A DNA stretch of 64,000 nt from Nitrospira sp. (GTDB lineage: Bacteria > Nitrospirota > Nitrospiria > Nitrospirales > Nitrospiraceae). The stretch lies in contig JARFXR010000001.1 in assembly GCA_029194535.1 (NCBI GenBank), positions 744,001 through 808,000 on the forward strand, given 5' to 3'. The stretch's first letter is position 1; the number at the start of each line of letters is the position of its first letter. The notes under the pieces are model-generated. The model saw nothing but the letters and a program-made list of their open reading frames with translations, searched no databases and was not told the origin of the DNA. Positions 1 to 64,000 of this stretch are shown one piece after another. Position numbers and translations under genes: made by a program.

Positions 1-467
1 ACGCAGCCGTCTCAACCCACTGGTTTGACGGGGGAAAGGGGGCTGAAGCTCTGGCTCATGCAGTGATCGCTGCCGCAAATCAGCCCACATCGTTTGCACA
101 CCTGTACGAACTCGCTTGGCCGATCAAGAAAAAGATCGAGAGAATCGCCGCTGCAATGTATGGGGCGGGTGCCGTGTCCTATGAGGCTGCGGCTGAGCAA
201 CAGATTGAGCTCGCAGCCAGCCTCGGATACGGTCAGCTCCCCATCTGCATGGCCAAGACTCCGTTGTCCCTCTCTCATGATCCTGCGTTGAAAGGGCGAC
301 CGACCGGCTTCACTCTGCCGATCAAGGAGCTGCGGTTACTCGCCGGCGCGGGGTTCTTGACGGCGGTCTGTTCGGGAATTCAGCTGATGCCGGGATTGCC
401 CAAGAATCCCGCTGGAGAACGGATCGATGTCGACGATGGGAGCGGGGCGATCATCGGGCTTTCTTAG
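1..467 (+). CDS. fhs: Formate-tetrahydrofolate ligase, C-terminal part
   Basis: The reading frame enters from the left edge (first full codon at base 3) and stops with TAG at 465-467, so only about 154 C-terminal residues are present. The enzyme makes 10-formyl-tetrahydrofolate from formate, ATP and tetrahydrofolate in cytosolic one-carbon metabolism. The visible part carries the family's late motifs: THWFDGGKGA near the start, a GYGQLPICMAKT stretch, and an ending with MPGLPKNPA followed by a DVDD turn, which is the usual finish of this family. The ATP-binding half lies outside the window. It converges on hflC with only six bases between the stop codons. Family assignment is firm; completeness cannot be judged. 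Confidence 0.93.
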   Translation, partial: AAVSTHWFDGGKGAEALAHAVIAAANQPTSFAHLYELAWPIKKKIERIAAAMYGAGAVSYEAAAEQQIELAASLGYGQLPICMAKTPLSLSHDPALKGRPTGFTLPIKELRLLAGAGFLTAVCSGIQLMPGLPKNPAGERIDVDDGSGAIIGLS

Positions 468-473
468 TCGTCG

Positions 474-1334
474 TCAGCGTTGTTTGAGATAGTGGAAGAA
501 CTCTGAGTCGGGGCTTAGAACCAAGGTGGTCTTGTCCTCCAAGGATTTCTTGTACGCTTCCATCGATCGGGTAAAATCAAAGAATTTCGGATCTTGTCGA
601 TAGGCGTCCGCGTAGATGCGAAAGGCCTTGGCGTCTCCCTCTCCGCGCAGTTCTTCCGATTCTTTATACGCTTGGGCGAGTAGAATCTCCTTGTCCTTCT
701 CCGCGTCGGACCGGATTTTTTGGGCCTCTTCGGCCCCTTCCGCCCGGTACTGCTTGGCCTGTTGTTCCCGTTCCGCTTGCATGCGCTGGAAGACGGTCTT
801 TTCATTTTCCTGCGGAAGGTCCGCCCGTTTGATCCTCACATCCTGGATCGCAATGCCGTAGCCCGACGCCTTTTCGTTTGCCCGTTGCGTCACGACTCGC
901 ATGAGCTCGGCGCGAGCGGTTGAGACGATCTCGAGTAGATCGTGCCTGCCCAACTCCACCCGAAGCTCCGAATAAATGATGTCATGCAGCCGTTGCAGCG
1001 CTCCGCGCTGACTTTGGAAATTCTGATACACCTTCAGGGGGTCGGTGATGTGCCATTTGGCGAAATTGTCCAAAAGCAACGTTTTCTTGTCTTGGGTGAT
1101 CACGTCTTGCGCGTCGGAATCATAATCCAGCAACCGTTTGTCAAAGTAGGTGACTTCCTGCGCGAAAGGCACCTTCACATATAAGCCTGGTTCCGTCACG
1201 GTACGGATGGGTTTCCCAAGCTGCACGACGATGGCAGTCTGGGTAACGTCGACTACGAACAAGGGGGAAGCGCCCAGCACAAACAACGCGAACAGCACGG
1301 CGAGCATCGCGATGGTTAAGCCTTGCTTGCTCAC
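474..1334 (-). CDS. hflC: HflC, regulator of FtsH protease
   Basis: This 286-residue SPFH/band-7 protein is the HflC partner of HflK; in the family the two form a membrane complex that modulates the FtsH protease. An N-terminal hydrophobic anchor (about residues 7-27) is followed by the SPFH domain, a long charged helical stretch rich in Glu, Gln and Ala (about 165-235) and a C-terminal segment. Length matches the family. The start overlaps the hflK stop by four bases, so translation is probably coupled in an hflK-hflC operon reading leftward. Confidence 0.95.
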   Translation of the reverse strand: MSKQGLTIAMLAVLFALFVLGASPLFVVDVTQTAIVVQLGKPIRTVTEPGLYVKVPFAQEVTYFDKRLLDYDSDAQDVITQDKKTLLLDNFAKWHITDPLKVYQNFQSQRGALQRLHDIIYSELRVELGRHDLLEIVSTARAELMRVVTQRANEKASGYGIAIQDVRIKRADLPQENEKTVFQRMQAEREQQAKQYRAEGAEEAQKIRSDAEKDKEILLAQAYKESEELRGEGDAKAFRIYADAYRQDPKFFDFTRSMEAYKKSLEDKTTLVLSPDSEFFHYLKQR

Positions 1335-2374
1335 GGTTTGACTCCTTCCGGCGAGGGCGAAGTCTTCTTGGATTGACGGTCGAGCGGCAGATAGGGAAGC
1401 ATCCGCTCCCCGGCTTTCCCATCGATGATGATTTTCTCGATTTTGGGAAGAATCTCTTCCATGGTCTCGATATAGATCCGCTTACTGATCGTGTCTTTGG
1501 CCTGGTTGTATTCCTTTAGCGTGGCGAGGAAACGGTTTGTCTCACCTTGAGCGCGGTTCAGGCGGGCCTGGGCGTAGCCTTTGGCTTGGTTGACTGTTTG
1601 GGCCGCTTCACCTTTTGCCCTGGGCAGAATATCGTTCCGATAGCCCACTGCCTGATTTATGAGTTTCTCCCGGTCTTCCTTGGCGTTTGTCACATCCTTG
1701 AAGGCCGCCGCCACCGCCTCTGGGGGGTCCACATCTTGGAGTTGGATTGCCGCAATCTGCACACCGGCTTGGTATTGGTCCAGAATCCGCTGCAACAGAT
1801 CTTGAGTGTCCTGCTGAATCTGAGCCTTGCCCGTTGTCAGGGCTTCGTCGATCTTGCTCTTGCCGATCACTTCGCGCATCGACGCTTCCGCTGCCTTGCC
1901 GATGGTGTCATGGATATCCGCCACGTTGAAAAGATAATTGGCGGCTTCCTTTATCTTGTACTGCACGATGAATTCGATGGCGAGGATGTTCATGTCTCCC
2001 GTCAGCATGAGGGCTTCCTGGGGAACCATCTGCTGGCGAGCCTGCCGATCGGTCCGGAATCCGATTTCCACGCGATGGAGCTTGGCGACTTTCGGTTGGA
2101 GCACCGTTTCGATCAGAGGAATTTTCAGGTGAGGGCCGGGGCCAAGGGTTCGCACGGGAATGCCGAAACGCTTCACGACACCTTCTTCATCAGGCCCGAC
2201 GATGAAGGCGCTCTGCCAGACGAGGAAGATCAGCAACCCCGCGAGGAGAATGTTCCGAACGCCTCCGGAGGGCAGGAAATTCCTGAATTGAGACTGCGCC
2301 TGCCGAAGGACATCCTCAAGCGGGTCGCTTCTCTTGCTCCAAGGATCTTTGGGGTCCCACACCATCCGAGGCAT
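1331..2374 (-). CDS. hflK: HflK, regulator of FtsH protease
   Basis: This 347-residue SPFH/band-7 protein is the first gene of the hflKC pair. The N-terminus has the typical cytosolic segment (MVWDPKDPW), then a transmembrane segment at about residues 40-58 and a GPDEEGVV turn entering the SPFH domain. The C-terminal half is helical, with the family's KGEAAQ-type repeats and a polar tail. The ATG at 2372-2374 gives the expected N-terminus; a second in-frame ATG three codons later is possible. Confidence 0.95.
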   Translation of the reverse strand: MPRMVWDPKDPWSKRSDPLEDVLRQAQSQFRNFLPSGGVRNILLAGLLIFLVWQSAFIVGPDEEGVVKRFGIPVRTLGPGPHLKIPLIETVLQPKVAKLHRVEIGFRTDRQARQQMVPQEALMLTGDMNILAIEFIVQYKIKEAANYLFNVADIHDTIGKAAEASMREVIGKSKIDEALTTGKAQIQQDTQDLLQRILDQYQAGVQIAAIQLQDVDPPEAVAAAFKDVTNAKEDREKLINQAVGYRNDILPRAKGEAAQTVNQAKGYAQARLNRAQGETNRFLATLKEYNQAKDTISKRIYIETMEEILPKIEKIIIDGKAGERMLPYLPLDRQSKKTSPSPEGVKP

Positions 2375-2790
2375 TCAACGGGAATTGTCGCGTCACTGTC
2401 GCGGGCCACCTTAGCAGACATGCCGTCGCCTGAGCAAGCCACGAAGGTCTGTCGAGCGACGGCTCTCATCCGGTGATTGCTCCGCTGCAGGAAGAGTCCG
2501 CTTCCGTCGTGCCGTAGGTGGAGCGAGGGCGCACGATGGAACTGTGCACAGGCCGGCTCAAGCCGGAGCGTCGCGCTTGCCGGGGGGATCTCGAAGAGGA
2601 CAGGGGGCTCTGCGGAATCGGACAAGTCAGGGCACGTCACGTTCCCGGATTCGAGTCTCGCAACAGTTGTCAGCCGATGCGGTTGGACATGGATCTCCGA
2701 CAGGATGTGACGCACGGTCTATCTCCGCGACAACAGGGCGTCTGCGATCAATAGCCGATGGCAGCGTCAGGTGACCGCTCCGGCTTGGGG
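2375..2790. other. Intergenic region, no gene supported
   Basis: About 415 bases between the hflK start and the end of the secreted protein gene. Short open frames exist in several phases but none has a ribosome site or protein-like composition. A small GC-rich inverted repeat (CCGGCT CA AGCCGG, 2553-2566) is present. The hflKC promoter presumably lies here, but I could not pick out convincing boxes. Confidence 0.5.
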
Positions 2791-3288
2791 CTAGTCCGGC
2801 GGCATCTTGGCCGGGTCGACCTCCAGAAGGCGATGTCGTCCATTGAACACATGCTCAATCTTGTAGAGCCGGTCTCCGACCTGCACCGTGCCGTTCACCA
2901 CGTTTCCGGTGATGATCAACGACCAACTCGCCTTCGGCGCATGCTTCAGCGAGCCTCGCACTGTTGATATGTCCGACAGACGTGCCAGGCTGGAACTGAC
3001 GGCGATCTCATAGGTGCCGTCGTGAAACAAGTCGATCGCGATCGGAGGAATTGGCCGCGCGGCGGCGTTTTTCAGGAGTGCTAAGAGCTGAGGGTCGAAG
3101 ACGATTTCCCGTTCGCGGATGACCCAGGGCTTCTTGGGTGGAAAGGGCCGCCCTTGCGAGGCCTGGTCGCGCATCTCGCGCCAGAGCAGCGGCACCGCTG
3201 GATCGTTCGCTGCCCAAGCCGTCGCTACAAGCAGGCACAGGGTCCAGCCGGCCAGCAAACAGACCCTTCGGTGTACCTTCGCGTCCAT
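2791..3288 (-). CDS. Secreted protein resembling a metallopeptidase propeptide, no protease domain
   Basis: The chosen ATG (3286-3288) gives about 165 residues starting with a signal peptide (hydrophobic core LLAGWTLCLLVATAWA, cleavage near residue 26); the longer open frame upstream has no protein character. The mature part resembles the N-terminal propeptide of bacterial reprolysin-like (M12-type) metallopeptidases: a LFHDGTYEI strand, RGSLKHAP, an SxxLIITGNVVNGTV block, a YKIEHVFNGRHRLLEVDP block and PP. In those enzymes this leads into an HExxHxxGxxH catalytic domain; here the frame stops right after the propeptide-like end. No HExxH is visible downstream in any frame. It could be a stand-alone inhibitor-like module or the remnant of a protease. 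Confidence 0.7.
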   Translation of the reverse strand: MDAKVHRRVCLLAGWTLCLLVATAWAANDPAVPLLWREMRDQASQGRPFPPKKPWVIREREIVFDPQLLALLKNAAARPIPPIAIDLFHDGTYEIAVSSSLARLSDISTVRGSLKHAPKASWSLIITGNVVNGTVQVGDRLYKIEHVFNGRHRLLEVDPAKMPPD

Positions 3289-3404
3289 CACGACCCCGAC
3301 CCTGCTGTATGAGGCGACGGTGGGCGCAGAGTCGGGGACGGACGTATCGCGGCGAATTGTGTCCAGCGCCGGCACCATCGGCATCGGCAACGACCAGGTA
3401 CGGC

Positions 3405-4262
3405 TCATGACGGTTTTCGCCCCGCTACTATCCGGACCGCGATCGGGAAGGTGAGTCGATCGCCGCGCCGGTATGCCGCGACCGCACGGTTCAACCGCCG
3501 CGTGGTTTCCTCCACCTGCGTCGGGGAGAGGGACGCCATGAGATTCTGGATCGGCGCGGCAAGCTCCAGCAGGCTTCTGACATACTGAGCTTCCGAGGTA
3601 TAGGACCACTCACCGAGGAATTCCTGGTCCGCCACATCGACCAATCCGGCGTGCTGAAACATGTCCGCCAGCTCGCTCGGTTTGGCCAGCCGGAAAAATC
3701 CAGGAGCGGACGGATCAGGCGGTGGAACGGGAACGAAGTCTTTGATTGTCTCCATCGCGAGGCGAATAGAGGGATTCTTGTCGGCCGTCGACCAGACGGC
3801 TGCCGCGACCCATCCACCGGGCTTTAAGACCCGGCTGATTTCTGCTGCGGCTTTAGGAATCTCCGGGAGAAACATCAGGCAAAATCGACTGGTAATGGCA
3901 TCGAATATGTCGGCGTCGAATGGGAGATGTGTGACATCGCCCGGTTGGAACGTGACATTGGTGAGACCCAACCGTGTTGCTTTACGGCCGGCCACCTCGA
4001 GCATCTGCTCGGCCACGTCCATGCCGGTTACATTTCCGGCAGTCCCCACCATTTCAGCCGCCAATAGTGCCGGATAACCGGTGCCGGATCCGAGATCCAG
4101 CACGCGCTGTCCGTGTTTGATGCGGGCATCACCGATCAGGCGATGGTTCACGTAGGCCATTTGCTCCTCGAAGAATTGGTCCCATTTTTCCCACCCGGAG
4201 GCCACACGATTCCAGCCCTGTCTTTGTGAGTCGATCACCTGTTGAGCGGTCAGTTGGGTCAT
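3405..4262 (-). CDS. Class I SAM-dependent methyltransferase (UbiE-like)
   Basis: This 285-residue protein has the Rossmann methyltransferase core: motif I VLDLGSGTGYPAL at about residues 54-66, an acidic residue ending strand 2 (GMDVAE), the GDVTHLPFD motif, and LKPGGWVAA after strand 5. A strong ribosome site (AAAGGAGGAGA on the minus strand) precedes the ATG. The substrate is not readable from sequence. Ubiquinone/menaquinone or small-molecule methylation are both possible for this superfamily. It stands alone on this strand. Confidence 0.88.
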   Translation of the reverse strand: MTQLTAQQVIDSQRQGWNRVASGWEKWDQFFEEQMAYVNHRLIGDARIKHGQRVLDLGSGTGYPALLAAEMVGTAGNVTGMDVAEQMLEVAGRKATRLGLTNVTFQPGDVTHLPFDADIFDAITSRFCLMFLPEIPKAAAEISRVLKPGGWVAAAVWSTADKNPSIRLAMETIKDFVPVPPPDPSAPGFFRLAKPSELADMFQHAGLVDVADQEFLGEWSYTSEAQYVRSLLELAAPIQNLMASLSPTQVEETTRRLNRAVAAYRRGDRLTFPIAVRIVAGRKPS

Positions 4263-4599
4263 GTGGATCTCCTCCTTTCAAAGGCGTGCGCGCTATCCAA
4301 CATCGGCGCTCGATGCCGCGCCGCGTCGTCGTTCCGATATTCGCGCGTTCCTCTGTGTCAGGTTCATGGTAGGACGACGATCGATTGGTCGGGTCAACCC
4401 CTGTGTCGCAGCGTGCAGGCTTGCGGTGACGCTACCACAAATGATGCCTCCCCGCGAGTCCGCGAGCCGGGGCGACGAGACCGAATCTTCACTGCACGGT
4501 TGATTTGCCCAGAGGATAGTTTGGTACCAATAACACTCGCCGAGAGGGTGAGGTGGTCGGTTGATCCCCGCGTTGGTGAGGGTTGCTTGACCGGTATGA
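4263..4599. other. Intergenic region between divergent genes
   Basis: About 335 bases separating the leftward methyltransferase from the rightward PilZ-like gene. Apart from the methyltransferase ribosome site at its left edge I see no gene, RNA or clear repeat. Promoters for both genes are expected here. Confidence 0.5.
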
Positions 4600-5073
4600 A
4601 TGCGGCATAATATCCCGCCTAAAGACGGTAGCGACCCCGTGATCAGTGATTTTTTTGACCAGCATCGAGTACGCATCGAGCAGGTGGTCCGCCAGCCCGG
4701 ATTACGGCACAGCTCGGTGCGCGTCAGTGCGGCCCCGAAGGACGAAGGGGAACGTCGTCGGGAGCCGCGCGTGGAACAGTGGAAGCCCTGTTCCTACGAG
4801 GCCAGTGAGTCACCGGACGAATTCTCTCCGACCACTCAAGTGGGAGAAACCGTCGCGCTTGATCACAGTCAGGAGGGAATCCTCCTCCTTATGGACCGCG
4901 CTCCGATGCCGACCAAGATGCTGGAAGTGCATACATCCCAGGGGCTCGGGCGAAAGACGCTGTTGGTCTTTGACGTCCGTTGGGTCAAGCCCGTTCAGGT
5001 CCCATCGGTCGGCGATTATTTTCTGGTCGGTTGCCGACGCACGTTTGGCCCCTATCATTACGTCCAATTTTAG
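4600..5073 (+). CDS. PilZ-domain-like protein
   Basis: A 157-residue protein whose central and C-terminal parts resemble a PilZ domain, the family that binds cyclic di-GMP. An RRREPR motif lies near residue 48, and DHSQEG near residue 88 corresponds to the family's D/NxSxxG motif; strands typical of a small beta-barrel follow and the protein ends FGPYHYVQF. The N-terminal 45 residues are not recognisable, so the true start may lie further in. A diguanylate cyclase is encoded elsewhere in the window (61442-62539), but no direct link is shown. Confidence 0.7.
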   Translation: MRHNIPPKDGSDPVISDFFDQHRVRIEQVVRQPGLRHSSVRVSAAPKDEGERRREPRVEQWKPCSYEASESPDEFSPTTQVGETVALDHSQEGILLLMDRAPMPTKMLEVHTSQGLGRKTLLVFDVRWVKPVQVPSVGDYFLVGCRRTFGPYHYVQF

Positions 5074-5330
5074 CTGATCTCCGGTGCCGAACCGGTCCAG
5101 CATTGCCCGCCCTTACCGAACACGAGAACGCGCAATCCGATTCGGAGCCCCGACGACGCAAAAATCCGGATGTTGCGAATCGGACACCCGGTCCCATCGA
5201 CAGGATCCCGGTGGGTTCGGTCAGAGCGACACCCGAGGTCCTGCCTATTGCTACGCCAAAACGATATGGTAGAGTGACGCTGCCGGCACAAATTCCTCCA
5301 TTCACGCCGGGAGCAGAAGGAGGGAAGATG

Positions 5331-5786
5331 ATGGCAAGCCGTCGACTGAGGATCCTCATGCTGTGCGGTCTGTTGTGCGGGGCATCCGTCGCGCAGGCTG
5401 AGGGCATCTTTGAAGGGCTTTTTGACAAGGCAAAGGGCAGCGCAGAACGCAAGGCGCGGGACCGCGTGAACCAGCGCATCGACCAGACGATCGATAAGGG
5501 GCTCAATAAGACAGAGGAGACGGCCCAGTGCGTGGCGACGGATCAGGAATGTCTGAAGCGGGCCAAGGAACAGGGAAAGCAAGTGAACGTGGTCACGGCC
5601 CCGCCGGCCGATTCCGTGAAGTGTGTGGCGACCGATACGAGCTGTCTCAAACAGGCACAGACACAGGGCAAGAAAGTCGAAATCGTGGAGGAATCGGAAC
5701 TGGAGACGCTTCGCTGCTCCGTGACAGACGCGGACTGTCTCAAGCGCGCCAAGTCGATGGGGAAGAAGGTTGAAATCGTCGACTGA
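5331..5786 (+). CDS. Exported small protein with three cysteine repeats
   Basis: About 151 residues starting at one of two adjacent ATGs (5328 or 5331); AGGAGGG at 5318-5324 fits 5331 better. A signal peptide (LMLCGLLCGASVAQA) is followed by a charged helical region with repeated Lys/Arg and then three imperfect repeats of about 35-40 residues. Each has a Cys, an acidic residue, a second Cys seven residues after the first, then LK and GK: CVATDQEC, CVATDTSC and CSVTDADC, each ending KKVEIV-like. The paired cysteines suggest disulfides or metal binding in the periplasm. I do not recognise the family. The next gene, tag, begins eight bases after the stop. Confidence 0.75.
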   Translation: MASRRLRILMLCGLLCGASVAQAEGIFEGLFDKAKGSAERKARDRVNQRIDQTIDKGLNKTEETAQCVATDQECLKRAKEQGKQVNVVTAPPADSVKCVATDTSCLKQAQTQGKKVEIVEESELETLRCSVTDADCLKRAKSMGKKVEIVD

Positions 5787-5793
5787 CGCGTTG

Positions 5794-6375
5794 ATGGATC
5801 GACGGGTGCGCTGCGAATGGGTCGGTGAGAAACCGCACCTGATTCGCTATCACGACGAAGAGTGGGGCAGGCCGGTTCACGATGACCGAATCCACTTCGA
5901 GATGTTGCTATTGGAGGGGGCTCAAGCCGGCCTGTCCTGGGAAACCATCCTGCTCCGCCGCGAGGGCTATCGGCGAGCATTTGCTCGGTTCAATCCCGCC
6001 AAAGTGGCGCAGTTCGACGCTCAGAAGCGGGCGGCGCTTCTGAAAGATGCCGGCATCATCCGCAATCGGCTGAAAATCGATTCGGCTGTCACGAACGCTC
6101 GCGCACTCTTGGCCGTCCAGCGGGAGTTCGGGTCGTTCGATGCCTACGTCTGGCGCTTCGTTGGAGGCGTCTCCACGCGGGGCCGGCGAACCTCGCTCCG
6201 CAAGGTCCCGACATCGACCGCCGAAAGCGATGCACTGTCCAGGGATCTCAAGCGGAGGGGCTTCCGCTTCGTCGGCAGTACGATCATCTATGCGTATATG
6301 CAGGCGATCGGTATGGTCAACGACCACACTGCGCGGTGCTTTCTCGCTTCCCGATGGCGCACACGCAGGCGGTGA
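5794..6375 (+). CDS. tag: DNA-3-methyladenine glycosylase I
   Basis: A 193-residue protein with the hallmarks of Tag, which removes 3-methyladenine from alkylated DNA. The N-terminus has the zinc Cys (VRCEWV) and the YHDEEWGRPVHDD motif with the zinc-ligand His; the LSWETIL block follows; the C-terminus carries QAIGMVNDHTARC, supplying the second His and Cys of the zinc snap. Length is normal. The ATG at 5794 places the first Cys near the usual position; the open frame extends 24 bases upstream, overlapping the previous gene. Confidence 0.93.
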   Translation: MDRRVRCEWVGEKPHLIRYHDEEWGRPVHDDRIHFEMLLLEGAQAGLSWETILLRREGYRRAFARFNPAKVAQFDAQKRAALLKDAGIIRNRLKIDSAVTNARALLAVQREFGSFDAYVWRFVGGVSTRGRRTSLRKVPTSTAESDALSRDLKRRGFRFVGSTIIYAYMQAIGMVNDHTARCFLASRWRTRRR

Positions 6376-6469
6376 TGCACCGCGGCGAAGCGGTCGGATT
6401 CCGATCGGTGCATCGATACCGATGGGCCTGCACTGTACATGGCTCGGGGCGATTAACGTATCATCGAGG

Positions 6470-6973
6470 ATGCCGGCGGAGACGCGCGTCATTATCTTGA
6501 TGGGTGTGTCGGGAGCCGGGAAGACCACCATCGGTCTTCGACTCGCGCAGGAACTCAATTGGACCTTCATCGACGGCGATTCCTTTCATTCCCGTTCCAA
6601 CATCGAGAAGATGTCTGTCGGTCGGCCGCTGACCGACTCTGATCGGTATCCTTGGCTTGAGCGGATATGCACCGCGATCGACGGTTGGATAGCCGAGGGA
6701 AAATCGGTCGTCTTGGCCTGCTCGTTGCTCAAAGCCGCCTATCGGGATTTTGTCCTGGACGGCCGTCGGCAGCTGGTCCAGTTGGTGTATCTGAAAGCCT
6801 CCCCCGCGTTGCTCCACGAGCGTCTACTCCATCGCTCAGGTCATTTCATGAAGGACACGCTGCTCGAAAGTCAGCTGCAGACCCTTGAAGAGCCGTGCGA
6901 TGCCCTTCTCCTCGATGCTGCCGATCCGCCCGAGCAGCTGGTGCGTCGCATCCGCGCCTCATTCCATCTCTAG
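6470..6973 (+). CDS. gntK: Gluconokinase
   Basis: About 167 residues with a P-loop GVSGAGKTT at residues 11-19, the DGDSFHS substrate motif, a PLTDSDRYPWL motif and an ACSLLKAAYRD motif, the set typical of GntK-type gluconokinases that make 6-phosphogluconate. The ATG at 6470 gives the family N-terminus, but the purine stretch GAGG directly abuts it, so an upstream start cannot be excluded. The protein ends with the normal helix (RRIRASF). Confidence 0.92.
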   Translation: MPAETRVIILMGVSGAGKTTIGLRLAQELNWTFIDGDSFHSRSNIEKMSVGRPLTDSDRYPWLERICTAIDGWIAEGKSVVLACSLLKAAYRDFVLDGRRQLVQLVYLKASPALLHERLLHRSGHFMKDTLLESQLQTLEEPCDALLLDAADPPEQLVRRIRASFHL

Positions 6974-7127
6974 TCCCCACACGGCCGGTCAGGTAAGGAT
7001 CCGTCCGACGGCACGGACTGCTCAGTTCCTTCGGAACTTGTTTCCTCTCGTCTTCCTTGCTATAGCAGCGTATCTTGGTCTCTCCACCGGCTCGTCCACC
7101 TCATCGACCCTACGTCAGAGGTCGTGC

Positions 7128-8753
7128 ATGCAGAGTCTCCATCAACTCGAAGTCATCATCCTGTTGCTCGCTGCGGTCCTCGCGCTGACGACGATCGCCG
7201 AAACGATCAAGATCCCGTATCCGATTCTGCTTGTAATCGGTGGTCTCGCGTTGGGCGTCACCCCGGGCCTTCCCACCGTATCGATCGATCCCGATCTTGT
7301 ATTTCTCGTCTTCTTGCCGCCGATCTTGTGGGCCGCTGCCTACTTTACGTCGCTGCGGGATTTTCGACTCAATTTGCGTCCGATTTTACTGTTGGCCGTC
7401 GGATTGGTGCTGGCGACAACCGGAGCGGTGGCAATGGTCGCCCGTGCTCTGCTGCCCGGAATCGGGTGGGCCGAGGCGATCGCGTTGGGCGCCATCGTGT
7501 CTCCGCCGGATGCCGTCTCCGCCACAGCCATCAGCAGGAGGCTGCGCATTCCTCGCCGGGTCGTCACGATTCTGGAGGGCGAGAGCCTCGTGAACGACGC
7601 CACGGCATTGGTGCTGTATCGGGCCGCCGTCGGCGCGGCGGTCAGCGGGTCGTTTCTGATGGGGCACGCCGTTCTGGAGTTTTTCTTCGCGGCCACCGCC
7701 GGGGTGGCCATCGGGGTCGGCGTCGCATTGCTCGCCCGCTGGTCCATCTGCGCCACGGAAGACGCCTATACGCACATTGCCATCACGTTGCTGTCGCCCT
7801 ATATCGCCTGGATCTTGGGCGAATCGGTTCATGCCTCGGCTGTGCTGGCCTGTGTCGCGGGGGGCATTTACATGCGGCAGCAGTTCAGCAATGCCGTGGC
7901 GCCCTCGACTCGGATCCAGGCCAAGGCTGTCTGGAATCTGTTGGTCTTCCTTTTGAATGGTGTCATCTTTATCCTGATCGGATTGGAACTCGGAGCCTTG
8001 CGGGAAGCGTTGCCTGCAGGACGGTTCGGACCGGTCCTGCTGGCCGGAGCGTGGGTCAGTCTCACCGCGATCGTGGTGCGCATTGTGTGGGTCCCCTTGG
8101 GAGCCGTTGTGCCTCGATGGTTGAGTGCCGCCTTGCGCGCCCGCGATCCCATGCCCCCCCGGTCGAGCCTCTTTCTGATTGCTTGGACCGGCATGAGAGG
8201 GATCGTCACGCTGGCCGCCGCCCTGGCGCTGCCGGTGACGACAGCCGCCGGGGCGCCGTTCCCCTTCAGAACGGAAATTATTCTGATCAGCTTCATTGTG
8301 ATTCTTGCGACGCTGGTGGTCCAGGGTCTTTCCCTTCCGCCGTTTATCCGTCTCTTGAGGCTCCAGGCCGATCATGGTTTGGAGCAGGAAGAAAGTTTGG
8401 CGCGTGAACATGCGGCGACCGCGGCGTTGAGTCGACTCGACCAATTGATCGGAGAGGAGGGAATCCCGGAGGACCAAGTCGAACGATTGCGTCATCAGTA
8501 CACCCGGCGGTTGGAAGGATTGTCCCGAATCGGTGCGTCAAGAGCAGCGGGTGCAGGCGATTCGAACGAAGTGTTTCAGCGCCTTCACCATGAAGTGCTG
8601 ACGGCGGAGCGGATGGCTCTGATCGCGCTGCGAAACGACGGGACGATCAGCGACGATATTCTCCACCACTTGGAGCAGGAACTGGACGTTGCCGCCATGC
8701 ATCTGGGAGTCGGTGAGCGACGGGGGGACCACCCTCCGACGAGTCGTCGATAG
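7128..8753 (+). CDS. CPA1-family sodium (cation)/proton antiporter
   Basis: About 541 residues. Some twelve hydrophobic helices cover residues 8-415, with signature stretches LVFLVFLPPILWAAAYF, SPPDAVSATA and GESLVNDATALVLYRA, where the conserved Asp residues of the ion-binding site sit. The C-terminal 120 residues are a soluble helical tail rich in Glu and Arg. ATG 7128 starts just before the first helix; the open frame extends further back but without protein-like sequence. It would exchange external protons for internal sodium or potassium at the inner membrane. Confidence 0.92.
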   Translation: MQSLHQLEVIILLLAAVLALTTIAETIKIPYPILLVIGGLALGVTPGLPTVSIDPDLVFLVFLPPILWAAAYFTSLRDFRLNLRPILLLAVGLVLATTGAVAMVARALLPGIGWAEAIALGAIVSPPDAVSATAISRRLRIPRRVVTILEGESLVNDATALVLYRAAVGAAVSGSFLMGHAVLEFFFAATAGVAIGVGVALLARWSICATEDAYTHIAITLLSPYIAWILGESVHASAVLACVAGGIYMRQQFSNAVAPSTRIQAKAVWNLLVFLLNGVIFILIGLELGALREALPAGRFGPVLLAGAWVSLTAIVVRIVWVPLGAVVPRWLSAALRARDPMPPRSSLFLIAWTGMRGIVTLAAALALPVTTAAGAPFPFRTEIILISFIVILATLVVQGLSLPPFIRLLRLQADHGLEQEESLAREHAATAALSRLDQLIGEEGIPEDQVERLRHQYTRRLEGLSRIGASRAAGAGDSNEVFQRLHHEVLTAERMALIALRNDGTISDDILHHLEQELDVAAMHLGVGERRGDHPPTSRR

Positions 8754-8868
8754 CGCCGAGGAACGTTCCAAGTCCGGCGCGTTGACGGGCCACAATCGGA
8801 TCGGGTAGGCTTCATGATTGGTTCAGACCTACCGATATCCGTGGTTCGTCGATCCTGGGAATTTCAGC

Positions 8869-9516
8869 ATGCGACAGCTGCGCTGGGGTGCGGGGTTCAG
8901 TCTGGCCGGGCTGCTGACGGTACTTGGTTGGACCCTGAGTGCCGCGGAACCCTCCTTTGAAACCACCGCCCGCTACATTCTGGATGTCGTCAAGGCCTTC
9001 CGCACCGCCTACGTGCTCCAAGTCGTCGAACATACGAAGGGGAGCGGCCTTACGCCGCAGGAGGACTGGGAGAAGAATGCCCATCTCCTACCTCTTCCGG
9101 CCCAATTCGTAAAAGGGGCGGCGGATCAAGTCGACGGATTCGAGATCGGGCTCATCGGCTTGGCACCGTTGAATCCCGCCAACCGCCCCAAGACGGCTGC
9201 GGAGGCGGATGCGTTGATTCAGTTGGAGAAGAACCGGGAGCGGCGATTCGTCGGTTTCGTGGACGGCGACCAGTTCAAAGCCCTCTCGGCCGACTTGGCC
9301 TTGGTCCAGTCCTGCGTCGATTGCCACAATCGGCATCCTCGTTCGTCGCGCAGGAACTTTCAGCGCTGGGACGTTATGGGCGCCCTCGTTGTCCGCCTCA
9401 AGCGCGATGTGGGCACGGAAAGTTTCCCGCTTCCGGCGGAACCGCCGAAGCGGGTGCCGGGCACGCTCGAGCGGATGACCCCCCCACCGACATCCGCACC
9501 TCCGTGGGTTCGGTGA
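8869..9516 (+). CDS. Tll0287-like (DUF3365) exported protein with CxxCH haem site
   Basis: About 215 residues. ATG 8869 starts a signal peptide (RWGAGFSLAGLLTVLGWTLSAA); a TTG 17 codons earlier is an alternative. The mature part has the DUF3365 pattern: an N-terminal helix, LPLPAQF, a GLIGLAPLNP block followed by a PAS-like middle, and SCVDCHNRHP, a single CxxCH site for covalent haem c. The C-terminal tail is Pro-rich. Tll0287-type proteins are proposed haem sensors. A second family member is encoded at 34464-35057 beside two histidine kinases. Confidence 0.85.
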   Translation: MRQLRWGAGFSLAGLLTVLGWTLSAAEPSFETTARYILDVVKAFRTAYVLQVVEHTKGSGLTPQEDWEKNAHLLPLPAQFVKGAADQVDGFEIGLIGLAPLNPANRPKTAAEADALIQLEKNRERRFVGFVDGDQFKALSADLALVQSCVDCHNRHPRSSRRNFQRWDVMGALVVRLKRDVGTESFPLPAEPPKRVPGTLERMTPPPTSAPPWVR

Positions 9517-9520
9517 CCGC

Positions 9521-9910
9521 ATGCCGCGTTTGATCAACCGGCTGCTGGTGCTGATAGGTCTGCTGCTCAGCCTGCCGGCCATCGGTACGGCACAGAGCAC
9601 CTCCCCGTCTTTGAACGGCACGCAGAGCATCGTCCCGCTGTCTCAACAGGCGGCGACATTGTCCGAGCCCGCGGCCGCGGCAGGAGCTGCCGGCGGGACC
9701 ACGCCGGCCCAAGTTGCGCCTGGGACCAACACCGCCGTGAGTTCCAGCATCGGCAAGTCGTTCGGCACGGTCGGGCGCGGTTTGCCCGGGTTTCCCGGCG
9801 GGCCTCCGGTCAACAGCACACCGGGCGGGGGCGACACGCCCGCCTCCTTCATACGTCCGCAGACGATTCCTCCACTGCTCTGCGATCCCGCCGTCGATAT
9901 TCCCTGTTGA
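9521..9910 (+). CDS. Hypothetical secreted low-complexity protein
   Basis: A 129-residue protein beginning four bases after the DUF3365 gene. It has a clear signal peptide (LLVLIGLLLSLPAIGTA) and a mature part rich in Ala, Gly, Pro, Ser and Thr, with a GLPGFPGGPP turn and two Cys near the end (LLCDPAVDIPC). I do not recognise a family. The close spacing suggests co-expression with the haem-site protein. It may be surface exposed. Confidence 0.6.
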   Translation: MPRLINRLLVLIGLLLSLPAIGTAQSTSPSLNGTQSIVPLSQQAATLSEPAAAAGAAGGTTPAQVAPGTNTAVSSSIGKSFGTVGRGLPGFPGGPPVNSTPGGGDTPASFIRPQTIPPLLCDPAVDIPC

Positions 9911-9926
9911 ATCCTTCTGTTCGTGA

Positions 9927-9948
9927 CTACTGTCAAATTTGACAGTAG
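9927..9948. promoter_or_regulatory. Perfect 22-bp palindrome upstream of the glucosidase gene
   Basis: The arm CTACTGTCAAA is followed directly by its reverse complement TTTGACAGTAG. There is no loop and no T-run, so it fits a dimeric repressor or activator site better than a terminator. It lies 110 bases before the glucosidase ATG and 17 bases after the preceding stop codon. Confidence 0.55.
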
Positions 9949-10057
9949 GCCGTCGTAATCGTTCGCTGTATAACGTGGCTGGGCCATCGGCCCGGCCGGC
10001 AGCGCCGGTCCTGAGGGATGTGTCCGATCGCGTGGAGGATGCGATGTGGAGGATGCC

Positions 10058-12832
10058 ATGACGGAGGAACACGGTCGTCTGGAGGCGGCTCGCAAGGATA
10101 CGGTTGTCTGGCGACGGTGGGGTCCGTACCTGAGCGAGCGGCAATGGGGGACGGTTCGCGAGGACTACAGCGAAAACGGGAACGCCTGGGACTATTTCAC
10201 CCACGACCAGGCGCGCTCCCGGGCCTACCGCTGGGGAGAAGACGGCCTGGGGGGAATCTCCGACGACAAGCAGCGGCTCTGCTTCGCCCTGGCGTTCTGG
10301 AACGGTCGCGACTCGATCCTCAAAGAACGCTTGTTCGGCCTGACCAACAGCGAAGGCAACCACGGCGAAGACGTCAAGGAATACTACTTCTACCTCGACA
10401 GCACGCCGACCCATTCGTACATGAAATACCTCTACAAGTACCCGCAGGCGGCCTATCCCTACGAAGATTTGGTCAAGACGAACCGCGCACGCACAAGAGA
10501 AGAGCAGGAGTACGAACTCTTGGACACGGGCGTCTTCGACCAAGACCGGTATTTCGATATTTTTGTCGAGTATGCCAAGGCCTCGCCTGAAGACATCTTG
10601 ATCGCCGTCACGGCGCACAACCGGGGCAAGGAGGCCGCCTCCCTGCACCTGTTGCCGACGCTGTGGTTCCGGAATACCTGGCACCACGCTCCCGGCCAAG
10701 ACAAGCCGAGCCTGAGCCAAGGCCTCGAGCCGAAGGGGATGGCGGTCATCACCGCCGAGCATCCGGAATTGGGCCGCCGGTACCTTTGGTGCGAAGGCGA
10801 CATTCCTCTGTTGTTTACCGAGAACGACACCAACACCGAACGCTTGTTCAATCAGCCCAACGCGAGCCCCTACGTCAAAGACGGGATCAATCAGTACGTG
10901 GTGCAAGGGCGGCAGCAGGCGGTCAACCCGATGCGCACGGGAACGAAGGCCGCGGCGCATTACCGCCTGACCATTCCCGGGGGGGAGAGCCAGACCATCC
11001 GGTTGCGCTTGACCATGTCGGCGCCTCTCGAAGAGAGCAGCGACGCTCGCAAGGACCTATTCGGAAACGCCTTCGACCGCGTGATAAGCGAGCGCCGGCG
11101 TGAAGCGGACGAGTTCTACGCCTCGATCACTCCTCCTACGGCCGGCGAGGACGCCGCACGGGTCATGCGCCAGGCATTGGCAGGGATGCTCTGGAGCAAA
11201 CAGTACTATTATTTCGACCTGGACCAATGGATCAAGGAGCATGAAGCGAACGCGGGAGCAGCGGTCAAAGCGTTGCACCTACGCAATCGCCAATGGATCC
11301 ATATGGTCAACGACGACGTCATTTCCATGCCCGACAAGTGGGAGTACCCGTGGTATGCGGCATGGGACTTGGCCTTCCACACGGTCGCCTTGGCCATCGT
11401 CGACGTCGATTTCGCGAAGAGACAGCTCGAGTTGATGCTGCACGAAGTGTATCTGCATCCGAACGGCCAGATTCCTGCCTACGAATGGAACTTCGGCGAC
11501 GTCAACCCGCCCGTCCACGCCTGGGCCACCATGTTCGTCTATACGCTTGAGAAGCAGCGGCGCGGCGAAGGCGACATCGCGTTTCTGAAGGAAGCGTTCC
11601 AGAAGCTCTTGCTGAACTTTACGTGGTGGGTCAACCGCAAGGATCCAAGCGGGCGCAACGTCTTTGAAGGGGGGTTTCTTGGGCTGGACAACATCGGCGT
11701 GTTCGACCGCAGTGCCCCGCTGCCGACCGGTGGGAGTTTGGAGCAGGCCGACGGTACCGCCTGGATGGCCCTGTTCAGCCAGAACATGCTGCAGATCACC
11801 CTTGAACTGGCCTCCCATGATCCCGTGTACGAGGGGATGATCGGAAAATTCGTCGAGCATTTCTTCAGAATCGCGTCCTCCATGGACCGAGTCGGCGATA
11901 ATCAGGATGAGATGTGGGATGAAGAGGACGGCTTCTTCTACGACCTGCTGCGCCTCCCTGACGGCGACGCGATGCGGCTCAAGGTCCGGTCGCTCGTAGG
12001 ACTGCTGCCGCTGTGCGCGACGACCATCATCCCCGACGAATGCATTGTTCGGTTCCCGAATGCCACCGCGTATGCCCGGCGTTTTGTCAGTCGCAATGCC
12101 CAGCTGACCAAAACAATCGCCCCGCCGGACAAACGCGGCGTCAAAGATCGACGACTGCTCGCCATCCTGAACGAAACGAAGTTGCGCCGGGTGTTGACCC
12201 GGATGCTCGATGAGGATCGGTTCTTGAGTCCTTACGGGATTCGCTCGCTGTCCCGCCATCATCTCGAGCATCCGTTTATCTTTCAGGTGCACGGCGAAGA
12301 GTACCGCGTACAGTACTTGCCGGCTGAATCCAACACGGGGATGTTCGGGGGCAACTCGAATTGGCGCGGTCCCATTTGGATGCCGGTCAATCTCCTGATC
12401 ATTCGCGCCCTGCTGATGTCTCATCTGTTCTACGGAGACGACTTCAAAGTCGAGTGTCCGACCGGATCCGGCAAGCAGATGAATCTGTTCGAGGTGGCGT
12501 GTGAATTGGCGAAGCGCCTCACGGCCATCTTCTTGCGGGACACACAGGGCCGCCGTCCGGTCTATGGAGGATCGAAGGCGTTCCAGACCGATCCGCATTG
12601 GCGGGATCACGTCTTGTTTTATGAGTATTTCCACGGCGACAATGGCGCGGGGCTCGGGGCCAGTCATCAGACCGGCTGGTCAGGTCTGGCGGGAGCCTTG
12701 ATTTTCATGTTCGGACATCTGTCCGAACGGGAATGGCTTGAGAACGGCTTGGTCGTGGGGGTGACGCGTAAGGAGCCGGAGCCCTCGGCCGGGCCGGTTC
12801 CCTCGCCGACACAGGCGAAGGTGACGACATAG
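10058..12832 (+). CDS. Large glucosidase of the GH63/MGH1-like type
   Basis: About 924 residues; TGGAGG at 10046-10051 fits ATG 10058. The protein matches the large bacterial glucosidase family with a GH63-like (alpha/alpha)6 barrel in the C-terminal half. The N-terminus reads WRRWGPYLSERQWGTVREDYS, followed by a beta-rich region with FWNGRDSILKERLFGLTN. The barrel region carries WEYPWYAAWDLAFH, EVYLHPNGQIPAYEWNFGD, WDEEDGFFYD and NWRGPIWMPVN, where catalytic acids are expected. No signal peptide is seen, so it is probably cytosolic and may process trehalose, glycogen-like or glucosylated solutes. The substrate cannot be fixed from sequence. Confidence 0.88.
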   Translation: MTEEHGRLEAARKDTVVWRRWGPYLSERQWGTVREDYSENGNAWDYFTHDQARSRAYRWGEDGLGGISDDKQRLCFALAFWNGRDSILKERLFGLTNSEGNHGEDVKEYYFYLDSTPTHSYMKYLYKYPQAAYPYEDLVKTNRARTREEQEYELLDTGVFDQDRYFDIFVEYAKASPEDILIAVTAHNRGKEAASLHLLPTLWFRNTWHHAPGQDKPSLSQGLEPKGMAVITAEHPELGRRYLWCEGDIPLLFTENDTNTERLFNQPNASPYVKDGINQYVVQGRQQAVNPMRTGTKAAAHYRLTIPGGESQTIRLRLTMSAPLEESSDARKDLFGNAFDRVISERRREADEFYASITPPTAGEDAARVMRQALAGMLWSKQYYYFDLDQWIKEHEANAGAAVKALHLRNRQWIHMVNDDVISMPDKWEYPWYAAWDLAFHTVALAIVDVDFAKRQLELMLHEVYLHPNGQIPAYEWNFGDVNPPVHAWATMFVYTLEKQRRGEGDIAFLKEAFQKLLLNFTWWVNRKDPSGRNVFEGGFLGLDNIGVFDRSAPLPTGGSLEQADGTAWMALFSQNMLQITLELASHDPVYEGMIGKFVEHFFRIASSMDRVGDNQDEMWDEEDGFFYDLLRLPDGDAMRLKVRSLVGLLPLCATTIIPDECIVRFPNATAYARRFVSRNAQLTKTIAPPDKRGVKDRRLLAILNETKLRRVLTRMLDEDRFLSPYGIRSLSRHHLEHPFIFQVHGEEYRVQYLPAESNTGMFGGNSNWRGPIWMPVNLLIIRALLMSHLFYGDDFKVECPTGSGKQMNLFEVACELAKRLTAIFLRDTQGRRPVYGGSKAFQTDPHWRDHVLFYEYFHGDNGAGLGASHQTGWSGLAGALIFMFGHLSEREWLENGLVVGVTRKEPEPSAGPVPSPTQAKVTT

Positions 12833-12951
12833 GTCGTCGCGACGGGCGGGCGGCAGGGGTCGGACTCGCAGCAGAGTTAAGAGGTCATATCATCGTCGCC
12901 GGCATCTCCGACATTGAGGGTATGGCCGGCAAATGTGAAAGGAGGCATCGT

Positions 12952-13383
12952 ATGCACCGTTCCATCGTTCTCACGGGATTCTTGGTCTGTGCGTTTCTCG
13001 TCGGATCCGGCTGCTCCGGCATAGAGACGAAAGGAGTCACGGACCCATTGGTGAAGATCCTCACGCACCAATTGGATGTGACGGCCAATCAAGCCAAGGG
13101 AGGGCTGGGATCCACCCTGACGCTGGCGAAAGAAAAGCTCACGGCTCCGGACTTCGAGACGTTGACCAAGTATGTCCCCGGAACAGAGACCTACATGAAG
13201 GCGGCCAAGGATCTCGGGGCCGTCACCGGGCCGATCAACGATCGGGCCGGCTTGGAGGCCGCGTACTCCAAGCTCGGTATGAGTTGGGACAAGGTGGGAA
13301 AGTTCTCGAAAGTGTTGTCCGACTTTGTCGGCTCGGCGGGAGGCGAACAGGCTCAGGGCTTCTTGACCAGCATGATGAAGTGA
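12952..13383 (+). CDS. DUF2780-family lipoprotein
   Basis: 143 residues starting at an ATG with an ideal ribosome site (AAAGGAGG at 12938-12945). The N-terminal hydrophobic segment ends in a lipobox-like VGSGC, so the mature protein is probably lipid-anchored. The rest is helical and resembles DUF2780 (VcgC/VcgE): LTHQLDVTANQAKGGLGSTL, LTAPDFETL and a C-terminal VLSDFV helix. Function is unknown. A stem-loop follows the stop, suggesting a single-gene transcript. Confidence 0.8.
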   Translation: MHRSIVLTGFLVCAFLVGSGCSGIETKGVTDPLVKILTHQLDVTANQAKGGLGSTLTLAKEKLTAPDFETLTKYVPGTETYMKAAKDLGAVTGPINDRAGLEAAYSKLGMSWDKVGKFSKVLSDFVGSAGGEQAQGFLTSMMK

Positions 13384-13396
13384 TGCCGAACGCGTA

Positions 13397-13434
13397 AAGC
13401 CCGGCGGTACCGGCTTGTCCGCGCCGCCGGGCTT
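13397..13434 (+). terminator. Stem-loop terminator after the DUF2780 lipoprotein gene
   Basis: The arm AAGCCCGGCGG (13397-13407) is perfectly complementary to CCGCCGGGCTT (13424-13434), giving an 11-bp GC-rich stem with a 16-base loop. The tail after it (CTCAT) has few Ts, so termination may be only partial. Confidence 0.65.
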
Positions 13435-13469
13435 CTCATACTGCGGAGCGACACGAGAGGAGTCGCCAC

Positions 13470-13967
13470 ATGGCACGAATGCGAACCGGATGGCTCATGT
13501 GCTGGTTGCTCACGTCGCTCCTGGCGTCGGGCTGCGCCACGGTGCCGCGCGACATCGAGCCTCCCAAAATCAGCATCGCCAACATCGCGCCCAAGGACCT
13601 CGCCCTCTTTGAGCAGCGGTTCGATGTCCAGCTGCGGATTCAGAACCCCAACGACAAAGAGCTGGGCATCAACGGACTGCGGTGTGACATCGAACTCAAC
13701 GGCAAGGAGTTCGGCAACGGCATGTCGGGTGAGCGCGTCACGGTGCCGCGGTTCGGGTCCGAAGTCGTCAACGTCGAAGTCATTACAAGCCTGGGAAGCT
13801 TTTTGCGCCAGGTCCAGAACCTTGGGAGTGCTGGAGGTTCAGCCGAGAACAAGTTCACCTACCGGCTCAAGGGGACCGCCTTCGTCGACTCTCCAAGCAG
13901 CTTCAAATTGCCGTTCGACGAGAAAGGAGAAGTCGAGTTGCCGCTTGGGTCGGCGCCTCAGAATTAG
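13470..13967 (+). CDS. LEA type 2 (WHy-domain) lipoprotein
   Basis: 165 residues. The N-terminus is a lipoprotein signal (WLLTSLLASGC), so the protein is probably attached to a membrane. The mature part has the immunoglobulin-like LEA14/WHy pattern: PKISIANIAPKDLALFEQRF, IRIQNPND-type strand (here LRIQNPNDKEL), GLRCDIELNGKEFGNG and VTVPRFGSEVV. Members of this family are linked with desiccation or hydration stress, mostly by analogy. It lies 15 bases before the MscS gene and may share its transcript. Confidence 0.85.
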   Translation: MARMRTGWLMCWLLTSLLASGCATVPRDIEPPKISIANIAPKDLALFEQRFDVQLRIQNPNDKELGINGLRCDIELNGKEFGNGMSGERVTVPRFGSEVVNVEVITSLGSFLRQVQNLGSAGGSAENKFTYRLKGTAFVDSPSSFKLPFDEKGEVELPLGSAPQN

Positions 13968-13982
13968 GGGAGTAGACCGACT

Positions 13983-15662
13983 ATGACTGTGAGAGCTGCG
14001 CGCTTCGCCTGCGTCGCCCTGCTCGCCTGTCCAACTTTGGCGACGCCGGCCACATCCAACGTTTCCCATCCTTCCGCCGCATTCGATCTCGATGCCACCC
14101 CGGCGCAGACGGTCTCGACAGTCTCAATGGACGGGGAAGTCCTGTTCCGCGTCCACGGGGTGACCGCGTACCCGGCCGATCGCCGCGCCCACAACATCAT
14201 GGCCCGCATGCATGCGATCGCGGCGGATCCTTTGATTCAGCCCCATGCGATCCACATCGAAGAGACGGAAGACCGCTCGACGATTCTTGCCGGAGACCGC
14301 TTCGTGATGAGTGTCTTCGACGGCGATGCGAAGCTCGAAGGCGTCGCACGGCAGATCCTTGCGGAGAATATTCGCGCCCGAGTCGCCGACGCCGTCGTCG
14401 CGTATCGGCATGAACGGAGCTCTCGGGTCCTACTGATCGACACCGCGTACGCCGGGGTGGCGACGATCATCCTCGTCGGCGTCGTGCTGGCCCTCCGCCG
14501 GGGATTCCGATGGTTCGACGCGGCGGCAGAACGCCGCTTCCGGGCTCGGATCGAAGGGCTGGAGGCCCAATCGTTCCAGCTCGTGCAGGCCAGGCGCGTG
14601 CGCACCCTCCTGCACAGGGCGGTCGATGCGGTCCGCATCGGAACGTTAGTCGTCCTCGGCTATGTGTATTTGAACCTTGTCCTCGGGTTATATCCCTGGA
14701 CGAGGCCCCTGGCGCTGCGGCTCTTTGCCATCTTGCTGGAACCGCTCCGGACCATGGGGGCGGCCTTCGTCGACACGTTGCCGAACCTGATCTTCCTCGC
14801 CATTTTGATCGCCGTATTCCGCTACGGACTCAAGGTGGTGAGGCTGTTCTTCACCGGCGTCGACCACGGCACCGTGACTCTTTCGGGGTTCGAGCGCGAA
14901 TGGGCCATGCCGACCTATCGAATCGTCCGGCTGCTGATGATCATCTTTGTCCTTGTGGTTGCCTATCCCTACATTCCCGGGTCACAGTCCGAAGCCTTCA
15001 AAGGCATCTCGATCTTTCTGGGCGTCATCGTGTCGCTCGGCTCTTCATCGTTCATCGCCAACATGATCGCCGGCTATACGATGACCTACCGGCGGGCGTA
15101 CCGGCTCGGGGACAAGATCAAAGTCGGAGATATTGAGGGAGAGGTGGTGGAGATGCGGCTGATGGTCACGCATTTGCGGACGCCCAAGAACGAAGAAATC
15201 GTCGTGCCGAACTCCTTGATCCTGAACAGTCATGTGATCAACTACAACACCCTCGCCAAGTCGCACGGACTGATCCTGCACACGACCGTGGGCATCGGGT
15301 ACGAAGTCCCCTGGCGACAGGTCGAAGCGATCCTGCGCATGGCGGCGGAGCGCACCCCAGGCCTGCTCAAAGCCCCGCCACCCTTCGTACTCCAAAAAGC
15401 GCTGGGCGATTTCGCCGTGACCTACGAACTGAACGTCTACTGCGACAACCCGCAGGCGAGGGGGTTGGTGTACACGACGTTGCACCAGAATATTCTGGAC
15501 CTCTTCAACGAACACGGCATCCAGCTCATGACTCCCGCCTACGACGGCGATCCGGATTCTCCGAAAGTCGTGCCGAAAGACCGATGGTTCGACCCGCCGG
15601 CGAAGGCTCCGGCGCAGCCGGGATCGAGGGAAGAAACCCCTCGCGTCTCTCATCCAGCCTGA
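13983..15662 (+). CDS. MscS-family mechanosensitive ion channel
   Basis: 559 residues. A signal peptide and a periplasmic domain of about 140 residues precede five hydrophobic helices. The conserved MscS pore and beta domain follow: LGVIVSLGSSSFIANMIAGY, RAYRLGDKIKVGDIEGEVVEM and TPKNEEIVVPNSLIL. A C-terminal alpha/beta domain is followed by a Pro-rich tail. The long periplasmic N-terminus places it among larger MscS homologues. It would open under membrane tension to release solutes after hypo-osmotic shock, which fits the neighbouring LEA-type protein. Confidence 0.9.
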   Translation: MTVRAARFACVALLACPTLATPATSNVSHPSAAFDLDATPAQTVSTVSMDGEVLFRVHGVTAYPADRRAHNIMARMHAIAADPLIQPHAIHIEETEDRSTILAGDRFVMSVFDGDAKLEGVARQILAENIRARVADAVVAYRHERSSRVLLIDTAYAGVATIILVGVVLALRRGFRWFDAAAERRFRARIEGLEAQSFQLVQARRVRTLLHRAVDAVRIGTLVVLGYVYLNLVLGLYPWTRPLALRLFAILLEPLRTMGAAFVDTLPNLIFLAILIAVFRYGLKVVRLFFTGVDHGTVTLSGFEREWAMPTYRIVRLLMIIFVLVVAYPYIPGSQSEAFKGISIFLGVIVSLGSSSFIANMIAGYTMTYRRAYRLGDKIKVGDIEGEVVEMRLMVTHLRTPKNEEIVVPNSLILNSHVINYNTLAKSHGLILHTTVGIGYEVPWRQVEAILRMAAERTPGLLKAPPPFVLQKALGDFAVTYELNVYCDNPQARGLVYTTLHQNILDLFNEHGIQLMTPAYDGDPDSPKVVPKDRWFDPPAKAPAQPGSREETPRVSHPA

Positions 15663-15896
15663 CCAAGCAACGACCCACCCGATCTATCCACCGACCGACG
15701 CTCAAGGAGGCGCGGCCGTGCCACGCGTCAGACAGTCGTCGGCGCAACCTGATCCGACACGGGGATACGGCCAGACTGGAAATACACGTATTTCCGTACA
15801 GATATTTCTTGCCATCCATTCTGTCCCGGTGTATACGAAGGCTTCCTTACGATCGCGTGCGATCTCCGGAGGACGCGATTCGATTGCACATGGGTC
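15663..15896. other. Intergenic region with an 18-bp palindrome
   Basis: About 230 bases between the MscS gene and the transposase element. It contains GGAAATAC AC GTATTTCC (15778-15795), a near-perfect palindrome that could be an operator. No gene is supported. If the downstream Gly-rich gene once began here, its 5' end has been lost: no signal-peptide coding is visible. Confidence 0.45.
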
Positions 15897-15922
15897 GGAT
15901 AAAAGGGGTCGGGAGTCTTTTC

Positions 15923-15951
15923 TTGACATGAGTGTCGGCGTACAGTATAAC
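15923..15951 (+). promoter_or_regulatory. Consensus promoter of the copy 1 transposase (leaderless)
   Basis: TTGACA (15923-15928) and TATAAC (15946-15951) are separated by exactly 17 bases. The transposase ATG is at 15957, five bases after the -10 box, where transcription would be expected to start. No ribosome site is present, so the mRNA should be leaderless. Confidence 0.75.
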
Positions 15952-15956
15952 TCCGC

Positions 15957-16628
15957 ATGCCGCGCCGCCCTCGTCTTGCTGCTGGTGATCTTGCCTATCA
16001 TGTGTTGAATCGCCGTGTCGGACGCTTGTCGTTGTTCCAGAAGCCCGCCGACTATGCTGCGTTCGAGAAGATTTTGGCCGACGCCCATGCGGCCACTCGC
16101 CTGCGCATTTCAGCCTATTGCCTGATGCCGAATCATTGGCATCTGCTGGTGTGGCCCCGACGAGATGGAGAGCTCTCCGAAGTCCTTCGGTGGATCACCG
16201 TGACACACACCCAACGCTGGCATGCCCATCACAAGACGGCTGGAACAGGGCCGGTCTATCAAGGCCGCTTTAAGTCGTTTCCGGTGCAAACGGACGAGCA
16301 CTTTCTCACAGTCGCCCGTTATGTGGAGCGCAATGCGCTCCGTGCCAAGTTGGTAGACCGAGCTCAAGAGTGGCAGTGGGGGAGTCTCTGGCGTCGCGCA
16401 CAAAGCGATCGAACACTCAGTGCGTGGCTGAGCGACTGGCCGATTGATGTCCCGCGCGATTGGATCGCACGGGTGAATCGCGCGCAAGGCGTCGCGGAGT
16501 TGGACGCGATTCGGACGAGTGTGCAACGCGGACGGCCGTTTGGCGACGAGAGTTGGGTGCGACGGATGGCGAAGCGCTTCGGGATGGAATCCACGCTGCG
16601 CCCACGGGGCCGACCGAAGGGTACGTGA
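15957..16628 (+). CDS. REP-associated tyrosine transposase (Y1/IS200-like), copy 1
   Basis: 223 residues of the Y1_Tnp/TnpA-REP family, which cut and rejoin single-stranded DNA hairpins with a catalytic tyrosine. Visible motifs are YHVLNRRVGR near the start, the metal-binding HWHLLVWP (HUH motif) near residue 62, GPVYQGRFKSFPVQTDEHFLTVARYVERNALRA with the candidate catalytic Tyr near residue 122, and the usual EWQWGSLWRR block. The C-terminus is basic (RPRGRPKGT). The copy at 27076-27747 encodes an identical protein. Confidence 0.93.
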   Translation: MPRRPRLAAGDLAYHVLNRRVGRLSLFQKPADYAAFEKILADAHAATRLRISAYCLMPNHWHLLVWPRRDGELSEVLRWITVTHTQRWHAHHKTAGTGPVYQGRFKSFPVQTDEHFLTVARYVERNALRAKLVDRAQEWQWGSLWRRAQSDRTLSAWLSDWPIDVPRDWIARVNRAQGVAELDAIRTSVQRGRPFGDESWVRRMAKRFGMESTLRPRGRPKGT

Positions 16629-16661
16629 ACAAAGACTCCCGACCCCTTTTCTTTGCGTTCA

Positions 16662-17861
16662 ATGCTTGCAACCGGTGACGTCGTCATTGCCGGCGTGCTG
16701 AACCTGAACGGTGTCAGCGGGATGTTACAGGACTTTACCCCATCGGCGCCGCCCGTCAATCCTGGGGGCTCAGGGGGGCCGGGAGGGTTTCGGGGCGGCC
16801 AAAGCGGTATGAAGGGCCTGACCAACAATGCGGCATCCGGTGGTCAGGGTCCCGGCGGTGGCAATCCCGGCGTCGATGGAACGACCGTACAGGGAGGAAC
16901 CTACGGCGCACCGGCGACATTCGTTTCGCTTATTCCACTCTTTGGTGGCTCCGGCGGAGGTGGGACGAACGGAGGAATCGGTGGAAGTCCTCCCGGTCCC
17001 TTTACCGGCGGCTCCGGCGGTGGCGGCGGCGGAGCGATCGTGCTCTCGTCCACGACCAAGATCACGGTCACAGGCTCCATTACGGCGAATGGCGGCGGTC
17101 AAAATTTTTGCGCTCCGAGTGGCATTGGAAATGGGAGTGGAGGAGCCATCCGTCTCGTGGCTCCGGAAGTGACGGCCCCTGGTACGATCCAGGCCCTCGG
17201 CTTGGGCGCGTGCATCCCCAGCGGCCCCGGTCGTATTCGAATTGAAACCGTCGTGCCCGGTCCCATCGCCCCGACGAATCCGACGGCGTCCATCGTCAAT
17301 GTCCTCGGTCCCATCACCGCAAACAGCGTTCCTGCACTGATCAATCTTCCCACGCTCACCATCACGTCAGTCGGTGGAGTGGCACCGCCGCCGACCCCTG
17401 GCGGCTCCTACACGACCGCGGATGTGATTCTGCCGGGGACCGCGACCAATCCTGTGCCAGTGACTCTCACGGCGACGAATACGCCGGTGCCGACGTCCTA
17501 TACCGTCAAGATGATTCCGCAGTTCGCCGCGCCTGTATCGACGACGGTGAACAGCAGCGGCTCCTTCGCGATGTCGACAGCCACGGCCAACGTCACCTTC
17601 CCTAACGGGTGGATCAGTGCGCTCCAGGTCTTCGCCGGCTTTACACTGACGGCGGCACTCGCGCCGATCATCGACGGGGAGCCGGCTGAGCAGGTCTTGA
17701 TCGCGGCGGGCTTCGGTGAGTCCTCATCGCTCACGCTCGTGACCAAGTCGGGGAAAGAAATCCCGGTCTCGCGGTTGTCGTACGACGATCAGGTGAAAGT
17801 GGCCGCCGCTCTTCACGAGCTTCAGGCTCGGACGCAGGGATCGAAGGAGGCGGCGAGGTGA
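16662..17861 (+). pseudogene. Gly-rich secreted-type protein truncated at its 5' end by the transposon
   Basis: The frame is open from inside the transposon (TTG at 16653) and the first ATG (16662) lies four bases beyond the element's end. It encodes about 399 residues starting directly with LATGDVVIAGVLNLNG, a repeat pattern normally found well inside exported Gly-rich proteins after a signal peptide. A Gly/Pro-rich region and a beta-rich C-terminal domain follow. No signal peptide remains, so the 5' part was most likely removed by the insertion. Its TGA overlaps the GTG start of the Rhs gene by four bases, implying translational coupling and a shared surface or secretion role. The reading frame itself is intact. 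Confidence 0.65.
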
Positions 17862-20800
17862 CGAGGCGGTACGCATCGAGCGGCCTCCTGATCGGCCTGC
17901 TGGCCGTACTCGCGGCCAGCCCCGTGGTCCGGGCACAAACCGGCACCGACTTCTTTCTGCATGGCACCGGACCCGATAACAACCCGCCGACCCTATTTCT
18001 GAATACGAACGCGCCGGCGGCCGCCACCGCGAAGTTCCGCGATTCAGCCGGGGTGAACTTCAACGGCGGCAACCTGTGGAAGGATATCGGGACCTGGCCG
18101 GCAGCGTCATCCCTGACGACCGGTACGCTTACCGCCCTGAGTGATCTCCATGTCTGGCTGGGTTTGAAGAACAGCGACGATCAAGGCACGCAATTCGATC
18201 TCCGGGCTGAGGTGCTCAAGAACGGCGCCGTGATCGCGACGGGCCTCACCCGCTGCATCACCGGGATTGTGCGCAATGCCAACCAAGCCAAGGAAGCCAC
18301 CGTCGCCTTCGGCTCCGTGCCCTCCACCCCGTTCGACGGCACGACGGATCAGCTCGCGATCAAGATCTCCACCCGCATCGGAACGAACCCCAACGACACC
18401 AAGTGCCCCGGCCACAACAACGCCGTCGGCCTGCGGCTGTACTTCGATGCTGTGAGCCGCCAGGCTCGGTTCGATGCCACGCTCGTGACGCAACAAACGC
18501 CGACTATCACGAACTTTACGCCCACGGAAGGCCCTGCCGGGACCTCTGTCACGATCACGGGAACCAATTTCGATTCGGTGCCAGCCAATAATACGGTTCA
18601 ATTCAATGGTGTTACCGCCGTCGTAACCTCCGCAGCGGCGACAACCATTGTCGCTACGGTTCCCCCTGGTGCCACGACCGGCCCCATCACTGTCACGACG
18701 GCAGCCGGCACAGCCACCAGCGCCACGAACTTCACCGTGCTCGCGGCACCGGCCATCACCGGGTTTTCGCCAGCGACGGGCCGCGCAGGCGTCACGGTGA
18801 CCGTCACCGGCACGAACTTCGTGAACGTTCAATCCGTCACCTTCAACGGCACCGCCGCGACGAACGTCACAATCCAGAACACCACGACGCTGACCGCAGT
18901 CGTGCCGTCCACCGCGACGACCGGCCCGCTGGCGGTCGCCACGACCGGCGGGGCTGCGACCTCGACCGGCCATTTCGTCGTGATCCCGACGCAAGACATG
19001 CAGCTGAGCGTCCTCCCTGCCACAATCACGATCCCATCATCCGGCGAGGCCTCCTTCGCCGTCGCGCTTACCGGCAGCGGCGGATTCACCAACGCGGCGA
19101 CCCTGGCCGCGACGGGTCTGCCCGGCGGGATGACGGCGTCGTTCCGCAACGCCACACTGACGGCGGGACAGAGTACGAGACTGACCGTCACGACAAACGG
19201 CGCCATTCCTGCCGGCCCGATATCGCTGACCGTGACGGCGACAGGACTGGTGAACGGTGTGTCGACGACACGCTCGGTGCCGGTTACCGCCCAGGTGCTG
19301 GCCTCGGGCGTGACCATGCTCGTGGGATTGGTGCTGGATGAAGACGATCAGCCGGTCAACGGCGCGCTCGTCACGCTGGGCGAGATGCAGGTCAGCACCG
19401 ATGACGGCGGCAACTTTGCGATGCAGAACCCGCCGGTCGGCGCAGAGCAACTGCTGCTCATCGACGGCGGGCCGGCCTCCACGCCGCAGCACAGTCTGCC
19501 GGTGATTCCCTACAAAGTGACAATCGTTGCGGGGCAGGCCAACGCACTGAGTTTCGTGCCGCATCTGCATTTCCAAAAGACCACCGGCCTGGTGGATATT
19601 TCCAATAGCAGCGTCGAACGGCTTGTGACCGATCCCGAACTGCCCGGTTTCCAAATGACGATCCCCGCCGGCGCCGTCATCACCGGATGGGACAACCAGC
19701 CGAATACGCGGATCTCCGTCCGGCAGGTGCCGTTGGATCGCACCCCCATCCCGCCGCTGCCCGGAGACCGTGTCGGAGTCAGCAGCTATATGGACTACTT
19801 CGACAAACCGGGGGGCGGCACCCCGTCCGAGCCAATCCCGATCACCTTTCCCAACGATCTCGGGGCGCCGCCCGGCACACAGGTGGAGCTGTGGTATTAC
19901 GATGAGGCGCCGGACGGCTCGCGGCCCAACCAGATGGCGCAGTACGGCACCGGCACCGTGTCCGCCAACGGCAGCCAGATCGTACCGGACATCGATCCCG
20001 CCACCGGGAAGCCCTTCGGCCAGCCGCGATTCTGTTGCGGGTCCGTGATGCCCGCGTGGTTGCGGGAGCTGTTGGATTTCGTGTCAGGGCTCGTCGGCGG
20101 CCCGGCAGTGGCGGCGGGAGGTGAAGGAGAAGCAGGGGGCGATCCCGTCGACCTCGGCACAGGAATCTTCGTGCTCAAGAAGACGGACCTGGTGCTACCG
20201 GGGCGGTTGCCGGTGACGATCACGCGCACCTACCGGACATTGGGGACGAATCTGGGTCCATTCGGCCTCGGCACCAGCCATACCTACGACGTCATCCTGC
20301 GGCAGGACGGAGACCTGCGGCGGCTGCTGTTGCCCGGCGGCGCCCGGGTGGCCTTTCCCAAGCAACCCGACGGGACGTTCCGCAATCTGACGGATCCGGC
20401 CTACCGCGGCGCAGTCCTCACGGAAGGCGGCGGCGGGCACAGTCTCCGGTTCAAGGATGGAACTGTCTGGACCTTCGGCTCGCCCTCTCTCAACGTGTCG
20501 TTCCTCATCGCCCAAGCCGACCGCAACGGCAACCAGCTCGCCTTCACTCGCACGGGCTCCACCGGTACGCTCACCACGATTACCGACGCAGTGGGCCGGC
20601 AGGTGCAATTCACCTATATCAACGATCGCGTCACGGAGATCCTCGATCCCCTCGGGCGCCGCGTGACCTATGCCTATGACAACAGCGGCCGCCTCGCCAC
20701 GGTCATGGATCCCGAAGGCGGCGTCACCCGCTACACCTACGACGCGCAGGGACGCATGCTCACGCTGACCGATGCGCGGGGCTTCACGTTTCTGACGAAC

Positions 20801-21133
20801 GAGTACGACGGCGCGGGCCGGGTGAGCCGACAGACCCAGGCGGACGGCGGCCTCTGGCAATTCGCCTACCAGACGAGCAGCGGAGTCATCACGCAGACCA
20901 CCGTCACGGATCCTCGGGGACATGTCACGACCAGCCGGTTTAACGGCCAGGGCTATACGCTGGACCGCACCGACGGCCAGGGGCAGACGACCCGGTCGCT
21001 CCGTGACGTGGCCACCAACCAGGTCCTCGCTACGACCGATGCCTTGGACCGCACGACCCAATTCGAGTACGATGCGGCGGGGAACGTGACGAAGGTTATC
21101 GATCCGGCGCTGCACGAAACCCGCTTCACGTAG
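17858..21133 (+). CDS. Rhs/YD-repeat protein, N-terminal part ending at an in-frame amber codon
   Basis: 1091 residues from a GTG start. A signal peptide (LLIGLLAVLAASPVVRA) is followed by a beta-rich domain, two IPT/TIG domains (about residues 215-300 and 300-380, each with the FTPTEGPAGTSVTITGTNF-type opening), a carboxypeptidase-regulatory-like domain (VGLVLDEDDQPVNGALV), a DUF6531 entry (DPVDLGTGIFVLKKTDLVLPG) and the first YD repeats. The frame meets TAG at 21131-21133 exactly where a YD repeat needs Tyr (RFT-stop-DAQ instead of RFTYDAQ). The frame continues open to 23272, so this is one gene of about 1804 codons split by a nonsense change. Confidence 0.85.
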   Translation: MTRRYASSGLLIGLLAVLAASPVVRAQTGTDFFLHGTGPDNNPPTLFLNTNAPAAATAKFRDSAGVNFNGGNLWKDIGTWPAASSLTTGTLTALSDLHVWLGLKNSDDQGTQFDLRAEVLKNGAVIATGLTRCITGIVRNANQAKEATVAFGSVPSTPFDGTTDQLAIKISTRIGTNPNDTKCPGHNNAVGLRLYFDAVSRQARFDATLVTQQTPTITNFTPTEGPAGTSVTITGTNFDSVPANNTVQFNGVTAVVTSAAATTIVATVPPGATTGPITVTTAAGTATSATNFTVLAAPAITGFSPATGRAGVTVTVTGTNFVNVQSVTFNGTAATNVTIQNTTTLTAVVPSTATTGPLAVATTGGAATSTGHFVVIPTQDMQLSVLPATITIPSSGEASFAVALTGSGGFTNAATLAATGLPGGMTASFRNATLTAGQSTRLTVTTNGAIPAGPISLTVTATGLVNGVSTTRSVPVTAQVLASGVTMLVGLVLDEDDQPVNGALVTLGEMQVSTDDGGNFAMQNPPVGAEQLLLIDGGPASTPQHSLPVIPYKVTIVAGQANALSFVPHLHFQKTTGLVDISNSSVERLVTDPELPGFQMTIPAGAVITGWDNQPNTRISVRQVPLDRTPIPPLPGDRVGVSSYMDYFDKPGGGTPSEPIPITFPNDLGAPPGTQVELWYYDEAPDGSRPNQMAQYGTGTVSANGSQIVPDIDPATGKPFGQPRFCCGSVMPAWLRELLDFVSGLVGGPAVAAGGEGEAGGDPVDLGTGIFVLKKTDLVLPGRLPVTITRTYRTLGTNLGPFGLGTSHTYDVILRQDGDLRRLLLPGGARVAFPKQPDGTFRNLTDPAYRGAVLTEGGGGHSLRFKDGTVWTFGSPSLNVSFLIAQADRNGNQLAFTRTGSTGTLTTITDAVGRQVQFTYINDRVTEILDPLGRRVTYAYDNSGRLATVMDPEGGVTRYTYDAQGRMLTLTDARGFTFLTNEYDGAGRVSRQTQADGGLWQFAYQTSSGVITQTTVTDPRGHVTTSRFNGQGYTLDRTDGQGQTTRSLRDVATNQVLATTDALDRTTQFEYDAAGNVTKVIDPALHETRFT

Positions 21134-23272
21134 GACGCGCAGTTTAATCGCGTGACGACGATCACGGATGCGTTGAACCACGTGACGGAATTCGGCTATG
21201 ATGCGGCCAACGGGAATCTGCTGACGGTGAAAGATCCGCTCACTCACACGACCACCCTCACCTACAATGCGTTTGGCCAGCCGCTGACGGTCACCGATCC
21301 GCTGACTCACCAGACCACGTTTGCCTATGATGCCAATGGCAATCTCATCACCACGACGGATCCCCTGGGGAACGCCACGCAGCGGGCCTACGACGCGGTG
21401 TCACGGCTCACGAGTCTGACCGATCCGCGGCAATTGCAGACTCAGTTCCGCTACGATGGGTTGAATCGAGTGACCGAGATTGCCGATGCCCGGCAGGGAA
21501 TCACGCGGTTTGGCTATGATCAAAATGGCAACTTGCTCTCGGTGCAGGATGCAAAGGCGCAGACGACGAATTACATCTATGATTCGATGGATCGGCTGTT
21601 CACACGGAAGGATGCGCTGAACAGAAGTGAAAGCTACCAGTACGATCCCGCCGGCAACTTGACGACCTTTACGGATCGCAAAGCGCAACCCGCCATCTTC
21701 CAATACGATGCGCTGAACCGCCGCACGCGAGCGGATTATGCGGACAGCAGTTTCACGACGTTCACGTACGATGTGGTGGGGCGGCTCACCCGGGCGACGG
21801 ATTCGACCTCCGGTGCCATCGACTTCTTCTATGACAATCTGGATCGGCTTGTTTTGGAACTCTCTCCGCAGGGTGCGGTGGCCTATGAGTACGATGCGAT
21901 CGGTCGTCGGACGAAAATGACGGTGGCTGGTCAAGCCCCGGTCACGTACCAGTATGATGCGGCGAGCCGGCTGACGCAGGTGGCGCAGGGTTCGTTGAGC
22001 ATTGGCCTTGGCTATGACGCCGCAGGCCGGCGGACCACCCTCACCTACCCGAACGGCACCAGCACCAGTTACACATATGACAATGCCAGCCGCCTGATGC
22101 GGATTCTGCACCAGGGGCCAGGCAGTACAACGATCGAGGATTTGGTCTACACCTACGATGCAGCGGGGAATCGCACGAGCCTGACCAGAGCGAATAGTGC
22201 CGCATCGCTCTTACCAGCCGCTGTCGCCTCAGCCACCTACGATGCGGCGAATCAACAGACGGCGTTTGCCGGTGCCACGCACACGTTCGATGCCAACGGG
22301 AATTTGACCAACGATGGGACGAACACCTATGTCTGGGACGCACGGAATCGGTTGGTATCGATCAGCGGTGGCACGACGGCGAGTTTCAATTATGATGCGC
22401 TTGGACGACGAACGAGCAAAACGATCAATGGCGTCACGACCAGCTTTCTCTATGATGGGAACAATATCGCGGCGGAGATCGGGAGCGGAGCAGTGGGGGC
22501 AAATTACCTACGCAGTCTGAACATCGATGAGCCGTTTATCCGGCAGACAGGCACCGGAAACGAGTTCTACCACACGGATGCGCTGGGCAGTAGTCTCGCC
22601 TTGAGCAATACACAGGGCGCTTCAGGGACGATGTATACCTATGAGCCGTTTGGAAAAACGACGGTGACAGGGAGCAGCGCGAATGCGTTTCAATACACGG
22701 GCCGGGAGAATGATGGGTCAGGGGTGTACTACTATCGAGCGCGCTATTACCAGCCGCGATTGCAGAGATTTATTGCTGAAGATCCGATCGGGTTTGCGGG
22801 AGGCATAAACATCTTCTCATACACAGAGAATAATCCTCTCGCATGGAAGGACCCCTTGGGTCTGATGGCAATGAGGCCAATATTCCCACGCGTCCCTCCT
22901 CCGCCTGTTACGCAACCCAAGCCTCCAGGGTGGACTCCAAATTGGGAGTGGCGATACCCGGCTACAAAAGGCGAACCTCGCTGGTTTGATCCAAATGGGG
23001 GAGAGTGGCGCTGGCATGCGCCCGACAAATGGCATCCGAATGGCCACTGGGACCATAACCCTTGGAATAACTGGAACAGTCCATGGCAGAACATTCCGCC
23101 TGGAGTCGTTCCCCCCGTAACGCCAGTCCCACTGATACCATCAGGTTCGCAAAGTGGAAATGGGCAAGGTGGAAATGGAGCAAATCAGGGGACTGGAAAT
23201 AGGAAAGATCCATCTCTTCCGCCCATACCGGATTGGCAGAAACGCTGTGTCCAAGATCCTATGTGCAGTTGA
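21134..23272 (+). pseudogene. Rhs core and toxin-like tip, C-terminal part beyond the amber codon
   Basis: This continues in the same frame as the preceding part; the first usable start is GTG 21152. It contains about twenty YD repeats (GYDAANGNLL, YDALNRRTRADY and so on), then the Rhs core end: YYYRARYYQPRLQRFIAEDP, FSYTENNPLAWKDPLGL. After that comes an unrelated 138-residue tip rich in Pro, Trp, His and Asn (GEPRWFDPNGGEWRWHAPDK, GHWDH). This layout is the hallmark of polymorphic toxins. The tip recalls short His/Trp-rich toxin domains (type 37 is one thought), but I cannot name it. It is expressed only by readthrough or internal initiation. Confidence 0.8.
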
Positions 23273-23307
23273 ATCGCCATCAAATGAATGCTGCCGTGAG
23301 AGGTCAT

Positions 23308-23736
23308 ATGGCTGAACCGACAAATCGCACAATCAAAATCTTGGTTGACTACTACGACGGGGCCTATGGGCCAACTATTCGAATAGACACTAAGTCCATG
23401 GAAGAACTTGTAAAAGTCAAAGAACTCTTGTCTCGTTTGACTCTGACTGATAAAGAAATTGATATCTCCACAAGTGATTTGTTCACTTTAAAAGGCGTCG
23501 AATCATTGATTCTGAAGCGCGTTCCGCCAGCGAGTAATCGAGAGAAGGCTCTTGAGAGATACAATCCTGACAGCCTTGCCTTTGAATGGGCACTGGCCTC
23601 TGAGGGATGGGAGAGATGTGTGGGATTAGTAGAAGGCTTAATCAACCACAACTCTCCTGCGCATCAATATTTAACGCGAGAGGGTTTCGACGACGCGCTA
23701 ATAGAACTTGCGTTTCAGGAAAGTGCTGGAGACTAG
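23308..23736 (+). CDS. Candidate immunity protein for the first Rhs tip
   Basis: About 142 residues from ATG 23308, preceded by GAGAGG; ATG 23284 is an in-frame alternative. It starts 35 bases after the Rhs tip. The protein is soluble, acidic and mixed alpha/beta (TIKILVDYYDG, EELVKVKELLSRL, SLAFEWALASEGWERCVGL), without known motifs. Base composition is clearly more AT-rich than the Rhs core, as is common for tip and immunity genes acquired by recombination. Position directly after a toxin-like tip is the basis for the call. Confidence 0.6.
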   Translation: MAEPTNRTIKILVDYYDGAYGPTIRIDTKSMEELVKVKELLSRLTLTDKEIDISTSDLFTLKGVESLILKRVPPASNREKALERYNPDSLAFEWALASEGWERCVGLVEGLINHNSPAHQYLTREGFDDALIELAFQESAGD

Positions 23737-23877
23737 GAAGTCGTACAACTTCTTGAAAATGCGGAAACTAATAGCGGAAACAATAAGACAGAGAAAGAAA
23801 ATAGGAACGGGCTGGATTTCTGATGATCGCTGAGCGACCACGGTGACCTCCTCGCCACAAGTAATCCCCTGAACCAC

Positions 23878-26043
23878 GTGACGGAATTCGGCTATGATGC
23901 GGCCACGGGCAATCTGCTCACGGTGAAAGATCCGCTGAATCATACGACGACGATCACCTACAATGCCTTTGGCCAACCGCTGACGGTCACCGATCCGCTG
24001 AACCACACGACGACCTTTGCCTATGATGCCAACGGCAATCTCATCACCACGACGGATCCTCTGGGGAACGCCACGCAGCGGGCCTACGACGCGGTGAGTC
24101 GATTGACCAGCCTCACTGACCCCCGGCAACTCCAGACCCAGTTCCGCTACGACAATCTGAACCGCGTCACCGAGATTGCCGATGCCCGGCAGGGCATCAC
24201 GCGATTCAATTACGATCCGAACGGGAACTTACTGTTGGTCCAAGACGCCAAGCTGCAGCCGACGACGTATACCTACGACAGCATGGACCAGCTGGGGACC
24301 AGAAAAGACGCCCTAAATAGAACCGAAAGCTACCAGTACGACTTGGCAGGGAATCTGACGCAGTTCACCGACCGCAAGAGCCAACCCGCGACCTTTCAAT
24401 ACGACGCGCTCAACCGAAGAATGCGGGCGGACTATGCCGACAGCTCCTTCACGACCTTCACATATGATGCTGTCGGGCGGCTGACGCGAGCGACAGATTC
24501 CGTTTCTGGAGCGATCGACTTTTTTTATGACAACCTGGACCGGCTCGTCTTGGAAGTCTCTCCGCTAGGCGCCGTGGCCTATGAATACGATGCGATTGGC
24601 AGAAGAACGACGATGACTGTGGCCGGTCAGGCGCCGGTGACATACGGCTATGATGCGACCTCCCGGTTGACCCAGGTGGTGCAGGGTTCGTTGGTTGTGG
24701 GAATTGGCTACGACGCGGCAGGACGAAGAACCAGTTTGACGTATCCAAACGGCACCGGCACCAGTTACACGTATGACAATGCGTCTCGTCTCTTGAGCAT
24801 CACGCATAACGGACCAAGTGGAGTGATCGAAAGCCTGACGTATACCTATGATGCGGCGGGGAATCGAACTTCACTGATACGTGCAAATGGCACTGCGAGC
24901 CTGCTGCCGACTGCAATCGCGTCAGCAACCTACGACGCGGCGAATCAGCAAACGGCGTTTGCCGGTGCCACGCACACGTTCGATGCCAATGGCAACCTGA
25001 CGAACGATGGGACGAACACCTACACCTGGGATGCCAGGAATCTACTGATCGGCATCAGCGGGGGGGTGACTGCGAGCTTTAGTTACGATCCACTGGGTCG
25101 AAGAGCTAGTAAGACCCTCGGGGGCACGACCACGCAGTTTCTCTATGACGGCAATGACATCGTCACCGAGTTCCAAGGCGGAGCAGCGACCGCAAGCTAC
25201 CTGCGATCATTGAACATCGATGAGCCGTTTGGAATCCTGCGGCAGGATGGTGTCTACTTTTCCATCTACGACGGCTTAGGCAGTACGCTGAACATTACGA
25301 ACCAATCTGGTACCTCCGCCGTTCAATACTCCTACGAACCGTTCGGCAAGACGCAGTCCTCTAATCCATCTTTCAAGAATCCATTCCAATTCACGGGCAG
25401 AGAAAACGACGATACGGGGCTCTACTATTACCGGACAAGATTTTACAGTCCCATAAATCACCGCTTCAGTAGGGAGGATTCGTTCTCGGGGAGTTACTTG
25501 ATCCCAGAAACTTTAAACCGATATGTGTATACTCTGAATGATCCTGTTTCATACTCTGATCCTTCTGGACTACTATCTCCACAAGCTGTTGCTACTCTTG
25601 GGGGTGCCTTCTTCGGTGGCGTCGGTGCCGCAACAGGTGCCATTGCACAAGGCATAACTCCTGGATCCGATCCTTTAGCTTTTGCTGTTATAACTGGGGT
25701 TGGAGCATCTACTGGAGCTGCACAAGGATTCATTCTCAGTCTTGGCCCGCTAGCTCCTCCTCCCGCAATTCTTGGTTCGCACATTGCAGGATTGAACAAT
25801 TTAGTCGCACAGTGGATCACAGGACGGAAACCCATAAATGTGGGCTCGGTCGTAGGCGCATTCATCGGAGGGGGTGCCGGAGGTGCTTTCAGAGCAGCAG
25901 CTCAAGCAGCAATTCGAAATGGGCTTGGTAATGCTGTGCCAACATCGATTGCGAATGCACTTGGCTCCGGGTTGGGGAGTGCCGGGGCTGTTGGATTTCC
26001 ATTAGTACTTTCGACCATCGGTGGACAAATAGGAGCACCGTAA
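23878..26043 (+). CDS. Displaced Rhs core with second C-terminal tip
   Basis: Similarity to the first Rhs core begins abruptly at about 23869 (matching 21173) and continues to the core end, with long stretches nearly identical in DNA. There is no N-terminal domain, signal peptide or ribosome site; the earliest start is GTG 23878, and the frame is open back only to TGA 23824-23826. The core ends NRYVYTLNDPVSYSDPSGLL and is followed by about 160 residues rich in Gly, Ala and hydrophobics (GGAFFGGVGAATGAIAQG, VVGAFIGGGAGGAFRAAAQA), which look membrane-active. This matches the displaced or orphan tip cassettes of rhs loci, held in reserve for recombination. Confidence 0.8.
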   Translation: MTEFGYDAATGNLLTVKDPLNHTTTITYNAFGQPLTVTDPLNHTTTFAYDANGNLITTTDPLGNATQRAYDAVSRLTSLTDPRQLQTQFRYDNLNRVTEIADARQGITRFNYDPNGNLLLVQDAKLQPTTYTYDSMDQLGTRKDALNRTESYQYDLAGNLTQFTDRKSQPATFQYDALNRRMRADYADSSFTTFTYDAVGRLTRATDSVSGAIDFFYDNLDRLVLEVSPLGAVAYEYDAIGRRTTMTVAGQAPVTYGYDATSRLTQVVQGSLVVGIGYDAAGRRTSLTYPNGTGTSYTYDNASRLLSITHNGPSGVIESLTYTYDAAGNRTSLIRANGTASLLPTAIASATYDAANQQTAFAGATHTFDANGNLTNDGTNTYTWDARNLLIGISGGVTASFSYDPLGRRASKTLGGTTTQFLYDGNDIVTEFQGGAATASYLRSLNIDEPFGILRQDGVYFSIYDGLGSTLNITNQSGTSAVQYSYEPFGKTQSSNPSFKNPFQFTGRENDDTGLYYYRTRFYSPINHRFSREDSFSGSYLIPETLNRYVYTLNDPVSYSDPSGLLSPQAVATLGGAFFGGVGAATGAIAQGITPGSDPLAFAVITGVGASTGAAQGFILSLGPLAPPPAILGSHIAGLNNLVAQWITGRKPINVGSVVGAFIGGGAGGAFRAAAQAAIRNGLGNAVPTSIANALGSGLGSAGAVGFPLVLSTIGGQIGAP

Positions 26044-26045
26044 CC

Positions 26046-26387
26046 ATGGAAAGGCCTAATTCGAGGTATGAAGGCTATTGGTACTTAGCTATCGCCGTTT
26101 TAGCCATTAGCCTCGGTCCTGTTTTACTGGCCTTTCGTGCCAGTAGTGCTTCATCCTCGGAGAAGTTGATATACATCACGCTCTTTGTTCCTTTAGGCCT
26201 ATTCGTGATCCTTATAAACTACATGCGGGAAAAGACGCAGGCTTTAACGGAATCGAATTCCAACGTCCAACAAGATCTTGTGGCTAGGCTCAATAAGAAG
26301 TATAGAAAGTATTTACTCTTCTATATTCCAATCACCATCATATGTGTGAGCTTGTATGCATGGATTCTTCTTGGGGGTAAGTTCTGA
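26046..26387 (+). CDS. Small membrane protein, candidate immunity protein for the second tip
   Basis: 113 residues beginning two bases after the stop of the displaced Rhs cassette. Three hydrophobic segments are visible: YLAIAVLAISLGPVLLAF, LIYITLFVPLGLFVILI and LFYIPITIICVSLYAWILL, separated by charged loops. A membrane immunity protein next to a Gly/Ala-rich hydrophobic tip fits a toxin acting on membranes. AT-rich composition again differs from the Rhs core. No family recognised. Confidence 0.55.
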   Translation: MERPNSRYEGYWYLAIAVLAISLGPVLLAFRASSASSSEKLIYITLFVPLGLFVILINYMREKTQALTESNSNVQQDLVARLNKKYRKYLLFYIPITIICVSLYAWILLGGKF

Positions 26388-26404
26388 AAAGAGGAAAAGA
26401 CAAC

Positions 26405-26768
26405 ATGAGTTGCCCCCATTGCCAGGGGAAGACTGGTTGAAGGCACACTAGGACCTATCTCAAAACGTTTGTCGATGAGGGAACAGCTTCTCTCTACCGG
26501 TATGAGGCACGAGCAACTTGTGGAATCCTTGGAAATACCACGGTTAACATCCTGAACGTGCATACGTAACATCCTTCGGAATGCCGGTTATTCAATTTTG
26601 AGATAGGTTCTAGAAGGAGTTTCGTTTCAATCGCTTGCTGACGTCAAAAAAATGTTCTCTTCGGGCGTGTACGGCATTCGCGCAATCGTATGTGCTAGTT
26701 GTGGCCGGATCGTAGAACTTTCAATTGACCCAGAAACTCTGTACAAGATGATCTTGAAGAAAGATTAA
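26405..26768 (+). pseudogene. Broken small zinc-ribbon gene interrupted by a MITE-like insertion
   Basis: The left part begins with an ATG and encodes CPHCQGKTG, then stops at TGA 26438-26440. The right part, after the insertion at 26448-26613, is an open coding stretch with VKKMFSSGVYGIRAIVCASC, then GRIVELSIDPETLYKMILKK and a TAA at 26766-26768. Together the two CxxC pairs would make one small zinc-ribbon protein. The halves are out of frame as well as separated, so the gene is dead. Confidence 0.6.
26448..26613. mobile_element. MITE-like insertion with terminal inverted repeats
   Basis: The 18-base left end CTAGGACCTATCTCAAAA is complementary to the right end (26596-26613) at 17 of 18 positions. 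Both ends carry CTAG, a likely target duplication. The 166-base segment has no transposase gene. Ends of the type GACCTATCTCAAAA occur in some DDE transposon families, so it is probably mobilised in trans or is a deletion derivative. Confidence 0.65.
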
Positions 26769-26813
26769 ACGGACAATCCATAACAAGTGGAGACGGATGC
26801 ATGGACAGTTGAG

Positions 26814-26969
26814 ATGAAGACGATTCAATTCGTAGGATGGTGGGTGCTTTTGTCGCTGCTCGTGAGTCCTCTCGGATTGCCCATCGCCGCCCAAGCGAAT
26901 CTTAACCGGGCGCCTTCCGACCCATTCGCTGATAGATATGATCGGATCGTAAGCTCCCCGAAAAAGTAG
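26814..26969 (+). pseudogene. Signal-peptide fragment cut off by IS-like debris
   Basis: About 51 residues from ATG 26814: a clear signal peptide (FVGWWVLLSLLVSPLGLPIAAQA) and a short polar mature part. The last codons lie in sequence that looks like an insertion-sequence end (CCCCGAAAAAGTAGACAG, around 26957-26974, then AAGGAGAAC). The gene therefore seems truncated by an insertion whose body is gone. Product unknown. Confidence 0.4.
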
Positions 26970-26998
26970 ACAGTCCATAAGGAGAACTTTCTGGCACA
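26952..26998 (+). other. Possible remnant of an IS3-like left end
   Basis: CTCCCCGAAAAAGTAGACAG followed by a ribosome-site-like AAGGAGAAC resembles the left end and transposase leader of IS3-type elements. No transposase coding follows; the REP-transposase element starts 18 bases later. Assignment is by pattern memory only. Confidence 0.3.
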
Positions 26999-27041
26999 AT
27001 AGTCACCTTAGGAAAGGATAAAAGGGGTCGGGAGTCTTTTC

Positions 27042-27070
27042 TTGACATGAGTGTCGGCGTACAGTATAAC
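27042..27070 (+). promoter_or_regulatory. Consensus promoter of the copy 2 transposase (leaderless)
   Basis: TTGACA (27042-27047), 17 bases, TATAAC (27065-27070); the ATG follows five bases later, as in copy 1. Confidence 0.75.
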
Positions 27071-27075
27071 TCCGC

Positions 27076-27747
27076 ATGCCGCGCCGCCCTCGTCTTGCTG
27101 CTGGTGATCTTGCCTATCATGTGTTGAATCGCCGTGTCGGACGCTTGTCGTTGTTCCAGAAGCCCGCCGACTATGCTGCGTTCGAGAAGATTTTGGCCGA
27201 CGCCCATGCGGCCACTCGCCTGCGCATTTCAGCCTATTGCCTGATGCCGAATCATTGGCATCTGCTGGTGTGGCCCCGACGAGATGGAGAGCTCTCCGAA
27301 GTCCTTCGGTGGATCACCGTGACACACACCCAACGCTGGCATGCCCATCACAAGACGGCTGGAACAGGGCCGGTCTATCAAGGCCGCTTTAAGTCGTTTC
27401 CGGTGCAAACGGACGAGCACTTTCTCACAGTCGCCCGTTATGTGGAGCGCAATGCGCTCCGTGCCAAGTTGGTAGACCGAGCTCAAGAGTGGCAGTGGGG
27501 GAGTCTCTGGCGTCGCGCACAAAGCGATCGAACACTCAGTGCGTGGCTGAGCGACTGGCCGATTGATGTCCCGCGCGATTGGATCGCACGGGTGAATCGC
27601 GCGCAAGGCGTCGCGGAGTTGGACGCGATTCGGACGAGTGTGCAACGCGGACGGCCGTTTGGCGACGAGAGTTGGGTGCGACGGATGGCGAAGCGCTTCG
27701 GGATGGAATCCACGCTGCGCCCACGGGGCCGACCGAAGGGTACGTGA
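27076..27747 (+). CDS. REP-associated tyrosine transposase (Y1/IS200-like), copy 2
   Basis: Encodes the same 223-residue protein as copy 1, including the HWHLLVWP metal motif and the GRFKSFPVQTDEHF block. Lack of any divergence between the copies points to recent duplication or gene conversion, and both genes appear intact. It is the last element before housekeeping genes resume on the right. Confidence 0.93.
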   Translation: MPRRPRLAAGDLAYHVLNRRVGRLSLFQKPADYAAFEKILADAHAATRLRISAYCLMPNHWHLLVWPRRDGELSEVLRWITVTHTQRWHAHHKTAGTGPVYQGRFKSFPVQTDEHFLTVARYVERNALRAKLVDRAQEWQWGSLWRRAQSDRTLSAWLSDWPIDVPRDWIARVNRAQGVAELDAIRTSVQRGRPFGDESWVRRMAKRFGMESTLRPRGRPKGT

Positions 27748-27828
27748 ACAAAGACTCCCGACCCCTTTTCTTTGCGTCAGCCGATCTTCCACCAGACCGG
27801 AAAGGGCGCGCCGATCAGCCGACTCTTC

Positions 27829-28503
27829 CTACTTCTTGACGATCTCCAGCAGCTCCACCTCGAAGATGAGCGTCGCGCCCGGCTTGATGGTCGGGGGTGA
27901 GCCTCGGTCGCCGTAGGCGATGGCCGAGGGACAGACCAGCTTACTCTTGCCGCCCACCTTGATCAGTTGCACGCCTTCCGTCCAGCACTTGATCACCTGG
28001 TTCAGAGGAAACGTCGCCGGTTCGCCGCGCTTGACGGAGCTGTCGAAGACGGTGCCGTCGATCAGCGTCCCGTGATAGTGGACTTTGACCGTGTCGGTGG
28101 CCGTGGGCGTCGCGCCCTTGCCTTCCTTGATGGTCGTCACGATGGCTCCGGAGTCGGTCTTCTTGGCTCCGGATTCGGCCGCCGCTTTCGCCAGGAAGGC
28201 CGCTCCAGCCTTCTTTTCGGTGTCGGCGACGGCGGCGGCGCGGGTCTGCTGCACTTGGTTGACCTTGGGTCCGAACGCTTGCAGGTCGACCTTCGGGGTC
28301 TTCTTGAGGACGCCGTCGGTCATGCCGGCTCGCACGAAGTCGAGTTCGGATTCCGTGAGCGCGAACGGGGTCAGCGACTGGCTGATCAAGAGTCCCAAGG
28401 CATAGAAAGTTTTCTGATCATCGGTGGAGGGATCCGCGGCGCCGGCCGGCATGGCCGACAGCATCAGGCTCAGCAGCACAATCACGATCGTCACTGGGCG
28501 CAT
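27829..28503 (-). CDS. FKBP-type peptidyl-prolyl isomerase, exported
   Basis: 224 residues. A signal peptide ([16 protein letters not shown]) precedes an N-terminal helical dimerisation domain typical of FkpA/Mip proteins ([25 protein letters not shown]), a helical linker rich in Ala and Lys, and a C-terminal FKBP domain. That domain has [20 protein letters not shown], a [20 protein letters not shown] block, [20 protein letters not shown] and EIV. It assists folding in the periplasm. The stop lies about 50 bases from the right end of the transposon. Confidence 0.93.
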
Positions 28504-28705
28504 GAGAGATCCTTTCTGATAAGAAGTAAGGCCAAACCATCACACCATATGCTACCTGAGGAGCAAGCTCAATACTTTTCTCCGATAGCCGAAGGCCCCC
28601 GACAACCGCCGGCTTGCAGCTCCGGCGACGATCTGCCGGAATAGTTGCGCCGGGCTCGATGCAACGGTACACTGCGCCTCCAGCCTGGTGCGCAGGCAAG
28701 CCTGC

Positions 28706-30145
28706 ATGATTCTTACCTTCGTTATTCTCTATCTGGCGGTCTCGGTCGGGGTCGGGCTCTATGCCGCCAGGCGCGTGCACGACGCCAAGGACTTCGCGGT
28801 CGCCGGTCGTTCGCTACCTCTTCCGATCGCGGCCGCGACCGTCTTTGCGACCTGGTTCGGCGCCGAGGCCCTCATGGGCATGTCGGCAACCTTCGTCAAA
28901 GAAGGGCTGCGCGGCGTCGTGGCCGATCCGTTCGGCTCGACACTCTGTCTGGTGCTTGCCGGGCTGTTTTTCGCGCCGCGCTTCTACCGGCTGAATCTGC
29001 TCACCGTCGGGGATTATTACCGGTTGCGCTACGACCGCCGGGTGGAAGTCCTCTGCACGCTCTGCATTGTGGCGTCGTACATCGGATGGGTGGCCGCGCA
29101 GTTCAAAGTGCTGGGGCTCGTTCTGAACGTGGTCACCGAAGGCGCGGTGAGCCAACAGGCGGGGATGGTCATCGGCGCGATGATCGTGCTGACCTATACT
29201 ACCTTCGGCGGTATGTTCTCCGTGGCGATTCTCGACTTCGTGCAGCTCTCGGTGATCATCGGCGGACTGTTGTACATTGTATCGGTCGTCAGCGGCCTGG
29301 CCGGCGGGGCGGGCGCCGTCATCAGCCACGCGGCGCAGGCCGGCAAGCTGGAGTTCTTCCCTCCGGCGTCGCTCGACGCCTGGATCCCGTTCGTCGGCGC
29401 CGGCGTGACGATGATGTTGGGCTCTATCCCGCAGCAGGACGTGTTTCAGCGGATTACGTCGGCTAAGGACGAGCGGACGGCGGTCCGAGGGTCGTTGGCC
29501 GGCGCGGCGCTCTATTTCTCGTTCTGTTTCGTTCCGATGTTCTTGGCCTACGCGGCGCTGCTCGTGGATCCGGACAAGTTTGGGACGCTGCTCCGGCAGG
29601 ATTCTCAATTGGTGCTGCCGACGCTGATCGTCGAACACACGCCGGCCCTGGCGCAGATTCTATTCTTCGGCGCCGTTCTGTCTGCCGTGATGAGCTGTGC
29701 GAGCGCCACGCTGCTCGCTCCCTCGGTCGCATTGAGTGAAAACGTCATCAAGGGGCTGATGCCGGCGTTGGATGAACGAGGCTTTCTCAGGATGATGCGG
29801 ATTGTGTTGGTGGGATTCGCCGCCGTCGTGCTGGCGATCGCCTTCAGGTCGGACGCCAGCATCTATCAGTTGGTGGTCAACACCTACAAAGTCACGCTGG
29901 TGGCGGCGTTCGTTCCGCTGGCGGCAGGTCTCTATTGGCGCGACGCCACGGTCACGGGCGCTCTGTGGGCGATCGGCTTGGGTCTCTTGACCTGGATCGC
30001 GGGGGAAGTGCTCAGCCCCGAGCAGCCGGTCTGGCCGCCGCAGCTCCTGGGGCTGCTGATGGCCGGAGTCGGCATGCTCGTCGGCTCCAAGGCGCATCTG
30101 CTCTCCGGCCGGTCGAATGCGGCTCGCGAGGTCCCATCCGACTAA
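28706..30145 (+). CDS. Sodium/solute symporter family permease
   Basis: About 479 residues from ATG 28706 (GTG 28688 is an in-frame alternative). Thirteen or so hydrophobic helices are present, with family signatures AGRSLPLPIAAATVFATWFG, TVGDYYRLRYDRRVEVL and TYTTFGGMFSVAILDFVQ, as in SSS transporters driven by sodium (PutP/PanF-like). The solute is unknown. It lies nine bases before the penicillin-binding protein frame, but the functions do not obviously match. Confidence 0.88.
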   Translation: MILTFVILYLAVSVGVGLYAARRVHDAKDFAVAGRSLPLPIAAATVFATWFGAEALMGMSATFVKEGLRGVVADPFGSTLCLVLAGLFFAPRFYRLNLLTVGDYYRLRYDRRVEVLCTLCIVASYIGWVAAQFKVLGLVLNVVTEGAVSQQAGMVIGAMIVLTYTTFGGMFSVAILDFVQLSVIIGGLLYIVSVVSGLAGGAGAVISHAAQAGKLEFFPPASLDAWIPFVGAGVTMMLGSIPQQDVFQRITSAKDERTAVRGSLAGAALYFSFCFVPMFLAYAALLVDPDKFGTLLRQDSQLVLPTLIVEHTPALAQILFFGAVLSAVMSCASATLLAPSVALSENVIKGLMPALDERGFLRMMRIVLVGFAAVVLAIAFRSDASIYQLVVNTYKVTLVAAFVPLAAGLYWRDATVTGALWAIGLGLLTWIAGEVLSPEQPVWPPQLLGLLMAGVGMLVGSKAHLLSGRSNAAREVPSD

Positions 30146-30166
30146 AATCCCGTCGTGGTAACCGCC

Positions 30167-32479
30167 ATGCGTGCATGGATGCGGACAGTCGGGCGTTCCC
30201 CTTGGCTCATCCGAGGCACTGTGGCCGCGGCAGGCGGAGCCCTGCTCCTGCTGCTCGCGGTGGGCGCCTACGGAGCCTACCTCGCGACGTTCCTCGAATT
30301 GCCGAAACGCGAGGACCATCCGCCGTTGCGGCTCTATGCTGCGCCGTTCCAGTTGAAATCCGACCTGACGATCAAAGAGTCGCGGTTGCTCGAGCGGCTG
30401 CAGCGGCTCGGCTACCAGGCCGTGACCGGCGAAGTCGCGACTCCGGGAGACTATCGCCTGAGCGCCGAGGCGTTGACGATCTATCTGCGCGCGCAGCCCG
30501 AGAGTCTCCTGAAAGCCCGCCTGATCCACCTGACGTTGGATCGGGGAACGATCGTGGAAGTTCTGTCGATGCCGGATCGGACTCCCGTGTTCCCCGTCTA
30601 TCTGGAGCCCGAGTTGATCAGCGGGTTGCGGGGCGGGTCCAGACAGGTGCGCGAATGGGTCCCTCTTGCGGATATGCCGCCGTTCATCGTGGACGCGGTG
30701 CTGTCCGTCGAGGATCGCCGCTTCTTCTCGCATGTCGGCATTGATCCGGTCGCGATCGGCCGGGCCGTCTGGCGGAACCTGACGAGCGGCCTGGTCGTGC
30801 AGGGCGGCAGCACCATCACCCAGCAGCTCGCGAAGAATCTCTTCTATTCGCCCCAGCGGACATTCGTCCGGAAGCTGAAAGAGGCGCTGGCCGCCGTCGT
30901 GCTGGAAGTGAAGTATCGCAAGCAAGACATTCTGGAGAGTTACCTCAACGAAATTTACCTGGGCCAGGCGGGCTTCGTCTCGATCTACGGGATCAGCGAG
31001 GCGGCGCATCGCTATTTCGGGAAATCGCTGTCGCAACTCACCGTCGCGGAGACGGCGCTGGTCGCCGGTTTGATCAAGGGCCCCAACACCTATGCGCCGA
31101 CGAAGCATCCGGAGGCGGCCGTCGAACGCCGGGACGTGGTGCTTCGCATGCTGCGGGAACGGGGGCGGCTCACGGAAGCAGCATGGAAGACGTCCGTGAA
31201 CGAGCCGCTTCGTGTCGTGCCGCCCGACGATGTGTTGGCGGACGCGCCCTACTTCGTGGATGCCGCGTTGCGGCACGTGGAAGAGACGGTCGGGACGCCG
31301 CTGCCGGAAGGACTGCGGATCGACAGCACGCTCGATCCGATTCTCCAGCAGGTCTCGACCGACGCGGTGGAACAGGGGTTGAAGCAGCTGGAGCGGACCG
31401 TGCCGGCGCTTGCCGCAGCGGGCCAGCCGGTTCAAGCCTCGGTCATCATCCTGGAGCAGACGACCGGTTCCATCCTGGCCCTCGTGGGAGGACGGGATTA
31501 TCGGCTCAGCCAGTTCAACCGGGCCGTCCAGGCCCGCCGGCAAGCCGGGTCACTCTTCAAGCCGTTCGTCTATCTGGCCGCCTTCGAAGCGTCTCGGGAA
31601 GGGAAAGGGCCGAACCTGACGGCTGCCAGTCTACTGGCGGATGAACCGGTCACGTTCGAGTCCGAGACCGGAGCCTGGTCGCCCAGGAACTATGACCGCC
31701 AGTTCCGCGGCCGCGTGACCGTGCGCAGCGCCTTGGAGCAGTCGCTCAACGTGCCTGCGGTCCGGGTTGCTCAAGCGGTGGGCACCCGAGCTGTGACGGA
31801 TCTGCTCAAGCAGCTTGGGGTAACGAGCCCCTTGGCCGAGGACCTCTCGATCGCGCTGGGGAGTTCGTCCGTCTCGCTGCTGGAGATCACCGGTGCGTAC
31901 GGCTCGGTTGCGAACGGGGGGATTCGGGTTCGTCCGACCGTGGTCCGGTCGATCGCCGATAGCGAGGGCGCGTTTCTCTGGACCGCCACGCCCGATCGCA
32001 AGCAGGCCGTATCGGCCCAGGCGGCCTACGTGGTGACGTCGCTCCTGGACGGCGTCATTCAGCGGGGTACCGCGACCAAAGCCAAATCGCTCGGTTTCGC
32101 CGGTGCGATGGCAGGGAAAACGGGAACGACCGATGGCTATCGTGATGCTTGGTTCGTCGGCTATACGGCCGACCTCACGATCGGCGTGTGGGTGGGATTC
32201 GACGATGAGCAGCCGCTTCGTCTCACCGGGAGCCAGGCGGCGCTTCCGATCTGGATAGACATCGCGAGGCGCGTCGTGCCGGAAGGCGCCCCGCGGTTTC
32301 AGATTCCAACGGGCATCGTGACGCGCCGCGTCGATCCGAGGACCGGGCAGCTCGCAACCTCTCAATGTCCGGAGCAGGTGGCGGAGGTCTTTATCGACGG
32401 CACTGAGCCGAGCGTCTATTGCGAGGTTCATGGCGGAGGGATGTGGGAGCGATTGCGGCGCTCGTTCGGCCTCTCGTAG
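30167..32479 (+). CDS. Bifunctional penicillin-binding protein 1B-type
   Basis: About 770 residues; ATG 30167 and GTG 30155 are alternative starts. One membrane anchor (GTVAAAGGALLLLLAVGAYG) is followed by a UB2H-like region (about 45-130), the GT51 glycosyltransferase domain (SVEDRRFFSHVGIDPVAIGR, GGSTITQQLAKNLF, LNEIYLGQ) and the transpeptidase domain. That domain has the SxxK motif in AGSLFKPFVY, SxN in EQSLNVPAV and KTGTT. It polymerises and crosslinks peptidoglycan on the periplasmic side. All catalytic motifs are intact. The C-terminal Cys pair (SQCPEQ, VYCEVH) is a common finish. Confidence 0.94.
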   Translation: MRAWMRTVGRSPWLIRGTVAAAGGALLLLLAVGAYGAYLATFLELPKREDHPPLRLYAAPFQLKSDLTIKESRLLERLQRLGYQAVTGEVATPGDYRLSAEALTIYLRAQPESLLKARLIHLTLDRGTIVEVLSMPDRTPVFPVYLEPELISGLRGGSRQVREWVPLADMPPFIVDAVLSVEDRRFFSHVGIDPVAIGRAVWRNLTSGLVVQGGSTITQQLAKNLFYSPQRTFVRKLKEALAAVVLEVKYRKQDILESYLNEIYLGQAGFVSIYGISEAAHRYFGKSLSQLTVAETALVAGLIKGPNTYAPTKHPEAAVERRDVVLRMLRERGRLTEAAWKTSVNEPLRVVPPDDVLADAPYFVDAALRHVEETVGTPLPEGLRIDSTLDPILQQVSTDAVEQGLKQLERTVPALAAAGQPVQASVIILEQTTGSILALVGGRDYRLSQFNRAVQARRQAGSLFKPFVYLAAFEASREGKGPNLTAASLLADEPVTFESETGAWSPRNYDRQFRGRVTVRSALEQSLNVPAVRVAQAVGTRAVTDLLKQLGVTSPLAEDLSIALGSSSVSLLEITGAYGSVANGGIRVRPTVVRSIADSEGAFLWTATPDRKQAVSAQAAYVVTSLLDGVIQRGTATKAKSLGFAGAMAGKTGTTDGYRDAWFVGYTADLTIGVWVGFDDEQPLRLTGSQAALPIWIDIARRVVPEGAPRFQIPTGIVTRRVDPRTGQLATSQCPEQVAEVFIDGTEPSVYCEVHGGGMWERLRRSFGLS

Positions 32480-32569
32480 ACGGTGTCGGCGGTCGGGGTT
32501 TCGATTATCTGCTAGGCCATTCAGGACGGATGGTGTAATCTGGCGTGACATTGCGTGAGGAGGGTCGTG

Positions 32570-33013
32570 ATGAAGAAAAATGGATTCTCCGGCGACGACA
32601 ACATCACCCTCCTGGCAAGGGGGGTCCAGTTGAGAGGCGAGATTCGCGTCGAGGGCACGGTCCGGATCGACGGGCGCCTCGAAGGAGACATTCACACCAG
32701 CGGGCAGGTGATCATCGGCGAGGAGGGACTCGTGCAAGGGACCATCGATGCGGGCGTGGTGGTCAGCAGTGGTCGCATCAAGGCCGTCGTCACGGCCAGC
32801 GAACGGGTGCAGCTGCTCAAGACCGCCGTCTTGATCGGCGAAATCCATGCTCCGGTCTTGATGATGGAGGAAGGCGCGAAACTGCAAGGCGCCGCAGACA
32901 TGGGAGTCACGTCGTGGCCGGACGAAGTGCCCAAGCTCCCCGGTACCGTACACGAGATCTCCACCCATCGAACCAAACACGTCGTCGTCCTTGACAAGGA
33001 GTCGAACGCCTAG
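32570..33013 (+). CDS. Bactofilin (polymer-forming cytoskeletal protein)
   Basis: About 147 residues. AGGAGGG at 32558-32564 fits ATG 32570. The central part is the bactofilin beta-helix: VQLRGEIRVEGTVRIDGRLE, GDIHTSGQVIIGEEGLVQG, TIDAGVVVSSGRIKAVV and LIGEIHAPVLMMEEGAKL repeats. Tails are short and polar. Bactofilins polymerise without nucleotide and often work with peptidoglycan enzymes; the penicillin-binding protein gene immediately upstream fits such a role in cell shape. Confidence 0.92.
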   Translation: MKKNGFSGDDNITLLARGVQLRGEIRVEGTVRIDGRLEGDIHTSGQVIIGEEGLVQGTIDAGVVVSSGRIKAVVTASERVQLLKTAVLIGEIHAPVLMMEEGAKLQGAADMGVTSWPDEVPKLPGTVHEISTHRTKHVVVLDKESNA

Positions 33014-33047
33014 CGATAGTGGACTGGTCAACGGGGTCCAGGCACGC

Positions 33048-34121
33048 ATGACCAGACCGCAGCCGTTTACGGTTGTCTTTTTCGGGCTTCTTCTCTTTCT
33101 TCTCTATCAAATCGGACTCATCCTCCAGCCGTTCGTGTTTCCGGCTCTCTGGGCGGCGCTCCTCGTGCACGCGACCTATCCGCTCCATGAACGGTTGACC
33201 AGGCTTTGCGGCGGACGGGATACGCTCTCCGCCTCGATGTTGACGATCGGGGTTCTGGCTGTCGTCGTCGTGCCGTTGATCATCGTCGGCATCCTGCTCG
33301 TTCGTGAGACCAGGGACGCGGAAAAGGCGATCCGCTCCTGGATTGCCGAAGGGGGGCTGGATCGCCTGCCCGAGCAGGTCGCGGCCGTGCCGATGATCGG
33401 TGAATGGCTCCGCACCCTCGTCACCGGGCAAAATCTCCAGGAAATCTCGGTGGAACAGTCGGTCATCACCGGCGCCAAATTTCTCAGCCAGTTCTTCGTC
33501 GATCAAATGGGCGGCCTGTTGAAGAACACGTTGCTGCTCGTCTCGGATTTTTTCATCATGCTGCTGGTGCTGTTTTTCCTCTATAAAGAGGGCAGGGAAT
33601 GGACCGAGGTGCTCTACGAACTGATTCCCATGGACGGCTCGCACAAGCGCAAGATTCTGACCCGCCTCGATCAGGCGGTTCGGGCCGTGGTCAAGGGCAT
33701 GCTCGTTACGGCGACGGTGCAGGGTCTTCTGGCCGGCCTGGCATACCTGCTGCTCGGCGTGCCGTTTCCCGTCGTGCTCACCGCGCTGACGATCATTCTC
33801 GCGCCGATCCCGTTTGGAGGCACCGCGCTCGTCTGGGGGCCGGTCGTGGCGTATCTCTTCTGGACCGGGGTGATCTGGAAGGCGGTTGTGATGTTGGCAT
33901 GGGGGGTGGGTGTCGTCTCAATGGTGGATCAGTTCCTTCGCCCCTGGCTGATCGGCAAAGAGGTGCAGATCCCCGTCCTGTTTCTCGTCTTCAGCGTGCT
34001 CGGCGGTCTGGCGCTGTACGGCCTGATCGGTCTCTTCATCGGACCGGTTCTGGTCAGTCTCTTCATCACCGCGCTGCAGATTTATCGCGAAGAGTACCAC
34101 CAGACCGTGTCCGCCCCCTAG
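33048..34121 (+). CDS. AI-2E family (PerM/UPF0118-like) permease
   Basis: About 357 residues; ATG 33048 avoids the overlap with bactofilin that the longer frame would create. Seven to eight hydrophobic helices: the N-terminal pair (FTVVFFGLLLFLLYQIGLIL), a large loop of roughly 100 residues, and the C-terminal family motifs APIPFGGTALVWGPVVAYLF, VSMVDQFLRPWLIGKEVQIP and LFIGPVLVSLF. Members are variously linked with autoinducer-2 export or sodium/proton exchange, so the substrate is open. Confidence 0.88.
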   Translation: MTRPQPFTVVFFGLLLFLLYQIGLILQPFVFPALWAALLVHATYPLHERLTRLCGGRDTLSASMLTIGVLAVVVVPLIIVGILLVRETRDAEKAIRSWIAEGGLDRLPEQVAAVPMIGEWLRTLVTGQNLQEISVEQSVITGAKFLSQFFVDQMGGLLKNTLLLVSDFFIMLLVLFFLYKEGREWTEVLYELIPMDGSHKRKILTRLDQAVRAVVKGMLVTATVQGLLAGLAYLLLGVPFPVVLTALTIILAPIPFGGTALVWGPVVAYLFWTGVIWKAVVMLAWGVGVVSMVDQFLRPWLIGKEVQIPVLFLVFSVLGGLALYGLIGLFIGPVLVSLFITALQIYREEYHQTVSAP

Positions 34122-34463
34122 TCGTGTCCCGTCGCTGATCGCAGATTGCACCCCTTCTTTGCTCCGTCCGGACACACCCTGCTCGGTGGTGCGCCACGAC
34201 CGGGCCTCAAACGGAGCCAGGTGCTACTCCTGGTCCTGATCCGAAGATCATTCGGCCATGAAACTACTTGAGGTGTTGCACGCGGGTCCTGCCGCCGCCC
34301 AGCCGTGCTCACTGCGAAGGGGCTCGGCCAAAGATCGTCGGCTGGACCTCAAAGTCTGTGGCGCACGTCTGGGCCTTCGCGTTCCGCGCGGCTCGGGCGC
34401 CCAGGACGGCGTCACCCGCGAGCGGTCCCTTTCTATCGAGATATACAGATTTTCGGAGCAGGG
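34122..34463. other. Intergenic region between convergent genes
   Basis: About 340 bases between the permease stop and the end of the leftward DUF3365 gene. Several short open frames overlap here in all phases but none has a ribosome site. I found no tRNA and no convincing terminator. Confidence 0.45.
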
Positions 34464-35057
34464 CTATTCCAACGGAATCGTGATGGCGATGCCCCCCATG
34501 ATGTCGTTGAGCTTGAAGTCTCGCTTGGGACTGAGCGGGTGGCTGTTGTGACAGCTCACGCAGGCGGCGGACACGGCTCGGTCCGGATAGATGGCCTGGA
34601 AATACTGCTTCCGCCCGCTCGCCACGATGCCGGTCACGGGCGCGTCGGAGGACCTGTTCAGGGATTCCAAAGCCTTGCGCTCGAAGTCCGTTGCGGGGGC
34701 GTTGCGCTGGTAGATGGGGGACAGCCCGATCAGTCGGTAGCGGATGCCTTGGCCACTCTCGGCGACCAGTCTTCCGGAATGTTGGAGAAATTGCGCCGGG
34801 AGCGGCAAGGCGTTGTCCTGTTCCCAATGTTCCGCCGCGTTGACCACGCCCTTCTCCTGCATGCGATTGACGACCTGTTTCGTGTAAATCGTGCGGTCTG
34901 CCTGCAGCACGGCATGGACATAGCCGGCCACCTTTTCAGGCGGGATGCCGGCCGGCTGCGGCGCCTCTTTGGCCGAAAATGCCGTGGATCCGCTCCAACT
35001 GCAGAGAATTAGGAATGCGACGGTTGCGGCGGAATGCGGGAGTCGGAGACGGTACAT
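34464..35057 (-). CDS. Tll0287-like (DUF3365) exported protein with CxxCH haem site
   Basis: About 197 residues; AAAGGAGG before ATG 35055-35057 fixes the start. The signal peptide is AATVAFLILCSWSGSTAF. The mature part has the DUF3365 pattern: HAVLQADRTIYTKQVVNRM, LPLPAQFL, YRLIGLSPIYQRN, a PAS-like middle and ACVSCHNSHPLSPK, one CxxCH haem-c site, then FKLNDIMGGIAI. It is the last gene of the signalling operon, its start lying 49 bases inside the end of the histidine kinase gene. A haem- or redox-sensing partner of the kinase is a reasonable inference. Confidence 0.88.
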   Translation of the reverse strand: MYRLRLPHSAATVAFLILCSWSGSTAFSAKEAPQPAGIPPEKVAGYVHAVLQADRTIYTKQVVNRMQEKGVVNAAEHWEQDNALPLPAQFLQHSGRLVAESGQGIRYRLIGLSPIYQRNAPATDFERKALESLNRSSDAPVTGIVASGRKQYFQAIYPDRAVSAACVSCHNSHPLSPKRDFKLNDIMGGIAITIPLE

Positions 35058-37534
35058 GGAGCCTCCTTTGACGAGGGGGACCGGGGCGCCGCCGGAAGGG
35101 TGATGATGCAAGAGGTACCTTGCCCTTCCACGCTTTCCAACCGAATATCACCGCCGAACTTCCTGATGATTCGGCGTGCGACGGTGAGACCGAGACCCGA
35201 CCCTTCTCCCTGTCCCTTCGTCGTGAAGAATGGATCGAAGATTCTTGAGAGGTGCTGTTTGGGGATCCCCGGCCCTGAGTCGGCAATCGTGGCAACGACG
35301 GATTGATCCACCAGCGCGGTCGCGAGACGCAAGGTTCCCCGCCCCTTCATCGCCTGGACGGCGTTCGCCATGACGTTGTTCAACGCCTGCCTGAGCTGAT
35401 CGGGCGACACGACGACCGGGGTTTCACCCACGTAATCCCGCTCGATCTTCAGGGCGGACACATCTAGGGTCAGAGTGAGCGTGGCCAAGGTTCGATCGAT
35501 TTCCCGCTCAAGGGTCACGGATTGCCGCTGGTCGGAGGACTCGCGCGTGGTCACGCCGGTGAAGTCCCGGATGATGGACGCCATGCGTCTGCCGTGTTGC
35601 ACGATGTCCTGGGCGTATGATTTCACGCGTCCAAGATCGCCTTCTTCCTGGATCGCTTCTCCCAGACCGAGGATGCCGAACAGCGGGTTGTTGAGTTCGT
35701 GGCCGATGCCGGCCGTGAGGAGGCCGAGGCTGCCGGATTTCTCCGCCTGAATGAGATTGTCCTGCATGCGGCTCTCGTCTGTGGTGTCGCGCAGCACGAG
35801 TCCGACGCGATCGGATTCTCCGGGTCGCCCGATGACGCGGAACCATTGATACTGATAGAGGCGGAGGCCGAGCCGGATCTCAGCCCGCCCATCGTCGGTT
35901 CCTGACCCGAGGAGGGGAGCTAAGGGGTCGCGCAGCGCCATTTTGGAGCCGGCGGCCGCTCCGGCGCCCGAGATGGACAGGGCGGAGACCCGCGCGGTCT
36001 GCTCCTCAAGCTCCTGCCGCAGACGCCCCTGCTGGGTCGACTCGACCGGGAGGATTTCGAAGAGCTTCGCCGCGGTCGCGCTGCCGTTGGAGAAATGAAA
36101 GGCCTCGCGACCGGTTCGATTGACATATTGCACCGCTTCCTGCTCGTCGATGATGATGATCGGCGTGGGAACGGCGTCCAGAATCTGATCGGTGGATTCC
36201 TGGAGGTATTGGACTTCCTGGGTCTTCAGGTTGACCTGATCGGTCAAACCGGCGAAGGCGGCTTCGAGTTGCCGGTTCATGCGATTGAACTCCTCGGCCA
36301 GGGCTTCAAGCTCATCGCCGGTCTTGATGTGGATGGATTGCCGCAACTCTCCGCGCCCGATGGATTGCGCGGCCTGCTGCAATTCCCGGATCGGCGTGAC
36401 GATCCGGGTGGCCGCCAGATACCCAAGCGTCGCGAGCAGCGCGACCGCGATGGAGCCGAACACGGTCATCCAGGTCAGCAGGTGCCTGATGGGCCCGAAC
36501 AATTCATCTGAGGACTGCCAGACGAACGTATTCCATGACCCGACGTCGATCGCGCCGTTGGTGAGCCGGCTGGTTTCGGGAAGCGGAGAAAATCCGATGA
36601 TGGAGGAGGAACGGCCTCCATGGCCGTCGCTCGGCGCGCTGGTCCATCCAGGGTAGGGCCCCGTCACGAGCGGCACGATCCCGGCGTCGGACAGACTCAC
36701 TCCGGTGGGTAGGATGGGGCAACTCATCACGATCCCGCGATGGTCGATGAGCATGACGTGCCCGGTCTTGCCGAATCGGATCGGATGGGTTGAAGGGGAG
36801 AAGAATTCCTTGGCGTCGATCACCCGGTGGAGGACGCCGACCACCTCATACCCCAGACTGTCCATAATCGGGAGAGAGATCGAAAAGGCGTAGGTGCCGG
36901 CCAGGTCGTCGTAGTAGACGTCTTCTATATAGAGTTGGCCGATCCCCTTCTTGTAGGTGCCCTTCCACCACGCCGATTCGCCGTTCGAAAAACGCGGCCT
37001 CTGTGTGAGGGCCGCCACAAGAGATCCTTGAATGTCCGTGAGGAACAGCATCTTGGTGGCGCCGCGGACGACTTGGGGAATCAATTGATCCGGCTCGCTT
37101 CTCGCCCCGGTGTAAAACTCGCGCAACAAAATGGCGATGGAATTCTCGGTCACGGCCTTGATGGCGGCCGGGTCTTTGGATTCCCATTTCGCCCGCTGCT
37201 CCTCCAGAAGCGGATCCGGCATCGACGACGTGCGAGCTTGGATGGTATCGCGGCGCCGTTCCAGCTCCCGGATCACCATCGGGTCCGAGGTGATCCGCGA
37301 ATTTCTCGCGATCTCTTCACCCACCAGGAGGTCGAGTTTTCTGGCCGCTTCAGTAGCCAAGGCCTTGAAACTTTCTCCGCTGACCTCGTGGATTTCTTTG
37401 GACCCTTGCCAGAAGGCCATTCCGAGGCCGACGAGGAGAGGGACCACCCCCACCAGGAGCATCGAAACGATCAATTTGGTATGGAGTCTCCATCCGCGAG
37501 TCGACGGCGCCGGCCCGCTGCCTCGGGGGGTCAC
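35009..37534 (-). CDS. Membrane sensor histidine kinase (dCache-HAMP-PAS-kinase)
   Basis: 841 residues from a GTG start overlapping the previous stop by four bases. Order: TM1 (about 20-42), a large periplasmic sensor of dCache type (about 45-345), TM2 (about 352-378), HAMP (about 378-430), a PAS-like region (about 450-570), a kinase core with GHELNNPL (phospho-acceptor His about 612), then the ATPase domain with NNVMANAVQAM, DSGPGIP, FDPFFTTK and GSGLGL. All boxes are intact. The periplasmic sensor suggests a small-molecule signal. Its natural output is the receiver protein at 38673-39110. Confidence 0.9.
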   Translation of the reverse strand: MTPRGSGPAPSTRGWRLHTKLIVSMLLVGVVPLLVGLGMAFWQGSKEIHEVSGESFKALATEAARKLDLLVGEEIARNSRITSDPMVIRELERRRDTIQARTSSMPDPLLEEQRAKWESKDPAAIKAVTENSIAILLREFYTGARSEPDQLIPQVVRGATKMLFLTDIQGSLVAALTQRPRFSNGESAWWKGTYKKGIGQLYIEDVYYDDLAGTYAFSISLPIMDSLGYEVVGVLHRVIDAKEFFSPSTHPIRFGKTGHVMLIDHRGIVMSCPILPTGVSLSDAGIVPLVTGPYPGWTSAPSDGHGGRSSSIIGFSPLPETSRLTNGAIDVGSWNTFVWQSSDELFGPIRHLLTWMTVFGSIAVALLATLGYLAATRIVTPIRELQQAAQSIGRGELRQSIHIKTGDELEALAEEFNRMNRQLEAAFAGLTDQVNLKTQEVQYLQESTDQILDAVPTPIIIIDEQEAVQYVNRTGREAFHFSNGSATAAKLFEILPVESTQQGRLRQELEEQTARVSALSISGAGAAAGSKMALRDPLAPLLGSGTDDGRAEIRLGLRLYQYQWFRVIGRPGESDRVGLVLRDTTDESRMQDNLIQAEKSGSLGLLTAGIGHELNNPLFGILGLGEAIQEEGDLGRVKSYAQDIVQHGRRMASIIRDFTGVTTRESSDQRQSVTLEREIDRTLATLTLTLDVSALKIERDYVGETPVVVSPDQLRQALNNVMANAVQAMKGRGTLRLATALVDQSVVATIADSGPGIPKQHLSRIFDPFFTTKGQGEGSGLGLTVARRIIRKFGGDIRLESVEGQGTSCIITLPAAPRSPSSKEAPCTVSDSRIPPQPSHS

Positions 37535-38598
37535 GATGCAACCTCGTCGGAGGGAGGAAAGGTGAGCGTGATCGTCGTGCCCTCATCTACAAGGCTCTGC
37601 ACGTCGATCGTTGCGCGTAGGCCGTTGAGGATGGTCTTCACGTTATACAGGCCGAGTCCCGTGCCTTTCCCCGGCCCCTTCGTCGTAAAGAACGGCTCGA
37701 ACACCCGTTTCAGCACCTCCGGCGACATGCCGCAGCCCGTGTCGGCAATGCCGGCGATGACCTGATCGCCGACTTTGCGCGTCGTTAAGGTCAACGTGCC
37801 GCCTCCCTGGTCCATGGCCTGGACGGCGTTCGTGATGAGGTTCACGAACGCATGCAACAGCTCATCCGGATTACCTCTTACACCGATCCCGGCCTCATAC
37901 TGTTTGACCACGATGATGTCGTGAAAGCTGGCCGCATACCGGGCGATCTTAAGGGCCTCGTCCAGCCGTCCGTTGAGATTCACCATACAGTCGTCCCGGG
38001 ACGACGACTTGCGTGCATAATGCATCAGATCCCGGCAGATCGCGCTGGTCCGTTTCACGGCCTCGACGATGTCTTTGGCCTGCTCGTGGATCGTCGTGAG
38101 ATCGGTCTCGTCCGCCAGATTTTCCGCCAGTCCAAGGATCAACTGGAGCGGATTGTTGATGTCGTGGGCGATGCCGGCGGCGAAGGAGCCGATCCCTGCC
38201 AGCTTCTCTGCGTGAAACAGTTCGGCCTGGAGCTTGGCCTCATGGCGGACCAGTTCCCAGAGTACGCGCGAGGCGGTTCCGCTTAGGACGTCCGCGCCCG
38301 GCCGCCGATGGAGTTGGATCGTTCGCTCCATCTGGGGATCACCGGTAACGTCCACGATCAGATTGATGCCGTGATTGGCGATCAGTTCTTCGGCCCGGTC
38401 CGCGACAGGGATTCGAAGATCTCGGGCCCGTTGAAGTCCCGGGGCTTGGCGGTCGCAGTCGGTGATCCCGATGATCTCGATCGACGGAATCTGGTACAGC
38501 AAATCGAGGAGGGCGATTCCTCCGCGGCCGGCGCCGAGAATCACCACTTTGGTCGGCGCAATGGTCGCCACCACCGCGCTATCGGTCAAGTTTTGCAC
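37531..38598 (-). CDS. Soluble histidine kinase with N-terminal Rossmann-like domain
   Basis: 355 residues from a GTG with ribosome site GGGAGGAA. Residues 15-110 form a nucleotide-binding-like fold: KVVILGAGRGGIALLDLL is a classic GxGxxG dinucleotide loop, then IIGITDCD, a second beta strand with an acidic end, and LIVDVTGDP. The kinase core follows with GIAHDINNPLQ (His about 145), NLITNAVQAM, DTGCGMSP, FEPFFTTK and GTGLGLYNV. No membrane segment. A kinase fused to a dinucleotide-binding module could read NAD(P)(H) or a related nucleotide. It sits between the response regulator and the membrane kinase. Confidence 0.88.
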   Translation of the reverse strand: MQNLTDSAVVATIAPTKVVILGAGRGGIALLDLLYQIPSIEIIGITDCDRQAPGLQRARDLRIPVADRAEELIANHGINLIVDVTGDPQMERTIQLHRRPGADVLSGTASRVLWELVRHEAKLQAELFHAEKLAGIGSFAAGIAHDINNPLQLILGLAENLADETDLTTIHEQAKDIVEAVKRTSAICRDLMHYARKSSSRDDCMVNLNGRLDEALKIARYAASFHDIIVVKQYEAGIGVRGNPDELLHAFVNLITNAVQAMDQGGGTLTLTTRKVGDQVIAGIADTGCGMSPEVLKRVFEPFFTTKGPGKGTGLGLYNVKTILNGLRATIDVQSLVDEGTTITLTFPPSDEVAS

Positions 38599-38672
38599 GG
38601 GGCGTTCCTCCCGGAGCGGAGGGGAGGGTCGCTGAGCGACCCTCCCCTTGGCAACATCGTTCGGCAGGCCAT

Positions 38673-39110
38673 TTATAGATGGGCGAGCTCGCGCTGATCC
38701 ATCGCTCGTGCGACTGCCTCACGAAGCTTCTCCCCCTCAACCGGCTTCACAAGATAGTCGACGACGCCTTGACGCAACATTGACGTGGCCATGTCCGTGT
38801 CCGGGAAACCGGTCAGGACGATGAGCGGCACACGCGGGTAGTTGGCGCGGAAGTAGGCGACCGCTTCGACCCCGTTGATCTTCGGCATCCGGATGTCGCA
38901 GATCACGACGTCAAGAAGCAGCCGATTTTCCCCGGTGTTGATGGTCTCGATCGCTTTCTCGCCGTTCTCGGCCTCGAGGACGTCGTACCCGGCCTTCTGC
39001 AGCGTCATGCGCACCACCTTCCGAATGTCGGCTTCATCATCGACGACGAGCACGCGTCCGTTGGTCTTTTGGTCCGGCATGAAGAATCCGGATGTAAACT
39101 CTCCTCCCAT
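38673..39110 (-). CDS. Single-domain response regulator
   Basis: About 145 residues; AAGGAGGG precedes ATG 39108-39110. One receiver domain only: acidic pocket VVDDEAD, phosphoacceptor in VICDIRMPKING, the T of VLTGFPDTD, and the K of YLVKPVEG. There is no DNA-binding or enzymatic output domain, so it would act by protein contact or phosphorelay. First gene of the leftward operon behind the sigma-54 promoter. Confidence 0.92.
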   Translation of the reverse strand: MGGEFTSGFFMPDQKTNGRVLVVDDEADIRKVVRMTLQKAGYDVLEAENGEKAIETINTGENRLLLDVVICDIRMPKINGVEAVAYFRANYPRVPLIVLTGFPDTDMATSMLRQGVVDYLVKPVEGEKLREAVARAMDQRELAHL

Positions 39111-39200
39111 GATGCCCTCCTTGTAGATAATTGGTGATGCGTTCCTGTCGTCCACCTTGTCCTCCGCCGAGGTCTGAGCGATTCCTCACTTAGGGAGGTG

Positions 39201-39216
39201 AGCAACTGGTGTGCCA
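39201..39216 (-). promoter_or_regulatory. Sigma-54 promoter of the signalling operon
   Basis: On the minus strand TGGCACACCAGTTGCT matches the -24/-12 consensus TGGCACR-N4-TTGCW with exact spacing. It lies about 90 bases before the response regulator ATG, on the correct strand. Expression would need an enhancer-binding activator, none of which is in the window. Confidence 0.7.
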
Positions 39217-39374
39217 TTGCAGAAATCGTACAGAATCGCTGATTCTTGCGGGCTTAGTCCGCAACCGGTTTCGGATAGCCTTTTGAGACTGGTTCATATC
39301 CACCGCCATGAGTTGATATCCACCACCACCCTTATTGTTCTCGTTCCGGTTGTGACTGCCGCGATCGACACAGG

Positions 39375-39449
39375 TCACCAGATCCGTCGCAGGAGCAACA
39401 AGGAACTCAGCAACACTCCGGCAGCGGTGAGTGTCATGATATGGCCCAT
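39375..39449 (-). CDS. Putative 24-residue membrane peptide
   Basis: An ideal ribosome site (GAGGAGG, plus-strand 39457-39463) lies seven bases before an ATG at 39447-39449. The peptide begins MGHIMTLTAAG, has one hydrophobic segment of about 16 residues (LTAAGVLLSSLLLL) and ends with RRIW and TGA. Such single-span peptides are often small subunits or regulators of membrane complexes. An imperfect inverted repeat lies about 80 bases upstream (39529-39550). Its only support is the ribosome site and the membrane-like sequence. Confidence 0.5.
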   Translation of the reverse strand: MGHIMTLTAAGVLLSSLLLLRRIW

Positions 39450-39714
39450 ACGAATACCTCCTCGAATCAATGAGGGTCCATGGCAAGCTCTCCCAAGATT
39501 CGTACCAATCGCATGGGGACCGGCATTACGCGAAATCCGCCGATTTTGCGAATGATTTGGATCCGGATTGCCCATCATGCAGAACGGTCTCACGGTCGTA
39601 GCGGATCAAAACCGATTCACGGTGAATCCGTTATGGACGCGAGCCGGCCGCACGGTCGATCCAACGGAGTTGCCGGTCGTGGGGCAGTTTGTCATCAGAA
39701 GCACTGAAGTTGTC

Positions 39715-39734
39715 ATTCCCGCGAAAGCGGGAAT
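39715..39734 (+). repeat. Dispersed hairpin repeat
   Basis: ATTCCCGC GAAA GCGGGAAT forms a perfect 8-bp stem with a GNRA-type loop, followed by CCAG. A related hairpin occurs in the other orientation at 53845-53864. This type of repeat is widespread in bacterial intergenic DNA. Confidence 0.65.
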
Positions 39735-39923
39735 CCAGTCAAGGCCTTCTCCTGAGCATTGAATCTTGGTCGAGGAGTGGATGCTCGCCGAAGCCTGCCC
39801 TCGACTGCGATCGGGGGTGGGCATGACGCAAGAGCAAACTGACTCAGTACCGGGCTGCCGGGGAAATTGCCTTTCTGGAAGCTGCTACGGTATTCTCTGC
39901 CTATATCAATTAAGGAGACTACG

Positions 39924-40163
39924 TTGATTACAGCCGAAATCTTGACCGACTACATTAAGCGAGCGATGCCGGACGCAGCCGTGACGATGATCGACCGCAC
40001 CGGCACTCTGGATCACTTGAAGGTGGTGGTGGTGTCAGAGGCCTTTCGGGACAAGAATCTGCTCGATCGGCACCGCCTGATTTATCAAGCGCTTGATGCT
40101 CCAATGAAGGACGGACGCATTCATGCACTGGAGCTGACGGCCCGCACGAAGGATGAAGCATAA
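39924..40163 (+). CDS. bolA: BolA family protein
   Basis: 79 residues. The start is an unusual TTG at 39924, chosen because AAGGAG at 39912-39917 lies six bases before it and because it gives the normal BolA N-terminus. The fold is visible: ILTDYIKRAMPDAAVTMIDR, HLKVVVVSEAFRDKNLLDRH, RLIYQALDAPMKDGRIHALELT. BolA proteins pair with monothiol glutaredoxins in Fe-S cluster handling; such a gene follows eleven bases downstream. The conserved His of the interface is present (HLKV, RIHAL). Confidence 0.88.
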   Translation: MITAEILTDYIKRAMPDAAVTMIDRTGTLDHLKVVVVSEAFRDKNLLDRHRLIYQALDAPMKDGRIHALELTARTKDEA

Positions 40164-40173
40164 GGAGGCAGCC

Positions 40174-40497
40174 ATGGGGGACCCGATCCAGGACGAGATC
40201 CAAAAGGAAATCGCGGCGAACAAGATACTGATCTACGGCAAGGGAACGAAGACCATGCCGATGTGCGGGTTTACAAGGGAGACCATGCAGTTCTTCGACA
40301 AATACGGCTATCCCTACGAACTGATCGACGTGCTCTCACAGCCGGCCAAGCGCGAGGCCTTGACGAAAATGACCAACTGGCCCACCCTGCCCAAGGTCTT
40401 CATCGACGGGCAATTTTACGGCGACACGGACATCCTCGATCCGATGGCCGCCAAGGGCGAGATGGAGCCGCTGCTGAAGAAGGCGTTCGGGCGGTAA
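40174..40497 (+). CDS. grxD: Monothiol glutaredoxin (Grx4 type)
   Basis: About 107 residues; AAGGAGG five bases before ATG 40174 decides the start. The family motifs are KGTKTMPMCGFT (CGFT instead of the usual CGFS active site), WPTLPKVFIDGQFYGDTDIL and a C-terminal helix. It binds and passes [2Fe-2S] clusters with glutathione. Operon with bolA is the classic partnership. Confidence 0.92.
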   Translation: MGDPIQDEIQKEIAANKILIYGKGTKTMPMCGFTRETMQFFDKYGYPYELIDVLSQPAKREALTKMTNWPTLPKVFIDGQFYGDTDILDPMAAKGEMEPLLKKAFGR

Positions 40498-40536
40498 GCA
40501 GCCCAGGCGGAATCTCCGCCGCCCACCTGAGAGGCC

Positions 40537-40651
40537 ACCCAACTAGGTCTCGCTTGCTGAATCCTGCAAACTCGCCAGCGGCTGGCTCAAACAGTGCAGT
40601 CTTCGCGCTTGCTATGGAAGAGCAAGCGCCTCTCGCTTCGCCGAGTTGTGT
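40537..40651. repeat. Structured repeat, copy 1 (possible RNA element)
   Basis: 115 bases. The ends ACCCAACT and AGTTGTGT can pair at seven of eight positions. Inside are a hairpin with stem CTGCA/TGCAG (40564-40568, 40595-40599) holding an inner stem GCCAG/CTGGC (40574-40586), and a second hairpin GCGCTTGCT/AGCAAGCGC (40605-40629). Copy 2 begins 250 bases further on. The strand of any transcript is unknown. Confidence 0.6.
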
Positions 40652-40786
40652 CCCGGCCTCTCCAGCAAGGCGGCGGACGATTCCGCCCGGCTGCTCGCCC
40701 GGTAGATTTCAGCAGCGGGGAGAGGGGAGGATGAGAAGACAAGAGCAGCGTCGTCACGATCCTCGCCGCTCTCCACCTCCGCGCGT

Positions 40787-40900
40787 ACCCAGCTAAACCT
40801 CGTCCGTTCGTGGCCTGTAAACTCGTCGAAACGACTCGAACAGTACAGGCCACGCCGTTGCGACGCGAAGAGCAACGGTGCGAGCTGCGGCGAGTTGTGT
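40787..40900. repeat. Structured repeat, copy 2 (possible RNA element)
   Basis: 114 bases aligned along their length with copy 1 (shared AACTCG, AACAGT, CGAGTTGTGTCCCG blocks). The first hairpin is GTGGCCTGTA/TACAGGCCAC (40810-40853) with inner GTCG/CGAC; the second is CCGTTGC/GCAACGG (40855-40878). Paired positions differ from copy 1 on both sides, so pairing is kept while sequence changes. Confidence 0.6.
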
Positions 40901-41163
40901 CCCGCCCTTGCCGGTAATGGCGCCGGGTCCGTCCGACTGCTGTTCTGTTGGTGGTGAAGACGGACCTCGCCCGGTTTCCCGGCCGGCACATCAGCACGGC
41001 TTGCCCGCAACCTCGCCGGGACGATTCACCGCTGCTTCCATATAAGAGGAGCGCTGCAGCAAGTCTCGCTCGCTCCGGTGATGTTGGAGATAGGCCCACC
41101 GTAAGGGATGATTGCATTCTTTGGGAAAGGTAGGTAAAGCCTCTGCACAATTCATAGAAGCCC

Positions 41164-44100
41164 ATGAAGCTCGAAGACCTCCAGCCCAACGCCGCCGTCC
41201 GCGGTATCCTTCCTGACGCCCTCGTGACAGTCGTCAGCGTGCAATGGTTCGGTTCGGAAGCCATCGAGCTGACCTACAAAGACCTTGGTGGGCGAGTCGC
41301 CAACCAGTTGCTCTACCGCCATGACGAACCCCGCCTCGAAGTTGTCGAAGCCGGGCGGCCATGGAGTTTTGATGGCGATGGGGCCCTCTTCAGGCTCGTC
41401 TCCGAAGCGCATCGTATTCGACTCGCTCATCTCTTTGATCCGGTCCTGGCTGTGCACACTTCGCTCCTGGAGCCGCTCCCGCACCAGATCACAGCCGTGT
41501 ATGACGCGATGCTTCCCCGGCAACCACTGCGGTTCCTATTAGCCGACGATCCCGGCGCCGGCAAAACTATCATGGCCGGTCTGCTGATGAAGGAGCTGAT
41601 CGCGCGCGGTGACCTTCAACGCTGTCTTGTGGTCTGTCCCGGCAGTCTCGCCGAGCAATGGCAGGATGAGCTCTACCGGCGGTTCCAGCTTCCCTTCGAG
41701 ATTCTGACAAACGATAAGCTGCAGGCTGCCCGAACCGGCAACTGGTTTTTGGAAACAAACCTCGTGATCGCTCGTCTCGATAAGCTCTCCCGCAACGAGG
41801 ATGTACAGCACAAACTCCAAGCCCCCGATTGTCGCTGGGATCTCATCGTCTGCGATGAAGCGCACAAACTCTCCGCCACCTATTTCGGCGGTGAGATCAC
41901 GTACACCAAACGGTATCGGTTGGCGCAACTTCTGTCCACGCTGACGCGGCATTTTCTCTTGATGACGGCCACGCCGCATAATGGGAAGGAAGAAGATTTC
42001 CAGCTCTTCATGGCGCTGCTCGACGGCGATCGCTTTGAAGGGCGTTTCCGTGACGGGGTCCACCAGGTGGATGTGTCGGACCTCATGCGCCGCATGGTGA
42101 AGGAGAGTCTTCTCAAATTCGACGCGACACCGCTCTTCCCAGAACGAATGGCCTACACTGTCCCCTATAAGCTGTCACCGGCCGAAACTCAACTCTACAA
42201 AGCGGTCACTGACTATGTCCGCGACGAATTTAATCGGGCAGAAGCGCTGCAGAACGATAAACGAGCCGGGACGGTCGGCTTCGCCCTCACGATTTTGCAA
42301 CGCCGCCTGGCCTCCTCTCCAGAGGCCATCTATCAATCGCTGAGGCGCCGGCGTGAACGGCTTGAGAGTCGGCTGCGAGAGCTTGAATTGCTGCAGCGTG
42401 GGGCACAATCTGCCACGGCCATTGCCCCCGTCGGACCTGTGCTTGACAAGGAGGACGTGCAAGATCTGGAAGATGCGCCTGATAATGAGATGGAAGACGC
42501 CGAGGAGCAGATTCTCGATCAGGCGACGGCCGCACGAACCATCGCAGAGCTCAAGGCAGAAATTACCACGCTCAAGAACTTAGAGGAACTCGCCCTGTCG
42601 GTTCGCAGAAGCGGTGCGGACACGAAATGGCGCGAGCTGGCGAGCCTGTTCGGCGAGATATTTACCCCTGCTGCCCTTGCCGAGCATGTGGCAGAAGCAT
42701 CTCCCCCATATGGGAAGGGTGGGATCCCCCAGCCGGCTGCATCGGCCCGCCAAAAGTTAGTCATCTTTACTGAACACCGCGACACACTCAACTACCTGCA
42801 CAATCGTATTGAGACGCTGCTCGGACGGAAGCAAGCCCTCGTGATCATCCATGGTGGAATGGGCCGTGAGGATCGGATGAAGGCTCAGGAATCATTCAAA
42901 CACGATCCCGAAGTCCAGGTGTTGCTGGCTACGGATGCGGCCGGAGAGGGTATCAATCTGCAACGGGCCCATCTCATGGTGAATTACGACCTTCCGTGGA
43001 ATCCCAATCGGATTGAACAGCGATTCGGGCGCATCCACCGTATCGGCCAAACGGAAGTCTGCCACCTCTGGAACCTCGTCGCAGAAGAAACGAGAGAAGG
43101 TGATGTCTATCGCAGGCTATTAGAGAAGTTAGAGGAAGCGAGGACCGCGCTGGGCGGTCAGGTCTTCGATGTGCTCGGCAAATTGCAGTTTGATGGCAAA
43201 CCCCTCCGCGATCTGCTTATCGAAGCCATTCGATATGGGGAGCGTCCTGATGTTCAAGCTCGTCTCTCCCGTGTCGTGGCCGATGCGTTTGATCGGACAA
43301 AGCTCCAAGACTTGCTTGAAGAACGGGCGCTCGCACACGATGCCATGGACGCAAGCCGGGTCTATCGCATTCGAGAGGACATGGAGCGGGCTGAGGCGAG
43401 GCGTCTCCAGCCCCACTACATCGAGTCCTTTTTCCTCGAAGCCTTTCAACGGCTCGGCGGGTCACCCAAGCAGCGAGAGCCGCGGCGTTACGAAATCACC
43501 CATGTGCCGGCACCCGTCCGGAATCGAGATCGTCTCATTGGCGTTGGCGAACCCATCCTCCCGCGTTACGAGCGCATCGCGTTCGAGAAATCGCTGGTGG
43601 CCACTCAGGGTCAGGCACTGGCCGCGTTTGTCTGTCCGGGGCATCCGCTACTGGATGCAACCATTGATCTCACGCTTGAGCGGAATCGGGATCTGCTCAA
43701 ACGAGGGACCGTCCTCGTTGATGAACGAGATATGGGAACGACGCCGCGCGTGCTGTTCTACTTGGAACATGCCATCCAAGATGCCGGACTCACCCGATCG
43801 GGTGAACGACGAGTGGTCTCGAAACGTCTGCTGTACGTCGAGATCGATGAATCTGGAACTGCGCGCCATCTGCACTATGCTCCCTATCTCGACTATCGGC
43901 CGCTCAGGGCCGATGAGCCGACCATCGAAGCAATCCTGGCTCGACCAGAGTGCGTATGGATGACACGGGAATTGGAGCATCAGGCGCAAGCCCATGCCGT
44001 TGCCCGCGTAGTGCCTGAACATCTCGAAGAGGTGCGCGCGCGAAAACTCGACCTCATCACCAAGACGGAAGCGGCTGTGAAGGAAAGGCTGACAAAAGAG

Positions 44101-44742
44101 ATCAGTTATTGGGACCATCGAGCCGAGCAATTGAAACTCCAAGAGCAGGCAGGCAAGGCCAACGCGCGACTCAATTCAGGCGAGGCACGGAAGCGTGCTG
44201 ATGCATTGCAAGCCCGGCTTGAAAAGCGATTGGAGGAGCTGAAGCAAGAACGTCAGCTCTCACCCTTGCCGCCCGTCATCATTGGTGGCTTAATGGTCGT
44301 CCCTCTGGGACTTCTGGCCGCAATTCATGGTCGGACGACAGCGGCAACGGCATCGTCTCCAGATACCCAAGCCTCTGCGGCCCGTGCCCGCGCCGTTGTG
44401 ATGGAAGTGGAACGGACCCTCGGCTTCGATCCAACGGATCGCGAGAACGACAAGCTCGGCTATGACATCGAAAGCCGAGTCCCAGGGACAGGAAAGCTGC
44501 GCTTCATTGAAGTCAAAGGCAGAGTCACCGGAGCGGATACGATCACCATCACCAAGAACGAGATCTTGTACTCGTTGAATAAACCCGACGATTTCATTCT
44601 CGCGATCGTTGAGTTTTTGGATAACGATTCGCACCGCGTCCACTATGTGCGCCGGCCATTTCAGCGCGAACCGGACTTTGGCGTGACCAGCGTGAACTAC
44701 GAAATGAACGAGCTGATTAAAAGGGCAGAGAAACCGCACTGA
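41164..44742 (+). CDS. SNF2-type DEAH helicase with C-terminal DUF3883 domain
   Basis: 1192 residues. Superfamily 2 helicase motifs: Walker A DDPGAGKTIMAGLL (about 126-139), DEAH in VCDEAHKLSA (about 230), MTATPHNGKEEDF, VLLATDAAGEGINLQRAH and QRFGRIHRIGQ (about 618-628). A coiled region (about 970-1040) and a hydrophobic patch follow. The end holds a DUF3883 domain (LGYDIESR, RFIEVKGR), a PD-(D/E)xK-like fold often found in defence proteins; the E of IEVKGR would be part of the nuclease-like site. It should move along duplex DNA and may cut it. First gene of the operon; the next gene starts five bases on. Confidence 0.88.
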   Translation: MKLEDLQPNAAVRGILPDALVTVVSVQWFGSEAIELTYKDLGGRVANQLLYRHDEPRLEVVEAGRPWSFDGDGALFRLVSEAHRIRLAHLFDPVLAVHTSLLEPLPHQITAVYDAMLPRQPLRFLLADDPGAGKTIMAGLLMKELIARGDLQRCLVVCPGSLAEQWQDELYRRFQLPFEILTNDKLQAARTGNWFLETNLVIARLDKLSRNEDVQHKLQAPDCRWDLIVCDEAHKLSATYFGGEITYTKRYRLAQLLSTLTRHFLLMTATPHNGKEEDFQLFMALLDGDRFEGRFRDGVHQVDVSDLMRRMVKESLLKFDATPLFPERMAYTVPYKLSPAETQLYKAVTDYVRDEFNRAEALQNDKRAGTVGFALTILQRRLASSPEAIYQSLRRRRERLESRLRELELLQRGAQSATAIAPVGPVLDKEDVQDLEDAPDNEMEDAEEQILDQATAARTIAELKAEITTLKNLEELALSVRRSGADTKWRELASLFGEIFTPAALAEHVAEASPPYGKGGIPQPAASARQKLVIFTEHRDTLNYLHNRIETLLGRKQALVIIHGGMGREDRMKAQESFKHDPEVQVLLATDAAGEGINLQRAHLMVNYDLPWNPNRIEQRFGRIHRIGQTEVCHLWNLVAEETREGDVYRRLLEKLEEARTALGGQVFDVLGKLQFDGKPLRDLLIEAIRYGERPDVQARLSRVVADAFDRTKLQDLLEERALAHDAMDASRVYRIREDMERAEARRLQPHYIESFFLEAFQRLGGSPKQREPRRYEITHVPAPVRNRDRLIGVGEPILPRYERIAFEKSLVATQGQALAAFVCPGHPLLDATIDLTLERNRDLLKRGTVLVDERDMGTTPRVLFYLEHAIQDAGLTRSGERRVVSKRLLYVEIDESGTARHLHYAPYLDYRPLRADEPTIEAILARPECVWMTRELEHQAQAHAVARVVPEHLEEVRARKLDLITKTEAAVKERLTKEISYWDHRAEQLKLQEQAGKANARLNSGEARKRADALQARLEKRLEELKQERQLSPLPPVIIGGLMVVPLGLLAAIHGRTTAATASSPDTQASAARARAVVMEVERTLGFDPTDRENDKLGYDIESRVPGTGKLRFIEVKGRVTGADTITITKNEILYSLNKPDDFILAIVEFLDNDSHRVHYVRRPFQREPDFGVTSVNYEMNELIKRAEKPH

Positions 44743-44747
44743 ATGTC

Positions 44748-45683
44748 ATGGTCACAACGGATTCAGAGGAATGCTTCGAAGGGGAGGTATCCCCAGCAGC
44801 AGCATGGAACGAGGAATCGACCCGCCGCGGATTGGACGAGCTCTTCAGCCTTACTCGCCAGTACAAGTCGAGCAAGGCGTTTGGTGAGCTGATACAGTTC
44901 GTCGCTCGATTTCGTTTCTATTCTCCGTTTAACGCAATGTTGGTCCATGTGCAGATGGATGGTGCCCGATTCGTCGCCTCACCAAGCCGGTGGCTTCGGG
45001 ATTATCGCCGGCGGATCAAACCAGGGGGACGACCGCTTGTCATCCTGCAGCCGATGGGACCTGTCATGTTTGTGTTTGATGTGTCAGACACGGTTCCTGA
45101 GGAAGGAGCACCGGCGCTTCCACGGGAAGTCGTAGAACCGTTCGAAGTCAGACAAGGCAAGGTATCGGATGAACTGGACCGGACGATCATGAATTCTCGT
45201 CGCGACGGCGTGGAAGTGAGCGAGCGCATGGCCGGCTCGCAGAGCGCGGGCCTTATTCAGCGTGCCAAGCCGGGCCGAACCTTGGCTGTCCAAGTCAAAG
45301 AAAGACCAAGGCCGGAGTTCCTCGACATCCCACTTCGTTATGAACTGCTGCTGAATACTGAACATTCAAAGGCTACGAAATACGCCACCCTCGTTCATGA
45401 GTTGGGACACCTGTACTGCGGTCACCTTGGAACACCCTATGAGAGGTTTTGGCCCGATCGACGAGGCTTGCCCTATGAAGTAGAAGAGTTCGAAGCTGAA
45501 TCAATCTGCTATCTCGTCTGTGCCCGACTGGGAATCGATAATCCATCCGAGGAATACCTGGCCGGATTTATGAAAACAAATGAAGAGACACCTCCAATCA
45601 GTCTTGATTGTGTGATGAAAGCGGCTGGTTTGATTGAACACATGGGGCGCGAGAAGCTCAAGCCGAGAAAAGGAAGAGATTGA
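44748..45683 (+). CDS. ArdC/IrrE-like zinc metallopeptidase
   Basis: 311 residues. Residues 35-115 resemble the N-terminal DNA-binding part of ArdC antirestriction proteins: [40 protein letters not shown] and FVFDVSDT. The C-terminal half has the zincin motif [12 protein letters not shown] (HELGH at 217-221) and downstream [11 protein letters not shown], which supplies the third ligand as in ImmA/IrrE. It probably cleaves a regulatory protein or handles single-stranded DNA. It overlaps the methylase start and lies five bases after the helicase, so it belongs to the same unit. Confidence 0.8.
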
Positions 45684-48598
45684 AACCACCATATCAAAAG
45701 AAACTCATCGAAGTGGCGCTGCCGCTGGAGGCGATTAACAAGGCTTCGGCGCGGGAGAAGTCCATCCGTCATGGGCATCCGAGCACGCTGCACCTCTGGT
45801 GGGCCAGGCGGCCGTTGGCAGCGGCGCGCGCGGTGATCTTTGCGCAGATGGTGGATGACCCGTCGAGCCGGCCAGACCTGTTCCCCACGGAGAAGAAGCA
45901 GGAGAAGGAACGGCAACGGCTCTTCAAGATCATCGAAGACCTCGTGCAGTGGGAAAACACCACGAACGAAAAAGTCTTGCAGGCGGCGCGCGATGAAATC
46001 TGGCAGAGCTGGCGGCGAGCCTGCGCCGACCATGCCGACCATCCACGGGCCAAGGACCTGTTCAATCGCAACAAGCTCCCGGCCTTTCACGATCCCTTCG
46101 CAGGCGGCGGAGCCTTGCCGTTGGAGGCCCAACGGCTTGGCCTCGAAGCCTACGCGAGCGACCTGAATCCAGTCGCTGTGCTGATCAACAAGGCGATGAT
46201 CGAGATCCCGCCAAAGTTTTCCGGCAAGCCACCGGTGAATCCTGAATCGCAAAATGACAAGACGCTGTTCAAAAGGGAATGGCATGGCGCGCAAGGATTG
46301 GCCGAAGATGTTCGCTACTACGGGAAATGGATGCGGGACGAGGCCGAGAAGCGCATCGGCCATCTGTATCCCAAGATCGAAGTGACCAAGGAGATGGCGA
46401 AAGATCGGCCCGACCTCAAGCCCTACATCGGCCACAAGCTCACCGTGATCGCGTGGCTCTGGGCGCGCACGGTGAAGAGCCCGAACCCGGCATTCGCGAA
46501 GGTGGACGTGCCGCTCGCCTCCACCTTCATGCTCTCGACCAAGCCTGGTAAAGAGGCCTACGTCGAGCCGGTGGTTGATGACAAGAGCTACCGATTCACG
46601 GTGAAGGTGGGGAAGCCGAAGCACGCAGAGCGGGCGAAGAACGGGACCAAGCTCTCGCGCGGCGCGAACTTCGAGTGTGTGATGTCGGGGACGCCGATTG
46701 CGGGCGACTACATCAAGGCCGAGGGCAAGGCCGGGCGGATGGGCGCGCGACTGATGGCCATTGTGGCGGAAGGCCAGCGTGGGCGCCTGTACCTCGCGCC
46801 ATTGCCGATGCACGAGGAGGTGGCGCTCAAGGCTAAGCCGGAGTGGAAGCCGGAAGGCGACGTGCCCGCACGACTCACGGGCGGTACTTGCGTGCCATAT
46901 GGCTTGGTGACTTGGGGCGATCTCTTCACCCAGCGGCAGTTGGTGGCGCTGACGACCTTTTCCGACCTCGTGGGCGAGGCAATGCAGCAAGTCCGCCGCG
47001 ACGCGCTTGGCGCAGGCCTGCCCGATCCTTCGACAGGCTCAGGACAGGCGAACAAGCCCCTGCGCGGCGGCGGCACCGGCGCGGAGGCGTATGCAGAGGC
47101 GGTGGGGGTGTATCTGGTTTTTGCGTTGGACAAAGTCGTCGATCGTGGATCTTCAATCGGCAGGTGGGACCCAACGCCGACTCAGAGCGGGATTATTAAC
47201 ACCTTCAGCCGGCAAGCGCTTCCCATGACCTGGGACTTCGCTGAGTCGAATCCTCTTGGCGCAGCGTCTGGAAACTATGTAAGTGCCATCGAACTTGTAA
47301 CTAAGGTATTAGACAAACTCCCCAGCAACGGTATTAGTTCCGCTGAACAGGCGGATGCTTCAGGTCAAACGACAAGCACCGATCGATTGGTTTCTACCGA
47401 CCCACCCTACTACGACAACATCGGCTACGCTGACCTGTCCGACTTCTTCTACGTCTGGTTGCGCCGCTGCCTGCAGCCGATCTTCCCCGACCTATTTGCC
47501 ACGGTCGCCGTGCCGAAAGCCGAGGAACTGGTCGCCACGCCATACCGCCATGGGAACAAGGAGAAGGCAGAAACCTTCTTCTTGGAAGGCATGACTCAGG
47601 CGATGCATCGGCTGGTGGAGCAGGCGCACCCAGCGTTTCCGGTCACGATTTACTACGCCTTCAAACAGTCGGAGACAGAGAGTATCGAAGGTACGTCTAG
47701 CACCGGCTGGGAAACCTTTCTCGATGCGGTGATCCATGCCGGTTTCGGGATTAGCGGTACCTGGCCGATGCGCACGGAACTGAGCAATCGGATGATTAGC
47801 TCTGGCACGAACGCGCTCGCCTCCAGCATCGTGCTCGTCTGCCGTCCGCGAGCAGCAGATATGCCCACCGCCACCCGCCGTGAGTTTGTCGCCGCGCTGA
47901 AGGCCGAACTGCCGCAGGCGCTGCGCCGATTGCAGGAAGGCAACATCGCCCCGGTGGATCTCGCACAGGCGGCCATCGGCCCAGGCATGGCGGTCTACAC
48001 GCGCTACGCCAAGGTGCTCGACGCCGAGGGCAAGCCACTTTCCGTGCGTGAGGCGCTGGCTCTCATCAATCAAACACTCGATGAGGTCTTAGCCGAACAG
48101 GAGGGCGACTTCGACGCCGACAGCCGCTGGGCCTTGGCCTGGTTTGAACAATCCGGCTTCGCTCCTGGGGACTATGGCGTGGCCGAGACGCTCTCGAAGG
48201 CGAAGAACACGAGTGTCTCGGGGTTGGTCGACGCAGGCATTCTGTCCTCGAAGGCAGGAAAGGTGCGTCTCCTCAAGCCGGACGAATTGCCGAAAGACTG
48301 GGACCCCACCAGTGATCAGCGCCTGACGAACTGGGAGATGGTGCACCACCTCATTCGCGTCCTCGAATCAGGCGGCGAAGGAACAGCAGCGCAGTTGGTT
48401 GCGAAGCTGGGCAGCAAGGCTGAGACTGCCCGCGAACTCTGCTATCGCCTCTATGCGCTCTGCGAGCGAAAGAAGCGAGCAGCCGAGGCATTGTCCTACA
48501 ACGCCCTCGTCCAAAGCTGGCCGGAGATCACGCGGCTCGCGCGGGAGGGGCGAACGGAGCAGGCCGGGACTGGTGCAACGGGCGACTTGTTTGAGTGA
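45680..48598 (+). CDS. DUF1156 DNA adenine methylase (COG1743 type)
   Basis: 972 residues from a TTG (45680-45682) overlapping the previous stop. The DUF1156 N-terminus reads [20 protein letters not shown]; the SAM-binding motif is [17 protein letters not shown] (about 138) with ASDLNPVAV; the catalytic motif is [20 protein letters not shown] (about 574). These are hallmarks of the large DUF1156 methylases found in predicted phage defence loci. A repeat-derived insert encodes PSTGSGQA in frame (see 47027-47048). The methylase would mark self DNA. Its target sequence is unknown. Confidence 0.88.
47027..47048 (+). repeat. Dispersed repeat inserted in frame within the methylase gene
   Basis: The core CTTCGACAGGCTCAGG belongs to a repeat found scattered in many bacterial genomes, usually between genes. 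Here it adds PSTGSGQA without breaking the frame, in a variable loop between motif I and the DPPY motif. Confidence 0.6.
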
Positions 48599-48680
48599 AC
48601 GACAAGGTGTCCTTCCATCAAATATCGATGGGACTGAATGTGTCCTTGACTGGAGGACACCTGCGGGTCATGCTGATGCC

Positions 48681-50012
48681 ATGAGCCTGCACCCCGTTCT
48701 GGCCGAAAAACTGAGCGCCGCCATGGCGGCGGAAGCCATGCCGGTGTTCACCCGGCGCGATGCGCGCCTGCCCGCCGTGCCCGGCAAGGTGCATGCGGTG
48801 ATCGGGATGCGCCGGGCCGGCAAGACCACCTTTCTGCGGCAGTTGCTGCAGGAGCGCCGGGCGACGGCGGCGCCGGAGCAGGCGATCTATCTGAGCTTCG
48901 ACGACGACAGGCTGGCCGGGCTCGGCGCGGACCAACTCGGGAATTTGCTCGAGGAGTATTATCGGCGGGCGCCGGCGTTGCGCGGGCGCACGACCGTGCG
49001 CTGGCTCCTCGACGAGATTCAGCTCGTGCCCGGATGGGAACGGTTTGTGCGGCGCGTGCTGGACAGCGAGAAGGTCGAGGTCGTCGTGTCCGGGTCGTCG
49101 GCGCGGATGCTCTCGCGCGAGGTGCACACGTCGCTCCGCGGCCGCGGCATGGCGACCGTGATCCGGCCCTTCAGCTTCCGTGAGTTTCTGCGTCACCGTG
49201 ACGAAGAGCCGGGCGGGGATGCTCGGCGCTGGAAGCCGGCGGAACGCTCGCTGATCGAGAAGCGGTTTCGTGAATTTCTGTCGGGAGGCGGCTTTCCCGA
49301 GGCGCAGGGATTGTCGCCTGTATCCAGGATCGAGTTGTTGCAGGGCTACGTGGATACCGTCTTGTTCCGCGATGTGGTGGAACGCTATGGGGTGTCGCAG
49401 GTGGCGGCGTTGCGGTGGCTCGTGCGGCAATGTCTGCGCAACCCGGCCGGGAGCTTCAGCGCCCACCGGTTGCACCAGGACTTACAGGCTCAAGGTCACG
49501 GCGTGGCCAAGGATGCCGTGCATGCCATGCTCGGCCATCTGCTGGACGCCTTTCTGCTCAGTGCCGTGCCGCTGGCCACCGATTCGGAGCGTCAGCGCAA
49601 CTCCAACCCGCGCAAGCTCTATCCGGCGGATCCCGGACTCATCAAGGCGTTTGACGCCAGCGGTAGGACGAACCAGGGGCATGCGCTGGAGACGGTGGTG
49701 TTGAACGAGCTGGAGCGACGCAAGGCCGAGGTGGGGTATGTGAAGACGACCGACGGGCTGGAGGTGGATTTCTTGGCGCGCTATCTGGGTGGAGGGGAAG
49801 CACTGCTCCAGGTGTGCGCGGATCTGTCGGCGCCGGAGACGCGCGCACGCGAAGTGCGCGCCATGACGGCGGCGGCGAAGGAGCACCCGCAGGCCGCACG
49901 GCGGCTGCTGGTGCTCGATCGCGAGGCGCTCGCTCAGGTGAAGGAGGCCGGGATCGAGGCACAGCCTGTGTACGAGTGGCTGCTGGCCGATCACGTTGCG
50001 GAACAGGATTGA
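48681..50012 (+). CDS. AAA ATPase with DUF4143 domain
   Basis: About 443 residues from ATG 48681; the open frame extends back into the methylase gene. Walker A GMRRAGKTT (about 42-50), Walker B WLLDEIQ (about 106-112), sensor-like VVVSGSSARML, then PFSFREFL typical of this family. The C-terminal DUF4143 half has GGFPEAQG, FRDVVERYGV and a YPADPGL, GHALETVVLNEL, DFLARY nuclease-like stretch. These ATPases are common and of unclear role; some sit in defence islands. Composition is more GC-rich than the neighbours, suggesting separate arrival. The ribosome site is unclear. Confidence 0.85.
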   Translation: MSLHPVLAEKLSAAMAAEAMPVFTRRDARLPAVPGKVHAVIGMRRAGKTTFLRQLLQERRATAAPEQAIYLSFDDDRLAGLGADQLGNLLEEYYRRAPALRGRTTVRWLLDEIQLVPGWERFVRRVLDSEKVEVVVSGSSARMLSREVHTSLRGRGMATVIRPFSFREFLRHRDEEPGGDARRWKPAERSLIEKRFREFLSGGGFPEAQGLSPVSRIELLQGYVDTVLFRDVVERYGVSQVAALRWLVRQCLRNPAGSFSAHRLHQDLQAQGHGVAKDAVHAMLGHLLDAFLLSAVPLATDSERQRNSNPRKLYPADPGLIKAFDASGRTNQGHALETVVLNELERRKAEVGYVKTTDGLEVDFLARYLGGGEALLQVCADLSAPETRAREVRAMTAAAKEHPQAARRLLVLDREALAQVKEAGIEAQPVYEWLLADHVAEQD

Positions 50013-50027
50013 AGAGGAGCAACACCC

Positions 50028-53000
50028 ATGGCCATCACCAACCACGAACGTGTCGGCAAGGCGCTGGACCTCCTCAAGGAGGGGCTCCAGCCTTTTGTCG
50101 AACGGGAGATGAAGGCGCAGCACGCGCAACAATGGTTTGAACAGGTGAGGGCGTCGGTTGGAGAGACACAGTCCAACCTCTTCGGCACGGAAGACAAACC
50201 CCGCTGGGATGTCGCGGCGCTGTTGGGCGTGATGTGGAATCAGTGGCAGCTCGTCTTTCGGAAGCCGCTGGGGCAGGCGGAGCGGTCGCTCGTGAGCGAG
50301 CTGCGCGATGTGCGCAATCGATGGGCGCATCAGAATCCGTTCTCCGGCGATGATGCCTATCGGGCCCTCGACTCCGCGGCGCGGCTGTTGACCGCCGTCT
50401 CTGCTGCTCAAGCCGATGAGGTTGAGAAGATGAAGATGGAGCTTCTGCGCGTGCGCTTCGATGAGCAGGTGCGCACCGAGAAGCGGAAGAGCGCCGGCAC
50501 CGCGATCGACAGTCGGGCGACAGGCGGGCTGACGCCCTGGCGTGAGGTCGTCAATCCGCACAAGGACGTGGCGAGCGGGCGCTATCAACAAGCCGAGTTC
50601 GCCGCGGATCTCTGGCAAGTGCATATCGGAGAAGGGTCGGACGAGTACAAGAATCCGGTGGAATTCTTTCGCCGTACCTACCTGACGGACAGCCTGAGAC
50701 GACTCCTGGTGGGAGCGGTTCAACGGCTGGTCGGGAAGGGAGGCGATCCTGTCGTCCAGCTCCAGACGAACTTCGGCGGCGGGAAGACCCATTCGATGTT
50801 GGCGCTCTATCACCTCCTGTCCGAGACTGCGCCGAGCGAACTGCCGGGCATCGATGCGGTGCTCAAGGATGCCGAAGCCACGAAGCTGCCGCGCGTCAGG
50901 CGGGTGGTCTTGGTGGGAAACCGCATCTCGCCGGGCAATCCGGTCGTCAAATCGGATGGCACGGTGATTCGGACCCTCTGGGGTGAAATGGCCTGGCAAT
51001 TGGGCTATGCGGCTGGAGGAGTGAAAGAGGCGAAGACGGCGTTCAAACGTATTCAGGCCGACGATGAACGAGCCACCAGTCCCGGCGATGTCCTGCGAGC
51101 ACTCTTCAACGAATACGGACCTTGCCTCATTCTGATCGACGAATGGGTCGCCTACGCTCGGCAGTTACACGATGCCGCCGATCTGCCGGGCGGCAGTTTC
51201 GAGACCCAATTCACCTTCGCTCAGGTCCTCACCGAGTCCGCCAAGCTCGCGCAGCACTGCCTGCTGGTCATCAGCCTTCCGGCTTCCGACACCTCCGGTT
51301 CACCCCATACGCAGGCCGATGATGTGGAGGTTGGGGGACAGCGAGGGCGAGAAGCCTTGGATCGGTTGCGCAACGTGGTGGGGCGAGTCGAGTCCTCCTG
51401 GCGGCCGGCCAGCGCTGAGGAAGGATTTGAAATCGTTCGCCGTCGATTGTTCGAGCCGCTGGTGGAGAAGCATCAGTATGTGGCGCGCGATACCGTTGCC
51501 AAGGCCTTCTTCGATGTGTATTCCACCCAAGCCGCAGAATTTCCCCCTGAATGCCGCAACTCTGACTATGAGAAGCGGCTGAAGGCCGCATATCCTATTC
51601 ACCCGGAGATTTTCGATCGGCTCTATACCGACTGGTCCACGCTGGTGAAGTTTCAACGGACGCGCGGCGTCCTGCGCTTGATGGCCGCGGTCATTCATAG
51701 TCTCTGGGAAAAGGGCGACCGGAATCCGTTGATCCTTCCCGCGAACATTCCGATCGACGATCCGCGGGTGCAATTCGAACTGACCCGCTATCTGGCGGAT
51801 AACTGGGTGCCGGTCATTGAAAAGGATGTGGATGGACCGAACGCGCTTCCGCTTCGGCTGGATGGAGAGGTGCCGAATCTGGGTAAGTATGCAGCCGGGC
51901 GGCGGGTGGCGAGGACGATCTACCTCGGGTCGGCTCCGACTGCGACAGCGGCCAATCGCGGTATCGAGGATCGCCGGGTGAAACTCGGCTGTGTGATGCC
52001 GGGAGAATCGCCGACGATCTTCGGCGATGCGCTACGTCGATTAGGCAGCGCGGCGACCTACCTGTATCAAGATGGTGCTCGGTATTGGTACTCGACCCAG
52101 CCGACGGTGACAAAACTCGCGGAGGACCGGGCCGAGCAGCTCAAACGCAATCCCGATAAGGTCGCACAGGAACTCGACCGACGGCTTCGCGAAGATCTCC
52201 GTAAGACAGGTGACTTCGTCCGTGTGCATCCCATGCCCGAGTCAGGACAGGATGTGCCGGACGATCTGGATGCACGACTGGTTGTCCTCGGCGTCGACCA
52301 CCCGTACAGCAAGCAAGCGGACAACCAGGCCGAGGTTGCCGCGAAGGCGATCCTGGAATCACGAGGCAGCCAGCCGAGGCTCTTCCGCAATACGCTCGTC
52401 TTTTTGGCGGCTGACCAGGTGAGGCTCCAAGATCTGGATGAGGCGGTGCGTCGCTATCTCGCGTGGGATGCCATCCTCGCCGAGAAAGAGGCGCTCAATC
52501 TCGACCCACACCAGGTCAAGCAGGCGGAGAATCAGTTGCGGGCAGCCGACGGGGTGGTCTCGGCTCGGCTACCCGAGACGTATCAATGGCTCCTGGCGCC
52601 TGGGCAGGCGAACCCGCAGGCGGCGGTGGAATGGCAGGCCATCCGGTTGTCCGGGTCAGACCCACTCGCGGTGCGTGCGAGCAAGAAGCTCGGCAAAGAT
52701 GGGCTATTGAGTGTCTATGGGCCGACGGTGCTTCGATTAGAGATGGATCGCATTCCGCTCTGGCGGGGCAAGGCCCATGTCCCGGTGAGACAGCTTGTCG
52801 AAGATTTCGCGCGGTATCTGTATCTGCCGCGACTCAAGAGCCCCGAGGTCTTGCTCGAAGCCATTCGAAGCGGCCTCGGCCTCCTGTTGTGGCATCAGGA
52901 ATCGTTTGCCTATGCGGATAGCTTTGATGAAGCCGCCGGCCGCTATAGGGGTCTGCGCTGTGGACAACCGGTGCTGATCACCAGTACCGACCCGGGCCTG

Positions 53001-53393
53001 CTCGTCCAACCGGAAGCCGCCTTCCAGCAACAGGAGGCCGAGACAAAGGCGGCGCCTGCCCCAGTTGGGCCGACGGGGACGGAGCCAGAAACCGGACCTG
53101 CTGGAGGGACAGTTGGAGCCGGCAAAGACGGTGTGGCACCACCCAAAGGGCCACGACCACCGAAACGATTTCACGGGACTGTCAGCCTCGATCCCACCCG
53201 CGTGGGCCGTGACGCCGGCCGTATTGGTGACGAAGTCATCGCACACTTAGTTGGACTGATGGGATCGGATGTCAAAGTGACGTTGGAGATCGAGGCTGAG
53301 ATTCCAAATGGTGCTCCGGACAACGTCGTGCGTACAGTCACGGAAAACAGCCGGACGTTGAAGTTCACCAGTCATGGGTTTGAAGAGGAATAG
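50028..53393 (+). CDS. HEPN-DUF499 ATPase, defence-associated
   Basis: 1121 residues; GAGGAG precedes ATG 50028. Residues 1-135 look like a Swt1-type HEPN domain with RDVRNRWAH (about 94-102), matching the RNase signature R-x4-6-H. The DUF499 body follows with Walker A TNFGGGKTHSML (about 246-257), VGNRISPG and Walker B CLILIDEWVAYAR (about 366-378). A low-complexity Pro/Gly/Ala linker (about 1005-1045) leads to a small C-terminal domain ending in FTSHGFEEE. DUF499 proteins co-occur with DUF1156 methylases. As the last gene it may be the effector. Confidence 0.87.
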   Translation: MAITNHERVGKALDLLKEGLQPFVEREMKAQHAQQWFEQVRASVGETQSNLFGTEDKPRWDVAALLGVMWNQWQLVFRKPLGQAERSLVSELRDVRNRWAHQNPFSGDDAYRALDSAARLLTAVSAAQADEVEKMKMELLRVRFDEQVRTEKRKSAGTAIDSRATGGLTPWREVVNPHKDVASGRYQQAEFAADLWQVHIGEGSDEYKNPVEFFRRTYLTDSLRRLLVGAVQRLVGKGGDPVVQLQTNFGGGKTHSMLALYHLLSETAPSELPGIDAVLKDAEATKLPRVRRVVLVGNRISPGNPVVKSDGTVIRTLWGEMAWQLGYAAGGVKEAKTAFKRIQADDERATSPGDVLRALFNEYGPCLILIDEWVAYARQLHDAADLPGGSFETQFTFAQVLTESAKLAQHCLLVISLPASDTSGSPHTQADDVEVGGQRGREALDRLRNVVGRVESSWRPASAEEGFEIVRRRLFEPLVEKHQYVARDTVAKAFFDVYSTQAAEFPPECRNSDYEKRLKAAYPIHPEIFDRLYTDWSTLVKFQRTRGVLRLMAAVIHSLWEKGDRNPLILPANIPIDDPRVQFELTRYLADNWVPVIEKDVDGPNALPLRLDGEVPNLGKYAAGRRVARTIYLGSAPTATAANRGIEDRRVKLGCVMPGESPTIFGDALRRLGSAATYLYQDGARYWYSTQPTVTKLAEDRAEQLKRNPDKVAQELDRRLREDLRKTGDFVRVHPMPESGQDVPDDLDARLVVLGVDHPYSKQADNQAEVAAKAILESRGSQPRLFRNTLVFLAADQVRLQDLDEAVRRYLAWDAILAEKEALNLDPHQVKQAENQLRAADGVVSARLPETYQWLLAPGQANPQAAVEWQAIRLSGSDPLAVRASKKLGKDGLLSVYGPTVLRLEMDRIPLWRGKAHVPVRQLVEDFARYLYLPRLKSPEVLLEAIRSGLGLLLWHQESFAYADSFDEAAGRYRGLRCGQPVLITSTDPGLLVQPEAAFQQQEAETKAAPAPVGPTGTEPETGPAGGTVGAGKDGVAPPKGPRPPKRFHGTVSLDPTRVGRDAGRIGDEVIAHLVGLMGSDVKVTLEIEAEIPNGAPDNVVRTVTENSRTLKFTSHGFEEE

Positions 53394-53623
53394 ATATGTT
53401 GACCCTTCGCGATACTGTGATCATCAGGGCAATCAGTGGCTGGCAACCGCTCATCGAGACGAACTGATGGAGGACTGGAATTTATGCAGCCAGCTCACAA
53501 CTCCAAAACCGATCGCCCCTCTGATGTAGAACCGGCCATCCGGCATCTGGTGCCTTTGCGGGTTCTTTCCGTGAGCACCGGCCGCCAAAAACAAAGGTAC
53601 CGGCTAGTAGAACTTTTGGAGGA

Positions 53624-53731
53624 AGAGAAAGGTGTCAGGAACCTTTCCCTCCTCGTCCGCGCATGACCAACGGATTTAGTTCATCAATCGACTATGCTGA
53701 GTCAAGAGAATGGTTCCTGACACCTTTCTCT
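53624..53731. repeat. REPIN-like inverted repeat element
   Basis: AGAGAAAGGTGTCAGGAACC (53624-53643) is perfectly complementary to 53712-53731, with 68 bases between. The left arm continues CTTT, so AAAGGT and ACCTTT can also form a small local hairpin. Paired REP-type ends without a gene fit a REPIN or MITE. It is different from the ends of the REP transposase in this window. Confidence 0.65.
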
Positions 53732-53844
53732 GACCGACCCGACTTTTCCTGCCTGTGCTGGTCGAATCCCTTCATTGGCATTTCGGTTTTTGTGATTTGA
53801 GTTTTGGTATTTGAGGCTTTCCATCTGTATGAAGGTGGGCCTGG

Positions 53845-53864
53845 ATTCCCGCGTTCGCGGGGAT
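53845..53864 (-). repeat. Dispersed hairpin repeat, second example
   Basis: ATTCCCGCG TT CGCGGGGAT, the same family as 39715-39734 in the opposite orientation (CTGG before, GAC after). It may also act as a weak terminator for the leftward gene at 53954. Confidence 0.6.
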
Positions 53865-53953
53865 GACGGAGTTTCCAAACATGAGTCCATTACCAAATGG
53901 GAAGTGTACGTTCCATGGACGGGTAGACAGTTCAGGGAGAGAACGTGGCGGTT

Positions 53954-54358
53954 TTACCGTTTGGCTTCAGGAGGGGGCCAGTTCATTTCCGTGTGTCTAC
54001 CGCAATAAAAGCAGGAGAGGCGGTAGCGCGCTTTGCGGCGAGGGTTGGGCATGGAGGTGAAGGTGATGGGGGTATCGTCGAAGGGGCAGGTCGGTTGATC
54101 GTGCAGCAGATGCATCTCCGCCATCATGGTGATCGAGGCGACGTCCCAGGAGGGAGAGGTCCCCGGCTCGCCGGTGATGGACTCTACGATATGGCACCGT
54201 TCGCATTCGGCTTGATACGTCTTCACCCCGGCATTGTGCGAGGTCAGATCGGTCACGTCCATCGGGCCTCCGCAGTCCGGACGGGCACAAGTCAGATGTT
54301 CGTGTTGCAGCGCCTGCACAAACCGGCGGTGGCTCGATCGCTCCTGCTCTGTCTTCAT
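53954..54358 (-). CDS. Hypothetical zinc-ribbon protein
   Basis: 134 residues; AGGAGGG eight bases before the ATG. Cysteine pairs suggest zinc ribbons: CARPDCGG near residue 24, CERC near 52, CPFD near 91 and SCFYCGRH near 114. The middle has DVASITMMAEMHLLHD. I do not recognise a family. It starts 13 bases after the oxidoreductase gene and may be the last gene of that leftward group. Confidence 0.65.
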   Translation of the reverse strand: MKTEQERSSHRRFVQALQHEHLTCARPDCGGPMDVTDLTSHNAGVKTYQAECERCHIVESITGEPGTSPSWDVASITMMAEMHLLHDQPTCPFDDTPITFTSMPNPRRKARYRLSCFYCGRHTEMNWPPPEAKR

Positions 54359-54371
54359 GTACGCTTCCCTC

Positions 54372-55106
54372 CTAAATTCCCCAAGCCCCGCTGATCTGAA
54401 TGTTGGCTCCGTTGACGTACCGGGCTTCCTCGCTCAGCAGAAAACGGGCGGCGGCCACGACGTCGCCGACGGTCCCGATATATCCCGCCGGAATCCGTTT
54501 GGCCATGCCCGCCAGTTCTTCGGGTGGCGCACTGCCGGAGTCGATGAAGCCGGGCGAGATGGCATTGACCGTGATGCCGTGCGGCGCCAAGAGTTTTGCC
54601 AGCGTCCTGGTCAGCATGAGCACTCCTGCCTTGGCGATATAGTGGGCGGTGACGTCCGGTTGCGAGACCATCTGCTCCGTGTTCGCCATGCTGAAGGTGA
54701 TGATGCGACCGTACTTCCTGGCTTTCATACCGGGAGCGACCGCCTGCGCGAGGTAGAAGATGGGATGGAGATTACCGTCGAACATCTCGTTCCAGCCCTC
54801 GACCGTCTCCTCGAACAGGTTCACGCGATGGTAGGGACCGGCGCCGTTGATCAGCGCATCGATGCGTCCCCATTCCTTTTCGACCGTGGCGGCGAACTCC
54901 CGGGCCGCTGCGGGATCGGACACGTCGCAGCGACGGATCAAGGCCCTGCCGCCCCGTGCTTCGATGGCCCCGGCCGTCTCCTCCGCTTCCGCCGCGCTCG
55001 TGCGATAGCAGATGGCGACATGCCACTGTTGCGCGGCAAGGTCCAGCGCGATCCCGCGCCCGATGCCCTTCGCCCCGCCGGTGATGAGAGCGACCCGATG
55101 AGTCAT
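54372..55106 (-). CDS. Short-chain dehydrogenase/reductase
   Basis: 244 residues of classical SDR. Cofactor loop TGGAKGIGRG near residue 10, the acidic-to-basic region of strand 2 (CYRTS, suggesting NADP preference), the NGAGP motif, the active-site Ser in ITFSMAN, the YxxxK pair in AHYIAKAG, and the PGFIDSG turn. Substrate unknown; FabG-like acyl reduction or pterin reduction are among the options. It lies ten bases after the DUF2064 glycosyltransferase. Confidence 0.88.
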   Translation of the reverse strand: MTHRVALITGGAKGIGRGIALDLAAQQWHVAICYRTSAAEAEETAGAIEARGGRALIRRCDVSDPAAAREFAATVEKEWGRIDALINGAGPYHRVNLFEETVEGWNEMFDGNLHPIFYLAQAVAPGMKARKYGRIITFSMANTEQMVSQPDVTAHYIAKAGVLMLTRTLAKLLAPHGITVNAISPGFIDSGSAPPEELAGMAKRIPAGYIGTVGDVVAAARFLLSEEARYVNGANIQISGAWGI

Positions 55107-55116
55107 ACCGATCCTA

Positions 55117-55878
55117 TTATGCCCGTGATCGAATCCGTTTGGCGAGCAGTTGCAGCGTTCCGGCTGTGCGGGCGGAGAACTGTCGCTCCGCCTTCGGCAG
55201 GGTCATGTCGCGGGCGCCGGCTTCGATGAGCACAATCAGATCGTCGATCGTATCGACGTCGCGCCATTCCGGCAGCCAGGCGACGCGAAGGCCCAGGGCT
55301 TCGGCTCTCTCGCAGGTCCGCCGGAAGACTTGACCGGTGGACCAGGGGATGTCGTCGAACAGTCCGTCTACCCGCTTGGCCAGCCCCAGCAGATAGTATC
55401 CGCCGTCCTGCGCGGGACCCAGCACCACGTCATGCTCCTCCAGCAGGGCCGCCGCCTTCCGGTAATGTTCCAGCGGCACGGTGGGTACGTCGGTTCCCAC
55501 CAGGACGAGACGCTTGTGTCCGCAGCCGAACGTCTTGCTGCAGGCCTCACGCATGCGCGCGCCGAGATCGGCGCCGAGCTGGTCGATCAGGCGTACGCGG
55601 TGCCGCGCTTCCAGAATCTTGAAGAAGACGTGTTGGGACGATGGGGCGCAGGCGAGATAGCGATCGAACGGGAGCTTCCATTTGTCCATGGCGAGCTTCG
55701 TTCGTTCCAGCATGTCCAGTACGAAGCTGCCGTGCAGCGTCGCCGCCTCGTCATGCGTCAGCGGCGGACAGAGGCGGGTCTTGACCTCCCCGGCGATGGG
55801 AGCTTTAGCGAAAATAATCAGGGCGTTCTCGGCTTGCACAACCTGTGACCCGGGACGGATGTCCGACGGCTTTCTCAT
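55117..55878 (-). CDS. TIGR04282/DUF2064-family glycosyltransferase-like protein
   Basis: 253 residues with the DUF2064 pattern: ALIIFAKAPIAGEVKTRLCP near residue 19, GADLGARMREA, VLVGTDVPTVPLEHY, GPAQDGGYYLLGL and WLPEWRDVDTIDDL. The family (nucleotide-sugar-transferase fold) is often paired with TIGR04283, as here, and is named after arsenosugar biosynthesis; the methyltransferase and radical enzymes of that pathway are not in this window, so the name should be read as family membership only. Confidence 0.88.
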   Translation of the reverse strand: MRKPSDIRPGSQVVQAENALIIFAKAPIAGEVKTRLCPPLTHDEAATLHGSFVLDMLERTKLAMDKWKLPFDRYLACAPSSQHVFFKILEARHRVRLIDQLGADLGARMREACSKTFGCGHKRLVLVGTDVPTVPLEHYRKAAALLEEHDVVLGPAQDGGYYLLGLAKRVDGLFDDIPWSTGQVFRRTCERAEALGLRVAWLPEWRDVDTIDDLIVLIEAGARDMTLPKAERQFSARTAGTLQLLAKRIRSRA

Positions 55879-55883
55879 AATTC

Positions 55884-55910
55884 ACTACTCAGCACTCAGG
55901 ACTCAGCACT
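55884..55910. repeat. Short TCAGCAC heptamer repeat
   Basis: CACTACTCAGCACTCAGGAC followed by TCAGCAC, imperfect copies of a seven-base unit in the gap between the two glycosyltransferase genes. The same unit occurs on the opposite strand at 59830-59854. Confidence 0.45.
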
Positions 55911-55923
55911 TCCTCCCTGCCAA

Positions 55924-56691
55924 TCATCGCACTGCTGGATACAATCGCGCGAGACGGTGTGGGCTCACGCCGATCCGATACAGGAATCGGAGGCTCCACA
56001 TCAGCGCGATCGTTCTCAGCGGGCCGCGTTGACGCCACCGCCGGTCCGACGTGGTGACGACGTCGCGCAACGCGACGATTCGTCCGCGACGCTTCAATCT
56101 GGCGCTGAATTCGATGTCCTCCATCAGGGGGATTTCGGGAAAGCCGCCCAACTCTTCGAATACCGCCTTGCGCACGAACAGAGCCTGATCGCCGGTGGAG
56201 ATATGGCTCAGGCGCGAGCGCAGGTTCATCAGTGCGGTGATCACATAGCCCCAAACCGAGGGGATGTCAAATTGCACGTCGAACCGGCCGCCGACGGCCG
56301 GAGGGTCGGCCAGAGCCGTTTCGATGGAGAACTTGGCCTGTGACGGAAGGTGGGTGTCCGCGTGGAGAAACAGCAGGATCTCGCCGCCGGCCGCCTGCGC
56401 GCCGGTATTGAGCTGAACGGCGCGTCCCGACTTGCCGGTCAGAAGGAGCAACGGAGACGTCCCCGTTCGGCGAAGATCGGATGCCGTCTCGGCCGCGATG
56501 TCTCTCGTGCGATCGGTGCTGCCGCCATCGACGACGATGATCTCCCTGAAACCGAGACCGGCCGTGGCGAGTAACGTATCGCGGATCGTCCCGGCTTCGT
56601 TGAGAGTCGGGATGATGACCGAAATGGACGGGGACGGGTCCGGAGGCACGTCGGAGGGCGCACCGCGCTTACGCGGGCTTTTTCGGCTCAT
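55924..56691 (-). CDS. TIGR04283-family glycosyltransferase 2
   Basis: 255 residues of GT-A fold. SVIIPTLNEAGTIRDTL near residue 24, IVVDGGSTDRT, GRAVQLNTGAQAAGGEILLF with the LHADTHLP DxD-like motif, GGFPEIPLMEDIEFSARLKR and a hydrophobic C-terminal helix (IALMWSLRFLYRIGV). Pairs with the DUF2064 protein downstream in the operon. It overlaps the preceding membrane protein gene by 23 bases. Confidence 0.9.
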   Translation of the reverse strand: MSRKSPRKRGAPSDVPPDPSPSISVIIPTLNEAGTIRDTLLATAGLGFREIIVVDGGSTDRTRDIAAETASDLRRTGTSPLLLLTGKSGRAVQLNTGAQAAGGEILLFLHADTHLPSQAKFSIETALADPPAVGGRFDVQFDIPSVWGYVITALMNLRSRLSHISTGDQALFVRKAVFEELGGFPEIPLMEDIEFSARLKRRGRIVALRDVVTTSDRRWRQRGPLRTIALMWSLRFLYRIGVSPHRLARLYPAVR

Positions 56692-57082
56692 TGAACATGA
56701 AATACATGACGATCACCACCGTGGCCCAGAACACGACCTGCTTGTGCCAGAACAGCACCTCTCCATAGTGGAAGAAGGCGAACGCCAAGGCGAGGGCGCA
56801 GGCGATCACGCCGTACCGGAGCATGGGAAGCTCGATCGCAGCGTTGGCCCACACGGCCAGTCCTCCGAAGTAGATCAGCAGCGGCACCACGTTGATCTCG
56901 AAGCCGCCGCTGATCGACAGGAACACGTTCAGGAATCCGATGAACATGAGCGCCGTGCCGACCATGACGCCGACCACGTGCATTTGCGTCTCGCTGCCGC
57001 CGTCCTGCTCGCTCCGGCGTCTGTTGTCGGGACGGGGCGGCTGGTCGTCTGATTGAGGTGTCGGAAGATCGGTCGGTGCCAT
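56669..57082 (-). CDS. Hypothetical four-helix membrane protein
   Basis: About 137 residues; ATG 57080-57082 is preceded by AAGGTAG. A Pro/Arg-rich N-terminus of about 35 residues is followed by four hydrophobic helices: VVGVMVGTALMFIGFLNVFL, VVPLLIYFGGLAVWANAAI, YGVIACALALAFAFFHYG and QVVFWATVVIVMYFMF. No known motif. The overlap with the glycosyltransferase suggests co-translation, perhaps as a membrane partner. Confidence 0.7.
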   Translation of the reverse strand: MAPTDLPTPQSDDQPPRPDNRRRSEQDGGSETQMHVVGVMVGTALMFIGFLNVFLSISGGFEINVVPLLIYFGGLAVWANAAIELPMLRYGVIACALALAFAFFHYGEVLFWHKQVVFWATVVIVMYFMFNEPKKPA

Positions 57083-57096
57083 GGCGCTACCTTGCA

Positions 57097-58251
57097 CTAT
57101 ACCTTGAAATGTTTGCTGAGGGTGAGGGCCTGCTGCTGATAGGACGAGCCCAGCCCGACGCCGTAGAGGCGGTTCGGCACGTCGATCATGCGATCATAGA
57201 TGACTTTGAAAAAGGTTTGTCCGTCGTGGATTAGGAACGGGACGTCATGGGGGCGCACCTCCAACACGACCTGCGTGCCGGCAATTTCACCGTCGGTTCC
57301 GTATCCGAAGCCCGGATCGAAGAACCCGGCGTAATGGGTGCGCAGTTCACCGCAAGCCGCCTCGTAGGCCACCATTTCGGCCGCGTAATCCGGCGGGACA
57401 CAGATGCGTTCTTTGGAGGCCAGAATATAAAACTCCTCCGGCTCCAGCAGCAGGCTGCCCTGGCGGTGCCGGTACAGAGGCTCCCAGAAATCGGCGGCCG
57501 CATAGTAGCCGACCTTGGAGAGGTCGATGACGTGGCTGTTCTTTTTCGCCCGATAGCCGATGACGGCGTCGCCCGCTCGCTCCTCTCCCTTGAGGTCGAT
57601 GCGGAGGAACAGGCCGTGATCGGTGCGGAATTCCCTCGCGGCCACGGCCTTGCGCCTGGGCATGTTGTGATAGAGCAACGGTTCCTGCCGGTGCAGACGC
57701 TGAAGCATCGTATCGGGCGCCGTCGCCTCGCCGCGGATGAAACGAATCTGGTTGAGGCTCTGCCCGGTCTTGACTTTGACGGCGAACGAACGGGGCACGA
57801 CTTCGAGGAACAAGGGGCCGTGATAACCGGCGCGGATCTCGTCGAAGCCGGTATTGAGGTCGGTGACGACGCGGGTGAACACGTCGAGCCGGCCGGTGGT
57901 GCTCTTGGGGTTGGCCCGCGCCCGCAGCGTCTTCGGCAGCTTGAGAGCTTCCAGCAGCGGCACGAGATAGACATGGCCTTTCTCGAGGATCGCGCCCTCG
58001 CTCAGGTCAATCTCATACATCACAAGGTCGGAGTGGTAGAAGTCCATCACGTCGAGGCGGCTGGAAATGGGCGAAAGCTCGGGCAGGAAACTGCTGATCA
58101 ATCGATAGGCTTTCCTGCCCAGGCGGAGGTCGAGGCTGGCCGGTTGGATCTGCCGGTCCTCGATCGGAAGGGGCGCGGTGATGCCGCCCCCGGTGATCAA
58201 TCGCGTGATCTGTTGGTAGGGCAGGATGCCCTGAGCCGGAGCCACGGTCAT
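57097..58251 (-). CDS. dcd: 2'-deoxycytidine 5'-triphosphate deaminase family protein
   Basis: About 384 residues from ATG 58249-58251, which overlaps the stop of the aminomutase gene by one base. It matches the long two-domain dCTP deaminase form: IQPASLDLRLG near the N-terminus, RARANPKSTTGRLDVFTRVV, then a second trimer-forming domain with FFDPGFGYGTDG and VVLEVRPHDVPF. Both dUTPase-like halves are present. It converts dCTP to dUTP for thymidylate synthesis. It follows kamA with no gap. Confidence 0.88.
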   Translation of the reverse strand: MTVAPAQGILPYQQITRLITGGGITAPLPIEDRQIQPASLDLRLGRKAYRLISSFLPELSPISSRLDVMDFYHSDLVMYEIDLSEGAILEKGHVYLVPLLEALKLPKTLRARANPKSTTGRLDVFTRVVTDLNTGFDEIRAGYHGPLFLEVVPRSFAVKVKTGQSLNQIRFIRGEATAPDTMLQRLHRQEPLLYHNMPRRKAVAAREFRTDHGLFLRIDLKGEERAGDAVIGYRAKKNSHVIDLSKVGYYAAADFWEPLYRHRQGSLLLEPEEFYILASKERICVPPDYAAEMVAYEAACGELRTHYAGFFDPGFGYGTDGEIAGTQVVLEVRPHDVPFLIHDGQTFFKVIYDRMIDVPNRLYGVGLGSSYQQQALTLSKHFKV

Positions 58252-59465
58252 CAGTCGTCCATATCGCCGCCGCAGCTGTTGCCCCACGCGGCATAGCCGT
58301 CGCGATCGGGATAGCTGTCGCCGCAGGGGGCGAAGCCGTCGGCCTCGTCCTGATAGGAGGCGCGCGCGCCGACCATCGGCAACTCACGTCTCTCCTGAGC
58401 CATGTCGAAGGAGCCGCTCGCCTCTTTCGGCTGCGGGTAGCGGAAGCGCTTGTTCTCGTAGTTGCGGAGTACGGCCTCGTCGTCGTTCAAGCGGACCAGA
58501 TAGTCGTCCGGGAGCAATGGAATCTTGCCGCCGCCGCCCGGTGCGTCGATCACGAAGTGCGGCACGGCCATGCCGCTGGTGTGGCCTTGAAGCGCCTTGA
58601 TGATGTTCAACCCCGTCTCGACCGTGGTGCGGAAATGATTTGTGCCTTTGGTCAGGTCCGCCTGGTAGAGATAGTACGGTTTCACCCGCGCCAGCAGTAA
58701 TTGATGGACAAGGCGACGCATGGTTTCCGGATCGTCGTTGACGTCCTTGAGGAGCACGGTTTGGGCGCCCAGAGGAACCCCCGCATCGGCCAGACGTCCG
58801 CAGGCCGCCTTGACCGCCGAGGTCAACTCGTCGGGATGGTTGAAGTGCAGATTCATGTAGATCGGATGATATCGCTTCACGATCTCGCACAGAGCCGGCG
58901 TGATCCGCTCAGGAAGCGTGCCGGGCACCCGGGAGCCGATGCGGATCAACTCCAGATGCGGGATCGTCCGGAGCGCCTTCAAGATGCGTTCGAGCAGGTG
59001 GTCCGGCAACAGCAACGGATCGCCGCCGGAGAGGATGACATCCCGCACTTCTGAATGAGCGCGCAGGTAGGCGACGGCGCGATCCAGTTCGCCTTTCTTG
59101 AGAAACCCGGGTTTGCCGACCAGACGCTTGCGCGTGCAGAACCGGCAGTAGATCGGGCATTGATTGGTCACCATGAGGAGCACACGGTCCGGATACCGGT
59201 GCACCAGGTGGGGCACCGGGCTCATGAGGTCTTCCTCGAGCGGGTCATCCTCCGCGTCGATGTCGGCCAGTTCGGCGACATCCGGGATGACCTGCTTCCA
59301 GATCGCGTCGTCTTTCGCCCGGATGGTGTTCAACACCGTGGGCGTGATCCGCATGGGATAGGGGCCGACGATATCTTCGATCTCCTTGGCATCGAGGCCC
59401 AGGCGATCGGCGAGATCCTTCGGCTTGACGATGCTGTCGGCGAGGATCCGTCTCCATTCCTCCAT
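58251..59465 (-). CDS. kamA: Lysine 2,3-aminomutase family radical SAM enzyme
   Basis: 404 residues; GAGGGAG lies seven bases before the ATG. The radical-SAM cluster motif is CPIYCRFC (Cys 103, 107, 110). Other features are the GGDPLLL motif, GSRVPGTLPERIT, and the PLP-binding region SGMAVPHFVIDAPGGGGK. It would interconvert alpha- and beta-lysine, used in compatible-solute or translation-factor modification. No EpmA-like or acetyltransferase gene is adjacent. The tail after residue 350 is unusual, Asp/Gly-rich with two Cys (FAPCGDSYP, WGNSCGGD). Confidence 0.88.
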   Translation of the reverse strand: MEEWRRILADSIVKPKDLADRLGLDAKEIEDIVGPYPMRITPTVLNTIRAKDDAIWKQVIPDVAELADIDAEDDPLEEDLMSPVPHLVHRYPDRVLLMVTNQCPIYCRFCTRKRLVGKPGFLKKGELDRAVAYLRAHSEVRDVILSGGDPLLLPDHLLERILKALRTIPHLELIRIGSRVPGTLPERITPALCEIVKRYHPIYMNLHFNHPDELTSAVKAACGRLADAGVPLGAQTVLLKDVNDDPETMRRLVHQLLLARVKPYYLYQADLTKGTNHFRTTVETGLNIIKALQGHTSGMAVPHFVIDAPGGGGKIPLLPDDYLVRLNDDEAVLRNYENKRFRYPQPKEASGSFDMAQERRELPMVGARASYQDEADGFAPCGDSYPDRDGYAAWGNSCGGDMDD

Positions 59466-59560
59466 CGACTCACTCCCTCGTTTGCTGGTGATTGACGAGG
59501 CCGGCTCCGTCCCCGCGTTTGCCCGATTTCGTCACGCCGGTGCGGGGGCCGACGGGCGGC

Positions 59561-59815
59561 TCAGCGCTGGGTCGGATGATTCGCCTCAGCCTTGCGCTCG
59601 ATGTACGTCAGGATCTCATCGGTTTCCGTCAGCACCTTGTCGCCGTCCTTCAAGACCGGGACATAGTGTTGCCCGGACACCTCGAAGACCTGTTTGCGGA
59701 ACGGCCGGACATCGGGAACAATGACGCTCTCGTAGGGCAGGCCCACCTCGTCGAGCTTGCGACGCACCGCTTCACACTCCGGACACCAATCGACGTGATA
59801 GAGCGTCAGAGCCAT
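59561..59815 (-). CDS. Glutaredoxin-like/GST N-terminal domain protein
   Basis: 84 residues of thioredoxin fold: LYHVDWCPECEAVRRKLDEV with a CPEC active site near residues 11-14, YESVIVPDVRP, the cis-Pro loop YVPVLKDGDKVL and TETDEILTYIE, which fits the glutathione-binding region. Two active-site cysteines suggest a dithiol redox protein. Confidence 0.85.
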   Translation of the reverse strand: MALTLYHVDWCPECEAVRRKLDEVGLPYESVIVPDVRPFRKQVFEVSGQHYVPVLKDGDKVLTETDEILTYIERKAEANHPTQR

Positions 59816-59829
59816 GACGTCAAGCTCTG

Positions 59830-59854
59830 GGTGCTGAGTGCTGAGTGCTGAGTT
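59830..59854. repeat. Tandem GTGCTGA heptamer repeat
   Basis: Three consecutive GTGCTGA units lie just upstream of the glutaredoxin-like gene; a related imperfect cluster follows at 59895-59920 inside the end of the next gene. The reverse complement TCAGCAC recurs at 55884-55910. Confidence 0.55.
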
Positions 59855-59899
59855 GGGAATGCGAAAGACCGCGCATCAATTTTCCGTATGCTTCAGGAC

Positions 59900-61384
59900 T
59901 CATCGCTCAGCACTTGGTGCTGGAGCCGTGTCCCCCGCCGCAGCGGCGCAGGGAGTCAGGATCGCATCCTTCATCCCGTGGATGACTTTCTTGTCGGCCG
60001 GGCAGACGGTTGCCAGAATACCAGCCAGCTCCACCTTTTCGCCAGTCACGAAATAATACGGGGACAACCTGGCCCGACCCGCCATCTGGCGGATCTCGCC
60101 GCCGGCCGCATCGAAGTACTCCATGTGATATTGCCGGCCCCTGTGAAACTCTTGCAGGACGTGGGGCGTATGCGGAAACGCGGCCAAGGCTCCGTCGATC
60201 GCACCCGCCCATTCGCTCTGAGGTAGATCGTGTCCGACCGATACACCCCGGCTTCCCCACGCCAACTCCGAGAAGCCGGAAGGCTTGATGACGAAGTGCC
60301 GCTCCTTCTGGGTGGCCGATGCGAGATCCCGCCAGTTTGCAAGAGCCCGATCGCCGATTGACAGGCCAGGGATGGTTGCCGACGGCGGAACCGGAGCCGG
60401 ATCGAGCAGCCACGTTCGCGGCATGATCGCCGTCAGGTGTAGCCACGTGTCCTCGCCCAATTCCCGACGCCAGAAAGGGCGGAGCACCGGATGGTGGAGC
60501 AGCGCGAAGGCCGACTTCTCCTCCAGCGCCGGCTTGTACGGAGGCGTGACGGCCACCCAATCCTTTTTCACGGCGTACTGTAGTAGCTCCGACTTGGGAA
60601 TATTGGGCAGGTCGAACAGCTCGAAGAACCGATAAATCAGGGCGATCGGTTTTTCGCGGTCGCCGTCGAGGAGGCGGAGCCCCCCTTCCGTGAACCGGAC
60701 GTCACGCGGTTCCACGCAGTGAGTCTCGACCCCACGGCCGGAGAGTTGCGCCGCCATCCAGGCCATTTCCGGCCGATAGTCCTTGGCTTCATCCGACACC
60801 ACGATGGCCGTGCATCCTTCACGGGAACCGCGAAGATGCGCCAGCATCGCGGCAAAACCGCTGATCATCCCCTCTCGTCCGCCGATTATTTGACTCGGGG
60901 CCAGGGGCGGCGCGGAAGAGGGGATATCCGTATAGACATGGCTCAGAGCGGCGGTGAGCCCGATGCCGCCCGGCACCGAATCGAGCTCGGTAATGACCAT
61001 CCCGTCGGAGGTCGGAATCACATCCGGGCGGATCACGGCGGGCAGCAGGTTGCGAAACCGCTTCATGCGACTGTAAGTGACGAGCCCTTCGGGTTTTCCG
61101 TGGTCCAAGGCTTCGGCGACCCAGGAGGGCTGCAGGCCTCGGACACTCTCCGTGTACAGTCGGTTGAGCGCGCGATAGAACGACAGCAGATGGAGACCCA
61201 AGCGGTGGAAGAAGACTGTCTGTTCGGCCGACAGGAGGAACGGAGTCGTCCCGATCCGCCAGGAGTTCACCGCGGTGTCAGGTACCGCCGCAGTCGAGGT
61301 TCCGGCAGTCGCGGTGAACAACCCCGCGTCCACCAGTGCATCCCGAATGGCGGAACAGCGATACAGGAGATTGGAGGTAGTCAA
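59900..61384 (-). CDS. Hypothetical ATP-grasp-like protein
   Basis: 494 residues from a TTG start, which is uncertain since no ribosome site is evident. The C-terminal half looks like an ATP-grasp ligase: RHFVIKPSGFSELAWGSRGV with a lysine in the expected place, HVLQEFHRGRQYHMEYFD, and an acidic centre. The N-terminal half has GMVITELDSVPGGIG, reminiscent of glutathionylspermidine-synthase-like enzymes. It may ligate an amine or amino acid, but substrates are not readable. The last 20 residues are low-complexity Ala/Pro. Confidence 0.6.
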   Translation of the reverse strand: MTTSNLLYRCSAIRDALVDAGLFTATAGTSTAAVPDTAVNSWRIGTTPFLLSAEQTVFFHRLGLHLLSFYRALNRLYTESVRGLQPSWVAEALDHGKPEGLVTYSRMKRFRNLLPAVIRPDVIPTSDGMVITELDSVPGGIGLTAALSHVYTDIPSSAPPLAPSQIIGGREGMISGFAAMLAHLRGSREGCTAIVVSDEAKDYRPEMAWMAAQLSGRGVETHCVEPRDVRFTEGGLRLLDGDREKPIALIYRFFELFDLPNIPKSELLQYAVKKDWVAVTPPYKPALEEKSAFALLHHPVLRPFWRRELGEDTWLHLTAIMPRTWLLDPAPVPPSATIPGLSIGDRALANWRDLASATQKERHFVIKPSGFSELAWGSRGVSVGHDLPQSEWAGAIDGALAAFPHTPHVLQEFHRGRQYHMEYFDAAGGEIRQMAGRARLSPYYFVTGEKVELAGILATVCPADKKVIHGMKDAILTPCAAAAGDTAPAPSAER

Positions 61385-61441
61385 ATGAACAGGAGCGATG
61401 TTCGTAACAATCGACCAACGTCAATGATCGTAGCACGCGCC

Positions 61442-62539
61442 CTATGATCGTACAAGGGGACCGGGAACGATCGTGGGCGGGGACGCGGGGGTCGCCATGC
61501 GCACGCAGTTCTTGCCCGCCCGCTTGGCCGCGTACACGGCGGCGTCCGCGGCGTTGACGAGGTCGGTGGGGATGTCCGCATGAACGGGAAAGGATGCGAC
61601 ACCGACGCTGCAGGTGAGAGAAAACGAGGGTGCCGTCAGGGCGGAGAGTTCCGGCAACATCGTGAGCGTGGTCACGCGATGGCGGAGTCGTTCGGCCGCG
61701 GTGAGCGCTCCGTCCATCGACGTGTCGGGAAGAATCAGGGCGAACTCTTCGCCGCCGTACCGCGCCGCGAAGTCGCTGGCGCGCGCGATTCCACGGCTGG
61801 TGCCCTGTTGACTGTCCAACAGCCAGCCGATTTCCCGGAGTACTTGGTCGCCCGTGGTGTGTCCATACATGTCGTTGATCTGTTTAAAATTGTCGAGATC
61901 GACGAACAGCAGCGAGAGGGGACGCATCGACCGGAGCGCGAGCGCGCACAAATGAACCAGCGTCTGTTCGAAGTGCGAATGGTTGTACAGGCCGGTGAGG
62001 CTGTCTCGCACGGACTGATCTTGCAGGAGCTGATTTGCCTGGATCAGATCCCGATTGGTCGCCGACAGTTTCGTGACGAGACGTTCGGTCTCCTGCTGCT
62101 GCCGCTTGAGGGCGGTGATGTCGGTGATCGTTTCGATGATATGGGTCGCTCCGGACGTCGTTTCGACTCTGGCCCATTGCATCAGGAGATGTTCATCGTT
62201 CGGCAGCGGCACTTCACTGGAGGACAACCGTCCGGTTTCGACTGCTTCCGGCATCCGGCAGAAGCTGCATGGTGTGGCACAGCCGGCGATCTTTTCGTGG
62301 CAGCTTGCATTCGAGATGTCTCCGAACTTGGTCCGCGAACGATCGTTCTGAAACACGACTGTATGGGTGAGCGGGTCAATCACCGTCACAATAAAGGGGT
62401 GCGAGTTGAGCAACAGCTGTGAATCGTATTGAGGTGGAGTGGGTGATTCGGCCATGATGTTGAGCGGCGGCAGAACGATTGGATTCTGCTGCAGTATCCC
62501 ACCGATGGCACAGAGGTCAAGGAATTGTCGGTTTTTCAT
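61442..62539 (-). CDS. PAS-GGDEF diguanylate cyclase
   Basis: 365 residues. A PAS-like domain (about 40-155) is joined through a coiled-coil (KRQQQETERLVTKLSATNRD) to a GGDEF domain with the active RYGGEEFALILP (GGEEF) and DNFKQINDMYGHTTGDQVL. It should make cyclic di-GMP in the cytoplasm. The PAS region contains a compact cysteine cluster CHEKIAGCATPCSFC, unusual and suited to metal or redox sensing. A PilZ-like protein (4600-5073) is a possible reader. Confidence 0.9.
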   Translation of the reverse strand: MKNRQFLDLCAIGGILQQNPIVLPPLNIMAESPTPPQYDSQLLLNSHPFIVTVIDPLTHTVVFQNDRSRTKFGDISNASCHEKIAGCATPCSFCRMPEAVETGRLSSSEVPLPNDEHLLMQWARVETTSGATHIIETITDITALKRQQQETERLVTKLSATNRDLIQANQLLQDQSVRDSLTGLYNHSHFEQTLVHLCALALRSMRPLSLLFVDLDNFKQINDMYGHTTGDQVLREIGWLLDSQQGTSRGIARASDFAARYGGEEFALILPDTSMDGALTAAERLRHRVTTLTMLPELSALTAPSFSLTCSVGVASFPVHADIPTDLVNAADAAVYAAKRAGKNCVRMATPASPPTIVPGPLVRS

Positions 62540-62622
62540 GCGGCTGCGCTTCGAAACCCATATCCTTGTAGTCGCTCCTCAAGAACGGTGCTAGAATGAG
62601 CGAAAAATCAAGGAGTTCCTCG

Positions 62623-64000
62623 ATGGCGGTGCCGACCGCGCAGAGCCTGTCTCCTTCCAAGCCGACCCGCTCCGTTCCGCAGTTGGTTCCCAGCAGCACC
62701 TGCCTCCGATGCGACGTGTGCTGTCGGTTTCCTGACCCGGACAGCCCGCTCCGGCCGTACTTTACGGCCGAAGAAGTCACCCGGGCGGTGGCCGGAGGTG
62801 TGGATGCCGGCCGGTTTCCCTCCCAGCAGGGAAGTCAGATCACCCTGGTCCCCGACGAGGAGGGCGATGGATTCCACTGCCCCGCCTTCGACTCCGCCAG
62901 TGCCCGCTGTCTCATTTACGACCAGAGACCCTTTGATTGCCGACTCTATCCCCTGGCGTTGATGTGGAGTGAAGGGCACGACCAAGTGGTGCTGGGATGG
63001 GACAGCAAGTGTCCCTTCATGCGAGAGCAGGTTCCGGACTCCATTCGGCGACATGCCGATCAGACGACGGCCCGACTCAATGACCCGGACCTGCTCAAGA
63101 CAGTCGTGGATCATCCCAGGCTGATCGGGCGCTTCCAGCCGGATGTCGTAGAATTGTCGAGGCTGCCGGCGTTGACTCACGCCGTACAGGCGCGCTGGGG
63201 GACGGTGGCGTTGCACCGGCTCACCCTCGAGGATGTCCCGAGAGTGACGGAAGCATTGGACGCTTCCGGACTCACCGACGCGCAGGGCCTGGCCGCGCAC
63301 TCCGTGCCCTCCGTCTACCTGTGCACGACTCTGCTGAGTTATTGGTGGGCGGAACTGTACGGCGCCTTCTGTCTCTTCGCCGAATCGGCGGACGGCTGGT
63401 TCATGCCCCTTCCTCCTCTGGGGGGCGGATCGATCCAGGAGTCGATCGGCGCAGCCTTCGATCTGATGCGCCGCAGAAACGGGGCCGACTCACCGGTCCA
63501 CCGGATCGACAACGTTTCCCCTGCGCTGGCTGCTCGACTGGAAGTCTTGGGGTATCGACTCGAAGCTGGAGACGGTGATTATCTGTACCGGGCGGGAGAT
63601 CTGGCCGCGCTTTCCGGTGACCGGTTCAAATCGCAACGCGCGCTCTGCAACAAGGTCGAGCGGTCGGGCCAGGTGCGGGTGGCTCCGTATGCGCTTCGGG
63701 ACCGCACGGAATGCCGCCGGTTGCTCCAGCGATGGCGAGAACAGAAACAGGCGGGTGTACTCGACCCATTCGGGCGGCTGTTGCTGGAAGACGCCGCCTC
63801 AACGCACGAGATCGCCTGGTCTCATTTCTCGGACTTGGGCTTAAGCGGAACCGTGGTGCGCGTCGAGGGGGAGATCCGGGCCTATACATTCGGCTGCTGG
63901 CTGACGCCCGCCACCTGGTGCGTGCTGCTGGAAGTCGCGGACCGCGCGATTTCCGGTCTCGCCCAGTACCTGTTTCGAGAGACCTGCCGTGAGGCGGTGG
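62623..64000 (+). CDS. YkgJ-type cysteine-cluster protein fused to DUF2156 domain (partial)
   Basis: The frame starts at ATG 62623 with AAGGAG seven bases upstream and runs open to the window end (459 codons so far). The N-terminal 150 residues have the YkgJ zinc/Fe-S cysteine cluster: CLRCDVCCRFP, then CPAFD, CLIYDQRPFDCRLYPL and SKCPFM. From about residue 170 the protein is a DUF2156/acyltransferase-like region: WWAELYGAFCLFAE, YLYRAGDLAALSGDRFKSQR and HFSDLGLSGTVVRVEGEIRA with YTFG. DUF2156 is related to the catalytic part of lysylphosphatidylglycerol synthases. The stop lies beyond the window. Confidence 0.75.
   Translation, partial: MAVPTAQSLSPSKPTRSVPQLVPSSTCLRCDVCCRFPDPDSPLRPYFTAEEVTRAVAGGVDAGRFPSQQGSQITLVPDEEGDGFHCPAFDSASARCLIYDQRPFDCRLYPLALMWSEGHDQVVLGWDSKCPFMREQVPDSIRRHADQTTARLNDPDLLKTVVDHPRLIGRFQPDVVELSRLPALTHAVQARWGTVALHRLTLEDVPRVTEALDASGLTDAQGLAAHSVPSVYLCTTLLSYWWAELYGAFCLFAESADGWFMPLPPLGGGSIQESIGAAFDLMRRRNGADSPVHRIDNVSPALAARLEVLGYRLEAGDGDYLYRAGDLAALSGDRFKSQRALCNKVERSGQVRVAPYALRDRTECRRLLQRWREQKQAGVLDPFGRLLLEDAASTHEIAWSHFSDLGLSGTVVRVEGEIRAYTFGCWLTPATWCVLLEVADRAISGLAQYLFRETCREAV

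Follow-up and report, generated by a model that had tools for sequence, protein, structure and literature searches.

A dispersed, structure-conserved palindromic element of Nitrospira that probably acts as folded DNA and enters hairpins downstream of genes

The SMR-A repeats of Haloquadratum walsbyi are inverted repeats of ∼ 110 bases that carry no transposase and are found inserted within palindromes; neither the enzyme responsible nor the mode of movement has been established (PMC3119063). Multicopy palindromic intergenic families have likewise been reported in Geobacter (PMC2700814, PMC2996986). The SMR-A repeats are the nearest described counterpart in behaviour of two structured repeats, W1 and W2, located in a 64 000-nucleotide stretch of a Nitrospira sp. 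genome (the window).

The core of W1 (150 bases, comprising closing stems, an apical two-part hairpin and a side hairpin) occupies positions 40522–40671 of the + strand, and the core of W2 lies on the same strand at 40772–40920. The two are spaced 249–250 bases apart and share a two-hairpin fold, as an earlier, sequence-only reading had reported, and every compensatory pairing named in that reading was located in both copies. The covarying apical stem (40564–40599 in W1, 40815–40848 in W2) is formed by CTGCA (40564–40568) and TGCAG (40595–40599) in W1 and by CTGTA (40815–40819) and TACAG (40844–40848) in W2. It is capped by a tip hairpin, GCCAG (40574–40578) with CTGGC (40582–40586) in W1 and GTCG (40825–40828) with CGAC (40832–40835) in W2; in W1 a conserved internal loop (AACTC.../...CTCAAACAG) lies inside the apical stem. 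The side hairpin pairs GCGCTTGCT (40605–40613) with AGCAAGCGC (40621–40629) in W1, where it constitutes covarying helix 8, and CCGTTGC (40855–40861) with GCAACGG (40872–40878) in W2, where it also covaries. Both copies lie where that reading had placed them, and W2 ends 244 bases before the helicase ATG (41164).

The structure of W1 extends beyond its first description, since closing stems and outer inverted-repeat arms bring its span to 40498–40694, a near-continuous palindrome from the outer arms inward to the apical stem and side hairpin. All of these parts are on the + strand. The left outer arm (GCAGCCCAGGCGGAATC, 40498–40514) pairs with the right outer arm (GATTCCGCCCGGCTGC, 40679–40694), and the left inner closing arm (TCCGCCGCC, 40515–40523) with the right (GGCGGCGGA, 40669–40677). 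Within these, stem P1 (covarying helix 2) joins GAGAGGCC (40529–40536) to GGCCTCTC (40655–40662) and stem P2 (covarying helix 3) joins ACCCAAC (40537–40543) to GTTGTGT (40645–40651). A monothiol glutaredoxin (Grx4-like) gene (40174–40497, + strand) has its stop codon directly 5′ of the left outer arm, and the 3′ hairpin region of this gene is the host site of W1; the same gene also precedes the element in ∼ 15 relatives. In W2 the core is kept, whereas the outer arms are non-complementary, with a score of 7.0 that is at chance level in the arms test. Two further features of glutaredoxin (grx) loci were observed. A repeat-like stretch at 40963–41030 of the window (GACCTCGCCCGGTTTCCCGGC...CACATCAGCACGGCTTGCCCGCAACCTCGC) is found again near the grx locus of genomes G001 and G003, and after the grx stop codon of G003 (L298) and G185 (L299) the element is reduced to its right half, and other repeats take the place of the left half.

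Among 70 relatives, 90.8% of the cells at paired positions are able to pair, compared with 78.0% in shuffled and 28–46% in slid controls, and the covariation score is 0.339, compared with 0.123 and ∼ 0.04–0.07, respectively; the shuffles ignore the relatedness of the copies, whereas the slid controls do not. None of 500 shuffles attained the observed pairing or covariation values, and a slide of one side by a single base abolished the signal. Indeed, double-sided changes are seen in 32 of the 36 pairs. The folding of single sequences provides weak evidence (z of 0.02 for W1 and −2.44 for W2). The covariation seen initially in two copies is thus genuine, and it marks a constrained, folded nucleic acid.

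A DNA search of relatives identified copies in 12 of 61 genomes. A model built from an alignment of 16 copies (R1), which matches the W1 core with 145.8 bits (E 5e-35) and the W2 core with 132 bits (E 1.9e-31), finds the element in 53 of 175 genomes of the family to which the window belongs, at a low copy number of one to five each, and in 60 of 396 genomes of the phylum, with distant full-length matches down to E 1e-15. The family looks Nitrospira-like. A second model (R2), built from 46 distant copies, gave four copies in a Geobacter MAG (E 5e-13), 15 matches with E ≤ 0.001 in a Bacteroidetes MAG and a weak match in a Clostridia genome. The W1 apex (internal loop plus tip), when read as its reverse complement, is a tip motif shared across phyla, TGTYTGAG-hairpin-CGAGTT, which corresponds to the minus strand of the window. 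This motif occurs 46 times in the Clostridia genome, 26 times in the Bacteroidetes MAG, and 24 and 21 times in two Nitrospirota; in several genomes 20–46 apex motifs contrast with 0–3 matches to a reversed-pattern control. A phage collection gave no match to the element, and no description of the apex motif was found in open-licence literature. A literature search by sequence string returned chance matches only, and a scan of genomes and viruses with a 14-base pattern gave scattered matches; among the loci examined further, only one fitted the models, a Nitrospira sp. UBA2083 locus (L119) at which the element follows the W1-type glutaredoxin gene. A separate observation concerns a Diplocloster (Clostridia) locus (L461, ∼ 1370–1650), where the same apex motif sits in a near-perfect palindrome of ∼ 280 bases, which is longer than is usual for stable palindromes in bacteria.

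The element is non-coding, 150–200 bases long and dispersed, the properties by which SMR/PATE-type repeats are recognised, and the genes that neighbour its copies are unrelated and mostly housekeeping. Orthologous loci fall into four sets of up to 18 copies each, together with ∼ 15 singletons, a pattern that points to rare movement and subsequent vertical descent. A structure-conserved intergenic DNA element that is absent from Rfam is thereby delimited in several phyla, and its apex motif is concrete enough for searches.

Taken together with the data presented below, W1 and W2 are probably copies of a non-coding, dispersed, structure-conserved DNA element, which folds as DNA rather than as RNA and would enter hairpins downstream of genes. 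The main alternative is a structured non-coding RNA (a 3′ UTR RNA, small RNA or riboregulator), transcribed from one strand and with its fold under selection. Strong covariation combined with conserved unpaired positions is what such an RNA would show, and W1, starting ∼ 25 bases past the stop codon of the glutaredoxin gene and with the orientation of that gene, could be co-transcribed with it. In an RNA under selection G.U pairs would be tolerated on the transcribed strand and A.C pairs would not. In the element, however, G-T and A-C combinations at paired positions are equally rare, at 84 and 92 cells (58 and 73 in alignment A2; 26 and 19 in A3). Two controls were kept, namely Rfam-aligned RNase P (three RNAs, Rfam structure), with 26 G-T and 3 A-C, and 27 tRNAs identified by ARAGORN, with 39 and 0, although ARAGORN may itself discard A.C pairs. 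Fisher p-values for the element are 1.4e-5 against RNase P and 1.7e-11 against tRNA, which are optimistic because the cells share ancestry. Two other RNase P controls were set aside: RNAalifold on MAFFT alignments is biased, as it scored the reverse strand identically, and MAFFT with the known structure gave a GT/AC ratio near 1 in columns that look misaligned. The pairing thus looks DNA-like rather than RNA-like. When the reverse strand was folded independently, T.G pairs appeared at a few apex positions, so that a minus-strand RNA keeps a small probability.

Moreover, Rfam gave no match, either at the gathering threshold or at E values up to 5, and the element lies in both orientations relative to neighbouring genes in a gene context that is not constant. 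An RNA reading is accordingly unlikely overall, and the C4-type antisense RNA and the guide or decoy RNA suggested earlier fare no better, in view of the absent Rfam match and of the lack of a G.U preference on either strand of the model structure. Of the two possibilities first offered, a functional RNA or a single-stranded-DNA structure, it is the latter that the data favour. More generally, compensatory changes are usually taken to prove that an RNA is functional, yet they can stem from a palindrome at the DNA level, and the balance of G.U and A.C can separate DNA folds from RNA folds if it is checked against known RNAs.

Evidence on how the DNA element is situated comes from the outer arms. 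In the window's family the median score for outer-arm complementarity is 13 within a copy and 6 between copies, and elsewhere in the phylum the corresponding values are 10 and 5.5; the score exceeds the 99th percentile in 17 of 34 and 20 of 45 copies, respectively. Arms that are complementary within a copy and differ between copies would follow if every copy had its own host hairpin around it. A single empty site was seen, in G002 as compared with G000. Here a simple hairpin, GCAGCCGGGCGGA-GCG-TCCGCCCGGCTGC, follows the glutaredoxin stop codon. Each half corresponds to one of the W1 outer arms, and no element separates them, the W1 core being absent; the G002 sequence comes from a draft assembly, in which a gap and a duplicated end of grx lie just upstream. 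At the post-grx site of other genera there is a second family of hairpins, in many cases with a T run behind it, and some copies of this family are nested, one in the loop of another (G022, G185, G024). The second family has the core TGCTCGCG.AACGCGC...CGTTGGACGCGCGCA and long, near-perfect arms, and was observed, for example, at loci L518–L525 (G178, G181, G170, G191, G182), L313 (G014) and L318 (G190).

Movement as a REP/REPIN-type element, mobilised on single-stranded DNA by a RAYT (TnpA_REP, a Y1 transposase), would account for an intergenic, palindromic, dispersed repeat. Y1 genes are common in the window's family (117 of 172), and in G267 (contigs C4, C71, C187, C192 and C428; L348, L352 and L364) the apex motifs of two hairpin types form inverted pairs ∼ 200 bases apart, a REPIN-like layout. 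However, several genomes with the element or its apex lack PF01797, namely G024, G198 and G036, all of which carry R1 matches, and G349 and G486, in which the apex motif occurs 21 and 26 times. The surroundings (∼ 1.5 kb) of 50 Y1 genes also contain no R2 match. The element is also 130–200 bases long rather than 20–40, and the GTAG/CGTC tag was not seen by eye in the copies inspected. RAYT mobilisation was rejected on these grounds of co-occurrence and proximity, tests which revealed no transposase or recombinase linked to the element, and we consider it improbable.

Comparably little weight is given to covariation arising without function, in which template switching corrects a quasi-palindrome and so keeps its arms complementary in one step. 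This process accounts for paired changes with few one-sided intermediates and for GC to CG swaps, and the very long perfect arms of the Clostridia copy would also fit. Template switching alone is insufficient, however, because conservation across phyla extends to the unpaired positions of the apex, and the entire branched architecture is retained.

The operon downstream of W2 was identified by PADLOC as an Hma system (HmaA, 41164–44742; HmaB, 45680–48598; HmaC, 50028–53393). It is carried on a 12.9 kb segment (41091–53954) that is absent from the sister genome G001, in which homology is continuous from the equivalent of 41090 to 53955 and resumes directly on both sides. W1 is nevertheless present at the equivalent place in G001, together with the left part of W2, whose right half is replaced in that genome; the proximity of the operon is therefore coincidental. 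From this comparison, W1 and W2 were at the site before the defence operon arrived, and no link between the repeats and the operon is visible. HmaA, HmaB and HmaC are not among the most frequent families listed for 111 neighbouring proteins of other copies, which include NadA, RlmN, PAS and radical-SAM proteins. A tie to DUF1156/DUF499 defence genes thus finds no support: model searches show dispersed copies (53 of 175 and 60 of 396 genomes) with no Hma association seen elsewhere, and scattered copies unrelated to defence genes are the genomic part of what the sequence-only reading had itself named as refuting it, the other part being an absence of transcripts. Within the operon, HmaC has an N-terminal Swt1-like HEPN domain (residues 11–125) before DUF499, and two extra genes show weak Peptidase_M78 and RT_III-A matches (44748–45683) and an AAA_14/DUF4143 assignment (48399–50012).

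An attachment or recombination site for the defence island (attC-like, or an island boundary) is very improbable, for although ACCCAAC (40537–40543) fits RYYYAAC, the folded-DNA signature of the proposed recombination site stands and the Hma insert starts ∼ 170 bases downstream of the element, the partner GTTGTGT violates GTTRRRY, distant copies lack the box, the island ends at 41091 and 53954 are away from the element, and G001, with W1 and part of W2 but no island, largely refutes it. Identity with attC was rejected on the same box evidence, and neither an integron integrase nor a cassette array was seen among the families listed in the neighbour scan of the copies.

If W1 and W2 are indeed copies of a folded DNA element, the following model can be proposed. 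The element would be a long imperfect palindrome, with a tip hairpin above a conserved internal loop at its apex, and would act, or be maintained, as a cruciform or single-strand hairpin. It would spread by rare insertion into pre-existing, terminator-like hairpins located just 3′ of genes. The host arms would then flank it as an outer stem, and it would thereafter be inherited vertically. A structure-specific strand transferase may recognise the apex, and hairpin loops in general may be the insertion target. A broader proposal, possible but held only tentatively, is that these copies represent a class of structure-specified DNA element, not named before and present in at least four bacterial phyla, that is moved between hairpins by a strand-transfer enzyme acting in trans. 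If so, recognition would depend on the shape of the element and on a short loop at its apex, and not on its sequence.

Compared with known systems, the W1/W2 family resembles integron attC sites in that structure is conserved while sequence varies, and in its apparent folding as single-strand DNA, but the R″/R′ box pair (RYYYAAC...GTTRRRY) does not hold and the outer arms of the W1/W2 family vary by copy. Like REP/REPIN sequences, the family is intergenic, palindromic, dispersed and sometimes arranged in inverted pairs, whereas it is much longer and branched, has a conserved apex loop and shows no linkage to RAYT in the tests made (PMC3733652, PMC3116915). The palindromic families of Geobacter are alike by description, and a Geobacter MAG carries the element (PMC2700814, PMC2996986). 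As with the SMR-A repeats, members of the W1/W2 family are inverted repeats, are free of transposase and are probably located within palindromes. SMR-A copies, however, are near-identical within a genome and target palindromes that belong to IS605-type elements and PATEs (PMC3119063), whereas the W1/W2 family sits by the hairpins of host genes, keeps its structure while its sequence diverges strongly, and is spread over multiple phyla.
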